Part shown: piece by piece, positions 1 through 64,000 of the stretch
Numbering within the stretch: the stretch's first letter is position 1
Layout: each line of letters starts with the position of its first letter
Source of the DNA: Lachnospiraceae bacterium
GTDB taxonomy: Bacteria > Bacillota > Clostridia > Lachnospirales > Lachnospiraceae
Reading direction: 5' to 3'
Length of the DNA stretch: 64,000 bases
Assembly: GCA_017453065.1 (NCBI GenBank)
Contig: JAFTKW010000001.1
Span: 1 to 64,000, forward strand
The notes under the pieces: generated by a model
Told to the model about the DNA's origin: nothing
The model's input: only the letters and a program-made list of their open reading frames with translations
The model's database searches: none
Position numbers and translations under genes: made by a program

Positions 1-6
1 ATCATA

Positions 7-93
7 TAAGTAACTGATAATCACCTATTATTGCTTATTTATTATACTACAACCTATTCTCCATTTCCATTCGTGTTATATTTGTAAGTAACT
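7..93 (+). repeat. direct repeats upstream of the recombinase gene
   Basis: The 9-mer TAAGTAACT occurs at 7-15 and again at 85-93, in the AT-rich leader of the tyrosine recombinase gene. Recombinases of this class often bind short arm-type direct repeats next to their own gene, so these may be such sites. The role is inference; only the repeat itself is seen. Confidence 0.35.
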
Positions 94-128
94 AAAATAC
101 TTATAGATACACATAAGGAGAACTCATC

Positions 129-1049
129 ATGAATAATTTACAAACTCAAATCAACAATTACCTCATTTACTGCCAAGAGCAAAAACGTCTTGATTCAAAA
201 ACCATAAAAGCATACCAAATAGACTTAAAACAGTTCTATTCGTATATTCCCATAACCGAAGCAAACCAAATCACCCCTGATATAATCGAGAAATATATAG
301 CAAAGCTCCATCAAATATACAAACCTAAAACCGTAAAAAGAAAACTGGCATCTACAAAAGCATTTTTTCGCTATCTTGAATACAAAGAAATAATTGAAAG
401 AAATCCCTTTAATCGGCTACAAATAAAATTTCGCGAACCTGTCATTCTACCTAAAACAATACCCTTGTACACAGTAGAAACATTTTTATCCACAATTTAC
501 AACCAACGCACTACTGCTCCTACTACATATCAAAAACGAAATGCCTTAAGAGATGCTGCCATAATTGAACTTTTATTTGCAACCGGTATTCGAATCACCG
601 AACTATGTTCTCTAAAACCATTTGATATCAATCTGCACGAGAAAACGATTTTAATCTTTGGGAAAGGTTCAAAAGAGCGGAAAATTCAAATAGGAAATGA
701 TGACGTGATTACAATTTTACAAGAATATACCGAAAACTTCACATACGAAATTCAGGCATGTAATTATTTCTTTGTAAACCAATCCGGTAGACCACTGTCT
801 GATCAAGCCGTCCGAAGAATGATTAATAAATATACTTCGCTTGCAGCAATAGAATTACACATAACGCCCCACATGTTCCGCCATACTTTTGCAACTTGTC
901 TTTTAGAAGCCGATGTTAATATACGTTACATCCAAGAAATGTTAGGACACAGCTCTATAAACATTACTGAAATATATACACATGTTGCTATGTCCAAACA
1001 ACGAGATATTCTTACCTCAAAGCATCCCCGAAAGGATTTTCGCATTTAA
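129..1049 (+). CDS. tyrosine recombinase (XerC/D-like integrase)
   Basis: A 306-residue site-specific recombinase of XerC/XerD length. The N-terminal half is the SAM-like core-binding domain. The C-terminal catalytic domain carries the full active-site set: R155 in ATGIRITELC, HMFRH giving H248 and R251, LGH giving H274, and the nucleophile Y283 in ITEIYTHV. It would cut and rejoin DNA through a 3'-phosphotyrosine. The start is set by AAGGAG about 9 bases upstream. It stands alone at the edge of an AT-rich accessory region and is probably the integrase of a mobile element rather than the housekeeping XerC/D. No partner excisionase is visible. The hairpin at 1084-1112 follows it directly. Confidence 0.88.
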   Translation: MNNLQTQINNYLIYCQEQKRLDSKTIKAYQIDLKQFYSYIPITEANQITPDIIEKYIAKLHQIYKPKTVKRKLASTKAFFRYLEYKEIIERNPFNRLQIKFREPVILPKTIPLYTVETFLSTIYNQRTTAPTTYQKRNALRDAAIIELLFATGIRITELCSLKPFDINLHEKTILIFGKGSKERKIQIGNDDVITILQEYTENFTYEIQACNYFFVNQSGRPLSDQAVRRMINKYTSLAAIELHITPHMFRHTFATCLLEADVNIRYIQEMLGHSSINITEIYTHVAMSKQRDILTSKHPRKDFRI

Positions 1050-1083
1050 AAATCAATCGATTACATACTACAGTACATATCTA

Positions 1084-1112
1084 CAACAGGAAAGGTTCCT
1101 ACTTTCCTGTTG
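1084..1112 (+). terminator. hairpin after the recombinase gene
   Basis: A perfect 11-bp inverted repeat (CAACAGGAAAG, loop GTTCCTA, CTTTCCTGTTG) lies 34 bases after the recombinase stop. There is no T-run behind it, so it is a weak terminator or a recombination or stability structure. Confidence 0.4.
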
Positions 1113-1545
1113 CCATATAGCCCTTACAATTCTGGATAATATTTTTACCTCTCTTTAACGATATTCTCTTTTTTATACTCACACATTACTTAAGATAGCA
1201 AAACTATTGTCACAAAAAGGCACTGGATACATGGCTCCTCACGCTCTGGTTCTTCTCATCAAAAATTGCTAGCTTCATCCCTTTCATTTTCCACTACTTC
1301 AGTACAAATCTTCTGAGGAATACCTCTTATCATATTTAGGAATATAATATTTTTTCAAAATCATAAGGCTTTCATGTTTTATCTCATACACTTACAACTC
1401 TATTCGTAGTCATATTATTAGTTCGATATTTTTCTGTCAATGTTCTAACATACCATAATACTTCTCCGACACTACATCAACAACAATTTAAAGCATCTGT
1501 ACGTAAAAAATCAATTTCTCTTTTTCGTAGTCTGTGTGATTGTTC
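1113..1545. other. gene-poor AT-rich stretch
   Basis: No convincing gene is seen between the recombinase hairpin and the end of the ABC transporter gene. The minus strand has short coding-like shreds, for example a GTG-started 31-codon frame around 1308-1403, but none has a clear ribosome site. It looks like decayed sequence. Confidence 0.4.
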
Positions 1546-3174
1546 TCATATTCTTACAACTTCGTCACACGCTTCTACAATTTGCGAATCGTGTGATATA
1601 ATAATAATGATTTTATCTAACTTAATTTCTCGAACTAGATTAATAAATAGTTCTATCCCTTTTTCATCTAATGCACTAGTTGGTTCATCCAAGATAACAA
1701 CCTCTGTATCTTTTAACAAAGTGCGCATAATGGCAATACGCTGCTTTTGTCCTCCGCTTAGATTTGCAGTTTTACTATCAATTCTAGTATCATATGCTTG
1801 GGGTTGATTTTTTACAAAATCAAGTAAAGGATATTGGTGCAACTCCTCCATTTCTTTTTTTTCTCCTACATATCCATAGTAAATATTATTATAAATTGTA
1901 TCTTCCATCAGCATTGGTTCTTGATTCACAAAGCCAACTATATTTTTTCGCAAGTCCTCCGTATCAATTTTTGCCAATTCCGTCTCGTTCCATAATATTT
2001 CTCCCTGATTAGGTTTCAAAATTCCTAACATCAAAAGAACTAATGTTGTTTTTCCAGAACCATTTCCTCCTGTAATTGCGTATGCTTTTCCCTTTTCAAA
2101 TCTAACAGAAACGTCTCGAAGTAATTCATGCTCATTATACGCAAAACATACATTTTGAAGGTGTATCTGCCTGACATTACTTACTTTAACATCACCGTTT
2201 AACTCAGGTTGCATCTCAAAAACTTCTTCCATCCTATCATAACTCACCTTATATGATTGATAAATCTCTCCGCCCTTTACAAGAAACTGAACTGAAGATA
2301 TTAGTTCTTGTAGATAAATAAGTCCTGCAGAAAATCCAATTAGTACATCCACATTTCTCACATCAGTTCTTGCACTAAAGGAAAAGAACATCAACATTAC
2401 AGGAATAAGCATACGACCAATAACATTTGCCATATTACCTATTAAATTTTCGAAATTTAAAGATTTCACTGCGGCTTTTACAAAAACATTACCAACCTCT
2501 TTAAAATCTTTTTCAGTAGCCTCATACCAAGAATTTATTTTTATAAGCAATATATTAGATATTTTCCCACACACAACGGAAAAAAACTCCGCTTTTATAT
2601 TGGCATGTTTTTGTTTAAGATTATAATATTTCTTACGTGTCGAGAAATAGATCAATATATAAAAAAAGACTCCTGCCAGTGACGATAAACCAATATATAC
2701 ATTTATTTTAAGAAGTACGATTATAATTGCAAAACTTTTAATTGACTTAAATAATAAATAAGGAATTTGTTCTACATAAAAATCCATGATATAACAAAGA
2801 TCATTATTTATCCGCTGAGACAAATATGCACTATTTAGCCCACTAATTCTATCATATCTTATTCTCAGCATCTTCTGTAAAGTATCATGTTCCGCATCAA
2901 CAGTCATCATATTCGATAATTTATGATTATAGTCAGCAAAAAAATAAGTCCCCATTGACTCAAGAAATATCAAAGCAAAGATAACGCTTAGTTGTGTTAC
3001 AATATATTCTAACTCAACATTTGAAAAGTTAGAAATAATACTTGATATTTGCATTGGAATTATCAATTGAGTAAAAACCACACATGTATAAGCCCCCAAT
3101 AACATTGTGTACTTATATTTATATTTTGCTATATACTTAACATATCTATTTCTTTTCTTAATCTTCTTCCTCAT
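1546..3174 (-). CDS. ABC exporter, fused membrane and ATPase domains
   Basis: A type I ABC half-transporter of 542 residues that would work as a dimer in the cytoplasmic membrane. The first ~310 residues hold about six membrane segments. The ATPase domain has Walker A (GGNGSGKTT), signature LSGGQKQR and Walker B with DEPTSALD. There is no N-terminal C39 peptidase domain, so leader removal, if needed, must come from another protein; the adjacent HExxH protein is the obvious candidate. The ATG at 3174 overlaps the stop of that gene (ATATGA), which indicates translational coupling; an upstream in-frame GTG is less likely. It is the last gene of the radical SAM peptide operon and most likely exports the modified peptide. 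Confidence 0.88.
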   Translation of the reverse strand: MRKKIKKRNRYVKYIAKYKYKYTMLLGAYTCVVFTQLIIPMQISSIISNFSNVELEYIVTQLSVIFALIFLESMGTYFFADYNHKLSNMMTVDAEHDTLQKMLRIRYDRISGLNSAYLSQRINNDLCYIMDFYVEQIPYLLFKSIKSFAIIIVLLKINVYIGLSSLAGVFFYILIYFSTRKKYYNLKQKHANIKAEFFSVVCGKISNILLIKINSWYEATEKDFKEVGNVFVKAAVKSLNFENLIGNMANVIGRMLIPVMLMFFSFSARTDVRNVDVLIGFSAGLIYLQELISSVQFLVKGGEIYQSYKVSYDRMEEVFEMQPELNGDVKVSNVRQIHLQNVCFAYNEHELLRDVSVRFEKGKAYAITGGNGSGKTTLVLLMLGILKPNQGEILWNETELAKIDTEDLRKNIVGFVNQEPMLMEDTIYNNIYYGYVGEKKEMEELHQYPLLDFVKNQPQAYDTRIDSKTANLSGGQKQRIAIMRTLLKDTEVVILDEPTSALDEKGIELFINLVREIKLDKIIIIISHDSQIVEACDEVVRI

Positions 3175-3824
3175 ATCTTTTCCTTTTTTCTTGACAACCA
3201 CCTTAAAATGGTTTCCTCGCAGTTATCATTCATCAACGATATAAATCTATTTTTAAATGTGTCATATTGTTCTTCGCACATGTCATTCTGAAATATATCA
3301 AATACAGTCTCCAACACCAAATGCTCAAAAAAGGTCACTATTTCTTCTTTGTCTTCCTCAGAAATAGAACATTGTTGTTTCTTTTCTATCTCATCGAAAA
3401 CCTCCTCTAATTCAACATGGATAATTTCATGTGTTAATATCGCGGTTGTCACTTCTGGATTCTCTGCATTCACAAACAGCACTATATGATTGTCATCATA
3501 TTTTATAGAGATGCCACTATATGCTTTTTCTTCCTTTCGTGTAATTTCATCATTTATGAATACACCTAAAACTTTGTCAAATGAAACATTATAAATCCCT
3601 TGCTTTTTCAGCCACTCTTCTAAGCGGTCAAAATAATCTCTTTTACTCATATAGTTTTTAGTGTCAACCATACGTTGGTTATCATGATTATTTTTATAAA
3701 GAATTAGTCCTAAAATAATTTTCTTTATTAGACCTTCCAGATTTTCCGCAAATTCTTTCAATGAGAGTCTCTCATTATATTCCTTAATTATTTCATCTAC
3801 TCGCGAATTGCATACAAGTTTCAT
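3171..3824 (-). CDS. HExxH putative metalloprotease of the peptide cluster
   Basis: A soluble 217-residue protein with a zinc-protease-like motif THEIIHVELEEVF (H132, E133, H136), followed by acidic residues that could supply the third ligand. No signal peptide or membrane segment is seen. I do not recognise the rest of the sequence as a named family. It lies between the His-rich precursor gene and the ABC exporter and is translationally coupled to the latter. A role as leader peptidase for the precursor is the simplest reading, by analogy with RiPP clusters that pair a protease with an exporter; this is inference. An AGGAAG-type ribosome site precedes the ATG at 3824. Confidence 0.7.
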   Translation of the reverse strand: MKLVCNSRVDEIIKEYNERLSLKEFAENLEGLIKKIILGLILYKNNHDNQRMVDTKNYMSKRDYFDRLEEWLKKQGIYNVSFDKVLGVFINDEITRKEEKAYSGISIKYDDNHIVLFVNAENPEVTTAILTHEIIHVELEEVFDEIEKKQQCSISEEDKEEIVTFFEHLVLETVFDIFQNDMCEEQYDTFKNRFISLMNDNCEETILRWLSRKKEKI

Positions 3825-3855
3825 CTCTCTACCTACTTCCTATGTTTCTATTTTA

Positions 3856-3892
3856 TGTCTCTAATGGAAACTGAACGTTTCCATTAGGGACA
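3856..3892 (-). promoter_or_regulatory. hairpin between precursor and protease genes
   Basis: A long inverted repeat: the 11-bp core CTAATGGAAAC/GTTTCCATTAG is perfect around a 5-base loop, and four or five more pairs extend it, with one mismatch in the minus-strand RNA. It sits in the 98-base gap after the precursor stop. It lacks a T-run, so it is more likely an mRNA-stabilising or processing hairpin that keeps the precursor message in excess over the downstream genes than a full terminator. Confidence 0.6.
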
Positions 3893-3922
3893 CAAATGAT
3901 TCGGGATATATTTCCCCCTTTT

Positions 3923-4045
3923 TTACAGACATGCTCGATTCATATGACTATCAATATGTCCATGCGTATGTGCATCTGCATGCTCACCCAAGACAACGCT
4001 GTTTTCTATTTTTAGCAGAAGTCTTTTTAACTGCAAATTTGACAT
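3923..4045 (-). CDS. His-rich RiPP precursor peptide candidate (40 aa)
   Basis: A short gene directly downstream (28 bases) of the radical SAM gene on the same strand. It has one of the best ribosome sites in the region, GGGGAGGTG seven bases before the ATG at 4045. The 40-residue product has a leader-like first half rich in Leu and Lys (MSNLQLKRLLLKIENSVV) and then a core with five histidines in 13 residues (HADAHTHGHIDSH), ending in RACL with a single cysteine at position 39. Precursors of radical SAM peptides are typically this size and lie beside the maturase. The function is inferred from position and composition. The single Cys argues against classic multi-thioether SCIFF or sactipeptide precursors. 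Confidence 0.75.
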   Translation of the reverse strand: MSNLQLKRLLLKIENSVVLGEHADAHTHGHIDSHMNRACL

Positions 4046-4072
4046 TGTTTCACCTCCCCTTTATTTTTCATG

Positions 4073-5470
4073 CTAAAAGTTGTATTGCAAAAAATCCATT
4101 ACAACCTCTGTATCATTATGTATAAGCCAAATTAATTCTTCAAATAAATATTTGTTAAATTCACAAAATATTGATTTTTTCTCAATCTGTCTACATTCAG
4201 CGTAGACTTTACACGGACAAGTACAACAAAATCTTTTCCATGGACAATCTATGCATTCTTCTATCTCCGATGTTATACGACCCTGGCTTTTCTGAAACCA
4301 GTCGTTATTCTGAATTTCTTCAACTAAATCCATTTTTTCATCATTTACATTTCCTACTTTTCCTTGTCCGATAAAACAGCACTCTTGGCACAAGAATACA
4401 TCTCCGTTTGATGTTATAAACAATTGGTTGACACCCGCACCGCACGGCTCTTTATAACACATGAACGGATGCCATAGTAGCAGTCCCAAAAAATAGTATA
4501 TAGTATTAGCTTCGTAATACCGTTTCTCTTGTAACATTCTCTTAATAAATATCACATATTCTCTTGCCATTTCTTTAGCTTTGAATTCTCCATTATTTAT
4601 ATCTAAAACATTTTCACCTCGACCTATCGTTGTGATTAGATTAGCTCTAAATTCTTTACACCCTGTATATTTCAATAATTCAACAATACTATCGTACTGC
4701 CCCAGTTCATACATTACTGATATTGTACTATATGGTATCCCATATTCTTTTAACAATTTAATGCCTTTAACTATGTCATCAAATGTACCTGCCCCATTGC
4801 AATACACTCTATTGTCATTATATGTTCCCACACCATCTATACTAATTCCGACAGCAAATTCATATTTTTTGAAAAATGATGCCATTTCTCTGGTCAACAA
4901 AGTGCCATTTGTTTGTATTGTAAACTTAATTTTTTTACCCGCGCTCTTGGCACCCTCCACCATTTGAGGGACGACTTTTTTAATCATTTCAAAATTTAAT
5001 AATGCTTCGCCTCCATTAAACTCTATACATATAGAATCACCACATGCCTCTAAAGAAATAAACTTTTTGAATGCTTTAATAGCAGTATCCGTATTCATGT
5101 TAGCACCACGGGTTTTCGCATCTTCAAAGCAATATTTACATCTCATATTACAACGCTCGGATGTTTCTAATATTAATAATCTAAACGCATTATCTCTATT
5201 GTCATCAACGGCTATTTCAAGCAGATCATCCTCTTGCAGTTTTCGAAATAAACTTGTATCAACAAATACATCCATTTTTTTTGTATCCAAAGTTTCCTCA
5301 AACAATTGGTTGTACTTTGGATCAATTTTCCAAACACCAGTATCAATATTTAACAGTAGTGTTTCTTCATTTCTTTGTTGCATCCAAAAGTTTAACTCAT
5401 GTTTAAGGTCTCCATTTTTTTCAAGAATTCTTACTTTTATCAGTTTCTTATCCATATTCATACCGCCCAA
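4073..5470 (-). CDS. radical SAM/SPASM peptide maturase
   Basis: A 465-residue enzyme. An N-terminal region of about 100 residues may bind a leader peptide. The radical SAM core has SERCNMRCKYCFED, with the 4Fe-4S cysteines at about 107, 111 and 114, followed by the SAM-binding FNGGEALLNF. The C-terminal SPASM region has CGAG, CQECC and a final cluster CIDCPWKRFCCTCPC plus later cysteines, fitting two auxiliary Fe-S clusters. Such enzymes install thioether, C-C or C-O cross-links in ribosomal peptides; the likely substrate is the His-rich peptide just downstream. I chose a TTG at 5470, six bases after a perfect AGGAGG; ATG 5461 is the alternative. A longer frame to 5530 would start inside a terminator hairpin and is rejected. 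Confidence 0.88.
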   Translation of the reverse strand: MGGMNMDKKLIKVRILEKNGDLKHELNFWMQQRNEETLLLNIDTGVWKIDPKYNQLFEETLDTKKMDVFVDTSLFRKLQEDDLLEIAVDDNRDNAFRLLILETSERCNMRCKYCFEDAKTRGANMNTDTAIKAFKKFISLEACGDSICIEFNGGEALLNFEMIKKVVPQMVEGAKSAGKKIKFTIQTNGTLLTREMASFFKKYEFAVGISIDGVGTYNDNRVYCNGAGTFDDIVKGIKLLKEYGIPYSTISVMYELGQYDSIVELLKYTGCKEFRANLITTIGRGENVLDINNGEFKAKEMAREYVIFIKRMLQEKRYYEANTIYYFLGLLLWHPFMCYKEPCGAGVNQLFITSNGDVFLCQECCFIGQGKVGNVNDEKMDLVEEIQNNDWFQKSQGRITSEIEECIDCPWKRFCCTCPCKVYAECRQIEKKSIFCEFNKYLFEELIWLIHNDTEVVMDFLQYNF

Positions 5471-5516
5471 ATAACGCCTCCTAACATATCTTTCCCATTT
5501 CATTTTCCTCTTTGCG

Positions 5517-5575
5517 CGAAAAAACCCCATGACTTTTTCGGGGATTAGAATTTCCCGTAAATATCATGGGGTTTA
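5517..5575 (-). terminator. terminator/attenuator before the radical SAM gene
   Basis: The minus strand has AAACCCCATGA and TCATGGGGTTT as an 11-bp stem (5565-5575 with 5522-5532), with the 3' arm running into six T. It could end the message of the upstream TPR regulator, or act as an attenuator in the leader of the radical SAM operon, whose ribosome site lies about 35 bases further on. Confidence 0.65.
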
Positions 5576-5627
5576 GCACAAAACTCTTTTATTCTTTAAT
5601 CAAATAAACACCAACGGAGAGAATGTT

Positions 5628-5792
5628 ATGTACAAAAGATTATTCGTGTTCTTATCATTATCCACTATGCTTCTAGATCTCTTTATAAACACTTTCATCA
5701 TATTACCTTCTACTAATTCCACCAAAGAGAAAGATAACATTACTTTTTCTCTCTGTGAGGTAGATACCGATTGTGACCCTTTCGCCTCTTAG
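5628..5792 (+). CDS. putative secreted signalling peptide (54 aa)
   Basis: A small gene divergent from the radical SAM operon and converging on the regulator gene, whose end it overlaps by four bases. GGAGAG lies eight bases before the ATG. The product starts MYKR, continues with about 23 mostly hydrophobic residues (a signal-peptide-like segment, but with one Asp), and ends in a polar tail, NITFSLCEVDTDCDPFAS, with two cysteines. This build (Lys/Arg, hydrophobic stretch, short C-terminal tail) matches pro-pheromones of RRNPP systems such as PapR and Phr. Position next to a TPR-type HTH regulator supports that. Function is inference; an alternative is a small secreted bacteriocin-like or membrane peptide. 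Confidence 0.6.
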   Translation: MYKRLFVFLSLSTMLLDLFINTFIILPSTNSTKEKDNITFSLCEVDTDCDPFAS

Positions 5793-7624
5793 TACCATTC
5801 TTCGTCTGTACCAGTCAAAGTCTCATATGAACGCTTTGCAATTCTTGCAGTATTAGTTTGCAATAATTCAGATATGTAGAAAGCCAGTTTATAATATTGC
5901 AAACTGGTTTTCTTATTTTTTAAATTTTCTAAAGCATCTGCTTTGTTATTTAAAAATAGAGGCAGCGACTTTCTATTACCGGACTCCATCGAGATCCTAA
6001 TTCCCATCTCTGAATAAAATAATTCTTCATCATGCTGTTTCAATTGTCCGCAACAAGTAGATAATCTTTGAAGTATTAATATTACAATCCGATAATGAAA
6101 TTCTATCTGCACTTTACTCTTTTGATAATACGCCAACATTTCCTTCAACAAACAAACTGCGGAATCGTGTTTATTTTTGCATCTCAGCACATCCACCACT
6201 TGTATCAAAATTGACATCTCGCGTTCCGAAAAAGAGTGCATCCAAAATTCTTCCGTCCACTCCTCTACATGGTCACTATTAGGTACTTTCTGAATTGTTA
6301 AATTTAGAACATTCATTAAAATACTAAATTGCTCTTCTAGTGGTATTTTATTCGTTTTTTGTTCTATCACAAACCGCACTTCTTCTATATATTGCAAATT
6401 TTGCACAAGAGATAAATCCAACGCTCTTCTTAACTGTTCTAACTTCTTATTTGCATCCGCATAATCGCCTTTAATTATCAGTAGTTCCAATTCCCACCGT
6501 GCATCCAACACTTCAAAGTCATCTGTCTCAATGGCGCTAAAATACCGTTCTTGAGGAAGGGATAATTTCTGTGCAATCGCTTTATATGTTCTATGATTCG
6601 GATTCTGTTTCCCCGTCTCGATTCGAGATAAGGATTCTGGTTCGCAAACATCTTCACTCAATTCTTCCTGCGTATAACCTTTTTCACATCTGTTCCGATA
6701 AATCATTTCATTTAACAATACGATTTCCTGGCTAACATCAAGTTGGTATAGACCATCATCTACCTCTTCCATGCTCATTGCGGTATCATTCATCAACTCT
6801 CGCCATGCCTGTAACTGTACTCTGAATTTTCTAGTTTCCTCTTCTAACCCCATTTTTTCAGCTACATCCACATAAGTTCCCAAAATGTTTTCTAAGCCCA
6901 TCACAAATCCGGTTGAAGTCATAATCTCAATAGTTTTCTTTGCCAACCATAAACACTCTGCATACTTTCCTTTTTCGAACAAAAGTGGCAGATATTGTCC
7001 AACCACCTTGGGATAGACCTTACTTTTTTCCTGCAAATCCTCAAAGTGGATTTCTATATAGTTTACCATTTGTCTCAGGATTTTCATTGCAACTTCTTTA
7101 TCCGGTTGCAACCTTTGCCATAGCAAAATAGCACTAATCTCCTGTGCCCCAAGCAACGTATATCTACTTATTCCATTTTTAAATGTTGGGACCGTAAGTA
7201 AAATAGCCTTTTCTAAAAGTTCTACACTTTTTTCGCAATTTTGATGTTGTTTTTCCTCCACAATGGCTTTCATAATCAAATAAAACTGTTCTTGCAACTT
7301 CTCATTACAGGTTCGGTCAAATGCTTCTTTTTCCAGCAATAATGCCTCTACCATAGACCAATCTCTATGAAGTTGAGCCACGCACACTTTTTGCCGCCAC
7401 TCAAAATATATGTATTCTTTCTCAGATAACAACGTTACAAACTTATCTGCCGATATTCCAAGACGTTGCAGTATCGCCGAAAGTAATAATCGATCCATGT
7501 GTCTATCACCATTTACATATCTTGAGAATGCCGTAGTAGAACACAACCCAACACATAAAGTTCTCTGACTAATATTCTGTTTTATGATAACTTCATTAAT
7601 CATGGCGCCCAAATTCTTTTTCAT
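5789..7624 (-). CDS. tandem-HTH TPR regulator (RRNPP/Rgg-like)
   Basis: A 611-residue cytoplasmic regulator. The first ~45 residues form a divergent HTH (SQRTLCVGLCSTTAFSRYVN). A second, canonical XRE HTH lies at about 303-357 (GYTQEELSEDVCEPESLSRI). The remaining helical blocks look like TPR repeats, giving HTH-TPR-HTH-TPR. Peptide-sensing regulators of the Rgg/PlcR/PrgX type pair one HTH with TPRs; two HTH units in one chain is unusual. The start is ATG 7624, seven bases after GAGGGAG; the longer frame to 7663 lacks a site. It probably senses the adjacent 54-residue peptide and controls the radical SAM operon; this is inference from context. Confidence 0.8.
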   Translation of the reverse strand: MKKNLGAMINEVIIKQNISQRTLCVGLCSTTAFSRYVNGDRHMDRLLLSAILQRLGISADKFVTLLSEKEYIYFEWRQKVCVAQLHRDWSMVEALLLEKEAFDRTCNEKLQEQFYLIMKAIVEEKQHQNCEKSVELLEKAILLTVPTFKNGISRYTLLGAQEISAILLWQRLQPDKEVAMKILRQMVNYIEIHFEDLQEKSKVYPKVVGQYLPLLFEKGKYAECLWLAKKTIEIMTSTGFVMGLENILGTYVDVAEKMGLEEETRKFRVQLQAWRELMNDTAMSMEEVDDGLYQLDVSQEIVLLNEMIYRNRCEKGYTQEELSEDVCEPESLSRIETGKQNPNHRTYKAIAQKLSLPQERYFSAIETDDFEVLDARWELELLIIKGDYADANKKLEQLRRALDLSLVQNLQYIEEVRFVIEQKTNKIPLEEQFSILMNVLNLTIQKVPNSDHVEEWTEEFWMHSFSEREMSILIQVVDVLRCKNKHDSAVCLLKEMLAYYQKSKVQIEFHYRIVILILQRLSTCCGQLKQHDEELFYSEMGIRISMESGNRKSLPLFLNNKADALENLKNKKTSLQYYKLAFYISELLQTNTARIAKRSYETLTGTDEEWY

Positions 7625-7712
7625 AAACAACTCCCTCTTAACAACACACATACAGTCAGCCACCTCTTCTCAAACATCAAAACGAAATGTGTCTAACCTC
7701 TTGTAATCTTAT

Positions 7713-7741
7713 GTTATATAACGAATACATTTTATCTTCAA
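7713..7741 (-). promoter_or_regulatory. sigma-70-type promoter of the TPR regulator
   Basis: Read on the minus strand: TTGAAG, a 17-base spacer, then TATAAC. It lies about 90 bases upstream of the chosen start at 7624. Confidence 0.55.
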
Positions 7742-7849
7742 CAAACCCTGCAACATCTCTTGAAGTGTTATCCGTTATTCTATTAATTCTATACAACTAT
7801 TAACAATTATTAATTTCTCTTTCCGCTTTAGGACTAAATAATTATGCCA

Positions 7850-8068
7850 TTATAGACCTCCATATAGTCCATAAGTATACTCTGCAACCACAAAATCATT
7901 CTCTAAACTCCACACTGAACAAGCAAGTAATTTAATATCTCTCAAAATCTTTTCAGCATTTTCATATTCACCTAATAATTCAATTGAAAGATAAATATCT
8001 TTTAATTGAATATATTGATTTATTTCCTTGGAAAATTTGTTAATAACTGATATATACCACACACGCAA
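7850..8068 (-). pseudogene. unrecognised gene fragment (72 codons)
   Basis: An open frame with coding-like composition (LKDIYLSIELLGEYENAEKI) ending at 7850. It has no ATG and no ribosome site: the first usable codon is a TTG, and a stop lies a few codons upstream. I do not recognise the family. With the next entry it suggests a decayed gene region between the regulator and the Fic toxin. Confidence 0.35.
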
Positions 8069-8111
8069 ACTATTAATTGATATGATATATTCATATCAAG
8101 TCTAAATCTCT

Positions 8112-8312
8112 TTAATGGGCACAGTTCAACATATGATTCTGGAAATAACTCGAAAACAGTTCTTGGCATAATTTTGTCCTCTTATCATAACGTACTTCAA
8201 CAGCCTTATCTATATCATTTTCTGACCAATTCTTTGACAAATTAATTATCCTAAAAATATATTTGCATCATAACAGTACATCCAACAAATTATTACTTTG
8301 CTTTCTACTCAT
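8112..8312 (-). pseudogene. small gene interrupted by an in-frame stop
   Basis: A very good ribosome site (GCGGAGGAT) precedes the ATG at 8312. Fourteen codons (MSRKQSNNLLDVLL) are followed by an in-frame TGA at 8268-8270, and the same frame then continues with coding-like sequence (NWSENDIDKAVEVRYDKR) to a TAA at 8112. It may be a nonsense-broken 66-residue gene or a true 14-residue peptide with a decayed tail. Family unknown. Confidence 0.35.
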
Positions 8313-8690
8313 ATGTATATTAATCCTCCGCCTGTATTTTTCTAAGCTTTCCGTACATATTAATTCTTTAAAAAGTGTTATTCATTCTCTCTGCGCCAAA
8401 ATCTGATATCAATTTTTCGATTCTTGATTATATTAATTGATTAGAGAAAAACCTACCAAAGACTCGCCCTCTGTTGCACTCTTAATGTTCAACTGCTAGT
8501 GAATTGTATTTGTTTGATCTCTGTTCACAGTATATTCTCCTAATCTGAACTAATTCTGTTATTGACATAATCCTTTGCGTATATGGTCAGACAGCATCGA
8601 ATACTCTATATACGAAAAAACATCTACTTCCAAGATTTAAAATCTTCCGCCTATTGTTAAAATAACGAGACAGTTCTAAATATCTTCCTG
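8313..8690. other. gene-poor stretch
   Basis: About 380 AT-rich bases between the interrupted small gene and the end of the Fic gene. I see no open frame with a ribosome site and no clear terminator. Confidence 0.4.
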
Positions 8691-9392
8691 CTAATCCTTC
8701 TTTATCGAATACTTCTCTCTAAACGCTTCATAATCTGCTTTCGCGATTTTATATTGCTCTCCTGCCTGTTCCTCATTCATAGAATACTCTGACTCCTGTG
8801 CCTCACCTTGCAACGCATCCGAAATAATCCTTCTTAAATAGTCTTTCTGATCATAATTCGCCATAACTAGCGAATCTCTTACATACATTGGGTTATTCCT
8901 AAGTAATGCCACCTGAAAATCTACACCTTTACCCCTTAAATAATGCCACAAAAATGTGATGCAAGTTCTGGTGTTTCCTTCTCTGAAAGGATGAATGCTC
9001 CATAATTCCAATAAGAAATCAGAAACCACATCTCCCTTCTTCGCCCAATCCAAGTCTGCATATTGTTGCAATAATTTCTTTAAGCGTTTCTCAATCTCAT
9101 GGTAGTCTGCATATTCTGCGTAACCACCGGACAAAACACGCTCGCTCTTATATAGATTCTCTTTTCGCAATGTTCCTGCCCATTCATAAATATCCCCAAA
9201 TAAATACTTATGAACATTTACCATGTGCTCTACATCATAAGTATAGGCAATCCTTGTGGGCTTCACATCCAATCCCAGCAGTTTTGCAAACACTTTCTGT
9301 ATTTCAAATTTCTCCAAAAGTTCCTTATCACGAATATTATATTTATTGATAAGAACATCACTTTCCGGGTAACAATTCTTTCCACCACTCAT
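8691..9392 (-). CDS. Fic-domain toxin
   Basis: A 233-residue Fic protein. The catalytic loop is HPFREGNTRTCITF with H134. Fic enzymes transfer AMP or a related nucleotide part to target hydroxyls, usually toxic. In the canonical HxFx(D/E)GNxRxxR loop the last Arg helps hold the nucleotide phosphates; here that position is Ile, so the reaction or substrate may differ. No inhibitory (S/T)xxxE(G/N) helix is apparent in the protein itself, fitting a class in which the inhibitor is a separate antitoxin. The upstream HTH antitoxin gene ends three bases before this start, so the two form a toxin-antitoxin operon. Confidence 0.85.
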   Translation of the reverse strand: MSGGKNCYPESDVLINKYNIRDKELLEKFEIQKVFAKLLGLDVKPTRIAYTYDVEHMVNVHKYLFGDIYEWAGTLRKENLYKSERVLSGGYAEYADYHEIEKRLKKLLQQYADLDWAKKGDVVSDFLLELWSIHPFREGNTRTCITFLWHYLRGKGVDFQVALLRNNPMYVRDSLVMANYDQKDYLRRIISDALQGEAQESEYSMNEEQAGEQYKIAKADYEAFREKYSIKKD

Positions 9393-9395
9393 ATA

Positions 9396-9755
9396 TTACG
9401 CTCCCAAATACTCAAATCTATCAATTCTGACTTCCATCTCTTCCAACGTTATTTTTCCAAAAATATAGGAGTCCAACACCTCTAAAAACAATTCATCGGG
9501 ACCATTTGTAGCACTTAACATAATAGCCATAGCGTTTTCCACGCTCTTTCTCCTCGCTTCACATGCTTCCACATAACTTTGGCTAATAAGCATCCCTTTA
9601 TACTGTAAAATCGTTCTCATCATATTAACAACGTATGTCGGAGGGTTTCTTCTTTCCTGCTCCCAGTCTTTCAAAGTAGAAACCGGAACATCAAACATTT
9701 TGGCAAATTTACTCTGACTTAATCCTGTTTGTAAACGTAATTCTCTCACTTCCAT
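9396..9755 (-). CDS. HTH antitoxin with VbhA-like tail
   Basis: A 119-residue partner of the Fic toxin. The N-terminal half is an XRE-type HTH (GLSQSKFAKMFDVPVSTLKDWEQ), probably autoregulating the operon. The C-terminal half (ARRKSVENAMAIMLSATNGP, then LEVLDSYIFGKITLEEM) resembles the VbhA-type antitoxin helix bundle that plugs the Fic active site. Where VbhA-like proteins have the inhibitory SxxxEG, this sequence reads IMLSATNG, so the inhibitory Glu seems lost or shifted. ATG 9755 has GGAGG eight bases upstream. A truncated copy of this C-terminus survives at 16206-16330. Confidence 0.8.
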   Translation of the reverse strand: MEVRELRLQTGLSQSKFAKMFDVPVSTLKDWEQERRNPPTYVVNMMRTILQYKGMLISQSYVEACEARRKSVENAMAIMLSATNGPDELFLEVLDSYIFGKITLEEMEVRIDRFEYLGA

Positions 9756-9847
9756 GATAATTACCTCCACTCATTTCTCTATATATAGCATACGGCATTG
9801 CCTACTATTTTGCAAGATGTTTCAAAAATTATGCCATTTTGAAAATT

Positions 9848-9880
9848 GCACAAAGTATTGCAAATTCAAATACTTTGTGC
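9848..9880 (-). terminator. hairpin terminator after the 612-residue gene
   Basis: A perfect 12-bp stem (GCACAAAGTATT / AATACTTTGTGC) with a 9-base loop, between the nuclease-like gene and the antitoxin promoter. On the minus strand AATTTT follows. It probably ends the message of the gene at 10030-11868. Confidence 0.55.
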
Positions 9881-9912
9881 GTTTTTAGAAATAATAATGT
9901 TTTTTTTAAATG

Positions 9913-9930
9913 GCGGTGAACCGCCAAATA
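9913..9930. repeat. short GC-rich hairpin
   Basis: TGGCGG-TGAA-CCGCCA is a 6-bp perfect stem in otherwise AT-rich sequence. A second CACCGCCA lies about 25 bases further on. Possibly part of the same termination region or an operator; no firm role. Confidence 0.3.
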
Positions 9931-10029
9931 TTTCTTTTCACCGCCACTTTAATAAATCATATTAAAAAATAATATTTTTCAAATATGCTATACCAATTCA
10001 TTCACTCTTCCTGATCTGTATAATATAAA

Positions 10030-11868
10030 TTATAAACATTTGTCGTCAAATTTGTTTATTATACTAATTGCCCCCTCTTGTACATTAGCTCGTAGCACAT
10101 GCCACCAATTCTTTGAATTAGGTATGGGTTGACATTCTATTTTTAGGTTCTCACATGTTGATATATTATTTACAGTTAGTGAACATTTGCAATCACCAAA
10201 ATGCAGATTAGATGTATAATTATTTACCCATATATCATATATTCCTGCATTCCATTCTTGCACCATTATTTCTTCTTTTCCGGGACATTCACGCACATCC
10301 CCAGCATAACTCGCTTCTACTATTTCAGCCTTGTCATAAGATAAAACCTTTACATCTTGTGTTTCACCGGGCTTTCTATACACGAGATACAAATCCAAAT
10401 CTTGTCCTTTTTGCAGACCATCCCAGATAAGCGTAAACAATATTCTATCCTGTTTTCCAAATATGCCATCACAAACTTTAGCTTGTACTAATCTGTAAAC
10501 TTCCATCGAAAAATCATCTACACATTTCGTTCTTGGGCGGCATAACGAAAACATTCCATATCTTTCTTTTCTAATTGTGCCTAATCTATCCTCAACCTTT
10601 TCTTTATTAATCTCTCCATAATCCGTCAACAACACTTTTGCATTAGTTCTATTGTTAGCATAATCTATGATTGCATTGCTAAAGTTTTTAGTATTTGATT
10701 TTTTATATTGTTTACACTCAACAACTACTATCGAATCCTCCGAATTATCTGCTCTTCCATACACAATCGAATAATCCGGTTGTATTCCTTCCTTTCTGCT
10801 ACTCCCCACAGGCGTTACACTAGTTTTTGTTCTTAGTTCTGTCCAGAACTCAAACATTTCATCTCCATATGTCACTTTAGCAATACACGCTCCTGAAAAC
10901 GGAAAAGATAAAACACCTTTTTCGATATTAAAGGATAGTTTATCCTTGGGAAACTTCGCAATCATTTGTGTAAATATCCAAATAGAATATACTTCATAAC
11001 GCTTTTTCCACACCGGCAGTTGCAAAAACTGGTCCCATTTTTCAACTAGAACGTCACACGGAACAACTTCCATTTTTAAACTTTTAATAAAATCCTCCAA
11101 CTTTTCTTTTATAACTATTTGCTCTTCCATTAATAATTCACTATAATTTTCTGCTAACAAGTATAAAATCTCTAATATGCTATTTAAACAATAATCAATT
11201 TCTGGCCAAAGTAAAGGGTCTTCCCGTTTTTGACATTCTCTCCGCCACCCTCCTCTTGGTATCTCTGTTGAACGATAATAATAAAATAACGCTTTCCAGA
11301 AAGAATATGCCTTCAATAATTCCTCTTCAATAGTACAACCATTAACAATCTGCTCATAATCTAATTTTTTAGCTGGCCAACTATTCATGTTGTGAAAATA
11401 TTGTTCTTTCCATTCTTTATATACAATGCTTTTAACATCATATGATTTATTTCTTTGACATCTTATGTTCCATAATTTCCGTAATTGTTCTTCTGTAAGC
11501 ACTATATAATTTTGATGCACCTGAATTTCTTGCAATGACTTTTTTGCATGCAGAAAATGCTCTATATTAAATGTCTCACTAACTGAATCACTTGACTTAT
11601 ACTCTATCTCAATATTCTCTGTGGATGACTGAGCTTTACATTGTTCGAACAATGATAAGATATCCTCATACATAAAACTCAATGGAGAAATTACTTTAAA
11701 AAAGCTTCTTAATAATTCTTCCGGTAATAATGTGCAGATTTCTTTTTCATCAGTAATCATCATATCTTCTAACATATCATTCAATAAACTTTTGTCATAA
11801 TATGTATCCCCAAACTCTCCCATTAACTTTAGTTTTTCCCATAATTCATATGTGTTTTCATTTCTCAT
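10030..11868 (-). CDS. PD-(D/E)XK nuclease-like protein with C-terminal beta domain
   Basis: A 612-residue protein of no family I can name. The N-terminal ~290 residues are helical. The middle has a PD-(D/E)XK-like pattern: D365 in QPDYSIVYG, then E384 and K386 in IVVVECKQYKK, followed by NAKVLLTDYG. The last ~130 residues resemble a DUF2135-like beta-sandwich (LIWDGLQKGQDLDLYLV and later AGIYDIWVNNYTS). A single large gene with a nuclease core, next to a toxin-antitoxin pair in an accessory region, fits a stand-alone defence or DNA-processing function; this is inference. AGAGGG precedes the ATG at 11868. No operon partner is seen. Confidence 0.6.
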   Translation of the reverse strand: MRNENTYELWEKLKLMGEFGDTYYDKSLLNDMLEDMMITDEKEICTLLPEELLRSFFKVISPLSFMYEDILSLFEQCKAQSSTENIEIEYKSSDSVSETFNIEHFLHAKKSLQEIQVHQNYIVLTEEQLRKLWNIRCQRNKSYDVKSIVYKEWKEQYFHNMNSWPAKKLDYEQIVNGCTIEEELLKAYSFWKALFYYYRSTEIPRGGWRRECQKREDPLLWPEIDYCLNSILEILYLLAENYSELLMEEQIVIKEKLEDFIKSLKMEVVPCDVLVEKWDQFLQLPVWKKRYEVYSIWIFTQMIAKFPKDKLSFNIEKGVLSFPFSGACIAKVTYGDEMFEFWTELRTKTSVTPVGSSRKEGIQPDYSIVYGRADNSEDSIVVVECKQYKKSNTKNFSNAIIDYANNRTNAKVLLTDYGEINKEKVEDRLGTIRKERYGMFSLCRPRTKCVDDFSMEVYRLVQAKVCDGIFGKQDRILFTLIWDGLQKGQDLDLYLVYRKPGETQDVKVLSYDKAEIVEASYAGDVRECPGKEEIMVQEWNAGIYDIWVNNYTSNLHFGDCKCSLTVNNISTCENLKIECQPIPNSKNWWHVLRANVQEGAISIINKFDDKCL

Positions 11869-11963
11869 ATTAACCCTCTCCAGTATGTTCTAATAGATTT
11901 ATATTCTATATACTTATATTACCACCAATTTCAAATCTTTAAAATTTTTCTATTTTAGAAACA

Positions 11964-12003
11964 GAAAAACCCATGCACCCGCCTCCCGGCAAGCACATGG
12001 GTC
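11964..12003 (-). terminator. terminator of the GNAT run
   Basis: On the minus strand GACCCATGTGC and GTGCATGGGT pair around a GC-rich loop and run into TTTTTCT. It would stop transcription coming from the GNAT genes above 12.4 kb. Confidence 0.65.
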
Positions 12004-12046
12004 TCTACACTTTTTTCTTTATGATATTTGACGTCTCCGTCCCCAA

Positions 12047-12123
12047 ATCAGCTACAATCTACTACACCATTTACTACACCATTTTGATGTGAAATTACAC
12101 CAATTTGCGATAAATTACGATAC
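12047..12123 (-). repeat. copy 1 of a 60-80 bp scar repeat
   Basis: The stretch from ATCAGCTACAATCTACTACA to TTGCGATAAATTACGATAC recurs at 16314-16379. This copy has the unit ACTACACCATTT in tandem, the other copy has it once. In both places a pyrE-like start lies just upstream on the minus strand, so the repeat looks like the end of an integrated element. Confidence 0.6.
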
Positions 12124-12196
12124 ATTTGTCTTTTTGCCAAAAGTCCGCAAACCCTTGAAAACACTGGTTTTTTCGGCATTTCAGGAAGTCTAGAAA

Positions 12197-12241
12197 TCAG
12201 GCAGGCATAAACTCAATAAATTCCTGCTTGTATGCTTCCAT
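12197..12241 (-). pseudogene. pyrE: truncated pyrE start (14 codons)
   Basis: After an ideal AAGGAGGATTACAAT leader the frame reads MEAYKQEFIEFM, then PA and a stop. The first 12 residues look like the start of clostridial orotate phosphoribosyltransferase (from memory of the family), but the rest of the enzyme is absent. It is best read as the gene end left behind at an integration or recombination junction. It also carries a divergent copy of the 53-bp leader element. Confidence 0.5.
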
Positions 12242-12248
12242 ATTGTAA

Positions 12249-12311
12249 TCCTCCTTGTTTTGTCGGAGACAAAATGCGACCGCCCTTGCAGGAGCAGAGG
12301 ATTTAGCCTCC
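12249..12311 (-). promoter_or_regulatory. divergent copy of the 53-bp structured 5' leader
   Basis: On the minus strand AAATCCTCT opens the element, TTTTGTC-TCC-GACAAAA forms a hairpin, and CAAGGAGGATT closes it with the Shine-Dalgarno. The other copies have TTTTCC-TTC-GGAAAA in the hairpin; the stem is kept although the bases differ. The first AATCCTC can also pair with the last GAGGATT, covering the ribosome site. Confidence 0.55.
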
Positions 12312-12464
12312 TGTATCATCTGGTTTCTCATCCAAGAATACCCTTGATTTGTATCATTTTAGCCACTTTGTTTCTTCTATGAATATGTGCGTGCCTAAAT
12401 GTCGTTTACATACTACCACAAAGATGATGGTTTTTCAATGAAAGAAATCCTTAATTTTCCTTCT

Positions 12465-13469
12465 TCATAACTTTATTTTGTACCTTTCCAAATCCACACC
12501 ATCCGCTTCTAAATACACGGTCTCTAAATATTCACCACCATTTGCAAGGATAGTTCGTCTGCTTGCCTCATTTTCTACCATGCAACTTATGTACATCTCG
12601 GAAAAGCCAAATGAAGTCAGATAATCTTTGGCTCTTGCAAGCATTCTGATTGCATAACCCTTTCGTCTCTCAGAAGGTCTGACAGAATAACCCACATGCC
12701 CGGTTATACTCCTCATCTGCTCATTCAAAACATGATGCACCTGCATACAGCCAACCATCTTATTATCTGATTTCCGAATGCACAAAAGGACAGTTCCTCT
12801 GGCTCCATTTTCCTTTAATATTCTACTTGGATTTGCAAACTCTATACAGTAATCTGCATACTCTTCGGGGTTAGGCATGCGTTTCATGGAAAGACATCCG
12901 TCAAAACTAGATTCCGCAGCCAACATCTCCTCCCTGTAGGAACGTATCTCCGCTGCATACGTCATCGATGGTTCTACAAAGAATAACTCATCCATATTCT
13001 CCATCCCAGATTCTGCTGTATACTCTACAGTGAATTTCTCACACACAATAAGAGACTTGGCATTCAAAGGCTTATCAATTACCTCTAATCTTGGACGAAA
13101 GAATTTAGTATGAATATCTCGCCAACTTTCTAGTGAGCGATTGGCCTCACCCTCCGCATATGCATGAAAGGGCGGTACCGATTCATAGGTGCGTATGTAT
13201 ACATCGTAATTTCTGATTACGCAGACAGCTTCTCCATTCGGCTTTAAAAGTACACTATAATCACCAACCTTCGGTAAATCCTCCAGTGCGTCTTCTGCAA
13301 CATACTCGTCATAAGCACTGGCAGTTCCAAATTTACGACCTTGAAGCACTAACTCCAACAAATTATCACCCCATGTAGCTCCATCGCCGAAAGACCATGC
13401 TTCGTAAGGTGTTACTTCATCTATTTTCATTTCACTGCAAAATTTATACCATAATTCTTTTGCTGTCAT
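12465..13469 (-). CDS. ASCH-GNAT fusion protein
   Basis: A 334-residue fusion. Residues ~1-145 match the ASCH fold (WSFGDGATWGDNLLELVLQG, then LPKVGDYSVLLKPNGEAVCV and a C-terminal LIVCEKFTVEY), a presumed RNA- or nucleotide-binding beta-barrel. Residues ~180-330 are a GNAT acetyltransferase with the acetyl-CoA loop VRPSERRKGYAIRML and a typical C-terminal end. The two domains usually occur apart. It could acetylate an RNA-linked or small-molecule amine; the substrate is unknown. AGGAGC precedes the ATG. It is the last gene of a co-directional run of GNAT genes. Confidence 0.78.
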   Translation of the reverse strand: MTAKELWYKFCSEMKIDEVTPYEAWSFGDGATWGDNLLELVLQGRKFGTASAYDEYVAEDALEDLPKVGDYSVLLKPNGEAVCVIRNYDVYIRTYESVPPFHAYAEGEANRSLESWRDIHTKFFRPRLEVIDKPLNAKSLIVCEKFTVEYTAESGMENMDELFFVEPSMTYAAEIRSYREEMLAAESSFDGCLSMKRMPNPEEYADYCIEFANPSRILKENGARGTVLLCIRKSDNKMVGCMQVHHVLNEQMRSITGHVGYSVRPSERRKGYAIRMLARAKDYLTSFGFSEMYISCMVENEASRRTILANGGEYLETVYLEADGVDLERYKIKL

Positions 13470-13486
13470 TGTAATGCTCCTTAAAA

Positions 13487-14104
13487 CTATTTTCTCATCA
13501 CATGCCAGATTTCCTCACCGCAAAATCCACATGCTTTATACAAGTCCCTCGGATTTGTTGGATTGTCAACCTTACCTGAAACCATCACAAAATCTGCCTT
13601 ATCCTTCATTCTCCAAAGCAATTCTCTAACAATAAATATTCCAAGTCCTTTCCCCCTGTATTCCGGTGAAACCTGAATCCATTCCAAAATTCCTTCCTTG
13701 ATACCAGTATCAACCTCAGCAATCCCACTGGCAATGATTGTATTTTGTCCATGTTCCGTTACCGCAATCCATAAATTCTCATCGTACACAGTATGAGTTT
13801 GATAATCCAGCAATGCTTCGGTAGAGATACCTATATCACTGTAACAGCCAGCAATATGCTTCGCATACTCCGACACTTCACAACACACCATCTCATACCT
13901 GTTATCCAAAACAGGCTTCTCAATATCATTCATGCGATGAATCAACTTGAAAAATCTCTCATCGAAATATCCCCGAACACCAATACTCTGTAAGTCATTT
14001 TCCAACAAAACCTTCATATTATCTGGAATCTTTACCAGATTTGTTTTCCAAAAGGGTAGACTTGATGCCTTACATGGATTTTCTAAGTAAAACTCCTTGT
14101 CCAT
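13487..14104 (-). CDS. GNAT acetyltransferase
   Basis: A 205-residue acetyltransferase. The GNAT core lies in the C-terminal ~100 residues, with the acetyl-CoA signature VSPEYRGKGLGIFIVREL and a closing NPRDLYKACGFC motif. The N-terminal ~100 residues are a family-specific extension. It lies 17 bases upstream of the ASCH-GNAT gene, so the two are likely co-transcribed. AGGAATTG precedes the ATG. Substrate unknown. Confidence 0.75.
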   Translation of the reverse strand: MDKEFYLENPCKASSLPFWKTNLVKIPDNMKVLLENDLQSIGVRGYFDERFFKLIHRMNDIEKPVLDNRYEMVCCEVSEYAKHIAGCYSDIGISTEALLDYQTHTVYDENLWIAVTEHGQNTIIASGIAEVDTGIKEGILEWIQVSPEYRGKGLGIFIVRELLWRMKDKADFVMVSGKVDNPTNPRDLYKACGFCGEEIWHVMRK

Positions 14105-14150
14105 ACCTACAATTCCTTTTTAAGCATTATAATCTCATCTCTAAATATTA

Positions 14151-14603
14151 TTATTCTTTCACTTCAATCAAAAACTTTCCCATTGCAACAAAATTACTTG
14201 CCTGATAGAATCCTTGTTTCTTGTAAAAATGCATATGATGTTCGTCGTTAACACTACTAAGTTCCATCATTGCTACACCATTTTCCAGTATCACCTTTTC
14301 CAGATGTTCGAAAAATGCCGAACCATACCCCCTGTTCTGGTATTCTTTAAATATTACAATTTCTTCCAAAAAGTATGCTTTCAAATCATCAAATTCTTTA
14401 TAATACCCCATCACAAAACCAGACATTTTTCCATCGATATATTGCACAAAACATTCCGCATCCTCAATAGTCATTACTTGATGAATTCGTTTATATGCCT
14501 TTTCATATGTCCAACATCCGTTTTCACAGTTATTGTAATAATCGACGTATGCACTAACCACACCATCAAAATTTTCTTCTGTAATTTTTCTAAAATCAAT
14601 CAT
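14151..14603 (-). CDS. GNAT acetyltransferase
   Basis: A 150-residue single-domain GNAT with the acetyl-CoA loop FKEYQNRGYGSAFFEHLEKV and the final HMHFYKKQGFYQASNF motif. AGGGGTGG precedes the ATG at 14603. It sits 46 bases from each neighbouring GNAT gene on the same strand. The sequence gives no clue to the substrate. Confidence 0.75.
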   Translation of the reverse strand: MIDFRKITEENFDGVVSAYVDYYNNCENGCWTYEKAYKRIHQVMTIEDAECFVQYIDGKMSGFVMGYYKEFDDLKAYFLEEIVIFKEYQNRGYGSAFFEHLEKVILENGVAMMELSSVNDEHHMHFYKKQGFYQASNFVAMGKFLIEVKE

Positions 14604-14646
14604 ATGCTTCCACCCCTTTTGTCAACCAAATGCCCTTCCAGTGACC

Positions 14647-15147
14647 CTACACTTCCATCTCATACAAAGCCATTGAGCGCCCATTATCATAATCGATAAT
14701 ATCAACAATTTTAAATCCTGCGTTCAAATAGATTTTTCTTACAACCTTTTCATCTAGACCAGTATCAAGACGTATATATTTGATGTCATTCTTGCGACAT
14801 TCTTCCTTTATTGCTTCTACCACCAACTTCGTCATGTTTCTATGTGCATATTCCCTTTTTACACACAGCTTATGTAAATACACCGCTTCCACATTGGATG
14901 CATCTTTCCAATATTTTGAATCACTGTTCTGTAAAATAAATGCACATGCAGTCTTTCCATCTATTTTTCCAATGCAAAAGTTTTCCGGTTTAGCTTCTTC
15001 TGTAATCAATTCATCCGGCGTCAGCCATTCATCCGGCCAGATACGAAAGCCCTTTTCTCTTCCCCACTTAGCCACTTCTCTCATGACAGAGATAGATTCT
15101 TCAAGTTGATTATGTATAATCTTCATTCTAATATTAGGACAAAGCAT
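14647..15147 (-). CDS. GNAT acetyltransferase (paralogue A)
   Basis: A 166-residue GNAT with KREYAHRNMTKLVVEAIKEE at the acetyl-CoA site and YLNAGFKIVDIIDYDNGRS near the end. It is a close paralogue of the product at 16906-17394: long blocks are nearly identical in protein and clearly alike in DNA, so a duplication occurred within this region. GGAGG lies nine bases before the ATG at 15147; a second ATG at 15126 has no site. Confidence 0.75.
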   Translation of the reverse strand: MLCPNIRMKIIHNQLEESISVMREVAKWGREKGFRIWPDEWLTPDELITEEAKPENFCIGKIDGKTACAFILQNSDSKYWKDASNVEAVYLHKLCVKREYAHRNMTKLVVEAIKEECRKNDIKYIRLDTGLDEKVVRKIYLNAGFKIVDIIDYDNGRSMALYEMEV

Positions 15148-15245
15148 TAATCGATACCTCCATTTTCCGAACGCAAAATGTGCTCCCTAATTTCAGTCTC
15201 ATGCCTTTGACAATACGCATATGTATTTCTGTTAAAGAATAACCT

Positions 15246-15896
15246 TTATACACTATATTCATCATATAAAGAATATCCCTTAGCTTCTAGTAAAATTAAA
15301 TTATTCTCCCCAATCTCTAATAATATACCACTATCACTCTCTTTTCGATGAACGAACGCATACTTTTTCCCATTATGCATTAAAACAAATCCGTAATTTC
15401 CATTTATATTTTCATATTCCTTATCCTTGACTTCCTTCAATGCATAATAAAGTTTCTGTACCTCTTGTAATTCTCTTAGATGTTCTTCAAATTTAACTTT
15501 GTCATTCTGGCACTTTTCCAGCGTCGATTTTTTCTTTATCTTTTGTGGAGCATCTTGAATTTTTTTATTAACAATCCTAAGGTCTTTCTCACACCTATCT
15601 ATTTCATTTTCAATTTCATATTGAAAATTTTCCCATAGCTCTGGCAATATCCATTTTCGACATTCTTCTTCATATTCACGAAGCTTCTTTTCTTTGATTT
15701 TGTCTACATATTCTCTTGAAATAACATATTCACCTATAATCTCATCTCCCCAATAATCTTCTGCTGATATGTTAACTACAAAGTCATTTTCGATCGTAAC
15801 CTTTCGAAATTCTCCAAAATCATGCTGAGCCATAAAAAATTTTATTGCATCATTTAAATCATATATCGACAATCCTTTTTCTATCGTAAATTTCAT
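15246..15896 (-). CDS. coiled-coil protein of unknown function
   Basis: A 216-residue hypothetical protein. Residues ~75-155 are highly charged and probably form a coiled coil (CEKDLRIVNKKIQDAPQKIK); the ends look globular. No signal peptide, membrane segment or catalytic motif is seen. Its ATG overlaps the stop of the preceding 42-residue gene (TAATG), so the two are translated together. I do not recognise the family. The isolated two-gene operon in an accessory region could be a toxin-antitoxin or phage-derived pair, but nothing in the sequence proves that. Confidence 0.6.
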   Translation of the reverse strand: MKFTIEKGLSIYDLNDAIKFFMAQHDFGEFRKVTIENDFVVNISAEDYWGDEIIGEYVISREYVDKIKEKKLREYEEECRKWILPELWENFQYEIENEIDRCEKDLRIVNKKIQDAPQKIKKKSTLEKCQNDKVKFEEHLRELQEVQKLYYALKEVKDKEYENINGNYGFVLMHNGKKYAFVHRKESDSGILLEIGENNLILLEAKGYSLYDEYSV

Positions 15897-16024
15897 TAGT
15901 CATCTTCCTCTTTAATCCACTCTTTCAATTTTTGCTGTAACAATTTCTTGTCCGGCAAATATAACTTAAGTACTCTTTCTTCCGTATCATGATCTTCATT
16001 GTACACAGAAAACAAAATTTTCAT
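15896..16024 (-). CDS. small acidic protein, 42 residues
   Basis: A short gene with an excellent ribosome site (AGGGGAGG seven bases before the ATG at 16024). The product is polar (MKILFSVYNEDHDTEERVLK, ending in KEWIKEEDD). Its TAA overlaps the ATG of the coiled-coil gene by one base, so the pair is translationally coupled. Family unknown; it could be a small partner or inhibitor of the downstream protein. Confidence 0.6.
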   Translation of the reverse strand: MKILFSVYNEDHDTEERVLKLYLPDKKLLQQKLKEWIKEEDD

Positions 16025-16089
16025 ATTGTCCTCCCCTTATCTTGGTTCGCATTTTTACATTTGTCGGTAATCTCATGGACCACCCTTAA

Positions 16090-16123
16090 CTTGCGTATTA
16101 TCTTGCGTATTATCTTGCGTATT
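16090..16123. repeat. 12-bp tandem repeat, nearly three units
   Basis: CTTGCGTATTAT is repeated head to tail, followed by TTACTTACGTAGC. It lies in a gene-free gap between the small coupled operon and the truncated antitoxin. It may be a replication or recombination protein binding array or a slippage product. Confidence 0.5.
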
Positions 16124-16205
16124 TACTTACGTAGCATATAAAAGTATATTTTTTTCAACACTTCAAACACTCAAAAGTATAATTATTTCAACATTGACCT
16201 CAATA

Positions 16206-16330
16206 TCATATTTTCAAGTACTCAAATCGGTCAATTCTTTCTTCCAGCTCTTCTAATGCTATTTCACCAAGGATATAAGCATTCAGAACCTCTAAAAACA
16301 CTTCATCCGCCCCATCAGTTACAATCTACT
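16206..16330 (-). pseudogene. truncated copy of the Fic antitoxin C-terminus
   Basis: The minus strand encodes VTDGADEVFLEVLNAYILGE and then a tail ending ERIDRFEYLKI with a stop at 16206. This matches the end of the antitoxin at 9396-9755 (ATNGPDELFLEVLDSYIFGK, ending DRFEYLGA). Upstream the frame runs into stops within the scar repeat, so the HTH half is gone. It marks a former second toxin-antitoxin copy lost by recombination at the repeat. Confidence 0.75.
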
Positions 16331-16379
16331 ACACCATTTCGATGTGAAATCACACCAATTTGCGATAAATTATGCTACT
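16314..16379 (-). repeat. copy 2 of the scar repeat
   Basis: Matches 12047-12123 from ATCAGTTACAATCTACTACA through TTGCGATAAATTATG. It joins the truncated antitoxin to the end of the GNAT gene at 16386. Beside it the minus strand reads AAGGAGGAT....ATATGG.AGC..AAG.AGGAATTTA, the same pyrE-start pattern seen at copy 1. Confidence 0.6.
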
Positions 16380-16385
16380 AAATTC

Positions 16386-16904
16386 CTACTTGCAGCTTCC
16401 CATATCTGTATCCTCCTTGGGATACCTCAAGTAATAATAATCGTTCCCCTCCATTACATTTCTTTTAGCAAATCCATTTCTAAGATAAAATTCTGCTGCG
16501 GAATGATTATCTTTATGTACTCCGAGCGCAATAGGGCGGACGCCAAATTCTTTATAGCAATTCGATATCACTTTTTCCAATACATAAGTTCCAATGCCTT
16601 TATTACGATATCGCTTGTCTATCGCAAAACCCATCAGCCTGTAAAATGGTACATCCTTCATCTCATCCGGGTCTGTTTCCCATTCTAAAGCCTCTCCCAA
16701 AAGAATAATGCCTACATACACATCGCCATACATAATGGCATATGTGTGACCCTTACAATTGTGAGTTACTCCCCATTTAGTAATCTCGTATATTGTGTCA
16801 ACAGAATCCACAAACGCTTCGTCCACATCATCTCTCTGAATCATTCTTACTTGGTCAATGTTCTTTTCCGTTAATAATTCAATCTTTACTTTCTGTTGTT
16901 CCAT
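16386..16904 (-). CDS. GNAT acetyltransferase with chimeric C-terminus
   Basis: A 172-residue GNAT with the acetyl-CoA loop IDKRYRNKGIGTYVLEKV and DNHSAAEFYLRNGF near the end. The last residues (PKEDTDMGSCK) are read through AAGGAGGAT and an ATGGGAAGC that resemble the pyrE leader and start at 12.2 kb, so the native end was probably replaced at a recombination joint. ATG 16904 is set by GGAGG seven bases upstream, inside the end of the preceding GNAT gene. It forms an operon with that gene and the ABC pair. Confidence 0.7.
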   Translation of the reverse strand: MEQQKVKIELLTEKNIDQVRMIQRDDVDEAFVDSVDTIYEITKWGVTHNCKGHTYAIMYGDVYVGIILLGEALEWETDPDEMKDVPFYRLMGFAIDKRYRNKGIGTYVLEKVISNCYKEFGVRPIALGVHKDNHSAAEFYLRNGFAKRNVMEGNDYYYLRYPKEDTDMGSCK

Positions 16905-16905
16905 A

Positions 16906-17394
16906 TCAGACCTCCATCTCATACAATGCTATGGAGCGACCATTATCATAATCAATAATATCTACGATTTTAAAACCAGCATTTAGATAGATCTTTCTTA
17001 CCACTTTTTCATCCAACCCTGTATCGAGACGAACGTACTTTATTCCATTCCTACGGCATTCTTCTTTAATAGCTTCTACTACTGCCTTTGTCATGTTTCT
17101 ATGTGCATATTCTCTTTTTACGCAGAGTTTATGCAAATACACTGCCTGCACATCGGATGAATCCTGCCAATATTCAGAGTCACTGTTCTGTAGAATAAAC
17201 GCACATGCAGTCTTTCCATCTACTTTTCCGATGCAAAAGTTTTCTGGCTTTGCTTCGTCTGTAATCAATTCTTCCTGAGTCAGCCATTCATCAAGCCAGA
17301 CACGAAAGCCTTTCTCTCTTCCCCACCTGGCAACTTCTTTCATAACAGCAATGGCCTCTTCAAGTTTGTTATAAACAATTTCTATCTTTTCCAT
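16906..17394 (-). CDS. GNAT acetyltransferase (paralogue B)
   Basis: A 162-residue GNAT closely related to the product at 14647-15147 (shared KLCVKREYAHRNMTK and YLNAGFKIVDIIDYDNGRS). Its start overlaps the end of the upstream ABC transporter gene by 26 bases, so it is translated from the same message. AGAGG precedes the ATG. Being in one operon with a two-part exporter suggests resistance or modification of an exported compound; this is inference. Confidence 0.75.
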   Translation of the reverse strand: MEKIEIVYNKLEEAIAVMKEVARWGREKGFRVWLDEWLTQEELITDEAKPENFCIGKVDGKTACAFILQNSDSEYWQDSSDVQAVYLHKLCVKREYAHRNMTKAVVEAIKEECRRNGIKYVRLDTGLDEKVVRKIYLNAGFKIVDIIDYDNGRSIALYEMEV

Positions 17395-18985
17395 AAAAAC
17401 CTCTTATAGCAATCACCTTATCATATTTCGCATAATCTTCGGGTTTCAGCTTATGTGTTACAACAATTATGGTTTTCTCCGGGTCCCCTAATATCATTTC
17501 TTCTATTTTTTCAGAAAGGTCAGAATCCATAGCAGAGGTGTACTCATCTAAAAGTAAAATAGGTTTCTCTGTGTAAACGGCTCTTGCTATGGAGATGCGC
17601 TGTTTTTCTCCCTCAGATAAATTGCCACTATATGCCACAACCGTTTCATCTTTCTCAGGCAATTTTTCTGTAATCTTATCTACAAAGCATTTTTTTGATA
17701 CTTCTTTGAACCATTCTAAAGATTTATCTTTTTCCAAACAAATATTGTTATAAATGGTACTGTGAAACAAAAAACTATCTTGAGACACATACGCAATCAT
17801 GGATTGTATCTTTTCCCTGTCTAATTGCCTATAATCTATGTTTCCTATGGTTATTGTTCCTTCGCTTGGCTCTACATTTTTTAGTAATAGGTTAAGCAAC
17901 GTAGTTTTTCCATTACCGCTTTTCCCAACTATGGCATATTTTTTCCCCTGCTCGAAACAAACAGAAAAATCCTTCAATACAGTCTTCTCACCATATGAAA
18001 AAAACACATTTTGCAATTCAATAGTAAAATTATCATTCGCTTCTGTATATACCGGGATATTCTCTTCCTTTGCTTCTTTTTCAATTTCATTCGAAATATC
18101 ATAATATTCTTTGCACGCTTTTTTGGATATTTCGGAACTTTCTATCTCCGTCAAATATAATAAAATTGTAGTTAAAACTTCATTTATCGCAATTAATGTA
18201 ATAATCACATCTGCGTTTTTATCCACCATGCAATACCCCAAAATTAGAATTCCACAGGTCATCATGCATTGAATAGAAAAAAAGATTATATCCGCAAGAT
18301 TGTATAGGTATTGGTATCGTTGTAGTTCCCCAGAAACAGCCTTCACAGTAGCAAGATTCTTTTTCACAAAAAATGCTTCTGCCTGCATTCCTTTTATGAC
18401 ACCTATGTGGCTTACGCTTTCCACTACATTCCCATATAACGTCTTTTTGACTTCTTGAATCTTTTTTACCGACTTACGAATTTCTTCCATGATATATGCA
18501 CGAATGCAGTGATATCCTGCAAATAATACCACTGTAAGCAGCATGAGTGCACCATTAAAATATCCGATAAATGCTATCGAAGAAATAAGAATGATAACAT
18601 TCACTGTAATATCCTTCTTTGCACGAAAATATCCTTCCATATAAGGAGCAAAATCTGTAAGCAGAGCCAAGTATTCCGTTTTATCTCGTTTACAAAAATG
18701 TTTGTAATCTAATTTCAAAATATTCCCATACAGCTTTTTTTTGAGAAATAGACTTACCTTTTTTGTCCACAAATTATTTATCATTTTACTAAAAAAGTAC
18801 ATACTGCCATACGATAAGATATATATCACAATAATGCATATAAACTGATAAATTGCAGGCAAGCTTCCCTTCTGAACTACAAGCAACATTCTCTCAATGA
18901 TAATTGCCTGCACGAGTCCAAACACGCCCAAGAAGGAGGCCATCAGTATAGAAAAAAAGGTGGAAATAGGATATTTCTTTAACAT
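17369..18985 (-). CDS. ABC exporter half-transporter, second subunit
   Basis: A 538-residue type I exporter subunit. The N-terminal ~310 residues have about six membrane segments. The ATPase has Walker A GKSGNGKTTLLNLLL, a modified signature NLSEGEKQRISIARA and Walker B LLLDEYTSAMD. Its ATG overlaps the end of the upstream ABC gene by seven bases (ATGTTAA), a sign of a coupled heterodimer. The Walker B Glu is present while the signature has Ser-Glu instead of Ser-Gly, common in asymmetric pairs. Substrate unknown. Confidence 0.85.
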   Translation of the reverse strand: MLKKYPISTFFSILMASFLGVFGLVQAIIIERMLLVVQKGSLPAIYQFICIIVIYILSYGSMYFFSKMINNLWTKKVSLFLKKKLYGNILKLDYKHFCKRDKTEYLALLTDFAPYMEGYFRAKKDITVNVIILISSIAFIGYFNGALMLLTVVLFAGYHCIRAYIMEEIRKSVKKIQEVKKTLYGNVVESVSHIGVIKGMQAEAFFVKKNLATVKAVSGELQRYQYLYNLADIIFFSIQCMMTCGILILGYCMVDKNADVIITLIAINEVLTTILLYLTEIESSEISKKACKEYYDISNEIEKEAKEENIPVYTEANDNFTIELQNVFFSYGEKTVLKDFSVCFEQGKKYAIVGKSGNGKTTLLNLLLKNVEPSEGTITIGNIDYRQLDREKIQSMIAYVSQDSFLFHSTIYNNICLEKDKSLEWFKEVSKKCFVDKITEKLPEKDETVVAYSGNLSEGEKQRISIARAVYTEKPILLLDEYTSAMDSDLSEKIEEMILGDPEKTIIVVTHKLKPEDYAKYDKVIAIRGFYGKDRNCL

Positions 18986-20610
18986 TCGTTATCCTCCTTT
19001 TCTAAAACACTCACACTACATTCTGAGGATGTTAATCTGTAAATCACATCATATAATTCCGGTTGCATCAGTTTGTGTGAAATGCATATAACAGAAATTT
19101 CCGAATCACTCATAATACGTTTCTCTATCGTCGCTCCATTCTCTCCGTCTAACGCTGAAAATGGCTCATCCAAGAGATATATTTTTTTCTTCTGAAATAG
19201 ACCCCTTGCCAGAGAGATTCTCTGTTTTTGCCCCTTCGATATATTTGCTCCATCCTGTTTTAAATGCTGATGCGGGTCTAATCCATCTTTATCCAGATTC
19301 ATCATCCTAAAAACCGACATTGCATAATCCTGATTCTCCTGCTGATTTCCCAACATAATATTTTCCATTATTGTTCCTTCAAAAATAACAGGATTTTGTT
19401 CTATATAACAGATATGCTCAAATATGGACTCCTCTATCAAAGAATCCACTTTTTGTCCGAATAGTTTAATTTCTCCTTTTGAATATTCTTGCTGTTTCAT
19501 GATAGCCTTAAAAAGCGTAGATTTACCTATCCCGCTTTCTCCCAAAAGAAGAATCTTTTCCCCTTTATGTAATGTTAATGAAATATTTTGAAGTATGTCT
19601 TTTTCTCCATATCCGATTGTGACATCTGTAACTTCTATTGGCGTCTTTTCCAAACTCTCAGCAGAAATGCGGTGCAGCTTATCCACTTGCTTTTCCATAT
19701 AAGAAAACACTTCTTTTTTCACTTCAGACAATCCAATTACTACTCCATATTCATACATAATGCCATTACTTTTTGCCATTAACTGCGAACATAAGGTTAG
19801 GATAGCCGCTATCTCTCCGATAGAAAGACTATTATGATATGCTAAAATACAGCAAAAAATAAAAATCAAAAAATATACCACTAAATTGCCAATCACAGCA
19901 ACGAGCTCAAATCGATTCATGCATTGGTTTTGCAGATATTGACAGTCTTCAAATTCCTTATCATATTGTTGAAACTCACGCTCCGCCATTTCCTGTACCT
20001 GATAATTTTGGATTGTGATTTGACCTCTCAATAATGACATATCTGCATCAATCATCTTTTCACGACATTTCTGCAATTCCTCTTGCTTACGCATAAGGTC
20101 GCCAGATTGACGTTTCCCAAGAAAAACTAATACTATCGTACATAGTAAACAAGCACAGCCAACCAAAGGATTACTATACACCACCATCAAAAAACACATC
20201 ACATAAGCGATTACATTTGCAGTTATATGAATAATACCGCCATAATAAAATCTGGCTACTTTTTCTACTTTTGTAACCAGGAAATTTATTTCATTTCCGC
20301 TTTCTGTCTGATTATGCTCTTTCATTTCTATTTCGAAAAACTTTTTCCAAACTTGAGCATATAAATCATTTCTGATTAGGCTAATGGACTTTGCCTCCAA
20401 TACAGCATATATCAAAAAAGCTCCCACAAAAAGCATATAAAAGGCTATCACACATACAATGCTTTCCAAGTTCTTTTTACCCATCGACAGCTCGTTAATC
20501 GCAGTCACTTCATAAGAAACTGCTCCTAACAAACAAACATTTTGCAACAAAATGCTCACAATAATTGGAATCACTATTTTACTAAATTTTTTCCTCATGT
20601 TATTTTTCAT
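18979..20610 (-). CDS. ABC exporter half-transporter, first subunit
   Basis: A 543-residue type I exporter subunit, partner of the next gene downstream. Membrane segments fill the first ~300 residues. The ATPase has Walker A GESGIGKSTLFKAI, a signature variant NISKGQKQRISLARG and Walker B LLDEPFSALDGE. The signature Ser-Lys in place of Ser-Gly, with the different variant in its partner, suggests one working and one degenerate ATP site. It heads an operon running through two GNAT genes. A terminator of the upstream glycosidase lies just before its start. Confidence 0.85.
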   Translation of the reverse strand: MKNNMRKKFSKIVIPIIVSILLQNVCLLGAVSYEVTAINELSMGKKNLESIVCVIAFYMLFVGAFLIYAVLEAKSISLIRNDLYAQVWKKFFEIEMKEHNQTESGNEINFLVTKVEKVARFYYGGIIHITANVIAYVMCFLMVVYSNPLVGCACLLCTIVLVFLGKRQSGDLMRKQEELQKCREKMIDADMSLLRGQITIQNYQVQEMAEREFQQYDKEFEDCQYLQNQCMNRFELVAVIGNLVVYFLIFIFCCILAYHNSLSIGEIAAILTLCSQLMAKSNGIMYEYGVVIGLSEVKKEVFSYMEKQVDKLHRISAESLEKTPIEVTDVTIGYGEKDILQNISLTLHKGEKILLLGESGIGKSTLFKAIMKQQEYSKGEIKLFGQKVDSLIEESIFEHICYIEQNPVIFEGTIMENIMLGNQQENQDYAMSVFRMMNLDKDGLDPHQHLKQDGANISKGQKQRISLARGLFQKKKIYLLDEPFSALDGENGATIEKRIMSDSEISVICISHKLMQPELYDVIYRLTSSECSVSVLEKEDNEC

Positions 20611-20633
20611 TTTCCATACCTATACCATACGCC

Positions 20634-20659
20634 AAAAAGGCACCCGCAGGTGCCTTTTA
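20634..20659 (-). terminator. terminator of the GH1 glycosidase gene
   Basis: A 10-bp stem AAAAGGCACC / GGTGCCTTTT with a 4-base loop, followed on the minus strand by a T-run. It closes the glycosidase unit and separates the metabolic block from the AT-rich accessory region. Confidence 0.85.
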
Positions 20660-20664
20660 TTTAT

Positions 20665-22011
20665 TTACAAATTTTCTCCATTCTGGAATACCACATCTCT
20701 GTACCAGTATCCAGAGTCTTTGATGGTACGCTCCAAGGTCTCATAGTCTACATAGACGATACCGAAACGCTTGTCATATCCGCAAGCCCATTCAAAGTTG
20801 TCCAAAAGTGACCACTGGAAATAGCCTCTCAGATCCACGCCTTCCTCTGCTGCCCTTTTCAAATTCAGCAAATATCTATGCAAGAAATCGATTCTCTGTG
20901 GGTCATGTACCTTTCCATCCTGAGATACGAAATCTCCATTCGCCATACCATTTTCCGTGATGTAGATAGGCATATGGTATCTTTCATGGTAGAACTTGGT
21001 TCCCCAGTAAATGCCCTCAGGTGTAATATCCCAATTCATGGCAGTCTTTGGAAATCCTCTATGTCTGGTCAAAATCTCAGGTCTTCCATTGGCATCTGTG
21101 CCCACCTGATGAGAAGTATAGTTGTTCAATCCAATGAAATCAATGGACTTAGAAATCAACGCCATATCTCCTGGTGTCACGCTGGCAAGCAAATCACCAT
21201 AGCAGTCCAAGAGTGGCTGTGGAAATCTTCCAAGTACAATTGGGTCCATCCAGAAAGACTGCATGAATACATAATTTCCTTTGCCTGTTTCAAAGAAAAG
21301 TTCTCTCGCAGATTCTACGTCCTCTTTGGTGTCTGGAATAACCATGGTGGTAGCCACAGTCAAACCAACTCTGGCCTCCACTACCATGTTGTGTAAAACC
21401 TTAGCCGCACGTCCATGGGCCTTCAAAACATTGAGGCATGCCAGCATCAGTTCTTCATCTCTAAGAGAAAGCCCAGGTGCATGCTCTCCCACCAAATAAC
21501 CACATCCCATGAATACCTGTGGTTCATTGAAGGTGGTAAAATATCTAACTCTGTCGCCAAAGCAGCGAGCCACCAATGTGGCATATTCTTCAAACCACTC
21601 TGGACTCTTTTCATTCTGCCATCCACCTTGCTTTTGCAAATTTGCAGGCAAATCCCAGTGATAAAGCGTAATGTATGGCTCAATTCCATAAGCCAACAAC
21701 TCATCTATCAAACTATTATAAAAATCAATCCCTTTTTGATTGATGCGGCCTGTTCCCTCTGGAAGCAATCTGCTCCAGGATAAAGAAAAGCGGTACGCCT
21801 TAATCCCTAATCTGGCCATAATCTGTATGTCATCTGCGAATCTGTGGTAATGGTCGCACGCCACATCTCCAGTACTATTGTCGGCAATTTTGCCCGGTGT
21901 GTGTGTGAAAACATCCCAAATATTGGCTCCCTTGCCGTCTTCAAAGGCTGCGCCTTCAATCTGGTAAGATGCTGTGGCTGCTCCCCACACAAATTCATCC
22001 CTAAAGCTCAT
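20665..22011 (-). CDS. GH1 beta-glucosidase/6-phospho-beta-glucosidase family
   Basis: A 448-residue family 1 glycoside hydrolase of full length. The acid/base is E163 in TFNEPQ and the nucleophile is E353 in YITENGMANGD; the N-terminal FVWGAATASYQIEGA and C-terminal WSLLDNFEWACGYDKRFGIV signatures are intact. No signal peptide, so it acts on sugars inside the cell. No phosphotransferase genes are nearby and the FEWACGYDKRFGIV end is of the non-phospho type, so a plain beta-glucosidase is favoured. ATG 22011 follows GGGGAGA by five bases; the longer frame to 22035 has no site. Confidence 0.92.
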   Translation of the reverse strand: MSFRDEFVWGAATASYQIEGAAFEDGKGANIWDVFTHTPGKIADNSTGDVACDHYHRFADDIQIMARLGIKAYRFSLSWSRLLPEGTGRINQKGIDFYNSLIDELLAYGIEPYITLYHWDLPANLQKQGGWQNEKSPEWFEEYATLVARCFGDRVRYFTTFNEPQVFMGCGYLVGEHAPGLSLRDEELMLACLNVLKAHGRAAKVLHNMVVEARVGLTVATTMVIPDTKEDVESARELFFETGKGNYVFMQSFWMDPIVLGRFPQPLLDCYGDLLASVTPGDMALISKSIDFIGLNNYTSHQVGTDANGRPEILTRHRGFPKTAMNWDITPEGIYWGTKFYHERYHMPIYITENGMANGDFVSQDGKVHDPQRIDFLHRYLLNLKRAAEEGVDLRGYFQWSLLDNFEWACGYDKRFGIVYVDYETLERTIKDSGYWYRDVVFQNGENL

Positions 22012-22043
22012 ATACTTCTCCCCTGCTAATCGCAAAACTTCTC

Positions 22044-22982
22044 CTAGTTCTGCTTGCTCAAAACACTATATCTTTCGCCGTCGTGAGCTTCATATGTAAC
22101 GCCCTGCATCTCGAACAGTTCACTTACAGTAGCAAAGCCATAGCCCTGAGCCTTCAGTTCTTTGATAATGGCAGGCAGTATTTTTACTGTCTCTGTGTTG
22201 CCAGGGAAGCAGTGCATCAAAAAGATTGCTCCATCCTGTGCGCCACCAATGACATTGTTGTAGCGCTCCTGTGCTGTAACAGTAGGATCCCAGTCACGGG
22301 AATCTACGCCCACGATAAATGGCAAATCGATCGTATCGTGCATCAGCTGACTGATTGCAATATATGGTGGACGGAAAGTAGCTGGTCTTTCGCCTACCAG
22401 ACTCTCCACTTTTTTCTGTACCAATTCAATCTCCTGTTTCAAGGTTTCTTCGTCCATCTTGTCCATCTGCAAATGGCTCTGAGAATGATTTCCGAGTTCA
22501 TGGCCTTCGTCATAAGCTCTCTTTACTACGTCCTCCGTTACAAAGGTAATATTGTTTCCAATCAGATAAAAGGTAGCCTTTACGTCTTCCTCCGCAAGAA
22601 TATCCAAAATTTCTACCATGATGGTGGTGTTTGGACCATCATCAAATGTAAGTGCAACAAATTTTTCTGGCATTTCTTCTTCCTCCCCGTTTACGTTTGT
22701 ATCCTGCACATCGTCTGTTGCAGGCTCTTTGCTTTCCTCTGTACTTTCTGGTTCTGCGCTTTCCGCAGGCTCTTGGCCCTCACTCTCCTGAGCACTTTCA
22801 GGTGCTTTGCTTTGCTCCTGAGTCTGACTTTCCTCGCCGCTTTCTACCTTACTTTCATGGATGCTTTCCACTGCACTACTTTGTGCGACGTTTCCAGTTT
22901 CGCTCTGCGCACCATTTGCTCCGCACCCCACGAGCAAAGTCATGCATAAAAGCATTGCTAGTACTTTTCTTAGTTTCTTCAT
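22044..22982 (-). CDS. lipoprotein polysaccharide deacetylase
   Basis: A 312-residue secreted lipoprotein with lipobox LLVGC at the end of a clear signal peptide. Residues ~25-95 are a low-complexity Ser/Glu/Gln linker. The NodB domain follows: VALTFDDGPN (catalytic and metal Asp), GHELGNHSQSHLQM (metal His) and RPPYIA. Such enzymes remove N-acetyl groups from peptidoglycan or other surface glycans. The linker would let it reach the wall from the membrane. AGGGGAA precedes the ATG. It lies 32 bases upstream of the glycosidase gene on the same strand. Confidence 0.9.
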   Translation of the reverse strand: MKKLRKVLAMLLCMTLLVGCGANGAQSETGNVAQSSAVESIHESKVESGEESQTQEQSKAPESAQESEGQEPAESAEPESTEESKEPATDDVQDTNVNGEEEEMPEKFVALTFDDGPNTTIMVEILDILAEEDVKATFYLIGNNITFVTEDVVKRAYDEGHELGNHSQSHLQMDKMDEETLKQEIELVQKKVESLVGERPATFRPPYIAISQLMHDTIDLPFIVGVDSRDWDPTVTAQERYNNVIGGAQDGAIFLMHCFPGNTETVKILPAIIKELKAQGYGFATVSELFEMQGVTYEAHDGERYSVLSKQN

Positions 22983-23040
22983 TTGTAATTCCCCTTTCTA
23001 TTCGCCACATGAGCATTCAAACAAGTTTGTGCTCATTTTT

Positions 23041-23184
23041 CTCGTCGCCATCACAGAGCCAGATATGCTTTGCAAATCTAGCTCTGATGAGCGGTCGGCA
23101 AATGCCATCAGCCAAATGCACATCCTTCTGTGCAAGCACAGGTCTGTGCTCTTGCCTTCTGGCGCTTGCCTCGTCGCCATCACA
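23041..23184. repeat. hairpin-rich repeat region with 15-bp terminal direct repeats
   Basis: CTCGTCGCCATCACA occurs at 23041-23055 and 23170-23184. Between them lie a 10-bp hairpin (AGAGCCAGAT / ATCTAGCTCT, one mismatch) and GCACA...TGTGC palindromes. The block looks like a REP-like or small non-coding mobile repeat lying between the pyrF terminator and the deacetylase start. Confidence 0.5.
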
Positions 23185-23213
23185 AAAAACCACGGAGCAT
23201 TTGCCCCGTGGTT
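23184..23213 (-). terminator. terminator of pyrF
   Basis: On the minus strand AACCACGG and CCGTGGTT pair around GGCAAATGCT and are followed by a T-run (GGTTTTTTG). It begins eight bases after the pyrF stop. Confidence 0.85.
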
Positions 23214-23220
23214 TCATTTC

Positions 23221-24147
23221 TTATCTACTTGCCAAAGCCTGGGCAATATCTTCTTTCATATCAAGAACCGCTGCTCTAGAAGCATCTGCATAGTTCGCTG
23301 CTCCGAAGGAGGCGTATTTTTCCTGCTGGTATGCTGCGATGATTCCTCTGGATGAGTTGATGATTGCTCCCAATCCATCCTCATTGAAGAAGTGAACCAA
23401 GTCAGCACCTTTACCACCCTGTGCGCCGTAGCCAGGCACAAGGATAAATGTCTTAGGCATAACCTTACGAAGGATTTTGCCCTGCTCTGGATATGTAGCG
23501 CCTACAACTGCACCGATGTAGCTGTAGTTGTCACCCATGCACTGCTCACCCCATTTTGCAACCTGTTCGCCTACATGCTCATAAAGAGGTTTGCCGTCGA
23601 TGAGACGATCCTGAAACTCTCCACTACTTGGGTTAGAGGTTTTTACAAGAATGAACAAGCCTTTCTTTTCTTCCTGACAAACCTTGATGAATGGGTTGAC
23701 ACCGTCAGAACCAAGGTATGGGTTTACTGTTACAAAGTCCTCATCAAAGCCGTAGTAAGATTTACCCCAGACATCTACTTTGCCAAGGTGTCCTACTGCG
23801 TATGCTTCAGATGTGGAACCGATATCTCCACGCTTAATGTCTCCAATTACTACCAGGCCTTTTTCTTTACAGTAATCTACTGTCTTCTTGAAGGCAATCA
23901 TTCCAGGAATACCAAGCTGCTCATACATAGCAACCTGAGGTTTTACAGCTGGAACCAAATCATAGATGGCATCAATAATGCCCTTGTTGTACTGCCAGAA
24001 AGCTTCTGCTGCGCCCTCTAGGGTTGCGCCAAATTCCTTCTGTGCCGCCTGCTGAATGTGCTCTGGAACAAACTTCATCATTGGATCAAGGCCAACAACG
24101 ATAGGTGCTCCTGTCTTTTGAATCTTGGATACTAATTGGTTAATCAT
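23221..24147 (-). CDS. pyrF: orotidine-5'-phosphate decarboxylase
   Basis: A 308-residue PyrF of the longer type 2 family, converting OMP to UMP in pyrimidine synthesis. The active-site strand reads IGDIKRGDIGSTSEAY with the Lys and Asp pair; VGLDPMMKF is the first strand and LVPGYGAQGG binds phosphate. ATG 24147 follows TAGGGAG by about seven bases; the longer frame to 24252 has no site. It has its own terminator. In clostridia pyrE commonly follows pyrF; here no full pyrE is present in the window, only a 14-codon relic near 12.2 kb. Confidence 0.93.
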   Translation of the reverse strand: MINQLVSKIQKTGAPIVVGLDPMMKFVPEHIQQAAQKEFGATLEGAAEAFWQYNKGIIDAIYDLVPAVKPQVAMYEQLGIPGMIAFKKTVDYCKEKGLVVIGDIKRGDIGSTSEAYAVGHLGKVDVWGKSYYGFDEDFVTVNPYLGSDGVNPFIKVCQEEKKGLFILVKTSNPSSGEFQDRLIDGKPLYEHVGEQVAKWGEQCMGDNYSYIGAVVGATYPEQGKILRKVMPKTFILVPGYGAQGGKGADLVHFFNEDGLGAIINSSRGIIAAYQQEKYASFGAANYADASRAAVLDMKEDIAQALASR

Positions 24148-24233
24148 TCGTTTTCTCCCTATTATATATTCATAGTTTCTTTGGACCTGTCTAAGTGTAG
24201 CATCTCGCCCTAAATAAGTCAATTCAAGAAATG

Positions 24234-24277
24234 GCAAAAAAGGTCCTGACAAGTCAAATTTTGCTAACTTGTCAGGG
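24234..24277 (-). terminator. terminator of the HelD gene
   Basis: On the minus strand CCTGACAAGT and ACTTGTCAGG form a 10-bp stem with an AT-rich loop, followed by ACCTTTTTTG. Confidence 0.85.
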
Positions 24278-24284
24278 CCTAAAC

Positions 24285-26363
24285 CTACGCTCCTCTCAGC
24301 ACATGCAGTTCATGCAGCGCTCGTGTGGATGCCACATAGTAAAGTTTTGCTTGGGACTGCTCCACTTCTTCCTCAGGGTCTAAATCCCACAAAACCACCA
24401 CATCAAACTCAAGGCCCTTGGTAAGCGCTATTGGTAGCACTCTAATATCTTCATCCATCCATTTAGACACCCACTCTGCGGCCTGTTCATCCTTGCAGAT
24501 AACCGCCACTGTCTCATAGCCCTTTTCCTTGGCAGACTTGGCAATAGTTTCAACTTCATCGTACATGGCGTCTTCACTCATCCCATGCTTTTTCTGCACT
24601 GGTATGCCATGGCGAATCACAGGGTCTATCTTGTATCTACCAAAGGAAGCTCTCTCCAAAATCTTTCCTGCATACTCAGAAATTTCGATCGTGTTTCGAT
24701 AACTCTTGGACAAAAGTCTGAAGCAATCTTTCTCTCCTGTGAGCATCCACTTACGCATATCCTCCCAGTCGTTCATGCCTGTCTCAAAGTTGATGTTCTG
24801 TGATACATCGCCCATGATAGTGAAAAAGCATTTCAGAAGAACTCGCTTCAGCGCATAGTAAACTGTCATACCAAAGTCCTGCGCTTCATCGATAAAGATT
24901 TGACCAAACTCCTCGTCTTCCTTTTTGCGAGTGATACGATACTGCACCATGAGCAGTGCTGCAATGTCATACACATCGTATCTATTTTCTATAGCATCTG
25001 CATTGTGCTGCGCCATATCCAACTTACCTGGATGAACACTATCGTAATATCGAAGGAATTCAGCATATATCTCATAGATGGATTCCTTGGGGGTTCTATC
25101 CTTGTAGTAATCCTTGTACTGCTTTAGCTTTTTAGACAAATATTCTTTTTCGCCATCTGGACAAAGGAATTTGATTCGTGTGCGCAATCTTTCATCCAAC
25201 ACCATCAACAACTTGGTGGCACTAAACTCTGGATTCTCTGCGATAAGTCTCTCATTGTTAGACTGTGTAAGCAGTACTCCCAAAGAAGGATCTCTCACCT
25301 CTTTCGTAGGCACATATTTCTCTCTGAGTTTCATCAGATATATTTCTAGTTCCAGCATAAAGTCCATCTTACTTCGCACGCTGGCATCTCTCGTTGGTGG
25401 CATTACTTTGTGCTTGGTCTTTTTCCATTCCTTGCCAAGCAAATGCGTCAGCATGGTATCCATACGTTTCTGCTTAATATCTGGAATATCCAGTTCGGGA
25501 AGTCCACTGGCGATGTAGGAAAGCAGCAAGTCATTGCCGCCTATGATACAGAACTCATTGGACATAAATCTTTCTTTGTAGTTATAAAGCATGTAGGAAA
25601 TACGATGCATGGCCACAGTAGTTTTGCCACTTCCCGCCACACCTTGCACAAGCACATTTCCAAAGGGACTCTGGCGAATGATTTCGTTTTGCTCCTTTTG
25701 AATGGTTGCAATGATGTCGCCAAGTACTGCTGTTTTGTTTTGTGCCAAATATTGAATCAGCAAGGCATCATTGGCAGCCACATCGCTGTCGTAGTAGCCC
25801 AGCATTTTTCCTTCCTGTATATCGTAAGTTCGTTTTTGCTTTAGGTCTATCTCCATGGGCTTTCCGCCTGGCAGATAGTAGCACCCTCTTCCCATTTCAT
25901 TTTCATAGTAAACAGTAGAAATAGGTGCACGCCAATCAGCTATCACCACATCTGTCTTGTTGCGGAATACACCGTTCTTTCCAATATAAACCTTGGATAT
26001 GCCTACCCGGTCATCCTCTGCGTAGTCAATTCTTCCAAAGTAGGGTTGCCTTAGGGACGCCCTATTTTTGCGAAGCTGGTTGTTCGCATGGTCCTCTAAG
26101 CTGGCTGCTGTCATGGCCTGATTGTAAAGCTCCGGATCTCCGGAAGTCATGGCCTTCATCAGCCTTGCGGTCTCTGCCTTTCGCATAGCCGCTTCTTCTT
26201 CGTAATAAGTAATGTTTCGTCTGATGAGCCCTAAGCACTCCTCTAAGTGCTCTAACTCTAACTGCTGGTCAGTTAACTGACCATTTTGCGATTGGTCCTG
26301 TTGCTGTTGTCCATTTCGGTCGCCTGCAATTTCTTGTGTTTGTTGCTTGGTTGTTTCTGACAT
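24285..26363 (-). CDS. helD: HelD-like superfamily 1 helicase
   Basis: A 692-residue UvrD/Rep-type ATPase of the HelD group. In Gram-positives HelD binds stalled RNA polymerase and frees it from nucleic acid. The N-terminal arm (~30-120) is a helical hairpin after a Gln-rich start. Walker A is GVAGSGKTTVAMHR, motif II is IFIDEAQDF, motif III/IV has IMGDVSQNI and SYRNTIEIS, and motif V/VI has TKGLEFDVVVL and YVASTRALHELHV. It stands alone between two terminators. The ATG at 26363 follows GGAGGCATTGT. Confidence 0.88.
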   Translation of the reverse strand: MSETTKQQTQEIAGDRNGQQQQDQSQNGQLTDQQLELEHLEECLGLIRRNITYYEEEAAMRKAETARLMKAMTSGDPELYNQAMTAASLEDHANNQLRKNRASLRQPYFGRIDYAEDDRVGISKVYIGKNGVFRNKTDVVIADWRAPISTVYYENEMGRGCYYLPGGKPMEIDLKQKRTYDIQEGKMLGYYDSDVAANDALLIQYLAQNKTAVLGDIIATIQKEQNEIIRQSPFGNVLVQGVAGSGKTTVAMHRISYMLYNYKERFMSNEFCIIGGNDLLLSYIASGLPELDIPDIKQKRMDTMLTHLLGKEWKKTKHKVMPPTRDASVRSKMDFMLELEIYLMKLREKYVPTKEVRDPSLGVLLTQSNNERLIAENPEFSATKLLMVLDERLRTRIKFLCPDGEKEYLSKKLKQYKDYYKDRTPKESIYEIYAEFLRYYDSVHPGKLDMAQHNADAIENRYDVYDIAALLMVQYRITRKKEDEEFGQIFIDEAQDFGMTVYYALKRVLLKCFFTIMGDVSQNINFETGMNDWEDMRKWMLTGEKDCFRLLSKSYRNTIEISEYAGKILERASFGRYKIDPVIRHGIPVQKKHGMSEDAMYDEVETIAKSAKEKGYETVAVICKDEQAAEWVSKWMDEDIRVLPIALTKGLEFDVVVLWDLDPEEEVEQSQAKLYYVASTRALHELHVLRGA

Positions 26364-26669
26364 ACAATGCCTCCGTTGCTTGCTGTAATGGTTTGCACTA
26401 GTCGTTTCGCATCTGGCGAAGCGATTCTGGCACTTCTTACATGTTTTTAGTTTCTTTTTACCTTTTGCAAATGGTAGATTTAGTATATCTCATTTAAAAA
26501 ATATTACTAGACTTATTTTTTTATTTGTGTTAAACTACAAACTGAAGTTTGGAAAGAAAAAGCGTTCTCTTTTGAGAACGCTTTTTTACGTTATTTCGTT
26601 TGTGCCGTATGGGTACTTAATCGAAGTTGATTCAAAGTAGCATCGCTTCTAATACTTTACTTTTTCATT
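26364..26669. other. intergenic region with a terminator
   Basis: About 306 bases between helD and the NUDIX gene. It holds the strong terminator at 26556-26587 and an AT-rich stretch likely to contain the helD promoter. No small gene is seen. Confidence 0.4.
26556..26587. terminator. bidirectional terminator
   Basis: AAAAAGCGTTCTC and GAGAACGCTTTTT form a 13-bp stem with T-runs on both strands. It ends the message of the NUDIX gene cluster. Confidence 0.85.
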
Positions 26670-27206
26670 TTACACGTAAAACTGCAAAGCATACAAAATA
26701 GCTAGAATAGACACTCCATCTTTCGTCCCATTGGTTCGTAGCAATTCAAGATATTCCTCTCTGGAAAACCATCTCTTGCTACTCACTTCGTCGGTATCCT
26801 GAATATCTGATTCCGCAGAAACTCTTGCTGCAAACACATGCACCAGAGCATCTGACATACCATTGCATGGGTTTTGACTACATAGATATTTTAGATCATG
26901 CAGCTCGCAACCAGTCTCCTCCACCGCTTCCCGCTTTGCGGCTGATTCAATATCTTCTCCAGTTTCTATCTTTCCAGCTGGAATCTCCCATTCTAGATGT
27001 CCTACGGTGTATCTACGATTATGTATGAACAAAATATCATTCTTTTCATTAAAAATGACAACCGCAACGGCTTCTTTCGGATAATGAATCTGATGATATT
27101 TTTCAATTACATATCCACTTGTAAGGCGGACTCTATCTGTATACAGACAGACATGATCACTCTCATATATTGTTGTACGCTCAAGGCGTTCTGGCATTTG
27201 ATTCAT
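26670..27206 (-). CDS. NUDIX hydrolase (ADP-ribose pyrophosphatase-like)
   Basis: A 178-residue NUDIX enzyme with an intact box GKIETGEDIESAAKREAVEE followed by TG, coordinating Mg2+ for cleavage of a nucleoside diphosphate linked to another group. The N-terminal strand layout and WEIPAGKIE resemble ADP-sugar pyrophosphatases. It is the last of several small co-directional genes. AGAGGTGA precedes the ATG. Exact substrate unknown. Confidence 0.85.
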   Translation of the reverse strand: MNQMPERLERTTIYESDHVCLYTDRVRLTSGYVIEKYHQIHYPKEAVAVVIFNEKNDILFIHNRRYTVGHLEWEIPAGKIETGEDIESAAKREAVEETGCELHDLKYLCSQNPCNGMSDALVHVFAARVSAESDIQDTDEVSSKRWFSREEYLELLRTNGTKDGVSILAILYALQFYV

Positions 27207-27232
27207 AATTAGTCACCTCTGGAAACAGAAAT

Positions 27233-27730
27233 TTAACTCAATAAAATCTGTTCTGCTTTTTCAATATCTTCTAGTGTTAACCCTGTTATTGGGTTTGGCA
27301 TAACCTGGTGTTTTTCTACTTGATAATTATGCAAATTCAAATCATCAATAACCACCCATCCAGAAACATCATTATTTAATTTCAACCACAAAAGGATTTC
27401 TTCCGCTTTTACTAAACTAAATTTTTTAGTTCTTCTTATTTCTTCAGTAGTTAAATCTGGGGTTAATCCTTCTATAGACAATCCTGCTTTTGCAAACATA
27501 TCAATCAATCGCTCCGTCTCTATTCGAAGTGGGTTCAATTCTGCATCAAACCAACTACGCCATCCCGAATGAAGTATTATTTTCGCATTTGTCCTTTTTA
27601 CCAATTCTGCTAAAATCTTAACCTTTTCTTCATCAATTAATGTTCCATCACTAATCTCTCTTTGATGCTTATCATTCCAAAATTCAGAATTAAGCACACC
27701 ATCTACATCCAAAAAAAGAACCCTTGTCAA
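27233..27730 (-). CDS. HAD-superfamily hydrolase
   Basis: A 165-residue compact HAD protein. Motif I is LFLDVDGVLN (nucleophile and acid Asp), motif II IILHSGWR, and motif IV VVIDDLN. It resembles the HAD domain found in bacterial RNA-repair polyproteins, so a phosphate end on RNA or a nucleotide is a possible substrate. The start is a TTG, seven bases after GAGGAG; no in-frame ATG is near. Confidence 0.75.
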   Translation of the reverse strand: MTRVLFLDVDGVLNSEFWNDKHQREISDGTLIDEEKVKILAELVKRTNAKIILHSGWRSWFDAELNPLRIETERLIDMFAKAGLSIEGLTPDLTTEEIRRTKKFSLVKAEEILLWLKLNNDVSGWVVIDDLNLHNYQVEKHQVMPNPITGLTLEDIEKAEQILLS

Positions 27731-27759
27731 TGCATTCTCCTCAGCAACCTCAAATTTGC

Positions 27760-28278
27760 TTAATCCAACTTACCAATAACATGTTTTACTATTTCTAGAT
27801 TCCTCTGCAAATCATTCATAACTTCCATGCGATGCCCTACCTCTGGCTCTATATGGCATTTTACGTTATGCTCTGTACAATGCTTCTCTACCAAAGAAGA
27901 AGATATGTATCTGTCTCTATCTCCCATTGCAACCAAAAGCACATCATTCTCGTTAGTGATATAGCTCATTGTATCCTCTATTGGCGTAAACAGAATCACT
28001 GATGCAGGAATACATAGCTGTTCTTTTACTTTACAAGCTACCAAAGTCCCTATGCTCTTTGCTACGAAAACGATGTGTTCATATTCCGTCCAGTCTACAT
28101 CATCAAGCACTTTTAGTGCATTATCCAACAAAATATCCAAAGGACATTCTCCAGTCATAGGATGATTGATAAACACCTTCTCGTAACCCATATCCTCAAA
28201 ATGTTTTGCCCCAAAATAAAGAAGCGGTATTTCATTACCTCTTCCTCCTGGAAATGAAACTACTATTCTTTTCCCCAT
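27760..28278 (-). CDS. small alpha/beta-hydrolase-like protein
   Basis: A 172-residue alpha/beta-fold protein. VAKSIGTLVA stands where hydrolases have the GxSxG nucleophile elbow, VAMGDRDRYI has the acid position and EVGHRME the histidine. It could be a small esterase; the first Gly of the elbow is replaced. GGAGGAATAAG precedes the ATG. It lies in the small-gene run at 26.6-31.6 kb. Confidence 0.65.
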   Translation of the reverse strand: MGKRIVVSFPGGRGNEIPLLYFGAKHFEDMGYEKVFINHPMTGECPLDILLDNALKVLDDVDWTEYEHIVFVAKSIGTLVACKVKEQLCIPASVILFTPIEDTMSYITNENDVLLVAMGDRDRYISSSLVEKHCTEHNVKCHIEPEVGHRMEVMNDLQRNLEIVKHVIGKLD

Positions 28279-28305
28279 CTTATTCCTCCATTCTTCAGCT
28301 CACAC

Positions 28306-28731
28306 TTAAAAAGAGGCTTCAAACCAGAACCAATTATCGATGATTCGTATAGACTTACCATTGTTATCTGTTCCATCCGTCCATGTCGCACTATCACCAT
28401 CCACTTCCATCGTGGCAATAGAAGCATCAGCAACAGAAAAAACTGTATGTGCATTGTCTCTAGAATAGTAAAATCCTTTATAGACAGTACTAGGCGCTAA
28501 TCCGAAACCACCTGTCATAAATTCCACCATTTTTTCTTCATGACAAATGTCTACATCCCATAGTCCATAGGTGGTGCTTCTCATTTCGCTATTTCCTAAT
28601 AGGTTTTCTGAATATGCTTCCAAGTGTTCGTGAAACATTTTCACATATGTTTGAATAAGTTTGTCCTTAAATAAAAAGCACAAGACAATCATTATCAGCA
28701 ATACGAATATTACGATTCTTTTCTTTTTCAC
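28306..28731 (-). CDS. membrane-anchored protein of unknown function
   Basis: A 141-residue protein with one N-terminal membrane segment (IVIFVLLIMIVLCFLF) after a basic start, and an extracytoplasmic domain rich in aromatic and acidic residues (GFYYSRDN, IIDNWFWFEASF). The start appears to be GTG with GAGGT upstream. No family recognised. Confidence 0.55.
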   Translation of the reverse strand: MKKKRIVIFVLLIMIVLCFLFKDKLIQTYVKMFHEHLEAYSENLLGNSEMRSTTYGLWDVDICHEEKMVEFMTGGFGLAPSTVYKGFYYSRDNAHTVFSVADASIATMEVDGDSATWTDGTDNNGKSIRIIDNWFWFEASF

Positions 28732-28782
28732 GTTAATATACCTCTTTCACACTTATGGCTACTTAATATCGCATATTGAAAA

Positions 28783-29340
28783 TTATTCTTCTCTCATAAA
28801 TTGATCAACACTTCGCAATATCTCCTCATCCGTCTGATAAGAAAAGCTATCTGCGTTAATGAATATTATTCTTCCAGGAATTTCTTCTTTTCCTGAATGT
28901 TCAGTATATCTTTTAAAATCTTCAAAAACATCTAATGTTGTGCTCAAATGTACTGGATGCCTATTTTCGTTGTAAATTCGATTCAAATATCGTTTATGTA
29001 AAATGCTGGCATCTCCACGAAGTACAAGGGTAAGTACCTCGTAATTATTTTCTTGTGCTATTTTATGTATTCTTTCTAATTCTTTTTTATGGAAGTTTGA
29101 TTCCAAGATGAGATTCTTGTCAAGTTTACTAAATTCCGAGAATACAAAAAGCATCAGCTCTATTGTAGCCTTTGATAACTTCAAATTTTCTTCTCTGTTT
29201 GAAAATCCGATGGTATCACCTAATACTTCCTTAATTGAATCTTTGCAAAATACATTTGTTCCATATCTTGTAGAAAGAACTTTTGCAAAGGTAGATTTAC
29301 CGGTCGCCAAATCACCCATGATCAATAACAGTTTTTTCAT
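28783..29340 (-). CDS. P-loop kinase-like ATPase
   Basis: A 185-residue AAA/zeta-like P-loop protein with MGDLATGKSTFAKVL at the N-terminus, a FCKDSIKE motif and a lid with ILHKRYLNRIYNENRHP. It resembles small-molecule or nucleoside kinases of the AAA_33 type, which phosphorylate antibiotics, sugars or RNA ends. AGAGGTG precedes the ATG. The nearby HAD phosphatase may be functionally linked, but no operon-wide pathway is evident. Confidence 0.7.
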   Translation of the reverse strand: MKKLLLIMGDLATGKSTFAKVLSTRYGTNVFCKDSIKEVLGDTIGFSNREENLKLSKATIELMLFVFSEFSKLDKNLILESNFHKKELERIHKIAQENNYEVLTLVLRGDASILHKRYLNRIYNENRHPVHLSTTLDVFEDFKRYTEHSGKEEIPGRIIFINADSFSYQTDEEILRSVDQFMREE

Positions 29341-29367
29341 AATACACCTCTACAACTTCAAATATAT

Positions 29368-29856
29368 TTAGTATTTCCTTATCACAACTACTGAAATTAC
29401 AATAAGCAATACTGGTATTAAAATCTTGATCAAATCCTGAGCGAATTCCAAACTTCTAAAATAAACGTTATATCCTTCACTTCGAATGAGTAAACACAAT
29501 CGATTGTCTTCAGAATTATCTAAATCTACGGAATACCACGTGCCATCTTCATAATAGACAGTAATCTCAACATCACGAAACCGTCTAAAGCGTTCTATTT
29601 CTATGGCCTGATTTAAATTCGGCATTTTTTCATAGTATTCGATGTACTCTAAAGAATATTTCTTTTCCTCTAGCAGAGAAATCATAGTTTCTTTCATCAA
29701 GGAAACAATTTGCTGTCTGTTACTGTCAGTAATCTTGATTCTGTCACATTCTCTCACAAAACCCGCAATATATAGCCAAAAACTATTCCATAAAAAAACT
29801 AGAATAGATACGATTATGACGACAATCGCAAGTGCTTTTATATATTTTGCTTTCAA
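29368..29856 (-). CDS. two-segment membrane protein
   Basis: A 162-residue protein with membrane segments at both ends (IVVIIVSILVFLWNSFWLYI and LIPVLLIVISVVVI) and an outside or inside loop of about 95 polar residues. The start is TTG after GAGGTGATAGC. No family recognised. Confidence 0.5.
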   Translation of the reverse strand: MKAKYIKALAIVVIIVSILVFLWNSFWLYIAGFVRECDRIKITDSNRQQIVSLMKETMISLLEEKKYSLEYIEYYEKMPNLNQAIEIERFRRFRDVEITVYYEDGTWYSVDLDNSEDNRLCLLIRSEGYNVYFRSLEFAQDLIKILIPVLLIVISVVVIRKY

Positions 29857-29905
29857 GCTATCACCTCGTAATATAAATCTACCTATTCCACACTAAAAAT
29901 GGAAC

Positions 29906-30385
29906 CTAATCACATATATCACTCAATCCAAAAACCAAAACCCTTTTCAACACTTCCAATGAAACCTCTACTTGATAACCGATTTTTCCGCCACTAAATA
30001 CAATCGTATCAAAGTCTGTAGCTGATATATCTATGGTCGTTTTAAACTGCTTCTTCATTCCTATCGGGGAACAGCCTCCATGAATATATCCAGTTAAAGG
30101 CAATAGATCTTTCGATTTTATCATTTCTATGCTTTTTTCATTCACTGCTTTGGCTGCTTTTTTAAGGTTTAACTCCTTGCTGACAGGCACCAAGAACACA
30201 TAATAATTCTTACTGTTTCCTACCGTAACCAAAGTTTTAAATACTTGATCTGCATTTTGATTTAATACAGTTGCAACATCCATACCGCTTATAGCATCCG
30301 TATCTGCATAACAGTGACTCTCATATGGTATTTTGTTTTGGTCTAAGATTCTCATTACATTTGTCTTGTCATTATTCTTTTTCAT
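29906..30385 (-). CDS. ybaK: Cys-tRNA(Pro) deacylase, YbaK/EbsC family
   Basis: A 159-residue single-domain trans-editing protein that hydrolyses Cys-tRNA(Pro) mischarged by prolyl-tRNA synthetase. Family features are the KTLV strand with its lysine, the LPLTGYIHGGCSPIGMKK loop and a final strand with FSGGKIGYQVEVS. Length and domain fit the family exactly. Housekeeping role; its place in this run of small genes suggests no special partner. Confidence 0.88.
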   Translation of the reverse strand: MKKNNDKTNVMRILDQNKIPYESHCYADTDAISGMDVATVLNQNADQVFKTLVTVGNSKNYYVFLVPVSKELNLKKAAKAVNEKSIEMIKSKDLLPLTGYIHGGCSPIGMKKQFKTTIDISATDFDTIVFSGGKIGYQVEVSLEVLKRVLVFGLSDICD

Positions 30386-30395
30386 AGCACAATCT

Positions 30396-31109
30396 CTATA
30401 ACCTCAGTTTCTGTACATTGCACTCCACAATCTTCTGGGTTGCATCATCTACGAATGCATCCATCTGCTCCTCGTTCAGCCATGGATATTCTCTATCTAG
30501 GCCCTCACGTCCTGCCAGATAAAATCCCGTAATGTACTGCCTTCTGTTGTCAAAGGCGTCCTCTGCAAAAAAGTCTATAAACTCATTTTTAAACCCTATT
30601 GCGTTTTCGTACACATGAAAAGCATGGAAATCTGGATGTTTTTGCAGATAAAGGAAATCCAAGTCATACCAATCCTTTTTCCACTTCCACAATGTTCCTG
30701 CCCGATTCATCTCAAAGTTTTCTTTGTCTCGGAGTCTGCTTGGATTGACCACATGCTCCGCCCACAACATATCTGTCAGTAAATGATTGTAATATCCCAG
30801 ATAAAAGGAGAGTTGACGCTCATCATACCCTGCCATTTTCTCATTTGCTAAATATTCTCTGGTAAACCTATCAATATCAACCTTCTTTAGCCCATTCTCA
30901 TCCAATGCGCTAAAATGAGATACCCATGTGCTAGGCGTAAAGGTAGTCCAATCCTCACTTGGCACGCCGCTGTCTGGTGCAATATTTCCCATCACATACT
31001 CTGTCTCGAGCAATGCCAATTTACCTTCACTTGCACTTCTTACGCACAACTCACTCATTCTTTCAAACACTTTTTCTGCCACCCTTAGGTGTACCATCCA
31101 CGAAGCCAT
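30396..31109 (-). CDS. zinc-dependent phospholipase C-like protein
   Basis: A 237-residue protein of the clostridial zinc-dependent phospholipase C-like group, intracellular here (no signal peptide). MASWMVHLRVAEKVFE is the usual opening; YVMGNIAPDSGVPSEDWTTF has the metal-binding type motif and FYLGYYNHLLTDMLW a His-Asp pair. ATG 31109 follows AGGAGGGG by five bases; the longer frame to 31178 would run back into the GNAT gene. Function in this family is not settled. Confidence 0.7.
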   Translation of the reverse strand: MASWMVHLRVAEKVFERMSELCVRSASEGKLALLETEYVMGNIAPDSGVPSEDWTTFTPSTWVSHFSALDENGLKKVDIDRFTREYLANEKMAGYDERQLSFYLGYYNHLLTDMLWAEHVVNPSRLRDKENFEMNRAGTLWKWKKDWYDLDFLYLQKHPDFHAFHVYENAIGFKNEFIDFFAEDAFDNRRQYITGFYLAGREGLDREYPWLNEEQMDAFVDDATQKIVECNVQKLRL

Positions 31110-31132
31110 AAAGTCCCCTCCTACTTTTACGC

Positions 31133-31603
31133 TTACAGGATAACCTCCATTCCAACCTTCTGTGGCTTTAATCCGCACTTTTCATAGAATTTCATTGCAG
31201 ATTCGTTGCAGCTCCACACATTCAAGGTCACGTTGTAGCAGCCATTTCCCCTTGCAAAGTCCAGCACATACTCGTACAACTCTTTTCCAATCTTGCATCC
31301 TCGCATGGTTTCATCCACGCACAAATCATCAATGTATAGTGTGGTAATATCTGTCAGGATATTGTCCCCTTGGTGCTTTATAAACACACAAAAGGCATAG
31401 CCTTGTACTACATCGTCCTGGTCCAGAGCTACAAAGATAGGTCTGCTTTCGTCTTTTAATATGGCACCAAGCTGCTCATCTGTGTACTTCTTTACACCAC
31501 CCTTAAACAAATCTGGTCTTCCCTGGTGATGTACCTCAAGTACCTGTGAGAGCAAATCGCCTATTCTTGGAATGTCCTGCTCCTGCGCACGTCTAATCTT
31601 CAT
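31133..31603 (-). CDS. GNAT acetyltransferase
   Basis: A 156-residue GNAT with the acetyl-CoA loop VDETMRGCKIGKELYEYVLD and NESAMKFYEKCGL. The layout matches amino-group acetyltransferases of clostridia. AAGGGG lies upstream of the ATG at 31603; the next gene follows 23 bases later, so the two are likely co-transcribed. Confidence 0.78.
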   Translation of the reverse strand: MKIRRAQEQDIPRIGDLLSQVLEVHHQGRPDLFKGGVKKYTDEQLGAILKDESRPIFVALDQDDVVQGYAFCVFIKHQGDNILTDITTLYIDDLCVDETMRGCKIGKELYEYVLDFARGNGCYNVTLNVWSCNESAMKFYEKCGLKPQKVGMEVIL

Positions 31604-31741
31604 ACTAATTTTCCCCTTTTTTGTTTCTTTGCTGCATCTTAGATGCTACCTAAATGTCACATCCTTGCAAAATATGTGTAGCCTTTACAGGCACCCATTG
31701 TTACTTAGTAAAACAGAAGCCACTTCGAGCCTAAAGCATGC

Positions 31742-34700
31742 TTAGTGAAACTGCATCCACCCAAAATCAAAGTTGCTACCAGGTAAATATACCAGTTCCA
31801 GCTTCCAACCATCACCTTTCAAGAGTTGTACATCTTCATCCGCTTTGGCGTCCTGACCCTCAAAAACGTTCAAATGGAAAGTCTGCTCTGTCCACTCGTA
31901 TGCCTTTGCAAACTCTACAATCTGTACCTTGGTCTGACCGTCTTTTGTAAAGCGCAGATGGATGGTGTTTGTATCAAGAGGTGTTCTGCCGCTGATGGTT
32001 ACCCTACTTACACCCTCTGAGCCAAAATCCATGTCTGCATATTCAATCGCTACATTGTTTCCAATGCCTAAAATACTTTCTCCATCCAGTTTAAAGCTGT
32101 CTCCATAAATATGAGTCAAATCTCCACCGGTAAGTTTCTGCAAGCCTTTTACTGGTCTACTAAACACAAAGCCCTTCACATGCACCTTGGCGTAGAACAC
32201 CAGACAAAGGGTGGTCAGGCCCTTCATCCTTCTGGAAAGCTTATAGGTTTCTGGCTGATACACAGCCCAGATAGATGGCTTCTGATATATGACATCTGCT
32301 AACTTCTCACTGCCTGGATCAGCCGTCATGCCTTCCCAAATCTCAATACGATAAGGCTTTGCATCCAGTGCGAAAATAGGAATCGTGATTTCATCAGAGC
32401 CAAACTCTCCGAAGTCCACATCCACAAAGCCAATTTCACTTCTCTCGTGTCCTGAGGAAACGCCCTTTTCATTGCCATTTCCGATATCACCCACAGAGCA
32501 GTTGCATAGGCCTCCTGTGACAAACTCGTATGGATCTAAGAATGGTTTTCCAAGTCCTGCTGCCTTACATTCTATCTGAGAAATCAGTTTAATCTTTCCT
32601 GTCCCATTGTCCGTGCTACAGCGGAGCATAAATTCTCCGTCCGCTTTTGCTGTCACCAATGCGCACTCGTTGCCCTCTGCATCCTTGCCTAGGCTTTCTA
32701 CTTTGGCAATTGGAGAGGCAATTCCAGCATAAGTTACTGCTGACCAAATCACATCTTGATTGGCATATTTAGGGTATGTAATCGCCTTAACCTTGATTTC
32801 CTTGGTCTCTCCATCAAAAGAAAGTGCCTTTTCACTTACAATATCAATCTTACGAATCCATGGCGCATCGTAAGGACACAGGGTATCTGTATTTGCTTCG
32901 CAGACAGGTACCTCCTCCATGTCAATCCAGGTGCCATCTGGCATATAAAGTGGAGCGTCCAGTTCATTGACCTTGATGGTCATAACTTGTTCATCCTGCA
33001 TGTCCGAACACTTCACAACCCCGACCTGCTCCTGACCGCAAACTTCCTGAGCGCCTTGCGCTTTGCACTTGCCTATATCTCTCTTCACCTTTACGCAGAT
33101 CTCACCGGCTTCTTTGCCTGCTGCCACAATGGCTAACAGTTTTCCACTGAACAATTTTCGCTTGGTTCCCTTGTAGCTGTCGTAGTCTGTGCTATCTCCA
33201 TTGTCAATGCCGAGGAGTCTTCCCGCACCACTGACCTGAACAGTCACATAGTCAGAGGCATTTTCTACCACTCTTCCCGCTTCATCTCTAGCTTCAATGG
33301 TCACAAAGGCGAGACTTCTTCCGTCGGCGGGCATACTTTCTCTATCCACACTCACATGCAGGGATGCAGTATCTGTAAAGGAACTTCTTTCTTCTCTGGC
33401 AAGTTCTGTTCCGTGTTCATCATAAGCGATTGCCAGCAATGATCCTTTTTCGTAGTTTAGCTGCCAATTTTGAATCAACTGCTTGCCTTTCACATGGTCT
33501 ATTTCACGCACACCAAGAGAATTTCCGTTCCAAAAGAGTTCTACCTTAGGGCAGTTGGAGCACACTCGCACATCAATCAGCTGTCCTTCATTGAAGTCCC
33601 AGTAAGGGAAAATATGCACCATAGGCTTTACTTTGTAATCCGTCCACTCTGCCTGGAAGGTATAAAAAGCATCTTTGGGGAAACCAGCAGTATCTATCTG
33701 TCCATAGTAAGAGTTCTTAGTCTTGTATGGGGTAGGCTCTCCTATGTAATCGAAGCCAGTCCAAATAAACTGCCCCATGCAGTAGGCAGCGTCTCTATCG
33801 TCTGTAATACATTTTTCTACACTTTCTGCTCCCCAGCTGGTAGTGGAGTTTCCAAGGGCAGAACACTGCTCATCGTCATCCGCCAGCAGTAGTTTGTTTA
33901 AAGGGAAATGATAAATACCACGACTGTGTACTACTGAGGCAGTTTCGCTTCCGTAAATCACCCAGTCCTTGTATTTTTCATGATGTTCGTCGTATATCTT
34001 TTCCAAATAGTTGTAACCAGCCAATTTCAGTAAGTCCACACACTTCTGGGTATTCTCCCAAGGGAGGAAGTTGGAACCTATGGTGACAGGCGCATTGCCT
34101 CTTGGGTCATTGCTCTCCACCCAGGCCTTAAGATTGGCCGTCACTTCAAGACCACGCTCATGAAAATGAGTATCGTAAATCTCATTGCCGATACTCCACA
34201 TGATAAGGCTTGCATGATTGCGATCTCTGCGCACCCAACTAGCCACATCTGAAGGTGCCCATTCCTTGAAAAAGCGCGCATAGTCATAAGTGGTCTTTGG
34301 CATTTCCCACATATCGAATGCCTCTGAAACCACCAGCATACCCATCTCATCTGCCAAATCCATTAGATTAGAGGCTGGCATATTGTGGGTAGTACGAAGC
34401 GCATTGACTCCCATCTCTTTTAAGGTGGCGATCTTTCTTCTCATAGCGTCAGATCTATACGCCGCCCCCAAAGAACCTAAATCATGATGCTCGCATGCGC
34501 CATGCAGTTTCAGCCATTTGCCGTTTAGGAAAAAACCTTCTGTAGTACTAAAGGTTGTGGTCTTAAAGCCTATGCGAGTGCGCAGGAAATCAAAACATAC
34601 TGGTAGCGTAGCATCATCCCGAGCAACTTTTGCGTTTCCAATGTCGTCGCCAAGTACCACTTCTACCTCATACAAAGTTGGTTCTTCCAAAGTCCAAAGC

Positions 34701-35542
34701 TGCGGATTTACAATTTCCATTCTAGCCTCGTAGGACACCACAGTCTGCACTTTCTTCGCCTGTCCCAAGTTTGTCTGCTGCCCAGAAACCGTTTCCTGTC
34801 CATCCTTCTGTCCCCGCACCTCCAGTGCTTCAGTTTGTTCTAACACCCAAGGTGTCACAGCTGCAGGATTTGCTTCTGTAATTCCCTTGTATTCGCCCTT
34901 GGCCTTGGCCACAACCTGTCCATCCTTTTTCAAAACGAACACAGGACACATGCCGTCATCTTGCGTGTCACTTGCCACGCCATCATCCAGTGTTGCCACA
35001 GCGTTTGCCAAAGCCACTTCTGCGCTCAGCACTACATTCCATTTGCCCTGTAAGTCGCTTTCCTCCAAAGGCTTTGCAGAAACATAAAGAGAGTCGCTGA
35101 CCAGATGCATTTCTGGCACGACTCTTAAATAAACATCTCTATAAATACCCGCTCCGCTGTACCATCTAGTGTTTGGACTTCTGTGCGCAATGCCAACCAG
35201 AATTTCCTCTTCCCCACCGGTAAGATATGGCGTAATATCCACCTCAAAAGAGGAATATCCGTACTTCCACTGAAAGGCCTCCTGTCCATTGACATAGATA
35301 GTGCTATCCATATACACACCCTCAAAATAAAGGTAAACGCGCTCCCCTGGCTTTCTATCAATATGTGCCAGTTTGCGATACCAGCCCTGGGCATCCTCAT
35401 ACAGATTGGCAGTATCGTAAATCAAAAAATCATGAGGGATTTCTACAGGCTTAAAGTCTGCCAAATGACTTCTCATTTCCTTCAGGTCCGTATCAACTCC
35501 CATCTTCAAAAAGGTCCAATTGTTGTTAAAAATCTTACGCAT
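31742..35542 (-). CDS. GH2 beta-galactosidase-like, 1266 residues
   Basis: A large cytoplasmic family 2 glycoside hydrolase. Order: sugar-binding jelly roll (~1-145), Ig-like domain (~150-330), TIM barrel (~335-620) with acid/base E454 in MWSIGNEIYDTH and nucleophile E533 in VIYGSETAS, then a DUF4982-like and further Ig-like domains, and a C-terminal beta domain. Against its paralogue at 51684 it has polar, Gln-rich insertions near residues 190-265 and near 850-890. No signal peptide. It probably cuts beta-galactosides or related linkages on imported oligosaccharides. Confidence 0.88.
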   Translation of the reverse strand: MRKIFNNNWTFLKMGVDTDLKEMRSHLADFKPVEIPHDFLIYDTANLYEDAQGWYRKLAHIDRKPGERVYLYFEGVYMDSTIYVNGQEAFQWKYGYSSFEVDITPYLTGGEEEILVGIAHRSPNTRWYSGAGIYRDVYLRVVPEMHLVSDSLYVSAKPLEESDLQGKWNVVLSAEVALANAVATLDDGVASDTQDDGMCPVFVLKKDGQVVAKAKGEYKGITEANPAAVTPWVLEQTEALEVRGQKDGQETVSGQQTNLGQAKKVQTVVSYEARMEIVNPQLWTLEEPTLYEVEVVLGDDIGNAKVARDDATLPVCFDFLRTRIGFKTTTFSTTEGFFLNGKWLKLHGACEHHDLGSLGAAYRSDAMRRKIATLKEMGVNALRTTHNMPASNLMDLADEMGMLVVSEAFDMWEMPKTTYDYARFFKEWAPSDVASWVRRDRNHASLIMWSIGNEIYDTHFHERGLEVTANLKAWVESNDPRGNAPVTIGSNFLPWENTQKCVDLLKLAGYNYLEKIYDEHHEKYKDWVIYGSETASVVHSRGIYHFPLNKLLLADDDEQCSALGNSTTSWGAESVEKCITDDRDAAYCMGQFIWTGFDYIGEPTPYKTKNSYYGQIDTAGFPKDAFYTFQAEWTDYKVKPMVHIFPYWDFNEGQLIDVRVCSNCPKVELFWNGNSLGVREIDHVKGKQLIQNWQLNYEKGSLLAIAYDEHGTELAREERSSFTDTASLHVSVDRESMPADGRSLAFVTIEARDEAGRVVENASDYVTVQVSGAGRLLGIDNGDSTDYDSYKGTKRKLFSGKLLAIVAAGKEAGEICVKVKRDIGKCKAQGAQEVCGQEQVGVVKCSDMQDEQVMTIKVNELDAPLYMPDGTWIDMEEVPVCEANTDTLCPYDAPWIRKIDIVSEKALSFDGETKEIKVKAITYPKYANQDVIWSAVTYAGIASPIAKVESLGKDAEGNECALVTAKADGEFMLRCSTDNGTGKIKLISQIECKAAGLGKPFLDPYEFVTGGLCNCSVGDIGNGNEKGVSSGHERSEIGFVDVDFGEFGSDEITIPIFALDAKPYRIEIWEGMTADPGSEKLADVIYQKPSIWAVYQPETYKLSRRMKGLTTLCLVFYAKVHVKGFVFSRPVKGLQKLTGGDLTHIYGDSFKLDGESILGIGNNVAIEYADMDFGSEGVSRVTISGRTPLDTNTIHLRFTKDGQTKVQIVEFAKAYEWTEQTFHLNVFEGQDAKADEDVQLLKGDGWKLELVYLPGSNFDFGWMQFH

Positions 35543-35571
35543 ATCACAACCCCCAAGCTATTTCTTCCTAG

Positions 35572-35596
35572 ACTCAAAAGCCCCGAACTTTTGAGT
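35572..35596 (-). terminator. hairpin after the TPR lipoprotein gene
   Basis: A perfect 9-bp stem ACTCAAAAG / CTTTTGAGT with a 7-base loop between the TPR lipoprotein stop and the GH2 start. No T-run follows, so it may be a weak terminator or processing site. Confidence 0.45.
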
Positions 35597-35608
35597 TCAT
35601 ATTCTTAG

Positions 35609-36664
35609 TTATCTCGTAGACAAAAATTCATACTCTCTCAGTGCCGCCTCATCATCTGGATAGGTCTGCAGATAACTATTAAGCAACGCCGTTGCCTGCG
35701 TATACTGACCCAAATGCTCGTAAGCCACCACTTCATTGAATTTCAAGGTTTGCATCATACCATTGTCTGGAATCTGCATTGCAGACTGGAATGCAGAAAG
35801 AGCCAGGTCATAGCTTCCCTGCTGCAGATAGCAAAGCCCCAGCTGATTGTACAGAGCTGCATTGCCTTCATGAGACTTCAAATAACTGGTATAAACATTG
35901 GTAATCGCATAGTTGTAATCACCTGTAGCCTCGTAAGACAGTCCTAAATAAAGATACACTTCCGCCTCTCTTTTCCCGCCCTTGGCTTCCTCCAACGCCG
36001 CACAGGCCTGATAATAATCGCCCAAATAATAGTAAATCATACCCTTATCATAGGCTGACATTTCTTTTTCCCTGGACTTAAGGGCAAAGGTTAAATACTC
36101 CTGTCCCTCTGCGGATTTGCCGTGGGCTGCCAGCACCTGATAAATTTGAATCAGCATGTCATAATTTTGGGGTTCCAATTTTAAAGCAGTCTCAAAATCT
36201 GCAATCGCAAGGGCTTCCATCCCAAGCAAAAGCCTTGCATTACCTCTTAGGAAAAAGGCCTGCGTCTCGTCTTGTTTCAAATTGATGATGGCAGTATAAA
36301 TAGCCTCTGCCTCCGCTGGCTTGCCAAGTTTACAGTAAGCTGCTGCCAAATAATAATTCACGTCGTAATCCATCTCTTCCACGACACCGTCACTGTAGGA
36401 TAGACACTCCAAAAAGTAATTCACAGCACTTTCATAATCCGTTAACCCCATACTTGCAATTCCCATACCTCTGGAAATCAGCCTCGGGCTCTCTCCTTTG
36501 TCCTTTGCCATCTGGAAGCTTTCTATCGCAGAAGGATAGTTCATCGCCGCAATCGCTTCCATACCAGCATCTATATTGGCCCTGCCTGCATTATTCCCAC
36601 ATCCAGCCAAGAAAAAGGCACTCATAATTCCTAATAAAAACGCCTTAATACGTCTATTTTTCAT
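35609..36664 (-). CDS. TPR-repeat lipoprotein
   Basis: A 351-residue lipoprotein with lipobox FLAGC at the end of the signal peptide. The rest is a chain of about eight to nine TPR units (for example DALSAFQSAMQIP, AIADFETALKLEPQNYDM). It would sit on the outer face of the membrane as a binding scaffold. ATG 36664 has GGAGA six bases upstream, while the first ATG at 36670 is too close to it. It shares a divergent promoter region with the Gx transporter gene. Partner unknown. Confidence 0.82.
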   Translation of the reverse strand: MKNRRIKAFLLGIMSAFFLAGCGNNAGRANIDAGMEAIAAMNYPSAIESFQMAKDKGESPRLISRGMGIASMGLTDYESAVNYFLECLSYSDGVVEEMDYDVNYYLAAAYCKLGKPAEAEAIYTAIINLKQDETQAFFLRGNARLLLGMEALAIADFETALKLEPQNYDMLIQIYQVLAAHGKSAEGQEYLTFALKSREKEMSAYDKGMIYYYLGDYYQACAALEEAKGGKREAEVYLYLGLSYEATGDYNYAITNVYTSYLKSHEGNAALYNQLGLCYLQQGSYDLALSAFQSAMQIPDNGMMQTLKFNEVVAYEHLGQYTQATALLNSYLQTYPDDEAALREYEFLSTR

Positions 36665-36780
36665 ATTCATTCTCCATCAAATAAAGCCTGATACATTTGT
36701 ATATGCACACCAATATAAGTATACCAACTATTCCCCTTTTCAACAATGCTATTTTCGTCAGTTTTCTACACTTTTCTATC

Positions 36781-36809
36781 TTGTACAAAAATATATTTAT
36801 TGCTATGAT
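36781..36809 (+). promoter_or_regulatory. promoter of the Gx transporter gene
   Basis: TTGTAC, a 17-base spacer, then TATGAT, about 70 bases before the start at 36879. Confidence 0.55.
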
Positions 36810-36878
36810 TTTGGTAGGTTCTACATGAAATGCAGACCTTATGATTGCAAAAACAGCACCAAACAAAAAAGGACTATT

Positions 36879-37400
36879 ATGAAAACCTCACGCATGACTC
36901 ATCTGGCCCTGCTAACTGCCATGGCATTGATTCTCACATTGGTTGAATCTGCTCTGCCCCCATTGGCACCTATTCCAGGCATCAAGCTAGGGCTGGCAAA
37001 CATCATCACATTGATTGCACTGTATTTTATGACACCAGCAGACGCATTTGTAATTATGCTGGTGCGTATTTTACTTGCTTCCCTATTTGCAGGGCAGGCT
37101 ATGTCTATGATGTACAGTTTTGCGGGAGGGCTTTTTTGTTTTGCTGCCATGCTTTTAACCAAAAAACTGCTCTCAGAGCGTTTTATCATCCTGACCAGTA
37201 TGGTTGGCGCTATCTTTCACAACGTGGGACAAATTCTAATTGCATACCTGCTCACGAAGACGACAGGCATCTTTCTCTATTTTCCTATCTTGCTATTAAG
37301 CGGACTGATTACAGGCCTCTTCACAGGGCTGTGTGCTTTCTATGCAAGCAAGCCCCTTCGCCGAATTCCAAGCCATCATCCTCACGACTTCAAAAAGTAA
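36879..37400 (+). CDS. Gx transporter (heptaprenyl diphosphate synthase component I family)
   Basis: A 173-residue integral membrane protein with about five or six segments. MTHLALLTAMALILTLVESA, PGIKLGLANIITLIALYF and SLFAGQAMSMMYSFAGGL match the Hpre_diP_synt_I/Gx transporter family, thought to be ECF-type substrate-binding subunits rather than true synthase parts. ATG 36879 follows AAGGA by five bases; the long upstream extension overlaps the divergent gene and is not used. TrkA lies 84 bases downstream. Confidence 0.82.
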   Translation: MKTSRMTHLALLTAMALILTLVESALPPLAPIPGIKLGLANIITLIALYFMTPADAFVIMLVRILLASLFAGQAMSMMYSFAGGLFCFAAMLLTKKLLSERFIILTSMVGAIFHNVGQILIAYLLTKTTGIFLYFPILLLSGLITGLFTGLCAFYASKPLRRIPSHHPHDFKK

Positions 37401-37484
37401 TAAAACACTACTCTTTTTCGCATCAAAGTGATATACTATTTCTGTATTGTTTTTATTCCATTGGAAAGGAATTGGTATATTAAC

Positions 37485-38843
37485 ATGAAGATTATTATCG
37501 TAGGTTGCGGCAAAGTAGGCTACGCCTTGGCAGAACTTCTCTCTGCAGAGGGACATGATATCACTGCCATCGACCAACGTGCAGACAAGTTGTCTATCGT
37601 TTCTGGTGCTTTTGATCTTATCGGCATAAACGGCAATGGTACCAGTTTTGAAACTCTAAAGGAGGCTGGCATTGCAACCGCAGATTTGCTGATTGCAGTC
37701 ACTGGTTCCGACGAACACAACCTTCTGTGCTGTATGGTTGCCAAGAAAACTGGCAACTGCAAGACAATTGCCAGAGTCCGCAATCCTATTTATCACAATG
37801 AAATTGAATTTCTACGCAATGAATTCGGCATTGCGAGCATCATAAACCCTGACGCTGCAGCTGCGCAGGAAATTTCCCAGATTGTACGTTTCCCATTTGC
37901 GCTTAAGGTGGACACCTTTGCCAAAGGCCATATACACCTGGTACACTTTCGCGTAGAATCTGATTCCGTGCTTGCAGGCCTGACCCTGCAAGAAATCCGC
38001 TATCAGTTCAAGCATCCTATGCTGGTTTGCACTGTTGCAAGAGGCAAAGAAATATTTATCCCTAAAGGAAATTTCAAAATTGAAGCTGGAGATGTTATCG
38101 GTGTAGTTGCAGAGCGAGGCAAAATGAACACCTATTTCAAACAATTGTCTCTCTCCACCTCTAAGGCCAAAAATGTCATGATATTAGGTGGTGGCAATAC
38201 AGCCTACTATCTGGCAAAAATGCTTCTTAAGATTGGAGTAAATATCAAAATTATTGAAGAAAGCAAGACCCGCTGCGAGCAGCTGTGCGAAGAACTTCCA
38301 CAGGCTACTATTATCTGCGGTGATGCTACGGACGAGGGACTACTTATTCAGGAAGGTCTGAAGGAAGCCGAAGCTTTGGTAGCCCTTCTAGATATGGATG
38401 AGGAAAATATTTTGGTTTCCCTTTATAGTCACAGCGTATCTTCCGCTACCACTATCACCAGAGTCAATCGTGTCAACTTCAACGACATTGTAAACGCCAT
38501 GAATCTGGACAGCATTCTTTATCCTAGATTGATTACAGCTGACCATATCACCAAATTTGTTCGCTCTGAAAAAGGATCCATGAACAATGATGTAGAGAGT
38601 TTCTATTCCTTGGCTGATGGGCAAGCGGAAGTACTGGAATTTAGTATCAAAGAGGAGTCGGATATAACAGGCATCAGCCTTTTCAAACTTCCTATCAAGC
38701 CCAACACCCTGATTTCCTGCATCTATCGCAAAGGTAAGGTTATCATCCCTACTGGTCAGGATTCCATCCTCCCAGGAGATACCGTCGTAGTAGTATTAAA
38801 GGATTACAAGATTAGCAGTATTACAGAAATTCTAGAGAGGTAA
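37485..38843 (+). CDS. trkA: Trk potassium uptake regulatory protein TrkA
   Basis: A 452-residue NAD-binding gating protein with two RCK units. The first Rossmann motif is IIIVGCGKVGYALAELL, the second VMILGGGNTAYYLAKML; each is followed by a TrkA_C domain. It forms a cytoplasmic ring on TrkH and opens it in response to nucleotides. The stop is six bases before trkH, so the two make an operon. ATG 37485 begins the family's standard N-terminus. Confidence 0.93.
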   Translation: MKIIIVGCGKVGYALAELLSAEGHDITAIDQRADKLSIVSGAFDLIGINGNGTSFETLKEAGIATADLLIAVTGSDEHNLLCCMVAKKTGNCKTIARVRNPIYHNEIEFLRNEFGIASIINPDAAAAQEISQIVRFPFALKVDTFAKGHIHLVHFRVESDSVLAGLTLQEIRYQFKHPMLVCTVARGKEIFIPKGNFKIEAGDVIGVVAERGKMNTYFKQLSLSTSKAKNVMILGGGNTAYYLAKMLLKIGVNIKIIEESKTRCEQLCEELPQATIICGDATDEGLLIQEGLKEAEALVALLDMDEENILVSLYSHSVSSATTITRVNRVNFNDIVNAMNLDSILYPRLITADHITKFVRSEKGSMNNDVESFYSLADGQAEVLEFSIKEESDITGISLFKLPIKPNTLISCIYRKGKVIIPTGQDSILPGDTVVVVLKDYKISSITEILER

Positions 38844-38849
38844 TAAGCC

Positions 38850-40289
38850 ATGAATTTTTCCACTATTCGATATATCATAGGCTGGATACTTCGATTCGAA
38901 TCCTTCTTTATGCTTCTTCCTGCATTGGTAGGTTTCCTCTATCAGGAAAAAGCTGGATTTGCATATTTGTTTGTAGCTATGGCATGTTTCCTGTTAAGTT
39001 ATCTTCTAACAGCCAAAAAGCCCGCAAGCAAAGAACTATATCTCAAAGATGGTTTTATCGTTGTTGCCCTTGGTTGGATTGTCATGTCCCTTTTTGGTGC
39101 ATTGCCCTTTACACTTTCTGGAGACATCCCATCCTATGTAGATGCTCTATTTGAAGCTGTTTCTGGTTTTACCACCACAGGTGCCAGCATCCTAGCTGAT
39201 GTAGAGTCCATTTCCCACGCTAGCCTGATTTGGCGCAGTTTTTCTCACTGGATTGGGGGTATGGGCGTATTTGTCTTTATCATGGCAGTTCTTCCACTGT
39301 TCGGTGGTTCTACCATGAACATGATGAAAGCAGAAAGTACAGGCCCTTCCGTGGACAAATTGGTTCCAAGAGTCAAAAACACAGCCAAGATTCTCTATGG
39401 GATTTACATCTTTATGACTATACTGCAGACAGTGATTTTAGTACTCCTTGACATGCCACTGTTTGAAGCTATGTGTACTAGTTTTGGCACCACTGGCACA
39501 GGCGGATTTGGATTCAAAAATGATAGTTTTGCCTCCTTCTCCCCTGCCATTCAATTGACTGTTGCTGTATTTATGATTCTCAGTGGTGTCAACTATAGCA
39601 TGTATTTTTTGATTCTGAGACGCAAAATCAAGCAAGCCTTTTCTTTAGAAGAGGTTTGGTGGTACTTCGGCATCATTGGCGTGGCAACCCTACTTATCTT
39701 TATGAAGATTAAGGATTTGTATCCCACCCTTGAAGAAGGCCTTAGACACTCCATCTTCCAGGTGGGTGCTATCATTACCAGTACCGGTTATGCCACTACT
39801 GATTACAATCTTTGGCCGCCATTTGCCAGCATGTGCCTGATTGTCCTAATGTTCATCGGCGCCTGCGCAGGTAGTACTGGTGGTGGAATCAAGGTTTCCA
39901 GAATCATCATTTTGGCGAAATCAATCAAAAAAGAGATTTCCAGCATTGCTCATCCTCAAGAGGTTAGCAAAATTCGTTTAAATGGACATCCTGTGTCCCA
40001 CGAAGTCATTCGTTCCACCAATGTATTTCTATCCATCTATCTACTCCTACTCATAGGAACTACCCTTTTGATTAGTATCGATGGGCAGAACTTTACCACC
40101 AACTTTACCGCTGTTGTAGCTACCTTAAACAACACTGGTCCAGGTCTGGACATGGTGGGACCTACAGGAAACTTTGGATTCTTCTCGAACCTCTCAAAGT
40201 TAGTGCTGATTTTTAATATGTTGGCAGGACGTTTGGAACTATTCCCAATTCTTCTTCTGTTGTTCCCTGTATCCTACCGCAAACATTAA
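38850..40289 (+). CDS. trkH: Trk potassium uptake channel subunit TrkH
   Basis: A 479-residue membrane channel of the TrkH/KtrB superfamily. The four membrane-pore-membrane repeats show selectivity-filter glycines in SGFTTTGAS, FGTTGTGGFG, ITSTGYATTD and NNTGPGL. It imports K+ under TrkA control. The ribosome site GAGAGGT lies at the end of trkA. A bidirectional terminator follows. Confidence 0.93.
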   Translation: MNFSTIRYIIGWILRFESFFMLLPALVGFLYQEKAGFAYLFVAMACFLLSYLLTAKKPASKELYLKDGFIVVALGWIVMSLFGALPFTLSGDIPSYVDALFEAVSGFTTTGASILADVESISHASLIWRSFSHWIGGMGVFVFIMAVLPLFGGSTMNMMKAESTGPSVDKLVPRVKNTAKILYGIYIFMTILQTVILVLLDMPLFEAMCTSFGTTGTGGFGFKNDSFASFSPAIQLTVAVFMILSGVNYSMYFLILRRKIKQAFSLEEVWWYFGIIGVATLLIFMKIKDLYPTLEEGLRHSIFQVGAIITSTGYATTDYNLWPPFASMCLIVLMFIGACAGSTGGGIKVSRIIILAKSIKKEISSIAHPQEVSKIRLNGHPVSHEVIRSTNVFLSIYLLLLIGTTLLISIDGQNFTTNFTAVVATLNNTGPGLDMVGPTGNFGFFSNLSKLVLIFNMLAGRLELFPILLLLFPVSYRKH

Positions 40290-40299
40290 AAACATTCAA

Positions 40300-40343
40300 A
40301 AAGCCAGGCTTTATCTTATTGATAAAGTCTGGCTTCTTTTTTA
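40300..40343. terminator. bidirectional terminator
   Basis: AAGCCAGGCTTTATC and GATAAAGTCTGGCTT pair over 15 positions (one mismatch), followed by CTTTTTT on the plus strand and A/T-rich sequence on the minus strand. It separates converging trkH and the GTPase-nuclease gene. Confidence 0.88.
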
Positions 40344-42989
40344 TTCATCACCCAAAATATCATCGGGTAGCACATCGCCTAGTAAGTTGCGACCTTTTTC
40401 CTGTCTCTCCAAGTAGTCTGCTCTAAGGGTCTGCTCCATAGCCTTGACCTCCGCCTCCAAGTCTCTGGCAGAAAGAAGCTTGCATCCCTGTCCACGAATG
40501 ATGATTTGCTCTAAGCCATCCGAGGTTGCCACCGTCACGTCATACTTCGATCCATGCTCATGGGCGAATTTCTCAATGTACTGATCTGCCGTTTCCGCTT
40601 CCTTTGTGTAGACTATATGGATATTGTGATAGTTAAGTATTTCTGTGTCATGCCCCTTTACTCGGTAGGCATCAAATACTAGGATAACTTCACATTTTTT
40701 CATCCCCTGATAATTACAGAGAATATCCTGCAGTCTGCCTCTGGCTCCATCTATGGTGGTTTCCGCCAGAGCCTTTAATTCCTCCCATGCAAAGATGATA
40801 TTGTAACCATCCACCAAAAGATAAGCATCTTTTTTCACAGAAGGCTTGTAACTTCTGGTCTCTGGGTATTGACTCACTGTAGCGGCTTTCTTTCGAAGCC
40901 ATTTGTTACTGCGATCCTGCCTACGATTGGCATTGGAGGCTCGTTCAATGATTTGGTCAATTTCCTCTGTTCCAAGCGCCATATCAATAGCAGAGACTAC
41001 ACTAGTCAATTCGCCCTTTCTTCGAGCCTCAAGTGCCGCTTCTTCAAAGGCTTCCTCTTTGCTCTTTCCAAAATAGCTCTCCAAATGCATGTACTCTGGA
41101 ACTTCATACCAAGGAACCACAAAGCCTGCTCCATGAGCACAAAAAACGGAACCGGTTGGATTTCGCATATCTCTCTCCGGATCATAACCGCGCTGCTCTA
41201 TGATGGCTTCACTGTCTGTACATGGTTCGTATCCCTTTAATTGACAATTCAGCTGTCCCATACCCTTGGTGTAAGCCGCCAAGTCCTTTTGATAATTCTT
41301 CATGGTACGCACTGGTCCTTGCCCAGACAAAACAGCGCCACCCCGAGTCAACTGTGGTGCTCCAAAACTACATCCCATGCGCTCCAAGTCTGTCATTGCC
41401 CTCCCAATCATGCCTTCAGGCACTTCCAATGTATAAGAGTAAAAAGGCTCCAACAGAACACTTTCGGCCTGCATCAGCCCCTGCCTAACCGCTCGATAGG
41501 TTGCCTGCCTAAAGTCTCCACCCTCGGTATGCTTCTGGTGCGCTCTTCCAGCCACCAATGTAATCTTCATATCCGTTATGACTGAGCCAGTCAAAACGCC
41601 TCTATGAGCCCGTTCTTCCAAATGAGTCAAAATCAGTCTCTGCCAATTTCGCTCCAATTGGTCCTCGCTAACTCCACTGGCAAAGATAAGTCCGCTTCCT
41701 CTTTCTCCCGGTTCAAGGAGCAAATGCACCTCTGCATAATGTCTTAACGGTTCAAAATGTCCCACACCTTCCACGGTGTTTGCTATGGTCTCTTTGTAGA
41801 CAATTCGTCCATCTCCAAATTCTACATCCACGCCAAATCGTTCTTTGATGATACGTTGCAGAATCTCTATCTGTACCTCGCCCATGACTTTGACATGGAT
41901 TTCCTTTAATTCCTCTTCCCAAACAATCTGTAGGGCGGGTTCTTCCTCTTCCAATGCTCTCAGTTTAGGAAGCATCTGCAAAGGATCTATACCGTCCAAC
42001 AGAATTCTATAACTAAGGACAGGTTCCAATAGGGCTACGTTCTTTCCTTGCTCCGAACCTAATCCCTCTCCAATTTGTATCTGCGTAAGTCCAGTGGCTA
42101 CTACAATATCACCCGCATGGGCCACGTCCACCAGTTCATACTTTTCTCCCGAGTAAAGGCGAAGTTGATTGATTTTTTCCTCCCAGTCCTGCCCTTTCAT
42201 AAGGCTTCGCACGGCTAGTTCGCCACCTGTCACTTTAAGGTGCGTCAAACGGCTTCCCTGCACATCTCTGGTAATCTTAAACACCCTTGCTCCAAACTCA
42301 GTTGGATAATTCTTTGCCTTCGTGTATGTTTCAAGCCCCTTTAAAAACTCCTCTATCCCTTGTAGTTTCAATGCGCTACCGAAAAAGCATGGGAACACCT
42401 TGCGCTGTGCTATCAAGTCCACCACCGTATCGTGGGGTACTGTGCCTTCCTCCAAAAACTGGCTCAAAGCATCCTCATCACACATAGCCACATTCTCTGC
42501 AAATACCTCCTCATCCTGCATGCTAAAATCCACACAGTTCTCCGACAGTTGGCTTCGCAGTTCTTCCAGTATCTGCTGAGAATCTGTATCTGGCATATCC
42601 ATCTTGTTGACAAACAATATAGTAGGAACCTTATACTGCTTAAACAACTGCCATAACGTCTTGGTATGCCCCTGCACGCCTGCACTTCCGCTGATTACAA
42701 GAATTGCATAATCAAGTACTTGCAGAGTTCTCTCCATCTCCGCCGAAAAGTCTACATGCCCTGGAGTATCCAAAAGTGTAGCCTGTTTGTCTCCCAATGC
42801 AAAAACCGCCTGCTTGGAAAACACAGTGATACCTCTTTCTCTCTCTACCTGGAAATTATCCAAAAAAGCATCCTGGTTGTCCACTCTGCCCAGTTTACGA
42901 ATCGCACCTGTCTTATATAAAATTGCCTCTGAAAGTGTGGTCTTGCCCGCGTCAACATGGGCACAGACTCCCAGTACTATATTTCGCAT
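40341..42989 (-). CDS. TetM-like ribosomal GTPase fused to YacP/Rae1-type NYN nuclease
   Basis: An 882-residue fusion. Residues ~1-650 are a translational GTPase of the TetM/EF-G-like ribosomal protection group: G1 AHVDAGKTTLSE, G3 DTPGHVDF, G4 NKMD, then domains II-V. Residues ~721-855 are an NYN/PIN-like domain with the acidic set of YacP/Rae1: D727 in LLVDGYNII, D773 in VFDAY, D802 in AETADQYIEK and D824 in ATSDGLEQ. Rae1 of Bacillus subtilis cuts mRNA in the ribosomal A site. TetM itself is about 640 residues and lacks the nuclease. It probably docks on stalled ribosomes and cuts the message; tetracycline protection is possible but unproven. AGGGACG precedes the ATG. Confidence 0.85.
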   Translation of the reverse strand: MRNIVLGVCAHVDAGKTTLSEAILYKTGAIRKLGRVDNQDAFLDNFQVERERGITVFSKQAVFALGDKQATLLDTPGHVDFSAEMERTLQVLDYAILVISGSAGVQGHTKTLWQLFKQYKVPTILFVNKMDMPDTDSQQILEELRSQLSENCVDFSMQDEEVFAENVAMCDEDALSQFLEEGTVPHDTVVDLIAQRKVFPCFFGSALKLQGIEEFLKGLETYTKAKNYPTEFGARVFKITRDVQGSRLTHLKVTGGELAVRSLMKGQDWEEKINQLRLYSGEKYELVDVAHAGDIVVATGLTQIQIGEGLGSEQGKNVALLEPVLSYRILLDGIDPLQMLPKLRALEEEEPALQIVWEEELKEIHVKVMGEVQIEILQRIIKERFGVDVEFGDGRIVYKETIANTVEGVGHFEPLRHYAEVHLLLEPGERGSGLIFASGVSEDQLERNWQRLILTHLEERAHRGVLTGSVITDMKITLVAGRAHQKHTEGGDFRQATYRAVRQGLMQAESVLLEPFYSYTLEVPEGMIGRAMTDLERMGCSFGAPQLTRGGAVLSGQGPVRTMKNYQKDLAAYTKGMGQLNCQLKGYEPCTDSEAIIEQRGYDPERDMRNPTGSVFCAHGAGFVVPWYEVPEYMHLESYFGKSKEEAFEEAALEARRKGELTSVVSAIDMALGTEEIDQIIERASNANRRQDRSNKWLRKKAATVSQYPETRSYKPSVKKDAYLLVDGYNIIFAWEELKALAETTIDGARGRLQDILCNYQGMKKCEVILVFDAYRVKGHDTEILNYHNIHIVYTKEAETADQYIEKFAHEHGSKYDVTVATSDGLEQIIIRGQGCKLLSARDLEAEVKAMEQTLRADYLERQEKGRNLLGDVLPDDILGDE

Positions 42990-43100
42990 CTATCGTCCCT
43001 CTTTGTCGCTTTACTAACCGCTTTATTATATCATTTAAACCTGCAAGAAAAAAGAGCCTACTCCAACCGCAGCATAATATATTCACCTCAGCGCAAAAGA

Positions 43101-43139
43101 AAAGGTATAGTGACGGATTTCTCCATCACTATACCTTTA
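43101..43139 (-). terminator. terminator of the chemoreceptor gene
   Basis: AAAGGTATAGTGA and TCACTATACCTTT make a perfect 13-bp stem, followed on the minus strand by TCTTTTG. Confidence 0.8.
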
Positions 43140-43160
43140 TATTTTAAGGAACAAATGAAT

Positions 43161-44879
43161 TTACTCTAATTTAAACTTGCCAACCTCGCCCATCAGAGTT
43201 TCAGCGATATCTTTGTTGCCTCCTGCCTTTTGATCAATGTCACTGACATTGTTGGTAAGCATAGCTGCTGTTTCAGAAGTACTTACGATACCCTTGGTAC
43301 TTTCTTCTACTGCAATATCCACAGCCTGGATTGCTTCCTTGATTGCATCCATAGCATTTTCAAGCTGTTCAGATTCTGCCGCAAAGTCTTCCATCAAGGA
43401 ATGGATGTCTCCCGCATTCTTCTGGTAATCATCACTGGTTTCAAGCAATTTTGAGTAACCAGCCATAACCTTTTCTTCCATGAACTGAATCATGTTCTGA
43501 GCTTCCTCAGCAAGGCCTTCTACTGCAGATACAACCTGTGCACTTACTACCTGAATCTGAGTTGCAGCCTCTGCAGAGTTAGTAGCTAGTTTGCCAATTT
43601 CACCAGCAACTACTGCAAAGCCTCTTCCTGCTTCGCCCGCTCTAGCCGCTTCAATGCTAGCATTCAGTGCGAGAAGGTTGGTTTCCTCTGTAATAGTCAA
43701 AATATTTTCAGTAAGTACATTAATCTCACTAACTGTCTTGGACTGTTCAATCTTGGCAGATACAGACTCTGCCATAGCCGCAGCCTGTGTCTTTGCATCT
43801 TCCATTTCAGCCGTTGCTTGACTGTAAATGTCGCGTGCTCTCTCTTGAATATCCTTAGTCACTGCATTTCCATCAACCGCCTTGCCTGAAATACCATTGA
43901 TACGGTCATATATGCTTGCAATTGCTTCGTTCACTTGGTTGATAGATGCTGCTGTCTCTTCCATAGCAGCACTCATCTCTTCCATGGTAGCAGATACATC
44001 CATAATACTTCCACTCGCTTCCATGGTTTGCTGTGCCATCTCTTTAGATGCCTGACCAAGTGTATTGGAGCAACGATTGATGTTGAGCATAATATCTCGA
44101 ATATAGGCAAGCAAGGAGTTTACATTGTCTGCCATAAGTTCCAGTTCATCACCAGACTTCACATCCAGCTGCTGTGTCAAATCGCCTTCGTTGTGAACCA
44201 AGTCGTAAATCTTGCCGTTTACAACCTTTACGCCCTTCATGATGCTCTTTACGATAAAGAACAAAAGAAGCACTGCCACTACTGTGGAGCCTGCAGTCAT
44301 CATAAATACTGAAGTCTTCATGGCATCCATACGAGCTTGAATTCCAGATGCATCATAGTCACTTCCAAGGATTGCCACTACATTCTTTTCATTGTCATAG
44401 ATTGGAACATACGCGGTAATCAATGCTCCATCATCTGTTACATCGATGTAATCCTGCACAAAAGCTTCCCCGTCAAAAACCGACTTTAGTTCTTCATAAC
44501 TATAATCAAATTCCTCGCCAATCAAGCACTTGTCTTCGGAATCATCTGCATCTACACCATAGTACACTTTATCTTTGTCTGTATACAATGTGTAAAGGTA
44601 TTTCACTCCACACACATCCATCTTTTCACGAAGTGCCTCAGCCGCCATTACATAAGCAGTGGTTTCCTCATCTCCTGGTTTTAAGGTTCGAATAGAGTTT
44701 CCATAAACATCACTCACTGCTACATTTGCTGCCATCAAAGCCTGATCTGCAGCCATACCAATCATGTCTTCCTGACTTTTGTTGTACAAGCTGATACTGA
44801 TGTACAAGATGTCTGCCAGTAAAAGAATCAAAACTGGTATCATAATTTTTGCGCCAATTCCAAGTCGTCTCGTTTTCAT
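43161..44879 (-). CDS. methyl-accepting chemotaxis protein
   Basis: A 572-residue chemoreceptor. A membrane segment at ~10-30, an extracellular cache-like sensor of ~155 residues ([20 protein letters not shown]), a second segment at ~190-212, a HAMP linker and a long coiled-coil signalling domain. The hairpin tip reads [20 protein letters not shown], the CheA/CheW contact site. Glu/Gln-rich flanks are likely methylation sites. It implies a motile cell, though no other chemotaxis genes are in the window. AAGGAGAG precedes the ATG. Confidence 0.93.
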
Positions 44880-44898
44880 TTGTTCTCTCCTTTAGTCC

Positions 44899-46569
44899 CT
44901 AAATATATTCTGCAAAACTCTCCTCTAAACAAAGAGCTCCGTAGCCTACTTTTGCATTGGGATATTCCCGTTCTCCACGAATCGGTCTTGCCCCACTTTG
45001 CAGATAAGCCTTTACCTTCTCCCCATAGAGAAAGGGGTCCTGTCTTCTCACTACACCCCACTCCATCAATAGAGCAGCGCTTCCTGTTACAAAAGGTGTT
45101 GCAAAAGAAGTACCAGAAAGAATTTGTACTCCGCCTTCTCCGGTGGGGACCCGAATATCAACCCCCGGTGCAACCAAATCAGGATAAGCGTTTGGCAATC
45201 CTCTGCCAGAAAAATCTGCATAACTATCAAACCTTGCATCATACGCCCCTACGCGAATGACGCGCTGCGCGGTGGATGGAATGGTAAAACTACCTTCAGG
45301 AGAAGCACTCACTAGCCTGGTATCCATACTTCTTGTCACTTGACTGGGTAGATAAAAAGCATATTCTCCTGTGACTAGTCTGACTGGTGTCAGCAAAAAG
45401 GTCCATACACCGGAAGTTATGTAGGTTCCCATGGGCAGGAATTCAAAATAAATTTCCTGCATCGTAGAATAAGGCGATGGCTCTCCTACATAGATTAAGA
45501 GTTTTGTATCATCCAGCGAAGCAACTGACTTCCCACTGCTTAAATAAAGGTTGGGAACAGAAATTCTTTGCCCACCGGGTGAAATCACTGTAATTTGGTA
45601 CTGATCTACATACTCTTTCCAAATCTGTAGACTTAGGGATGTCTCATAAGGCCCTACCGTCAGTTCCTGCGAAAGTCCTGTCTCTGTCATGATGCCTCTG
45701 GCACTCCCACCAGATGCGGCTTCGTTGCCAGTTCCCACACAGATTACTGTTCTGCCGACCTCTGCCACATTGTCTAAAAATCTTTCCAATAGTGAGGTCC
45801 CTTGATGAGAACCATAGGTATTGCCAAAACTAAGATTTACAGCCAATGGTCTGCCCAACTCCTGACCCTTTTTGGTGACATAAGTCAGTGCCCTCATGAG
45901 GTTGGTCGTTCTGGGAAAAGAATCCCCTACAGACTGTCCTAACTTGACCACCAGCAATTCACTCTCTGGCGCCACACCTCCTGGGTTTGCGGCGGCTATA
46001 TGGGCTACCGCTGTTCCATGACCAGAAATATCCGCTGAAGGCCTCTCAATAAAAAGACTTTCCCTATTGTTTAATAATAGCATATTCAGTGTACTATTGT
46101 CAAAAAAATCATCGGTTGTTTGGTCCCATATTTCAATAATTCTACTGCTTCCGTCTGAATTGCGAAAAAAAGGGCTTTCATAATCAATTCCGGAGTCAAT
46201 TACAGCCACCAACACTCCCTTCCCCGTCAGCATAGGTGGTCGCTCTGTAACCGGAAGTATGCAGGATACTTCCTTTCCTTGCTCCAGCGCAAAATATAGT
46301 CGTTTCGGCATCTCTATATATTCTATCTCTGGTCTTTGGGCAATCAGCGGAATCAGACTTTCTGGCACCACCAATATGGCATATCCTGCAATCAGCTCTT
46401 CAATCTCTACATTCATATTTCGTAAGAACTCCAAAGAGCCATTATACTTCACTATCAATTCCCAAGTATTACCACTCTCGCTATAACCCACATTTAAATC
46501 CTGCGTCTGTTTTCTCTCATCCACCGGCGTTTCCAGTGCCAGATTCAGTAAATTCTCTATTTTTTGCAT
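44899..46569 (-). CDS. S8 subtilisin-family protease (Csp-like)
   Basis: A 556-residue subtilase with all three catalytic residues: Asp in VAVIDSGIDYE, His in DISGHGTAVAHIAA and Ser in LSGTSFATPFVTG. The N-terminal ~90 residues resemble the prodomain of Csp proteases, and there is a jelly-roll-like insertion of ~130 residues before the Ser, as in clostridial CspA/B/C. Csp enzymes process the germination hydrolase SleC; other Lachnospiraceae copies have unknown targets. No signal peptide. The ribosome site AGG lies in the 3' arm of the preceding terminator hairpin. Confidence 0.85.
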   Translation of the reverse strand: MQKIENLLNLALETPVDERKQTQDLNVGYSESGNTWELIVKYNGSLEFLRNMNVEIEELIAGYAILVVPESLIPLIAQRPEIEYIEMPKRLYFALEQGKEVSCILPVTERPPMLTGKGVLVAVIDSGIDYESPFFRNSDGSSRIIEIWDQTTDDFFDNSTLNMLLLNNRESLFIERPSADISGHGTAVAHIAAANPGGVAPESELLVVKLGQSVGDSFPRTTNLMRALTYVTKKGQELGRPLAVNLSFGNTYGSHQGTSLLERFLDNVAEVGRTVICVGTGNEAASGGSARGIMTETGLSQELTVGPYETSLSLQIWKEYVDQYQITVISPGGQRISVPNLYLSSGKSVASLDDTKLLIYVGEPSPYSTMQEIYFEFLPMGTYITSGVWTFLLTPVRLVTGEYAFYLPSQVTRSMDTRLVSASPEGSFTIPSTAQRVIRVGAYDARFDSYADFSGRGLPNAYPDLVAPGVDIRVPTGEGGVQILSGTSFATPFVTGSAALLMEWGVVRRQDPFLYGEKVKAYLQSGARPIRGEREYPNAKVGYGALCLEESFAEYI

Positions 46570-46611
46570 AAAAAAACCTGCACATCTTTTTTTAAAGATA
46601 TGCAGGTCTCT
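46565..46611 (-). terminator. terminator of the M18 peptidase, overlapping the next start
   Basis: On the minus strand CCTGCATATCTTT and AAGATGTGCAGG form the stem (one mismatch), running into TTTTTTT and then the ATG of the subtilase. The stem covers the subtilase ribosome site. Confidence 0.8.
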
Positions 46612-46650
46612 TCTCTATTCATCACTACCACATTAGAAAGAAACGGGATT

Positions 46651-47919
46651 CTATTTTGCAAAGAATACTTTAAACATTTTTACTGCGTACTCTGTATCCT
46701 TTACTCCACCTGTTTCTACAGCAGAATGCATGGCAAGCTGTGGCAGGCCAATATCTACCGTAGACACAGAAACATGTGCAGTAGAGATATTTCCAAGTGT
46801 GGAACCGCCGATACTGTCAGAACGATTGGTAAAGGTCTGACATGGTACCTCTGCCTCTTTGCACAAATCCTTCAAAACTGCAGCAGAAACCGCATCTGTA
46901 GCATACTTCTGACTGCCATGATATTTCACTACTATACCGCCATTCAAATAAGGCCTGTTGGTTGGGTCTGCTTTTTCTGGGCGATTAGGGTGTACTGCAT
47001 GAGCATTGTCTGCGGAAATCATAAAACTGTCTGCAATCCAACTTAAGTAGTCACTCTCTGTCTTTCCAAGCGCCTCTTTGATACGGACTAGGGTATCTGT
47101 CAACAACGTGGAATCTGCGCCCTGCTTGGTTCCACTTCCCACTTCTTCGTTGTCAAACACTACACATACATTGATATAGCCTGTAGGTGTGCTCTCAACC
47201 ATAGCCTTCGCTGAAGCATACACGCACTGTAAATCATCCAATTTAGGGCAAAGAACATATTCTCCATCTTTGCCTATAACACGGCCTTTGTCTCTCACAT
47301 AAAGGAACAAGTCATGGCTTAAGATATCCTCAGCCTTCACCTTCGCCGCCTTCGCAATCTGCTTCATAAACTGCCCCTTAGGTCCAGCTCCATACAAAGG
47401 AAGCATATCCACCTGCGGATTGTACTCCACGCCTTTGTTGACTTCTCTATTCATATGGATCGCCAAATTCGGAATTACCAGCAAATCTTTGTCGATGTTT
47501 ACCAACTTGGAGACAATCTGTCCATCCTCTTTCACAGTCACCCTTCCTGCTACAGACAATGGTCTATCCAGCCAGGTAGAATGTATCATTCCACCATATT
47601 TTTCTGTGTTCAGCTTTACATACTGATCTTCTGCCAGCATCTCAGGATTTTCTTTCACCTTGAAGGTTGGGGAATCACTGTGTGCAGATGTCATATGGAA
47701 GCCCTTTATCTCCCCTGCTGGAATGTGGAATGCAATGGCTGCCGATCCATTTCTAACCACATAATATTTGCCACCCTTTTTCAGTTTCCATTGTTTTCTT
47801 TCATCCAGAACTTCGTAGCCGTTTGCCTCAAACATTTCAGCCAAATTGGCAATGGCATGAAAGGAACTGGGGCTTTTGTCTATAAAGGTCATCATTTCCT
47901 GAGCAATTTTATTCTTCAT
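46651..47919 (-). CDS. M18 family aminopeptidase
   Basis: A 422-residue cytosolic metallo-aminopeptidase of the M18 family (ApeB/DAP type). Zinc ligands and active-site residues lie in MTSAHSDSPTFKV, DNEEVGSGTKQGADS and DNAHAVHPNRPEK. It removes N-terminal residues, often acidic ones, from peptides as a dodecamer. Full length. GGAGAG precedes the ATG. A strong terminator follows. Confidence 0.9.
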   Translation of the reverse strand: MKNKIAQEMMTFIDKSPSSFHAIANLAEMFEANGYEVLDERKQWKLKKGGKYYVVRNGSAAIAFHIPAGEIKGFHMTSAHSDSPTFKVKENPEMLAEDQYVKLNTEKYGGMIHSTWLDRPLSVAGRVTVKEDGQIVSKLVNIDKDLLVIPNLAIHMNREVNKGVEYNPQVDMLPLYGAGPKGQFMKQIAKAAKVKAEDILSHDLFLYVRDKGRVIGKDGEYVLCPKLDDLQCVYASAKAMVESTPTGYINVCVVFDNEEVGSGTKQGADSTLLTDTLVRIKEALGKTESDYLSWIADSFMISADNAHAVHPNRPEKADPTNRPYLNGGIVVKYHGSQKYATDAVSAAVLKDLCKEAEVPCQTFTNRSDSIGGSTLGNISTAHVSVSTVDIGLPQLAMHSAVETGGVKDTEYAVKMFKVFFAK

Positions 47920-47937
47920 CGTTACTCTCCAAATCTA

Positions 47938-48441
47938 TTATTTAAAATCTTCTTTGCGAAGCACCAGTCTGGTTCTACCATAGGAATGTCCATTCCAAAC
48001 ATAGTCTTCCAATTTGCCATCACTCTTAAAGCCAAACTTGTCATAACATTTCACTGCACCAGCATTTTCGTCGAATACCACCAGACTCATCTGGTCACAG
48101 CCTGCAATCTCAAAAACATATTTCGCGGCTAGCGCAAGCATCTGCGTGCCAAGACCTTTGCCCCTCCTGCTTCCATCCACAATAATGCGCATCAGAAAGG
48201 CACTGTTGTCTTCGTAGTTGATATTCATGCTAAAAAAACCGATTGGATGGCCTTCGTCTGTGACCGCAGTAAAGGACATATCTCCCCATATCAGTTCCGC
48301 CTCTGAAAGGCGTGCTGTCAACTGTTCTCCAGTAAATCCATACACGATTCGCCCTGCGCTCCATTTGATATGAGCTTCTTCACTGTCAATCCAATCTGCA
48401 ATGTAATTTCCATCTGTTGCACGATAAGGTCTAAGTCTCAT
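47938..48441 (-). CDS. RimJ/RimL-like GNAT acetyltransferase
   Basis: A 167-residue acetyltransferase whose layout (MRLRPYRATDGNYIADWI start, acetyl-CoA loop VDGSRRGKGLGTQMLALA, NAGAVKCYDKFGF) is that of the RimJ/RimL N-acetyltransferase branch. The target may be a protein N-terminus or a small amine. GGAGAGG precedes the ATG. It lies between the deacetylase-thioesterase fusion and the M18 peptidase on the same strand. Confidence 0.82.
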   Translation of the reverse strand: MRLRPYRATDGNYIADWIDSEEAHIKWSAGRIVYGFTGEQLTARLSEAELIWGDMSFTAVTDEGHPIGFFSMNINYEDNSAFLMRIIVDGSRRGKGLGTQMLALAAKYVFEIAGCDQMSLVVFDENAGAVKCYDKFGFKSDGKLEDYVWNGHSYGRTRLVLRKEDFK

Positions 48442-48452
48442 ATGTACCTCTC

Positions 48453-49541
48453 CTAATTCATGTGAAGTCCAGTGATTTGCACCACCGCAACCTGTTTGTC
48501 TAATTCATCTTTTATTTCTACCTCATAATAGCAGGTTCGTCTGCCATCTTTGATTTTGCGTGCCTCTGCAATCAATCTGCTTCCCTTCGGTGTCCCCAGA
48601 TAAGCAATATTGGAGTGAACAGAAACGGTATGAAGTCCTGGCCTATTGGTAGCCACTGCAAAGCAAAAATCTGCCAATGTAAATGGTACACCGCCCATCA
48701 ACGAGCCCACTGCGTTCATATGGTTTGGTCCAATGGCAAGACTACATCTGGCATATCCTTCTGCCACTGCGTCAATCTGGCATCCCGCCTGTGCTGCATA
48801 CAAATCCTTTGCAAAAAAATCTCTGAGGCTTTGAAGCTCCTCATTTGGCAAAAACTTTGGCTCCATAAATTCTACTCCCTCCTCCAGCAACAATTCAATC
48901 AGTCTCTTAAAGTAGTTAGGCTCCAACTCTTCCGTCTCTGCATGATCATGTATCAAAATAATATGATTACTTCCCGGCATGAGCAAATGACTTGGACTAT
49001 CTATATTTCTATCATACACTCGGTTCAGCACATCGTTGAAGGTAAATGCAGAACCTGGTCTAATCTGGTATTCTGCAAAGTCAAAAGTCCAAAAAGTGTC
49101 TACTTCCTGGGCGTGCTTTTCGGTCTTGTACCACTCAAATCCTACGGCTCTGTCATCCAACTTGGAGAAGCCTTTTTCTAAAAGATATTCTTGAATTGCC
49201 TCTCTGTTGTCTCCACCCTTGTCGCCATAAGGAAACCTGAAAACCTTGATGGTTCTAGGCACGCCTGCCTCGGCATAGAGCGCATCCAACACTTCTTCCT
49301 GTCTGTCAATCTCTTCCTTGGCCTGCTGAAGCGTCAAAGAACTAAAGGCTGGGTGACTATAAGTGTGGTTTCCAATAATCACACCTTTGCGCAAAGCATA
49401 CAAAGCCTCTTTCCTATATTTTTCCACATTGACCCCAACTGAAAACAGAATCGGTTTGATCCCTTTGTCACACAAAAAATCTACAATTTCAGGGGTATAT
49501 GGTGTGCTGATATCATCAATCGTTAAGTAGACTCTACTCAT
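48453..49541 (-). CDS. polysaccharide deacetylase-thioesterase fusion
   Basis: A 362-residue two-domain protein. Residues ~1-235 are a NodB deacetylase-like domain (VYLTIDDISTPYTPEIVDFL, GVIIGNHTYSHPAF). Residues ~245-362 are a hotdog PaaI/acyl-CoA thioesterase-like domain (AVGSLMGGVPFTLADFCFAV, VSVHSNIAYLGTPKG). No signal peptide, so it acts inside. The second Asp of the usual DDG is kept but Gly is Ile. The pairing of a deacetylase fold with a thioesterase is unusual; perhaps it removes acyl groups from sugar- or CoA-linked substrates. GGAGG precedes the ATG. Confidence 0.82.
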   Translation of the reverse strand: MSRVYLTIDDISTPYTPEIVDFLCDKGIKPILFSVGVNVEKYRKEALYALRKGVIIGNHTYSHPAFSSLTLQQAKEEIDRQEEVLDALYAEAGVPRTIKVFRFPYGDKGGDNREAIQEYLLEKGFSKLDDRAVGFEWYKTEKHAQEVDTFWTFDFAEYQIRPGSAFTFNDVLNRVYDRNIDSPSHLLMPGSNHIILIHDHAETEELEPNYFKRLIELLLEEGVEFMEPKFLPNEELQSLRDFFAKDLYAAQAGCQIDAVAEGYARCSLAIGPNHMNAVGSLMGGVPFTLADFCFAVATNRPGLHTVSVHSNIAYLGTPKGSRLIAEARKIKDGRRTCYYEVEIKDELDKQVAVVQITGLHMN

Positions 49542-49607
49542 AGTTCCTCCAAAAAGTACGTTTATACTTGCACATTATAGCACAACACTTTGACAAATTA
49601 AAGCGAA

Positions 49608-51623
49608 TTACTGTAGTTCCTCAAGCTCCGTTTCTGCCTCCAGCATCCTCTCAAGCAAGGTTTCCTGCTGATGCTCCTCATGGTCTATAGCCTCCTGAAT
49701 CTCCATCAATTTACCATAGTTGGTGGACAATTGCGGGTCCAGAAGCTGTAGCTGTAGCTGTGCCATCTTGTCTTCGCTTTCCTTTAGCATCAGTTCGTAT
49801 TTCTCAAGCTGCTTGGTCAGTCTAGATTTCATCTTACCCGGATTGTAATAAGTCTTTTTATCAAAAACATCTGTCAGAGTTGGTGCGCCATCTGCTGCCA
49901 CGCCACTCTTTCCACTCTCTGTCTTGGATGCTCCAGTTTTCGCACTCTCAGAAGCCTTGGAAATTATGGTTCCGCTGCCAGGCCTTCCGATTTCTCCGCG
50001 CCTAATCCTTTCAACCATTTCAACATATTCGTTGTAGCCACAGCTGTACTGATGTACCTCTCCTCCTGCAAACTCCAATATATCCGTTGCCACCTGAGAA
50101 ATAAAATATCTGTCATGGGATACAAACAGCACTGTCCCTTCGTAGGCTGTCAGCATCTTTTCCAGTGCATCCTTGCCGATAATATCCATATGGTTGGTTG
50201 GCTCATCCAAGATAAGCAAATTCGGCTTTAACTGAAACATCTTACAAAGAGCCAGTCTTACTTTTTCACCACCAGAAAGCTGTCCCATCAATTTCATTAC
50301 GTCCTCGCCTGAAAAGAGGAAACTTCCCAGTGCACTGCGCACTGTCTCTCGATCCAAATCTGGATATTCATCCCAGAAATTGTCCAAAACCGTCTGCTCT
50401 GGATCTACCATGGCTGTTACTGCTGCCTGCTGGTCAAAATATCCCCACTCTACGTTCATACCAAAGCCGTAGGTTCCAGCAATTCCCGGCACACTTCCCA
50501 CTAAGGTTTTCAGCAAAGTGGATTTACCCTTTCCGTTTTCTCCTAAAATGGCCATTCTCTGACCTTTTTTGAGTTTTAAATTTACTCTACTCAGAATATT
50601 TCCATCATATCCGATGTCCAGATTTTTGGTCCAAAGTACGTCCGTGTAACTTTCTTTGTTTGGCTTAAACATGGCATGAAAACTCTTGGTATCAAAACGT
50701 CTTGGCTTTGGAATCTTCACCATGTGCTCAATTGCCATGCGCTTGGATCTGGTGGCAGCCACCTTGGTTGGGGTGTTTTTCCACTTCTCAATCCACTCGG
50801 TCAGTCTCTGTATTTCTTTTTGCTGCAATTCATAATCTTTTTCCTGCTTAATCAGGGCTTCTTCTTTCAGCCTCATAAAAGCAGTATAATTGCCCTTGTA
50901 ACGCTTAATCTGGTGATATTCAATCTCGTAGGTTACATCGATCACCTTGTCCAAAAACATACGGTCATGGGATACGATTACCACTGCTTTATCATAGGTC
51001 TTTAGGTAATCCTCCAGCCATTCAATAGTTGGCATATCCAAGTGGTTGGTCGGCTCGTCCAAAAGCATAATATCTGGTCTGCTGAGCAAGAGCTTCATAA
51101 AAGCCACCTTGGTCTGCTGCCCTCCAGAGAAAGTGCCGATTGGTCTGGAAAGATCCTCCAAGTCAAAGCCAAACTTTTGGAACATTACCTCCATATCGCG
51201 TCTCCATGTATAGCCACGAAGGGCTTCCATCTGGTTTTGCAAAGAAGCATATCTGGATAGCAGTGCCTTGTCCTCGCCCTGGGCCAGCTGCTCTTCTACT
51301 TTTTTCATCTGCTCCTCACATTCAAAGACTGGAGCAAAAGCCTTCTTAATCTCGTCCTCTACAGAAATATCGCCATCTGGAAAACTAATCTGTTTCAAAA
51401 ATCCGATGCTCTGTTTACCAGCCATGAAAATTCCGCATTCTTCATCGCTATCCAGATTCGCCATCTTGATTTCCCCTGCTATCAATTTTAGCAGAGTAGT
51501 CTTTCCACAGCCATTTCTTCCTACCACAGCGATTTTTTCTGTATCATGTATCTCAAAATTTACATCTTCAATAATTGTGTCTGCAGCGTATTGTACCAAC
51601 GCATGCCTAATTTCATATCTCAT
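49608..51623 (-). CDS. ABC-F family ATPase
   Basis: A 671-residue soluble ABC-F protein with two ATPase domains and no membrane segments. The first has GRNGCGKTTLLKLI, FSGGQQTKVAFMK and MLLDEPTNHLD; the second has GENGKGKSTLLKTL, LSGGEKVRLALCK and LILDEPTNHMD. The P-site tRNA interaction linker lies between them, and the C-terminal ~80 residues form a coiled coil. ABC-F proteins act on ribosomes in translation rescue or antibiotic protection. The C-terminal linker is rich in Ser, Ala and Lys. AAGGAAT precedes the ATG. Confidence 0.9.
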   Translation of the reverse strand: MRYEIRHALVQYAADTIIEDVNFEIHDTEKIAVVGRNGCGKTTLLKLIAGEIKMANLDSDEECGIFMAGKQSIGFLKQISFPDGDISVEDEIKKAFAPVFECEEQMKKVEEQLAQGEDKALLSRYASLQNQMEALRGYTWRRDMEVMFQKFGFDLEDLSRPIGTFSGGQQTKVAFMKLLLSRPDIMLLDEPTNHLDMPTIEWLEDYLKTYDKAVVIVSHDRMFLDKVIDVTYEIEYHQIKRYKGNYTAFMRLKEEALIKQEKDYELQQKEIQRLTEWIEKWKNTPTKVAATRSKRMAIEHMVKIPKPRRFDTKSFHAMFKPNKESYTDVLWTKNLDIGYDGNILSRVNLKLKKGQRMAILGENGKGKSTLLKTLVGSVPGIAGTYGFGMNVEWGYFDQQAAVTAMVDPEQTVLDNFWDEYPDLDRETVRSALGSFLFSGEDVMKLMGQLSGGEKVRLALCKMFQLKPNLLILDEPTNHMDIIGKDALEKMLTAYEGTVLFVSHDRYFISQVATDILEFAGGEVHQYSCGYNEYVEMVERIRRGEIGRPGSGTIISKASESAKTGASKTESGKSGVAADGAPTLTDVFDKKTYYNPGKMKSRLTKQLEKYELMLKESEDKMAQLQLQLLDPQLSTNYGKLMEIQEAIDHEEHQQETLLERMLEAETELEELQ

Positions 51624-51683
51624 AATCTATTCCTTCACTCTAAAAATCTTTGCAGGCACAAAACTCTCGTTTCTTAGGGCAGA

Positions 51684-54600
51684 CTACTCTCCAAACTGGA
51701 TACTTTCAAAGTCAAATTTACTTCCAGGAAGGAACACAAATTCCACTCTATGCTTTCCGCACACTTTATCCAATGCAAAAGTCTGTTCCTCAAACTCTTC
51801 TGCTTTCCTAAATTCTACTACCTGCACTTTATCCTGTCCATCATCATCTATAAAGTGAATATGGATGGTATTCATTGGCAAATCGCTTCTGCCGCTAATT
51901 GCCAGCTGACTTGCACCCTTCTGTCCAAAATCCATATCTTCAAAGACAAGGGTCACATTGTTGCCTATATCGTATACCCTTTCTTCCTCTACTCTAAAGG
52001 TATCGCCATATACTTTGTCGCACTTTGCTGCAGCTAGAAGTTCATAAGCCTTTTCGTTTTTGTCAAAAGAAAAGCCCTTCAAATGCACCTTGTCGTGGAA
52101 CACAAAGCTCAAAGAAGTGACGCCTCTCACTCTGCGATTCAGTACGTAGGTTTCTGCCTGATACACATTCCACTGGGAAGGCATCTGATAAATTCCGTCC
52201 AGCAAAAGTGTAGAGTCGTCGCCCTCCGGCTCTCCTTCCCATACCTGGAACTCATAAGGTGCTCCAGACAGGGCAAAAATTGGCAACGTAATTACATCCG
52301 CACCAATCGGTCCGAAGTCAATATTGTCAATTCTGACACCACTTATCTGTCCTCTCGCAGTTGCAATTCCCTGTTCATTTCCATTGGTAATTTCACCGTA
52401 GGTCTCTGCATGCAATCCAGCAGAAACAAAGCCGTATGGATTTAAATAAGCCTGTCCAAATCCTTCTGCTCTAAATTCCAGTTGAGACAAAATTTTGGAC
52501 TTTGAGGTACCCGATTTGCTCACGGCACGAATCCGAAACTCTCCGTCGCCCAAAGCCTTGACCTTAACTGCATTTGGGCATCCTTCTACTTTTTCCAAGG
52601 TCACAAAGTCAAGTTCAATTCCTGCTGCATTGACCACCTTAAAGGTAACCTCTCTATCCGTTGCGTCCAAAGGAAGCACCGTGGCAGTCACAATCAGCTC
52701 AGGCACTTCTGGGATTAAAAGCTGTCCTCTGTCGCTGGAAAGCTTTATCTTACGCACTGGTTGCACATCTGGAAGTGTTCTAATGACAAAACCAGGCTCT
52801 CCTATGCTTGCATTTTCTGTCATCTTTTTGGGCTCCACTTCATACTCAAGGCTTGCCGGCACTAAGCCTTTGCCGCTTACTGTAAGAAGTGCTTTTGAAG
52901 CGGCCGTACTCTCTGCGGTCACAACCGCCAGAAGTTTGCCGTTAAACAGTTTCCTTACGTTGGTCTTGTAAGGTTCAAAGTCTGTGCTGTCCCCATTGTC
53001 AAGGCCAAGCAGCCTGATTGGTCCCTGAGTATCTACCTGCACATAGTTCATGGCATTTTCTACGGGATGCCCCTGCTCATCCACTACACTTATCTCTACA
53101 AAGGACAGATTTCTGCCCCCCGCCTTAAGCACCTGCTGGTCTGCCCTAAGTTGGACGGCAGCTGCTTCGCCAAAGGAAAATCTTTCCTCCCTTGCTACTT
53201 CCTTGCCTTCTTTGTCGTAAGCGATAGCACAAATACTTCCCTCTGCATATGGCACCTGGAAGTGTGCTGTAAAATCCGTTCCCTGCTGGTGGTTTAATTC
53301 TTTAATTCCTTGACTAACGCCATTTTTAAGCAGTTCAACCTTGTGCCCATTGGAACAAATGCGCACATCAATTAGCTGGCCCTCGTTAAAGTCCCAGTAA
53401 GGAAAAATATGTACCATTGGCTTATTTTTATTTCCCCATTCTGCCTGATATATGTAATACGCATCTTTTGGGAAACCTGCTGTATCTATCTGTCCAAAAT
53501 AGGAATTCTTGGTATGGTATGGCGTTGGCTCGCCGATATAGTCAAAACCAGTCCACAAAAACTGCCCAAAAGCAAAGTCTCTGTCTCTGTCATCTGCAAT
53601 ACATTTTTCTACGCTCTTTGCCCCCCAGCTAGTGGTGGAATTTCCAAGCGCAGAGCATTGCTCATCCTCATCTGCCAGCAATGATTGCTGGTAAGGGAAA
53701 TGATACACCCCTCTGCTTTGTACGATGGAGGAAGTCTCACTTCCATATATCACCCAGTCAGGATATTTGGCATGATGCTCATCATAGCATTTCTCGCCAT
53801 AGTTATATCCGGCCAACTTTACGATATCCGCACACTTTTGTGCATTCTCCCAAGGCATAAAATTTGAGCCTATGGTAATCGGTGCATTTTCATGCTTGTC
53901 ATGTATGCGAACCAGTCTGCAAAGCTCCCTGGTAATCTCCTGACCCCGCTCGCTGGCGTGGGTATCGTATATTTCATTGCCGATAGACCACATCATAAGG
54001 CTTGCGTGATTGCGATCTCTGCGCACCCAGCTTGCCACATCCTTGGCATGCCACTTTTCCCAAAATCGGGTATAGTCATAGTCCGTCTTTTTGGACTCCC
54101 ACATATCAAAGGCTTCGGAAACAATAAGCATTCCCATCTCATCTGCCACTTCCATCAGCCTCTTGGCTGGCATATTGTGACTGGAGCGAATGGCATTTAC
54201 TCCCATTTCCTTAAGAATACGGAACTTACGTCTCAGCGCATCCTCATAGAACACACCGCCCAAGGCGCCAAAATCATGATGCTCACATACGCCATGTACC
54301 TTGAGCACATGACCATTTAACAAAAATCCTCTGTTTGGATCAAACTCCATAGATTTAAATCCGATTTTAAGGGAATCTGTATCTATCACAGTTCCATTTA
54401 CATCTATCAGTTCCACATTCAAATCATATAATTTTGGATCATTTACATCCCATCTGACAGGCATTTCTACCCACATCATTGTTTTGCCTATATAGCATCC
54501 TGATTCTACTTCCTTCCAAGGCTCTGCATCCACCTGAAAGACTTCTCCACCCTCTGGGTCCTGCAGTGTGAATACAAGTTTGCACTGAGGTTTGGATTCA

Positions 54601-55151
54601 CTGAGCACTTCTCCATGAAGCATTATTGTAAAATTCTCAGTATCTTTTTCTTCCTGAGTATGTACATATACGCCATCGTATGCTAAGCAGGCTTCTTTTG
54701 GTGCCACACGAACAAAGACATCTCGGTAGATGCCTGCCCCTGTATACCATCTACTGTTTGGGGACTGATGAACCACTTTTAGCAACAGTTCGTTTGTACC
54801 CTCGCGCAAAAAGGAACTAATATCCACATGAAATGCAGAGTACCCGTACTTCCATACGAAAGCTTCCTCGCCGTTGACATACAGCGTGCTGTCCATGTAT
54901 ACCCCGTCAAATCTTAAGAACACACTCTCTCCATCCTGATATTCTAAATCTTCCTTCAGCTCGTCTAGGGTCAGCTTTCGCAAGTACCAGCCGATGCTGT
55001 TTTCATAAAGATTAAGCGTGTCATAAATAAGCCAGTCATGAGGAAGGGATACCGCCTCAAACTCGCTCTCTCTATCTATTACTTCTTTCATCTTTGTGTC
55101 CAAAGATGTTTTCAAAAATTTCCAGCCATTTAGAAACAATTTCTCTCTCAT
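51684..55151 (-). CDS. GH2 beta-galactosidase-like, 1155 residues
   Basis: A family 2 glycoside hydrolase and paralogue of the one at 31742-35542; the catalytic blocks are nearly the same. Acid/base is E393 in MWSIGNEIYDTH and nucleophile E472 in VIYGSETSS. Domain order is jelly roll, Ig-like, TIM barrel, DUF4982-like, further Ig-like domains and a C-terminal beta domain. It lacks the Gln-rich insertions of the larger copy. No signal peptide. It starts from AAGGAGAATTGGCAAAATG and has two TATAAT boxes upstream on the minus strand. Confidence 0.88.
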   Translation of the reverse strand: MREKLFLNGWKFLKTSLDTKMKEVIDRESEFEAVSLPHDWLIYDTLNLYENSIGWYLRKLTLDELKEDLEYQDGESVFLRFDGVYMDSTLYVNGEEAFVWKYGYSAFHVDISSFLREGTNELLLKVVHQSPNSRWYTGAGIYRDVFVRVAPKEACLAYDGVYVHTQEEKDTENFTIMLHGEVLSESKPQCKLVFTLQDPEGGEVFQVDAEPWKEVESGCYIGKTMMWVEMPVRWDVNDPKLYDLNVELIDVNGTVIDTDSLKIGFKSMEFDPNRGFLLNGHVLKVHGVCEHHDFGALGGVFYEDALRRKFRILKEMGVNAIRSSHNMPAKRLMEVADEMGMLIVSEAFDMWESKKTDYDYTRFWEKWHAKDVASWVRRDRNHASLMMWSIGNEIYDTHASERGQEITRELCRLVRIHDKHENAPITIGSNFMPWENAQKCADIVKLAGYNYGEKCYDEHHAKYPDWVIYGSETSSIVQSRGVYHFPYQQSLLADEDEQCSALGNSTTSWGAKSVEKCIADDRDRDFAFGQFLWTGFDYIGEPTPYHTKNSYFGQIDTAGFPKDAYYIYQAEWGNKNKPMVHIFPYWDFNEGQLIDVRICSNGHKVELLKNGVSQGIKELNHQQGTDFTAHFQVPYAEGSICAIAYDKEGKEVAREERFSFGEAAAVQLRADQQVLKAGGRNLSFVEISVVDEQGHPVENAMNYVQVDTQGPIRLLGLDNGDSTDFEPYKTNVRKLFNGKLLAVVTAESTAASKALLTVSGKGLVPASLEYEVEPKKMTENASIGEPGFVIRTLPDVQPVRKIKLSSDRGQLLIPEVPELIVTATVLPLDATDREVTFKVVNAAGIELDFVTLEKVEGCPNAVKVKALGDGEFRIRAVSKSGTSKSKILSQLEFRAEGFGQAYLNPYGFVSAGLHAETYGEITNGNEQGIATARGQISGVRIDNIDFGPIGADVITLPIFALSGAPYEFQVWEGEPEGDDSTLLLDGIYQMPSQWNVYQAETYVLNRRVRGVTSLSFVFHDKVHLKGFSFDKNEKAYELLAAAKCDKVYGDTFRVEEERVYDIGNNVTLVFEDMDFGQKGASQLAISGRSDLPMNTIHIHFIDDDGQDKVQVVEFRKAEEFEEQTFALDKVCGKHRVEFVFLPGSKFDFESIQFGE

Positions 55152-55181
55152 TTTGCCAATTCTCCTTATGCCCTATTTTAG

Positions 55182-55210
55182 ATTATAACACATAACTCCC
55201 TTTGATTATA
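55182..55210 (-). promoter_or_regulatory. TATAAT boxes upstream of the GH2 gene
   Basis: Two perfect minus-strand TATAAT boxes (55182-55187 and 55205-55210) lie 31 and 54 bases before the GH2 start. Neither has a consensus -35, so the gene may need an activator. Confidence 0.45.
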
Positions 55211-55260
55211 GCATGATAATCTTGTCTTTTTTTGTTCAATAAATGGTCTATTTTGTAAGG

Positions 55261-55289
55261 TTGACATACGCCCTTTTTAGTGCTACACT
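55261..55289 (+). promoter_or_regulatory. strong sigma-70-type promoter
   Basis: TTGACA at 55261-55266, exactly 17 bases, then TACACT at 55284-55289. It drives the leader that precedes rsgA. Confidence 0.8.
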
Positions 55290-55301
55290 GAGCGCAAATA
55301 A

Positions 55302-55318
55302 CTCTGCAACTCGCAGAG
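55302..55318 (+). promoter_or_regulatory. 5' leader hairpin
   Basis: CTCTGC-AACTC-GCAGAG, a perfect 6-bp stem at the expected 5' end of the transcript from the promoter at 55261, just before the ribosome site of the mini-gene. Confidence 0.5.
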
Positions 55319-55340
55319 AGACGAAAGGAGATTAAATTGT

Positions 55341-55373
55341 ATGACCGTAAGAAAAGAGGTAGCAAATAACTAA
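55341..55373 (+). CDS. 10-codon leader peptide gene
   Basis: AAAGGAG ten bases upstream, ATG at 55341, ten codons (MTVRKEVANN) and TAA at 55371. It is inside a well-marked transcript and ends just two bases before the left arm of a terminator-like stem, the classic layout for translation-controlled attenuation. No run of one amino-acid codon is seen, so the signal would be something other than simple amino-acid starvation. Confidence 0.5.
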   Translation: MTVRKEVANN

Positions 55374-55374
55374 A

Positions 55375-55532
55375 ATTGCATAAAGGGTGCAATGCTTTTT
55401 TGTTGTACCGTTTCTTTGTAACCTTTCGTGAATCCTATAGCAATCTGTTATAGCACACTTTAGGGTGTGTTTTTTTGTACTCAAAATTCAGACCGCAGCA
55501 GGTATCCCAAGGCTACTTTCTGCGGTATTTTT
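55375..55532 (+). terminator. three tandem terminator-like hairpins before rsgA
   Basis: First: ATTGCA (55375-55380) / TGCAAT (55388-55393) with six T from 55396. Second: CACAC / GTGTG at 55454-55469 followed by seven or more T. Third: ACCGCAG (55492-55498) / CTGCGGT (55520-55526) followed by ATTTTT. Together they would strongly reduce read-through into rsgA unless relieved. Confidence 0.65.
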
Positions 55533-55578
55533 GCGCCCTTTTTTTGCACTCTCAGCACAGAAAGGAGAATCCACAACA

Positions 55579-56670
55579 TTGAATTTAAACGAATATGGAT
55601 TTACAAAAGAAATGGAAGCATATATCGCTTCCGATGATGAAAAACAAAAGAATGGTGCGATGGCAGATGAAACTTTCAAGCGAATTCCTGCCCGTATCAT
55701 CGCAGAACATCGCGAGCGTTACGCCCTCGTCTGCGAACACGGCGAAATCTATGGCCGCCTAAAGACCAAAGAATACTATGGAGGGGAGCAAGAATTTCCC
55801 ACCACAGGAGACTTTGTTCTCATCAACTATATCCCTACAGGAGACAGCCAAATTGTGGCTACTTTACCAAGGAAAACCTTCTTTTCCAGACGCAATCCTA
55901 CTCCTGGACGCGGAGAGCAACTGGTGGCAGCAAACTTTGACTATGTGTTTATCATGCAATCGCTAAACATGGACTTTAACCCCAAAAGGCTGGAGCGTTA
56001 TCTCACCTTGGCATGGCAATCTGGTGCAACGCCTATTATCATCCTTACCAAGGCAGACCTAGTGGACGACTTTTCCTCTCAGCTTGCCAGTGTAGAACTG
56101 GTAGCCCCTGGGGTATCCGTTCATGTAGTTAGCGCCAAAACAGGCTATGGACTAGAAGAACTCTCCTCTTATCTTTCTCTTGGCAAAACCATTGTATTTC
56201 TGGGCTCTTCCGGCATTGGGAAGTCCAGCTTAGTCAATGCTCTAGCTGGAGAAGAAATCATGGCAGTAAATGGCATCCGTGAAGACGACAGTAAAGGGCG
56301 ACACACCACCACTCACAGGCAATTAATCAAGCTTGCCTGCGGTGCTATGATCATTGACACCCCTGGCATGCGTGAACTTGGTATGTGGGACGTAACTGTG
56401 GGTCTTGGAGAAGCCTTCAGCGACGTGGAACAATATATTGGACGGTGCAAATTCAGCGACTGTAAGCACCAGTCAGAACCTGGTTGCGCCATCAAAGCAG
56501 CTTTGGAAAATGGGGAACTTTCCATGAAACGCTGGCAAAGTTACTTAAATCTGGAGAGAGAAGCACAGTTCTCAGAAAGTAAAAGTGCTTATCTTCGTCA
56601 AAAACAGGCTCGAAACAAAAGCATCTCCGTGTGGAGCAAGCAGATGAAGTCTTCTAAGAAATACAAATAA
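55579..56670 (+). CDS. rsgA: ribosome small subunit-dependent GTPase RsgA
   Basis: A 363-residue circularly permuted GTPase that helps late 30S assembly. An OB-fold (~35-110) is followed by G4 (ILTKADL) before G1 (GSSGIGKSSLVNAL) and G3 (DTPGMRELG), then a zinc domain with CKFSDCKHQSEPGC. The start is most likely TTG 55579, eleven bases after AAAGGAG, giving MNLNEYGFTKEMEA; the longer frame to 55465 crosses a terminator hairpin. Expression is probably set by the leader upstream. Confidence 0.9.
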   Translation: MNLNEYGFTKEMEAYIASDDEKQKNGAMADETFKRIPARIIAEHRERYALVCEHGEIYGRLKTKEYYGGEQEFPTTGDFVLINYIPTGDSQIVATLPRKTFFSRRNPTPGRGEQLVAANFDYVFIMQSLNMDFNPKRLERYLTLAWQSGATPIIILTKADLVDDFSSQLASVELVAPGVSVHVVSAKTGYGLEELSSYLSLGKTIVFLGSSGIGKSSLVNALAGEEIMAVNGIREDDSKGRHTTTHRQLIKLACGAMIIDTPGMRELGMWDVTVGLGEAFSDVEQYIGRCKFSDCKHQSEPGCAIKAALENGELSMKRWQSYLNLEREAQFSESKSAYLRQKQARNKSISVWSKQMKSSKKYK

Positions 56671-56690
56671 GTAATCTGCATCACAATTAT

Positions 56691-56727
56691 AAAGCCACAG
56701 TCCAGTAAAAACTGGATTGTGGCTTTA
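56691..56727. terminator. bidirectional terminator-like hairpin
   Basis: AAAGCCACAGTCCAGT and ACTGGATTGTGGCTTT pair over 16 positions (one mismatch) with an AAAA loop, between converging rsgA and the EAL gene. Confidence 0.7.
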
Positions 56728-56769
56728 GTAGTGGAATTTTAAAATATAACTCGTGATTCTAATAACGCT

Positions 56770-58830
56770 TTATGCATATTTGTAATCTTCTACTAAGAAT
56801 ACATAGTACAAATCCGTATCGTTGTCATTTCGAATCAGTTTTCCATAGTCGCGCACATTTTTAACTGCGCCTTTCTTCGTAATGATGCGATATTGAACAA
56901 AGTCCATATCTGTATCATTTCTCTCTATCTGCTCATTGATGCTGTCAGAAATTCTTTCATAATCCTCTGGATGCACCATGCCCTTAAAGGAGCCTTTGGT
57001 CAATTCAAGGAACTCGTCCAAATCATCGCACTCGTAGATTGTGAGCAATGTTTCATTTACAGTGAGCAGTTTTTCACTTTCATTGTTAGCGTAAATGAAA
57101 AATCCACCTGGCATCATGGAGAGAATACTTTCTGCGCCAAAGGTTTCTTTTGGATTGCCGCGCATCAGGCTGACCTCTGGGACAGACCATGAGCGTTTCA
57201 AAATCTCTTTAAACTTGTCAAATTCTATTGGTTTGGAATAGTAATATCCCTGATGGTAGTTTGCTGAATACTTGCCAATGAAGTCCTTGATTTCGAGAGT
57301 TTCAACACCCTCCATGCAAACCGTCAAGCCCAGTCTCTTCGCACACTGAACTGTGGAATCTACTACTACCTGATTGTTGGTATTCTCTAGGATATGCAAT
57401 ACAAATCCTTGGTCAATCTTTACGCTAGTAACTGGCAATTCGCAGAGAAGTGAAATGGTACTGGAACCCGTTCCAAAGTCATCCAGGGCAATCTTAATAC
57501 CGTACTGGCGCAAGAACAAAAGCTGTTCTCTAAGATATGCCAAATCCATATTTCTGCATCTTTCCGTCAATTCAAGCTGCAGATTTTTTGCAGGGAAATC
57601 CAATTCCTTAAGCACAGCAATGACCTCATGCTTGAAGGTTTCTCTCTCCATCTGTGCGTGAGACATATTTACATTGATAAAGAAATCCGGATTTGTTTTA
57701 AGCAGTTCTTTCGTATCCGTCAATGCTTTACGCAAAATCCACATACTCAAATCATAAAAACAAGTATGATATTCCAAATGTGGCACGAAACGACCTGGAG
57801 ATACTTCTCCATAAGTCTCATTTCTAAATCGCACTAAAGCTTCCATTCCGATAATCTTACCTGTTACAGTAGATACAAATGGCTGGTAGCAAAGATAAAA
57901 ACCTTCGCAACCATTTCGAATGCTGGCTTTAATCACATCCAACATCTCCATCATCTTGTGATGACTTTCATGCGCTTCATCGTCAAAGATAACTAATTCA
58001 TAAGCCTCTTCTTCTCTTGCTTTTTCAAGTGCTGAAAGCACACAGGACAACATGGTCTGTGAACTTACCACATAATTGTGTGTATGTAACACTCCGCCAA
58101 ATACATCCAAATTCAAGACAAATCCATCTACATCAAAAGCCGCGAGCCCATCACGGAATTTAGAGAAGATAACATTTACATCTTCCACTTCACAATCGTC
58201 CAAAAGCACCAAAAATTCTGTACCCTCGGAACGATATACTCTTCCCATCTTGCCTACAACTTCCTTCATAAAGCCAGCAATTTCATACAAAGTCTTACTT
58301 CCGAAATCATAGCCGTATAAAGAGTTAATGCTTGTAAAGCGTTTGATATCCACTGCCATAATCAGGCAGCCTCTATCTTTTTTCATATTTCGTAAATCTT
58401 CTATAAACTGAGCCTGTTTTGGCAGGTCAGTAATGGCATCCAACTCCACTTCTTTTTTCTGGATTGTAATGCTTCCAGTAAAAATCACAGGATTACCATC
58501 TTCGTCATAAACTAGTTTGCCCTTTTGAATGCATGGCACAAAAACGCCCTTTGCATTTCTAATGTTGTAAGAGCAATAGCAGTCCTTCTTTTCAAGGGCA
58601 AAAACACCCTCAATTTCCTTTTCCCACTTTTCCAGGTCATCAGGATGAACCAATGCACCCACAACAGTGGCTACATCTTTCATGGTGGCTCCAGGCAGTC
58701 CCAAATACTCTACTGCCTCTTTTGTCCAGGCGGTAATTCCAGTACGCATATCCTGTACAAAAATAAATTTTCCATCAGAAAGATTATTCAAAACTTCCAT
58801 GTTTCTCGTACTATAATCTTCTCTCTGCAT
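56770..58830 (-). CDS. PAS-GGDEF(degenerate)-EAL-PAS protein, c-di-GMP phosphodiesterase
   Basis: A 686-residue soluble signalling protein. PAS (~1-125); GGDEF-like (~135-290) whose active site reads SEGTEF (201-206), so it cannot make c-di-GMP; EAL (~305-550) with E330 in GMEALVRF, LELTER, ALDDFGTGSS, VKIDQGF and CMEGVET all present, so phosphodiesterase activity is likely; and an extra PAS at the C-terminus (~560-680, MVHPEDYERISDSINEQ). A PAS after EAL is less common. GAGG precedes the ATG. It stands alone. Confidence 0.9.
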   Translation of the reverse strand: MQREDYSTRNMEVLNNLSDGKFIFVQDMRTGITAWTKEAVEYLGLPGATMKDVATVVGALVHPDDLEKWEKEIEGVFALEKKDCYCSYNIRNAKGVFVPCIQKGKLVYDEDGNPVIFTGSITIQKKEVELDAITDLPKQAQFIEDLRNMKKDRGCLIMAVDIKRFTSINSLYGYDFGSKTLYEIAGFMKEVVGKMGRVYRSEGTEFLVLLDDCEVEDVNVIFSKFRDGLAAFDVDGFVLNLDVFGGVLHTHNYVVSSQTMLSCVLSALEKAREEEAYELVIFDDEAHESHHKMMEMLDVIKASIRNGCEGFYLCYQPFVSTVTGKIIGMEALVRFRNETYGEVSPGRFVPHLEYHTCFYDLSMWILRKALTDTKELLKTNPDFFINVNMSHAQMERETFKHEVIAVLKELDFPAKNLQLELTERCRNMDLAYLREQLLFLRQYGIKIALDDFGTGSSTISLLCELPVTSVKIDQGFVLHILENTNNQVVVDSTVQCAKRLGLTVCMEGVETLEIKDFIGKYSANYHQGYYYSKPIEFDKFKEILKRSWSVPEVSLMRGNPKETFGAESILSMMPGGFFIYANNESEKLLTVNETLLTIYECDDLDEFLELTKGSFKGMVHPEDYERISDSINEQIERNDTDMDFVQYRIITKKGAVKNVRDYGKLIRNDNDTDLYYVFLVEDYKYA

Positions 58831-59016
58831 AAAAAAACCTCAATTTGCATAAACTATCATACTTTACCATATTAAACCTTACTAAAAATTATAGCTTGAC
58901 CGCATGAATTGTCAAGACAATTTATAGACAAAAACGCGTATGGAACTACGGTTTTTTGAGCATTTTTGCATAAAAGTACTGATTTTTTGTTATTTTACAT
59001 TGATTTTACAAATATA

Positions 59017-59053
59017 AAAAAGAGATAGAAGTTTTCGCCTCTATCTCTTTCAA
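59017..59053 (-). terminator. terminator of the membrane HTH gene
   Basis: AAAGAGATAGA and TCTATCTCTTT form an 11-bp stem with a 10-base loop; on the minus strand it runs into TTTTTT. Confidence 0.85.
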
Positions 59054-59099
59054 CATAAATCTTAAATATTATCATTTACTTAGCAATTTGCATCTCCTG

Positions 59100-59891
59100 T
59101 TAATGATGATTATGCGTGCTCGTCTCCTGGTGGTGCTCTATCGTGGGCACCTCTTGACAATATGGTTCATCATATTCCTCGTGATGCTCTAAAGAAGAAC
59201 TCTCGACGTAACGCTCTAAAACTGAATCCTCGACGTGATGCTGAATATCTTGAGCATTCACACCCGTACCAACTAGCGGCTCATCGATGCGTTTGCAGGT
59301 TCCACCCCACTCTGTCATCAAATTTTCAATTCTCGCAATCAATGTATTCGCATCGCTGCAATCTTCTGCCTCCACATGGTCTGCAATCCATGCATCTCCT
59401 CCGGCCTCTAAAATCCTATACTGCTCATCATAAGTTATCCCATATATATAGGTCTCTCCATCCAGAGTGCAATGCATGTGTGTTGTAGTGATTTTTCCAA
59501 TTGCACTGTTGCTAGCTCTAAAAAAGATAGCCATGACAAAGAACAAAATTGTCAGCAATATCCACCCCATTAACACGCCAAATACTATCTTCCACACACG
59601 CTTTCGGTTTCTACTTTGTTTTGCTAACTGCTCATTTAAAATAGCAAGTTGCTGTACTATCTCACCGACATCCTCCGTCCCCTTTTCTTTCTCTGGGGTA
59701 TCACTTCCTAATAGTACTGCCACAGGTACCTCAAACAATTCCGCCATTCGTTCTAACATTTCTGCATCAGGAACAGAATACCCTTTTTCCCATTTTGAAA
59801 TCGTCTGACGCACCACGTTCAATTCTTCCGCCAAAGTCTCCTGGGAATAACCCTTTTGTTTGCGAAGTGTTTTTATGTTTTCTCCTAACAT
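59100..59891 (-). CDS. XRE HTH membrane protein with His-rich tail
   Basis: A 263-residue protein. Residues ~1-60 are an XRE HTH (GYSQETLAEELNVVRQTISK), ~100-125 one membrane segment (GVLMGWILLTILFFVMAIFF), and ~140-205 a small extracytoplasmic or cytoplasmic domain (CTLDGETYIYGITYDEQYRI). The last ~45 residues are rich in His and Glu (QHHVED, EHHEEYDEP, IEHHQETSTHNHH) and could bind metal. HTH-membrane proteins of this type are common clostridial regulators. Its message begins with two tandem copies of the 53-bp leader element carrying its ribosome site. Confidence 0.75.
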   Translation of the reverse strand: MLGENIKTLRKQKGYSQETLAEELNVVRQTISKWEKGYSVPDAEMLERMAELFEVPVAVLLGSDTPEKEKGTEDVGEIVQQLAILNEQLAKQSRNRKRVWKIVFGVLMGWILLTILFFVMAIFFRASNSAIGKITTTHMHCTLDGETYIYGITYDEQYRILEAGGDAWIADHVEAEDCSDANTLIARIENLMTEWGGTCKRIDEPLVGTGVNAQDIQHHVEDSVLERYVESSSLEHHEEYDEPYCQEVPTIEHHQETSTHNHH

Positions 59892-59895
59892 ACAA

Positions 59896-60014
59896 TCCTC
59901 CTTGTTTTCCGAAGGAAAATCCGAACCCTCTGGCGAGGAGAGGATTTGTCCTCCTTGTTTTCCGAAGGAAAATCCGAGCCCTCTGGCGAGGAGAGGATTT
60001 GTCCTCCTTGTTTT
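59896..60014 (-). promoter_or_regulatory. tandem 53-bp structured leader elements (two full, one partial)
   Basis: The unit begins TCCTCCTTGTTTTCC on the plus strand at 59896, 59949 and (partial) 60002, a 53-base period. On the minus strand each unit has AATCCTCT at its 5' end, hairpin TTTTCC-TTC-GGAAAA, and CAAGGAGGATT at its 3' end. The copy next to the gene supplies the Shine-Dalgarno of the HTH gene. AATCCTC can pair with GAGGATT and hide that site. Confidence 0.7.
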
Positions 60015-60132
60015 GCGTTATTTTTCTGGCATTAGCGTACTACTATAATCCACAAATAAACAAGCAACGCAAATTAACATTTGGCAAAACGCCCAATCTA
60101 CAAGGCTTTAAAGGTTTTGTACAACTCCCAAC

Positions 60133-60795
60133 CTAAAGCATTTTATAGTTACACTCCAGAATATAAGGCTCATTGTTTCTAGGATCTATTTTGTCCTCGT
60201 AATGTGAAAATGTAAATCCACACGCCATCTGTACTTTATGAGATGCCACATTGGCTGTTCTACAACATGAAATGAATTTCTTAGCACCGAGCTCATTCTT
60301 TGCAAAGTCAGTCAGGGCATTTAACACTTGCTTGCCATAACCCTTACCCACGAAATCGGGGCCAAATGCCACCCCTGTCTCTCCGCAGACTATCCCTTCC
60401 CTCGCTCTTCCTTCGCAGGTCATCTCTTCCTGCACTCTTTCTTCGCAGGTCATCTCTTCCTGCACTCTTTCTTCGCAGGTCATCCCTTCCTGCGCTATCT
60501 TCCCAGTGCCCGTCTCGCTGCCAGCCTTCTGTTCACAAATATCCTCTTCCAAAATCTCAAGTCCTGCAAAACCGATGGCCTGTCCAGATGCTTTTTCATA
60601 TACTAACCAAGCATAAGGATGGGTCGCCTCAAAGGCAACTGTGCGCTCCATGCGCTTGATTGCATCTTCTTCGGAAGTAGTCACATCCCAGAGCATATAT
60701 TTGGCACTCTCAGCGTGTCTCCACAGATTGTAATACATATCTTTCCAATCTTTTTGCTCGCCTTTTTTAATAATTAAGTCTTTCGTTTCTATCAT
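60133..60795 (-). CDS. GNAT acetyltransferase with internal repeat insertion
   Basis: A 220-residue RimJ/RimL-like GNAT. The core is intact (ETKDLIIKKGEQKDWKDMYY start, acetyl-CoA loop FGPDFVGKGYGKQVLNALT, NVASHKVQMACGF). Between two core strands there is an insertion of about 45 residues built of ten-residue repeats (EEMTCEERVQ), encoded by a 30-bp tandem repeat at 60400-60490. The insertion is polar and Cys-bearing and is absent from ordinary family members, which are about 170-180 residues. GGAAAAGCGT precedes the ATG. Confidence 0.78.
   Translation of the reverse strand: MIETKDLIIKKGEQKDWKDMYYNLWRHAESAKYMLWDVTTSEEDAIKRMERTVAFEATHPYAWLVYEKASGQAIGFAGLEILEEDICEQKAGSETGTGKIAQEGMTCEERVQEEMTCEERVQEEMTCEGRAREGIVCGETGVAFGPDFVGKGYGKQVLNALTDFAKNELGAKKFISCCRTANVASHKVQMACGFTFSHYEDKIDPRNNEPYILECNYKML
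60400..60490. repeat. 30-bp coding tandem repeat
   Basis: Three near-identical units of about 30 bases (core TCGCAGGTCATCTCTTCCTG) plus degenerate flanks, in frame with the GNAT gene, each adding ten residues. A likely variable-number slippage locus. Confidence 0.75.
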
Positions 60796-60924
60796 ACGCT
60801 TTTCCTTTTCTTCTAATCAATTTATGCTTTGACGTAATTTTACAGTTCAAGCATGATTTATTCTCCATTCATTATATCAACATTCATAAGCTTTACAAAC
60901 TTTTTTACATCTTATGAAAAGAGT

Positions 60925-60952
60925 TTTGATATCCCATCAGAAGTGCTATAAT
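60925..60952 (+). promoter_or_regulatory. promoter of the double hemerythrin gene
   Basis: TATAAT at 60947-60952 with TTTTGA/TTTGAT about 16-17 bases upstream; about 50 bases before the start. Confidence 0.6.
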
Positions 60953-61003
60953 AAAGATAGTTTTTATTCAAATGAAATATTGATGCGAAGGAGGACTCAT
61001 TAG

Positions 61004-61840
61004 GTGTTTACATTTACAAAAGATTGTTTAATTGGGATTGCTGACATTGATCAAGAGCACGAAAGATTATTTGAATTGATAGCACAGACTGATGCTACGC
61101 TAAAATCAGAAGACGATTCTGTTACACAGGCAATTATGCTCATAGGAGAATTGAAACAATATGCCGCTTCTCATTTTGCTCACGAAGAAGCGTACATGGA
61201 AAGCATTGGCGATTTAGAATTAAACCGTCAAAAGAAAGAACACGCTTCCTTTGTAGCCAAAGTTAATTCCTATAGTTTCAGTGGAGTGACTGATGAAACC
61301 GCCAAAGCAACCATCTTAGAGTTACTAGAATATCTCTCTAAATGGCTTATGGGACACATTCTTGGCAGTGATATTATGATTGGTCAATTTACTACTACTT
61401 CTAAATCTGCTTCTGCAGAAGCGACTCCTATTTCAAACAAACCAGCAATTCCTGTATTCACAGATGAATTTTTGACAGGTATCGCTTTGGTAGATGAGGA
61501 ACACAAGAAGTTATTTGATATCATAGGCAAAGTACATAAAGCCATTCAGACAGAGTTAGTACACGATAAGTTTGATTCCATACTCGATATCATAGGCGAG
61601 CTTCGCGAATATACCTGCATACATTTTGCAGATGAAGAAAACTATATGCGTGAGATTGGCTACGATGGACTGGAAACCCAAGAAGTTTTACACCAAATGT
61701 TTATCGACAAACTAAACGACCTGGATCTAAACGACGTAGACGACAACCAAGAAGCGTACCTGTATGATTTCCTTGAGTTCTTACAGAATTGGCTTGTAAA
61801 TCATATTTTGAAGGTGGATAAATTGATTCCTGTGAAATAA
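61004..61840 (+). CDS. tandem bacteriohemerythrin
   Basis: A 278-residue protein with two hemerythrin domains. First (~1-130): IADIDQEHERLF, SHFAHEEAYM, KKEHASF and WLMGHILGSD. Second (~150-278): IALVDEEHKKLF, IHFADEENYM, EVLHQMF and WLVNHILKVD. All His/Glu/Asp ligands of both di-iron sites are present, so each can bind O2. In anaerobes such proteins bind, sense or scavenge oxygen. The start is GTG after GGAGGA (nine bases). It stands alone with its own promoter. Confidence 0.9.
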   Translation: MFTFTKDCLIGIADIDQEHERLFELIAQTDATLKSEDDSVTQAIMLIGELKQYAASHFAHEEAYMESIGDLELNRQKKEHASFVAKVNSYSFSGVTDETAKATILELLEYLSKWLMGHILGSDIMIGQFTTTSKSASAEATPISNKPAIPVFTDEFLTGIALVDEEHKKLFDIIGKVHKAIQTELVHDKFDSILDIIGELREYTCIHFADEENYMREIGYDGLETQEVLHQMFIDKLNDLDLNDVDDNQEAYLYDFLEFLQNWLVNHILKVDKLIPVK

Positions 61841-61869
61841 ACCCTATGTATTAACCCAAAAAGAGACAT

Positions 61870-61898
61870 TGCATTTCCGTGCAATGTCTCTTTCTACT
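61870..61898. terminator. terminator-like inverted repeat
   Basis: GACATTGCATTT CCGTG plus AATGTC: GACATTGCA and TGCAATGTC pair around TTTCCG, with T-rich sequence on both sides. It lies between converging hemerythrin and prfA genes. Confidence 0.6.
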
Positions 61899-61909
61899 TT
61901 TTCAATCCA

Positions 61910-62986
61910 TTAGTTGTCATTCATCTTCGCCAACTTCGCACTCTGGTCAGCTGCGATACAAGCATCGATGATATCTTGAATGTCACCATTCATGATTTTG
62001 TCCAGTTTGTAAAGGGTCAATCCAATACGATGGTCGGTTACACGTCCCTGTGGGAAGTTGTAAGTACGAATCTTTTCGGAACGGTCACCAGTACCAATCT
62101 GGCTACGACGAAGTTCTGCTTCTGCATCATGTCTCTGCTGCTGTTCCAAATCGTACAATTTCGCTTTCAACAGAGCAAAAGCTTTTGCCTTGTTCTGGAG
62201 CTGAGATTTCTCAGTCTGGCTATATACCACGATACCGGAAGGATAGTGGGTGAGTCGAACTGCGGAGTCAGTGGTGTTGACACACTGTCCACCGTTACCA
62301 GAAGCTCTCATTACGTCGATACGAATATCCTTGTCATCAATTACAATATCAATGTCCTCGTCTACCTCAGGCATAACTGCTACACTGATGGTAGATGTAT
62401 GAATACGTCCGCCGGACTCTGTCTCGGGAACACGCTGTACACGATGAACTCCACTTTCATATTTCATCTTGGAATAAGCGCCCTGACCAGTAATCATGAA
62501 CTGTACTTCCTTCATACCACCGATACCGATTTCGTCCACGTTCATAGTTTCCACTCTCCAGCGGTTGCCTTCTGCATAGTGCACATACATACGATAGATT
62601 TCAGCAGCAAAAAGAGCAGCCTCGTCTCCGCCTGCACCTGCACGAATTTCCACGATAACGTTCTTGTCATCGTTAGGATCCTTAGGAAGAAGCAGAATCT
62701 TCAATTCCTGCTCTAACTCTTCGATACGCTTCTTGCTGTCGGAAAGTTCTTCTTTCAACATTTCACGCATTTCTTCATCGGATTCCTCTTCCAGCATAGC
62801 AAGGGAATCAGCCACTGCCTGCTTGCATTTTTTGTACTCTTTATATGCTTCTACCAAAGGAGTCAAATCGCTCTGCTCCTTCATCAAACTGCGAAAACGA
62901 GTCTGGTTCTCTGTAACTGTAGGTTCTCCCAACTCGTTCATGATTTCCTCATATCTGGCAAGCATATCATCTAATTTGTCAAACAT
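61910..62986 (-). CDS. prfA: peptide chain release factor 1
   Basis: A 358-residue RF1 reading UAA and UAG. The GGQ loop is [20 protein letters not shown], which prmC methylates on the Gln; the codon-recognition region follows the usual layout ([20 protein letters not shown] is the class signature). ATG 62986 is set by AAGGAGGATT in the 53-bp leader; the longer frame would translate that leader and is not used. prmC lies 73 bases upstream on the same strand. Confidence 0.95.
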
Positions 62987-62990
62987 GTAA

Positions 62991-63045
62991 TCCTCCTTGT
63001 TTTCTGAAGGAAAATCCGAACCCTCTGGTGAGGAGAGGATTTGTC
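62991..63045 (-). promoter_or_regulatory. single copy of the 53-bp structured leader before prfA
   Basis: Same unit as at 59896-60001, with few base changes (for example TTTTCC-TTC-AGAAAA on the minus strand, which leaves one weak pair in the hairpin). It provides the AAGGAGGATTAC ribosome site of prfA inside the prmC-prfA operon. Confidence 0.7.
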
Positions 63046-63059
63046 CTTCATTAATACAT

Positions 63060-63995
63060 CTATTTCTGCGCATGTACCACGCGGTCTAATCCAGCGTAAT
63101 CTTTAATCACTTCTACTTTTTCAAAGCCTTGCTGCGTCAGCAACTGGCTTACAGACTCGCCTTGGTCATGTCCAATCTCCAAAAAGAGATGTCCTTGCGA
63201 TTTTAAAAACTTTGGTGCTTGTTCTGCTATCTGGCGATAAAAGAACAGGCCATCTTCCATGCCATCCAAGGCATTCATCGGTTCAAAATCTTTAACCTCT
63301 GGCATCAGTCCTTCAATTACCTTGGTTGGAATATAAGGTGGGTTGGATGTAATCACATCAAACTGCCCCTCTACCTGAGTGAACATATCACTGTGAATCC
63401 AGCGTACTATCTGGTCTAGTTTTTCAGTGCCATCACCTATTCCACACTCAAGAATAGCAGCTGCATTCCTTCTTGCAACCACAAGCGCTTCCTTGGAAAT
63501 ATCCACACCTACACCGTAGGTTCCAGGGCACATCTTCAGCAAGCTAATCAAGATACAACCGCTACCTGTGCACATATCGAGCACTTTCACACCAGTAGAC
63601 TCTGAAGTGCTCTGTAGTTCACACTCTGTCGCCCCCACAACCTGCATTTGTCTTTGAGCCACGCAAGCCTTAAGAACTTCTAGCGTCTTTTCCACTAACA
63701 CCTCTGTGTCCTGTCTTGGAATGAGCACATGCTCATTGACCTCAAAAACAAGGCCCATAAATTCCTGCTGCCCTAAGATGTGTTGAAGAGGAACTCGTTT
63801 TGCTCTTTTGCAGATTGCCTCTTCATAAGCCTCAATCTGCTCTGGCAAAACCTCTCTATCTCCATGCACCAACAGCGTATTTCTGTCTGTGCCACAGATG
63901 GTTTCCAACAAAAGTCTCGCATCTAGCTTTGCCTCGGGAACATCAGCTGTTTCCAGCTCCTTCACTCCCCAAACATAGCAATCTTTGTAGGTCAT
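63060..63995 (-). CDS. prmC: release factor glutamine methyltransferase
   Basis: A 311-residue SAM-dependent enzyme that methylates the GGQ glutamine of release factors. The N-terminal helical domain ([20 protein letters not shown]) is followed by the Rossmann domain with [16 protein letters not shown] and the catalytic NPPYIP. About 30 extra residues between the two parts ([20 protein letters not shown]) form a polar loop. The start at 63995 fits the family's N-terminus. The ribosome site lies at the window edge. Operon with prfA, as is usual. Confidence 0.92.
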
Positions 63996-64000
63996 TGCTG

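Follow-up and report, generated by a model that had tools for sequence, protein, structure and literature searches.

The locus raises the question of what controls a radical SAM peptide operon that lies in a Lachnospiraceae genome beside a regulator and a small gene converging on it. The first-pass annotation of the window (the whole 64,000-nucleotide stretch of DNA that was analysed) had described a pheromone-linked radical SAM peptide cluster here, and each part that it named, i.e., the regulator, the small gene, a radical SAM/SPASM enzyme, a 40-residue open reading frame, an HExxH protein, and an exporter, is present in the sequence (Table 1). The timing of this modified-peptide cluster seems to be set by a very small secreted peptide together with a receptor that has two heads. 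We consider it likely that they form an intracellular peptide-pheromone switch, that is, a PlcR/Rgg-type circuit with a fused receptor.

Table 1. Coordinates of the features at the receptor locus
Feature	Position	Strand	Remark
ABC exporter	1546..3201	-	membrane and ATPase domains, from domain matches
Orphan HExxH protein	3171..3824	-	contains HEIIH
Hairpin between precursor and HExxH gene	3852..3896	.	20-nt arms, 90% complementary
40-aa His-rich putative precursor peptide	3923..4045	-	strong Shine-Dalgarno, GGGGAGGTGAAACA then ATG
Radical SAM/SPASM peptide maturase	4073..5470	-	probable TTG start at 5470, six bases past AGGAGG
Imperfect palindrome, candidate operator	5522..5574	.	21-nt arms, 86% complementary, 11 nt apart
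54-codon putative pheromone precursor gene	5628..5792	+	converges on the regulator, 4-nt overlap with its stop
Fused two-module receptor/regulator, HTH-TPR-HTH-TPR	5789..7624	-	611 aa from ATG 7624
C-terminal HTH-TPR module	5792..6736	-	PlcR-like along full length; HTH_3 at about 6563-6700
N-terminal HTH-TPR module	6755..7624	-	HTH invisible to Pfam

The open reading frame of the regulator spans positions 5789 to 7663 on the minus strand, and its probable start, the ATG at 7624, is preceded by AAGAGGGAG. Pfam detected the second HTH alone (HTH_3, E = 8.6e-11), and the first was revealed by comparing its profile with that of the protein's other half, and also by the alignment of Rgg chains described below. 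Indeed, the N and C halves are homologous over 275 columns (hhalign, E = 3.6e-32), which bears out the earlier claim of two HTH units in one regulator. Judged from its sequence, the regulator (611 residues) joins two paralogous HTH-TPR receptors in a single chain. The C half matched PlcR along its full length in profile comparison (E = 1.2e-20) and resembles it in fold as well when the predicted model (moderate confidence; pLDDT 73.6, pTM 0.49) is compared with known structures. Rgg chains aligned to positions 5 to 106 of the regulator profile, in the N module (E about 1e-6); no Rgg chain was among the 50 VIA-align structure matches listed, which does not argue against kinship. The locus had been proposed as an analogue of the Rgg/SHP systems, and the analogy is sound insofar as the receptor is a PlcR/Rgg relative with a recurring small gene, but the nearest solved relative of its C half is PlcR. 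In phylogenetic analysis, the N halves and the C halves, including four split two-gene versions, formed separate groups with 100/100 support each, in a bootstrap that is not fully settled. The other 22 receptors of set A1 are 593 to 657 aa long, and the split halves have about 300 aa each.

The small gene is a coding gene that recurs beside these receptors. An open reading frame with a Shine-Dalgarno sequence before it and a hydrophobic N-terminus, ending at the regulator stop, was found at 23 of 41 regulator loci and at 0 of 146 other genes. The same limits gave a small gene at 29 of all 57 receptor loci, and looser limits at 34 of the 57 (29/40 fused or paired receptors and 4/15 single ones). 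In line with the annotation's reading, the pairing of a pheromone-type receptor with a convergent, exported-peptide-like gene recurs in the family, whereas conservation of the small gene at homologous loci holds only in part: 23/57 loci lacked it even under the looser filter, some of these with short flanks. The stop overlap is exactly 4 nt at 15 of 33 small-gene loci. In three homologue pairs from other loci, dN was lower than dS (0.46/1.52, 0.36/1.01, and 0.56/1.24); dS was not estimable in two further pairs. The 57 loci are the full set for the small-gene and palindrome counts, an earlier set of 48 having been picked partly after the small gene was seen. Duplicates were dropped (L053, identical to L074; L073, to L052; L075, to the window; L083, to L032; and L088, to L033), as was L087, the partner gene of L080, and L069 was left out of the palindrome counts because its flank was too short. 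L003 to L031 are shorter cuts that were mostly retaken with longer flanks, and ten weaker loci enter none of the counts (L021, L023, L024, L026 to L030, and split partners without a locus of their own). Since the genome searches score few candidates per genome, the receptor counts are lower bounds.

Palindromes recur at these loci and keep a characteristic place near the small genes. In the window, the palindrome precedes both the radical SAM operon and, by 53 nt, the ATG of the small gene, and it bears the common ATGA-type motif on each arm; its score, 12, does not stand out from ordinary gaps, of which 14/39 reach 11. A palindrome score of at least 15 was reached at 18/33 small-gene loci versus 0/39 ordinary noncoding gaps and 1/107 gene ends. 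The motif ATG[AT][CT]NTTT, derived from the very loci where it was subsequently counted, was present on both arms at 12/33 small-gene loci versus 0/39 gaps and 0/107 gene ends. Half of the palindromes scoring at least 11 (13/26) sit 49 to 65 nt upstream of the small-gene start, and the best-matching ones are 38 to 47 bp long with half-sites ATGAC-N-TTT. At two loci (L054 and L055), the motif palindrome was present nonetheless where no small gene was detected. The half-site pattern occurs once in the source genome, at the window palindrome. Genome-wide pattern searches are not counted as strong evidence, since the receptor matches (both in one search and all four in the other) are the loci that supplied the motif, and a backward control pattern also matched 3/250 and 3/50 genomes. 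Three sites were new: one precedes matching cargo (G246:C190), and two are without a receptor nearby (G194:C14 and G042:C92).

The palindrome could instead be an intrinsic, perhaps bidirectional, terminator that parts the regulator transcript from the operon, with regulation, if any, exerted elsewhere. Read in the direction of the regulator, the window palindrome forms a well-folding, terminator-like hairpin (folding z = -2.65) followed by TTTTTT; A- and T-tracts flank many of the palindromes, the G194 motif palindrome sits between two ordinary convergent genes, and the window score itself is matched in ordinary gaps. A terminator, however, needs neither a sequence shared among receptors that are about 25% identical across loci nor a distance kept to 49 to 65 nt (13/26) from a gene start on the opposite strand, and the high scores and both-arm motifs set the small-gene loci apart from those same gaps. 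We regard this reading as rather unlikely and treat the palindrome as a candidate operator.

The operon has the layout of a radical SAM RiPP cluster, with a SPASM maturase adjoining a small putative precursor and an exporter, and we do not assign it to a named class. The maturase contains the Pfam domains Radical_SAM (E = 5.2e-20) and SPASM (E = 1.4e-6); alternative starts are the ATG at 5461 or at 5455. Its best NCBIfam scores were toward HxsB (His-Xaa-Ser, 138 bits against a cut-off of 370) and PapB (ranthipeptide, 137 bits against a cut-off of 340), both far below the cut-offs, and membership in either family was rejected. HxsB precursors consist of His-Xaa-Ser repeats, whereas the 40-residue open reading frame here is His-rich but not built of such repeats. 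It matched no family in Pfam or NCBIfam, and we infer that it serves as the precursor peptide. The hairpin that follows it is possibly a partial terminator; neither this hairpin (3852-3896) nor the palindrome at 5522-5574 had been noticed in the first pass. The HExxH protein, a possible leader peptidase, matched no Pfam family above the cut-off, and its single-sequence structure model was unusable (pLDDT 42).

Apart from the source genome, 298 family genomes (of 299) held no relative of the maturase at E<=1e-40, and 249 (of 250) held none of the HExxH protein at E<=1e-4. Relatives of both at these thresholds being absent, the regulator is not conserved beside this type of enzyme, an outcome that the annotation had named as refuting its reading; the unit that recurs is the receptor with its small gene and palindrome instead of the radical SAM cluster. 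More distant maturase relatives were 27 to 34% identical in viral contigs and 29 to 34% identical in a class sample. The class-sample relatives were not beside such a receptor within the flanks seen, and two of the four (L136 and L139) adjoin Cys-rich peptides, which we take to be SCIFF-like. The orphan state of the two proteins and the position of these distant relatives would also suit a plain radical SAM operon beside an unrelated regulator, their link in the window being accidental. Against this, the palindrome lies between the small gene and the operon, as it does at other loci, and radical SAM genes follow other such receptors too: enzymes were found at most 4 kb downstream at 7/37 receptor loci (window included) versus 2/39 upstream, a modest excess. 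An accidental link is quite improbable.

Because close relatives of its maturase and HExxH protein were lacking in the family genomes searched, the cluster in the window is one among the cargoes of a widespread switch, and that wider switch outweighs the single cluster in importance. Cargo beside the receptor loci varies and includes radical SAM operons, small secreted proteins with ABC transporters, and EAL proteins; of ten cargo proteins compared with Pfam, nine had no match above the cut-off. A phage origin was rejected, because the five "phage" records that matched are human-faecal scaffolds that look bacterial. Four such scaffolds (records marked unverified) comprise two with the small gene (L096 and L097) and two without it (L095 and L098), the L098 scaffold stopping 210 nt past the receptor. 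The receptor was not found in viral contigs, and a plasmid search gave no match.

The small genes encode putative precursors of 43 to 77 aa with long tails, and at least 19 residues lie beyond the hydrophobic stretch in 28/31 peptides. In the window, the N-terminus is basic and then hydrophobic, as judged by hydropathy only, and the tail ends in SLCEVDTDCDPFAS; those of two related receptors' small proteins end in NLCFIGDEWENS and SICFIGGGWENT. The tail statistics, based on 31 peptides, lack those of L076, L079, and L085. A conserved tail cysteine was rejected, with 19 cysteines in 913 tail residues (0.021) against a background of 0.0186, spread over 15/31 peptides. It is very doubtful that the small gene encodes a membrane-active toxin, immunity, or bacteriocin-like peptide restrained by its antisense overlap with the regulator, since its shortness, hydrophobic N-terminus, and overlap, together with cargo that frequently looks bacteriocin-like, are outweighed by the long tails, the PlcR/Rgg-type partner, and the related C-terminal ends kept in two related receptors.

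In the pheromone switch that we favor, the small convergent gene would yield a precursor with an exported N-terminus, whose C-terminal tail would be trimmed and then taken back into the cells. The tail may bind the TPR groove of the receptor, most likely in the PlcR-like C module, and the fused paralogous HTH-TPR pair would stand in for a dimer of ordinary PlcR/Rgg proteins. The receptor would bind the palindrome, which lies where the pheromone gene and the radical SAM operon diverge, and, once loaded with peptide, would turn on both, i.e., autoinduction plus cargo. In the window, the cargo would be a His-rich peptide modified by the radical SAM enzyme; the HExxH protein probably trims it, and the ABC transporter probably exports it. 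At other loci, a switch of this type precedes other operons. We come just short of an even judgment on a broader proposal: that these proteins are an undescribed class of Lachnospiraceae cytoplasmic receptors with anciently duplicated modules, acting as a fused or coupled pair and obligate heterodimer on a two-part palindrome, with one module sensing peptide and the other specialized or with two peptides read, as a family-wide toolkit for RiPP, bacteriocin-like, and c-di-GMP cargo.

Peptide quorum sensing is little described in Lachnospiraceae, a major gut family, in the literature searched, and no such receptor for the family appeared in titles or abstract openings. If our reading is right, a receptor locus points to its own signal gene, likely operator, and cargo, so that unknown signals, DNA sites, and peptide products could be found together. 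The system is testable in Anaerocolumna aminovalerica DSM 1283 (L074), a strain with a name that carries it, with an EAL gene downstream. Besides, the fused form raises the question of why a dimer of the PlcR kind turned into a single chain whose halves differ.

Among known systems, the signature of a published RRNPP scan, as given in PMC10075063, comprises a receptor of 250 to 500 aa with peptide-binding TPRs and mostly an HTH, and an adjacent propeptide gene of 10 to 100 aa, SEC-secreted by SignalP, whose mature peptide is re-imported and receptor-bound. The window regulator has the TPRs and HTH, and the adjacent gene (54 aa, 4-nt overlap) is of the propeptide size. The length limit, in contrast, excludes the 611-aa receptor, and the detector would miss fused receptors of about 600 aa, whereas the split halves would fit. 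Qsr/Qsp of Clostridium acetobutylicum are RRNPP receptors with small downstream signal-plus-tail open reading frames; the main text of that report (PMC7376267) does not contain the words "convergent," "overlap," or "two HTH." Clostridial origin and the signal-plus-tail frame are thus shared, but Qsr receptors are single-module.

The convergent overlap is matched by Group III Rgg/SHP, in which, according to a review (PMC13361665), shp converges on rgg and overlaps its 3' end, so this element of a make-up that had been thought undescribed was already known. In streptococci, radical SAM peptide clusters (RaS-RiPPs) are Rgg targets (PMC8092268). The present system differs from these in its two-module fusion, the C half nearer to PlcR, the long-tailed precursors, and the bacterial family. 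Rgg has a single HTH with an Rgg C-terminal part, whereas here there are two modules, the C half is PlcR-like, and the Rgg match is limited to the first of them.

With PlcR-PapR, the system shares the match of the C module in sequence and fold and a small exported-type peptide gene adjoining the receptor. The papR gene is codirectional with the receptor gene, whereas the peptide gene here is convergent and overlapping, and each chain holds two HTH-TPR modules. The [DE]LP motif of the PlcR pheromone occurs in 6/31 tails here, against 1.2 in shuffles (p = 0.001; motif picked after looking), and the window tail is without it. The PlcR box, TATGnAnnnnTnCATA, is a 16-bp palindrome with ATG in the half-site (PMC2464732). 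An ATG-holding half-site is thus common to both palindromes, those of the present system being longer (38 to 47 bp in the best-matching cases) and the one in the window being a 53-bp candidate operator with its ATGA arms far apart and a single site found in the source genome.

The first-pass annotation had listed a regulator, a convergent small open reading frame (ORF), a radical SAM enzyme, a 40-codon ORF, an HExxH ORF, and an exporter at this locus, and all of them are indeed present; a palindrome and a hairpin are two features that it lacked. Elsewhere in the window, a Fic-domain protein (8691-9392, minus strand; the nearest NCBIfam model, VbhT, scored below cut-off) is encoded just downstream of a gene for an HTH protein (9396-9770, minus strand), and the two genes (8691-9770) are perhaps a toxin-antitoxin-type pair. 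An elongation-factor-G-like GTPase is fused to a YacP-like NYN domain at 40341-42989 (minus strand), and a 612-amino-acid protein at 10030-11868 (minus strand) had no Pfam match.

Features of the regulator and radical SAM locus
Feature	Position	Strand	Arrangement
Regulator	5789-7624	minus	first of the minus-strand genes
Radical SAM/SPASM enzyme	4073-5470	minus	second, after regulator
40-codon His-rich ORF	3923-4045	minus	third, after radical SAM/SPASM enzyme
HExxH ORF	3171-3824	minus	fourth, after 40-codon ORF
ABC exporter	1546-3201	minus	fifth, after HExxH ORF
54-codon ORF	5628-5792	plus	convergent with regulator, 4-nt overlap at regulator's end
Palindrome	5522-5574		between 54-codon ORF and radical SAM/SPASM enzyme
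Hairpin	3852-3896		after 40-codon ORF

The regulator, a fused two-module receptor, had matches at E≤1e-10 in 29 of 299 family genomes, including the window's own, which encodes three receptors. Both further two-module receptors of that genome (L032 and L033, on G000 contigs C20 and C22) have their own convergent small gene. Named receptor loci came from two Lachnospiraceae MAGs and Anaerocolumna aminovalerica DSM 1283. A class-wide sample gave matches in 8 of 391 genomes at E≤1e-20, several with one half only.

A filter for the small gene (35 to 85 codons, a basic residue within the first 12, a hydropathy maximum of at least 2.0, a Shine-Dalgarno match of at least 4, and an ORF end -30 to +15 from the regulator's stop) was passed at 23 of 41 receptor loci versus none of 146 other genes (at least 250 amino acids) in the same loci, and at 29 loci of an enlarged set of 57. 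With a Shine-Dalgarno match of 3 and an overlap of up to 130 nt allowed, 34 of the 57 loci had a small gene (29/40 with both modules in full and 4/15 with a single short ORF), and 23 had none that passed. The overlap with the receptor was exactly 4 nt in 15 of 33 loci with enough flank. dN was below dS in three pairs of related small genes (0.46/1.52, 0.36/1.01, and 0.56/1.24), the only pairs with both values estimable (dS was not estimable in two others). These pairs were aligned as proteins, a choice that favors low dN. The window receptor's two nearest relatives, at 33% identity, have tails that end NLCFIGDEWENS and SICFIGGGWENT. The [DE]LP core, a feature of the PlcR pheromone, was found in 6 of 31 tails versus 1.2 in shuffles (p 0.001, for a motif picked after looking at the tails), and is absent from the window's tail.

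Within 460 nt past the regulator, the best inverted repeat scored at least 15 in 18/33 loci with a small gene and 6/23 without, versus 1/107 other gene ends and 0/39 noncoding gaps that separate other genes at these loci; the mean gap length is shorter, 295 nt. A score of at least 11 is unremarkable (26/33, 10/23, and 14/39 gaps). ATG[AT][CT]NTTT occupied both arms in 12/33 loci with a small gene, 2/23 without, 0/39 gaps, and 0/107 gene ends. In 13 of the 26 small-gene loci scoring at least 11, the palindrome is upstream of the small gene, at a distance of 49 to 65 nt from its start codon; the window distance is 53 nt. Since the window repeat has a score of 12, against 11 for the best of 20 shuffles, what sets it apart is its motif and position rather than its score. 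L032 carries a strong palindrome that differs from the window's. The window half-site pattern CATGANNTTTNCGGG has two copies in the whole genome, each inside this palindrome, and the backward control pattern has none in that genome.

Six T follow the window hairpin when it is read in the direction of the regulator, and it may therefore act as a terminator. Three things favor a binding site: the palindromes share sequence, they score highly at many loci, and their distance to the start codon on the opposite strand is regular. The palindrome may be both binding site and terminator.

Genome-wide pattern searches add little independent support, because the receptor loci they matched had already supplied the motif. 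A strict pattern was found at three places in 2 of 250 family genomes (backward control, 3 genomes): the two receptor loci that supplied the motif, and one place in genome G194 between two genes which we take to be MATE and MecA-like. Among 50 chosen genomes, a relaxed pattern matched 6/18 with a receptor and 0/32 without (backward control, 2/18 and 1/32), at seven distinct places; an eighth, G194:C125:92, duplicates the end of C52. Four of the seven were receptor loci already used for the motif, and two had no receptor nearby; a place at a contig end in G246 precedes genes for a small secreted protein and for ABC proteins, resembling cargo elsewhere. Of the two without a nearby receptor, one (L134, about 3487, on G042:C92) is a motif-like palindrome between response-regulator-like genes, on a contig where no receptor was found. 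Some half-sites may be repeat-borne, since one copy (L121; G194:C125, about 269-283) lies near a transposase-like gene and single half-sites are present at other places in G194.

The window's radical SAM cluster is probably one cargo of the proposed receptor switch. Radical SAM/SPASM maturases of several kinds are encoded downstream of other receptors: near CcpM (L034, just below the CcpM cut-off), AlbA-like (L039), CXXX (L047, above cut-off), ACGX-like (L049), partial (L055), and one further (L097). Other cargo comprises a ThiF-like protein with an M16-like peptidase (L057), EAL proteins (L074 and L040), and, at several loci, small secreted-looking proteins followed by ABC transporters. Within 4 kb, radical SAM motifs were downstream in 7/37 receptor loci versus upstream in 2/39, and ABC signatures in 8/37 versus 2/39; this downstream bias is a lean, not proof. 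The window enzyme is an orphan: at E≤1e-40, the 298 family genomes other than its own (of 299) gave no relative, and 216 class genomes gave four distant ones (29-34%). Among the best 25 of 65 NCBIfam families, every score was far under its cut-off. Two large viral contigs, L091 (246 kb) and L092 (232 kb), carry several radical-SAM-like genes close together, and L091 also encodes a Cys-rich protein of 421 amino acids.

Apart from the small coding gene and the palindrome, both of which recur, all steps of the circuit, which we take to be autoinducing, are inferred. The small gene product would be a precursor that is exported, its tail would be trimmed and re-imported into the cell to bind the fused receptor, and the receptor, acting at a single palindrome, would then control the divergent promoters of the pheromone and the cargo. 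By analogy with PlcR, our guess is that it may work by activation rather than derepression.

Control of radical SAM peptides by Rgg/SHP is already known, and PlcR boxes are described as 16 bp (PMC2464732). No fused receptor was found in the open-licence papers searched, which is not proof of novelty. RRNPP_detector accepts receptors of 250 to 500 amino acids, and Lachnospiraceae is not named in the main text of its paper (PMC10075063); "Lachnospir" is likewise absent from two evolution papers (PMC9765709 and PMC12700828). The clostridial receptor systems of PMC7376267 are single-module, whereas the window receptor has two modules in one chain, and its small gene is convergent, as are the known Group III peptide genes in Rgg/SHP (PMC13361665).
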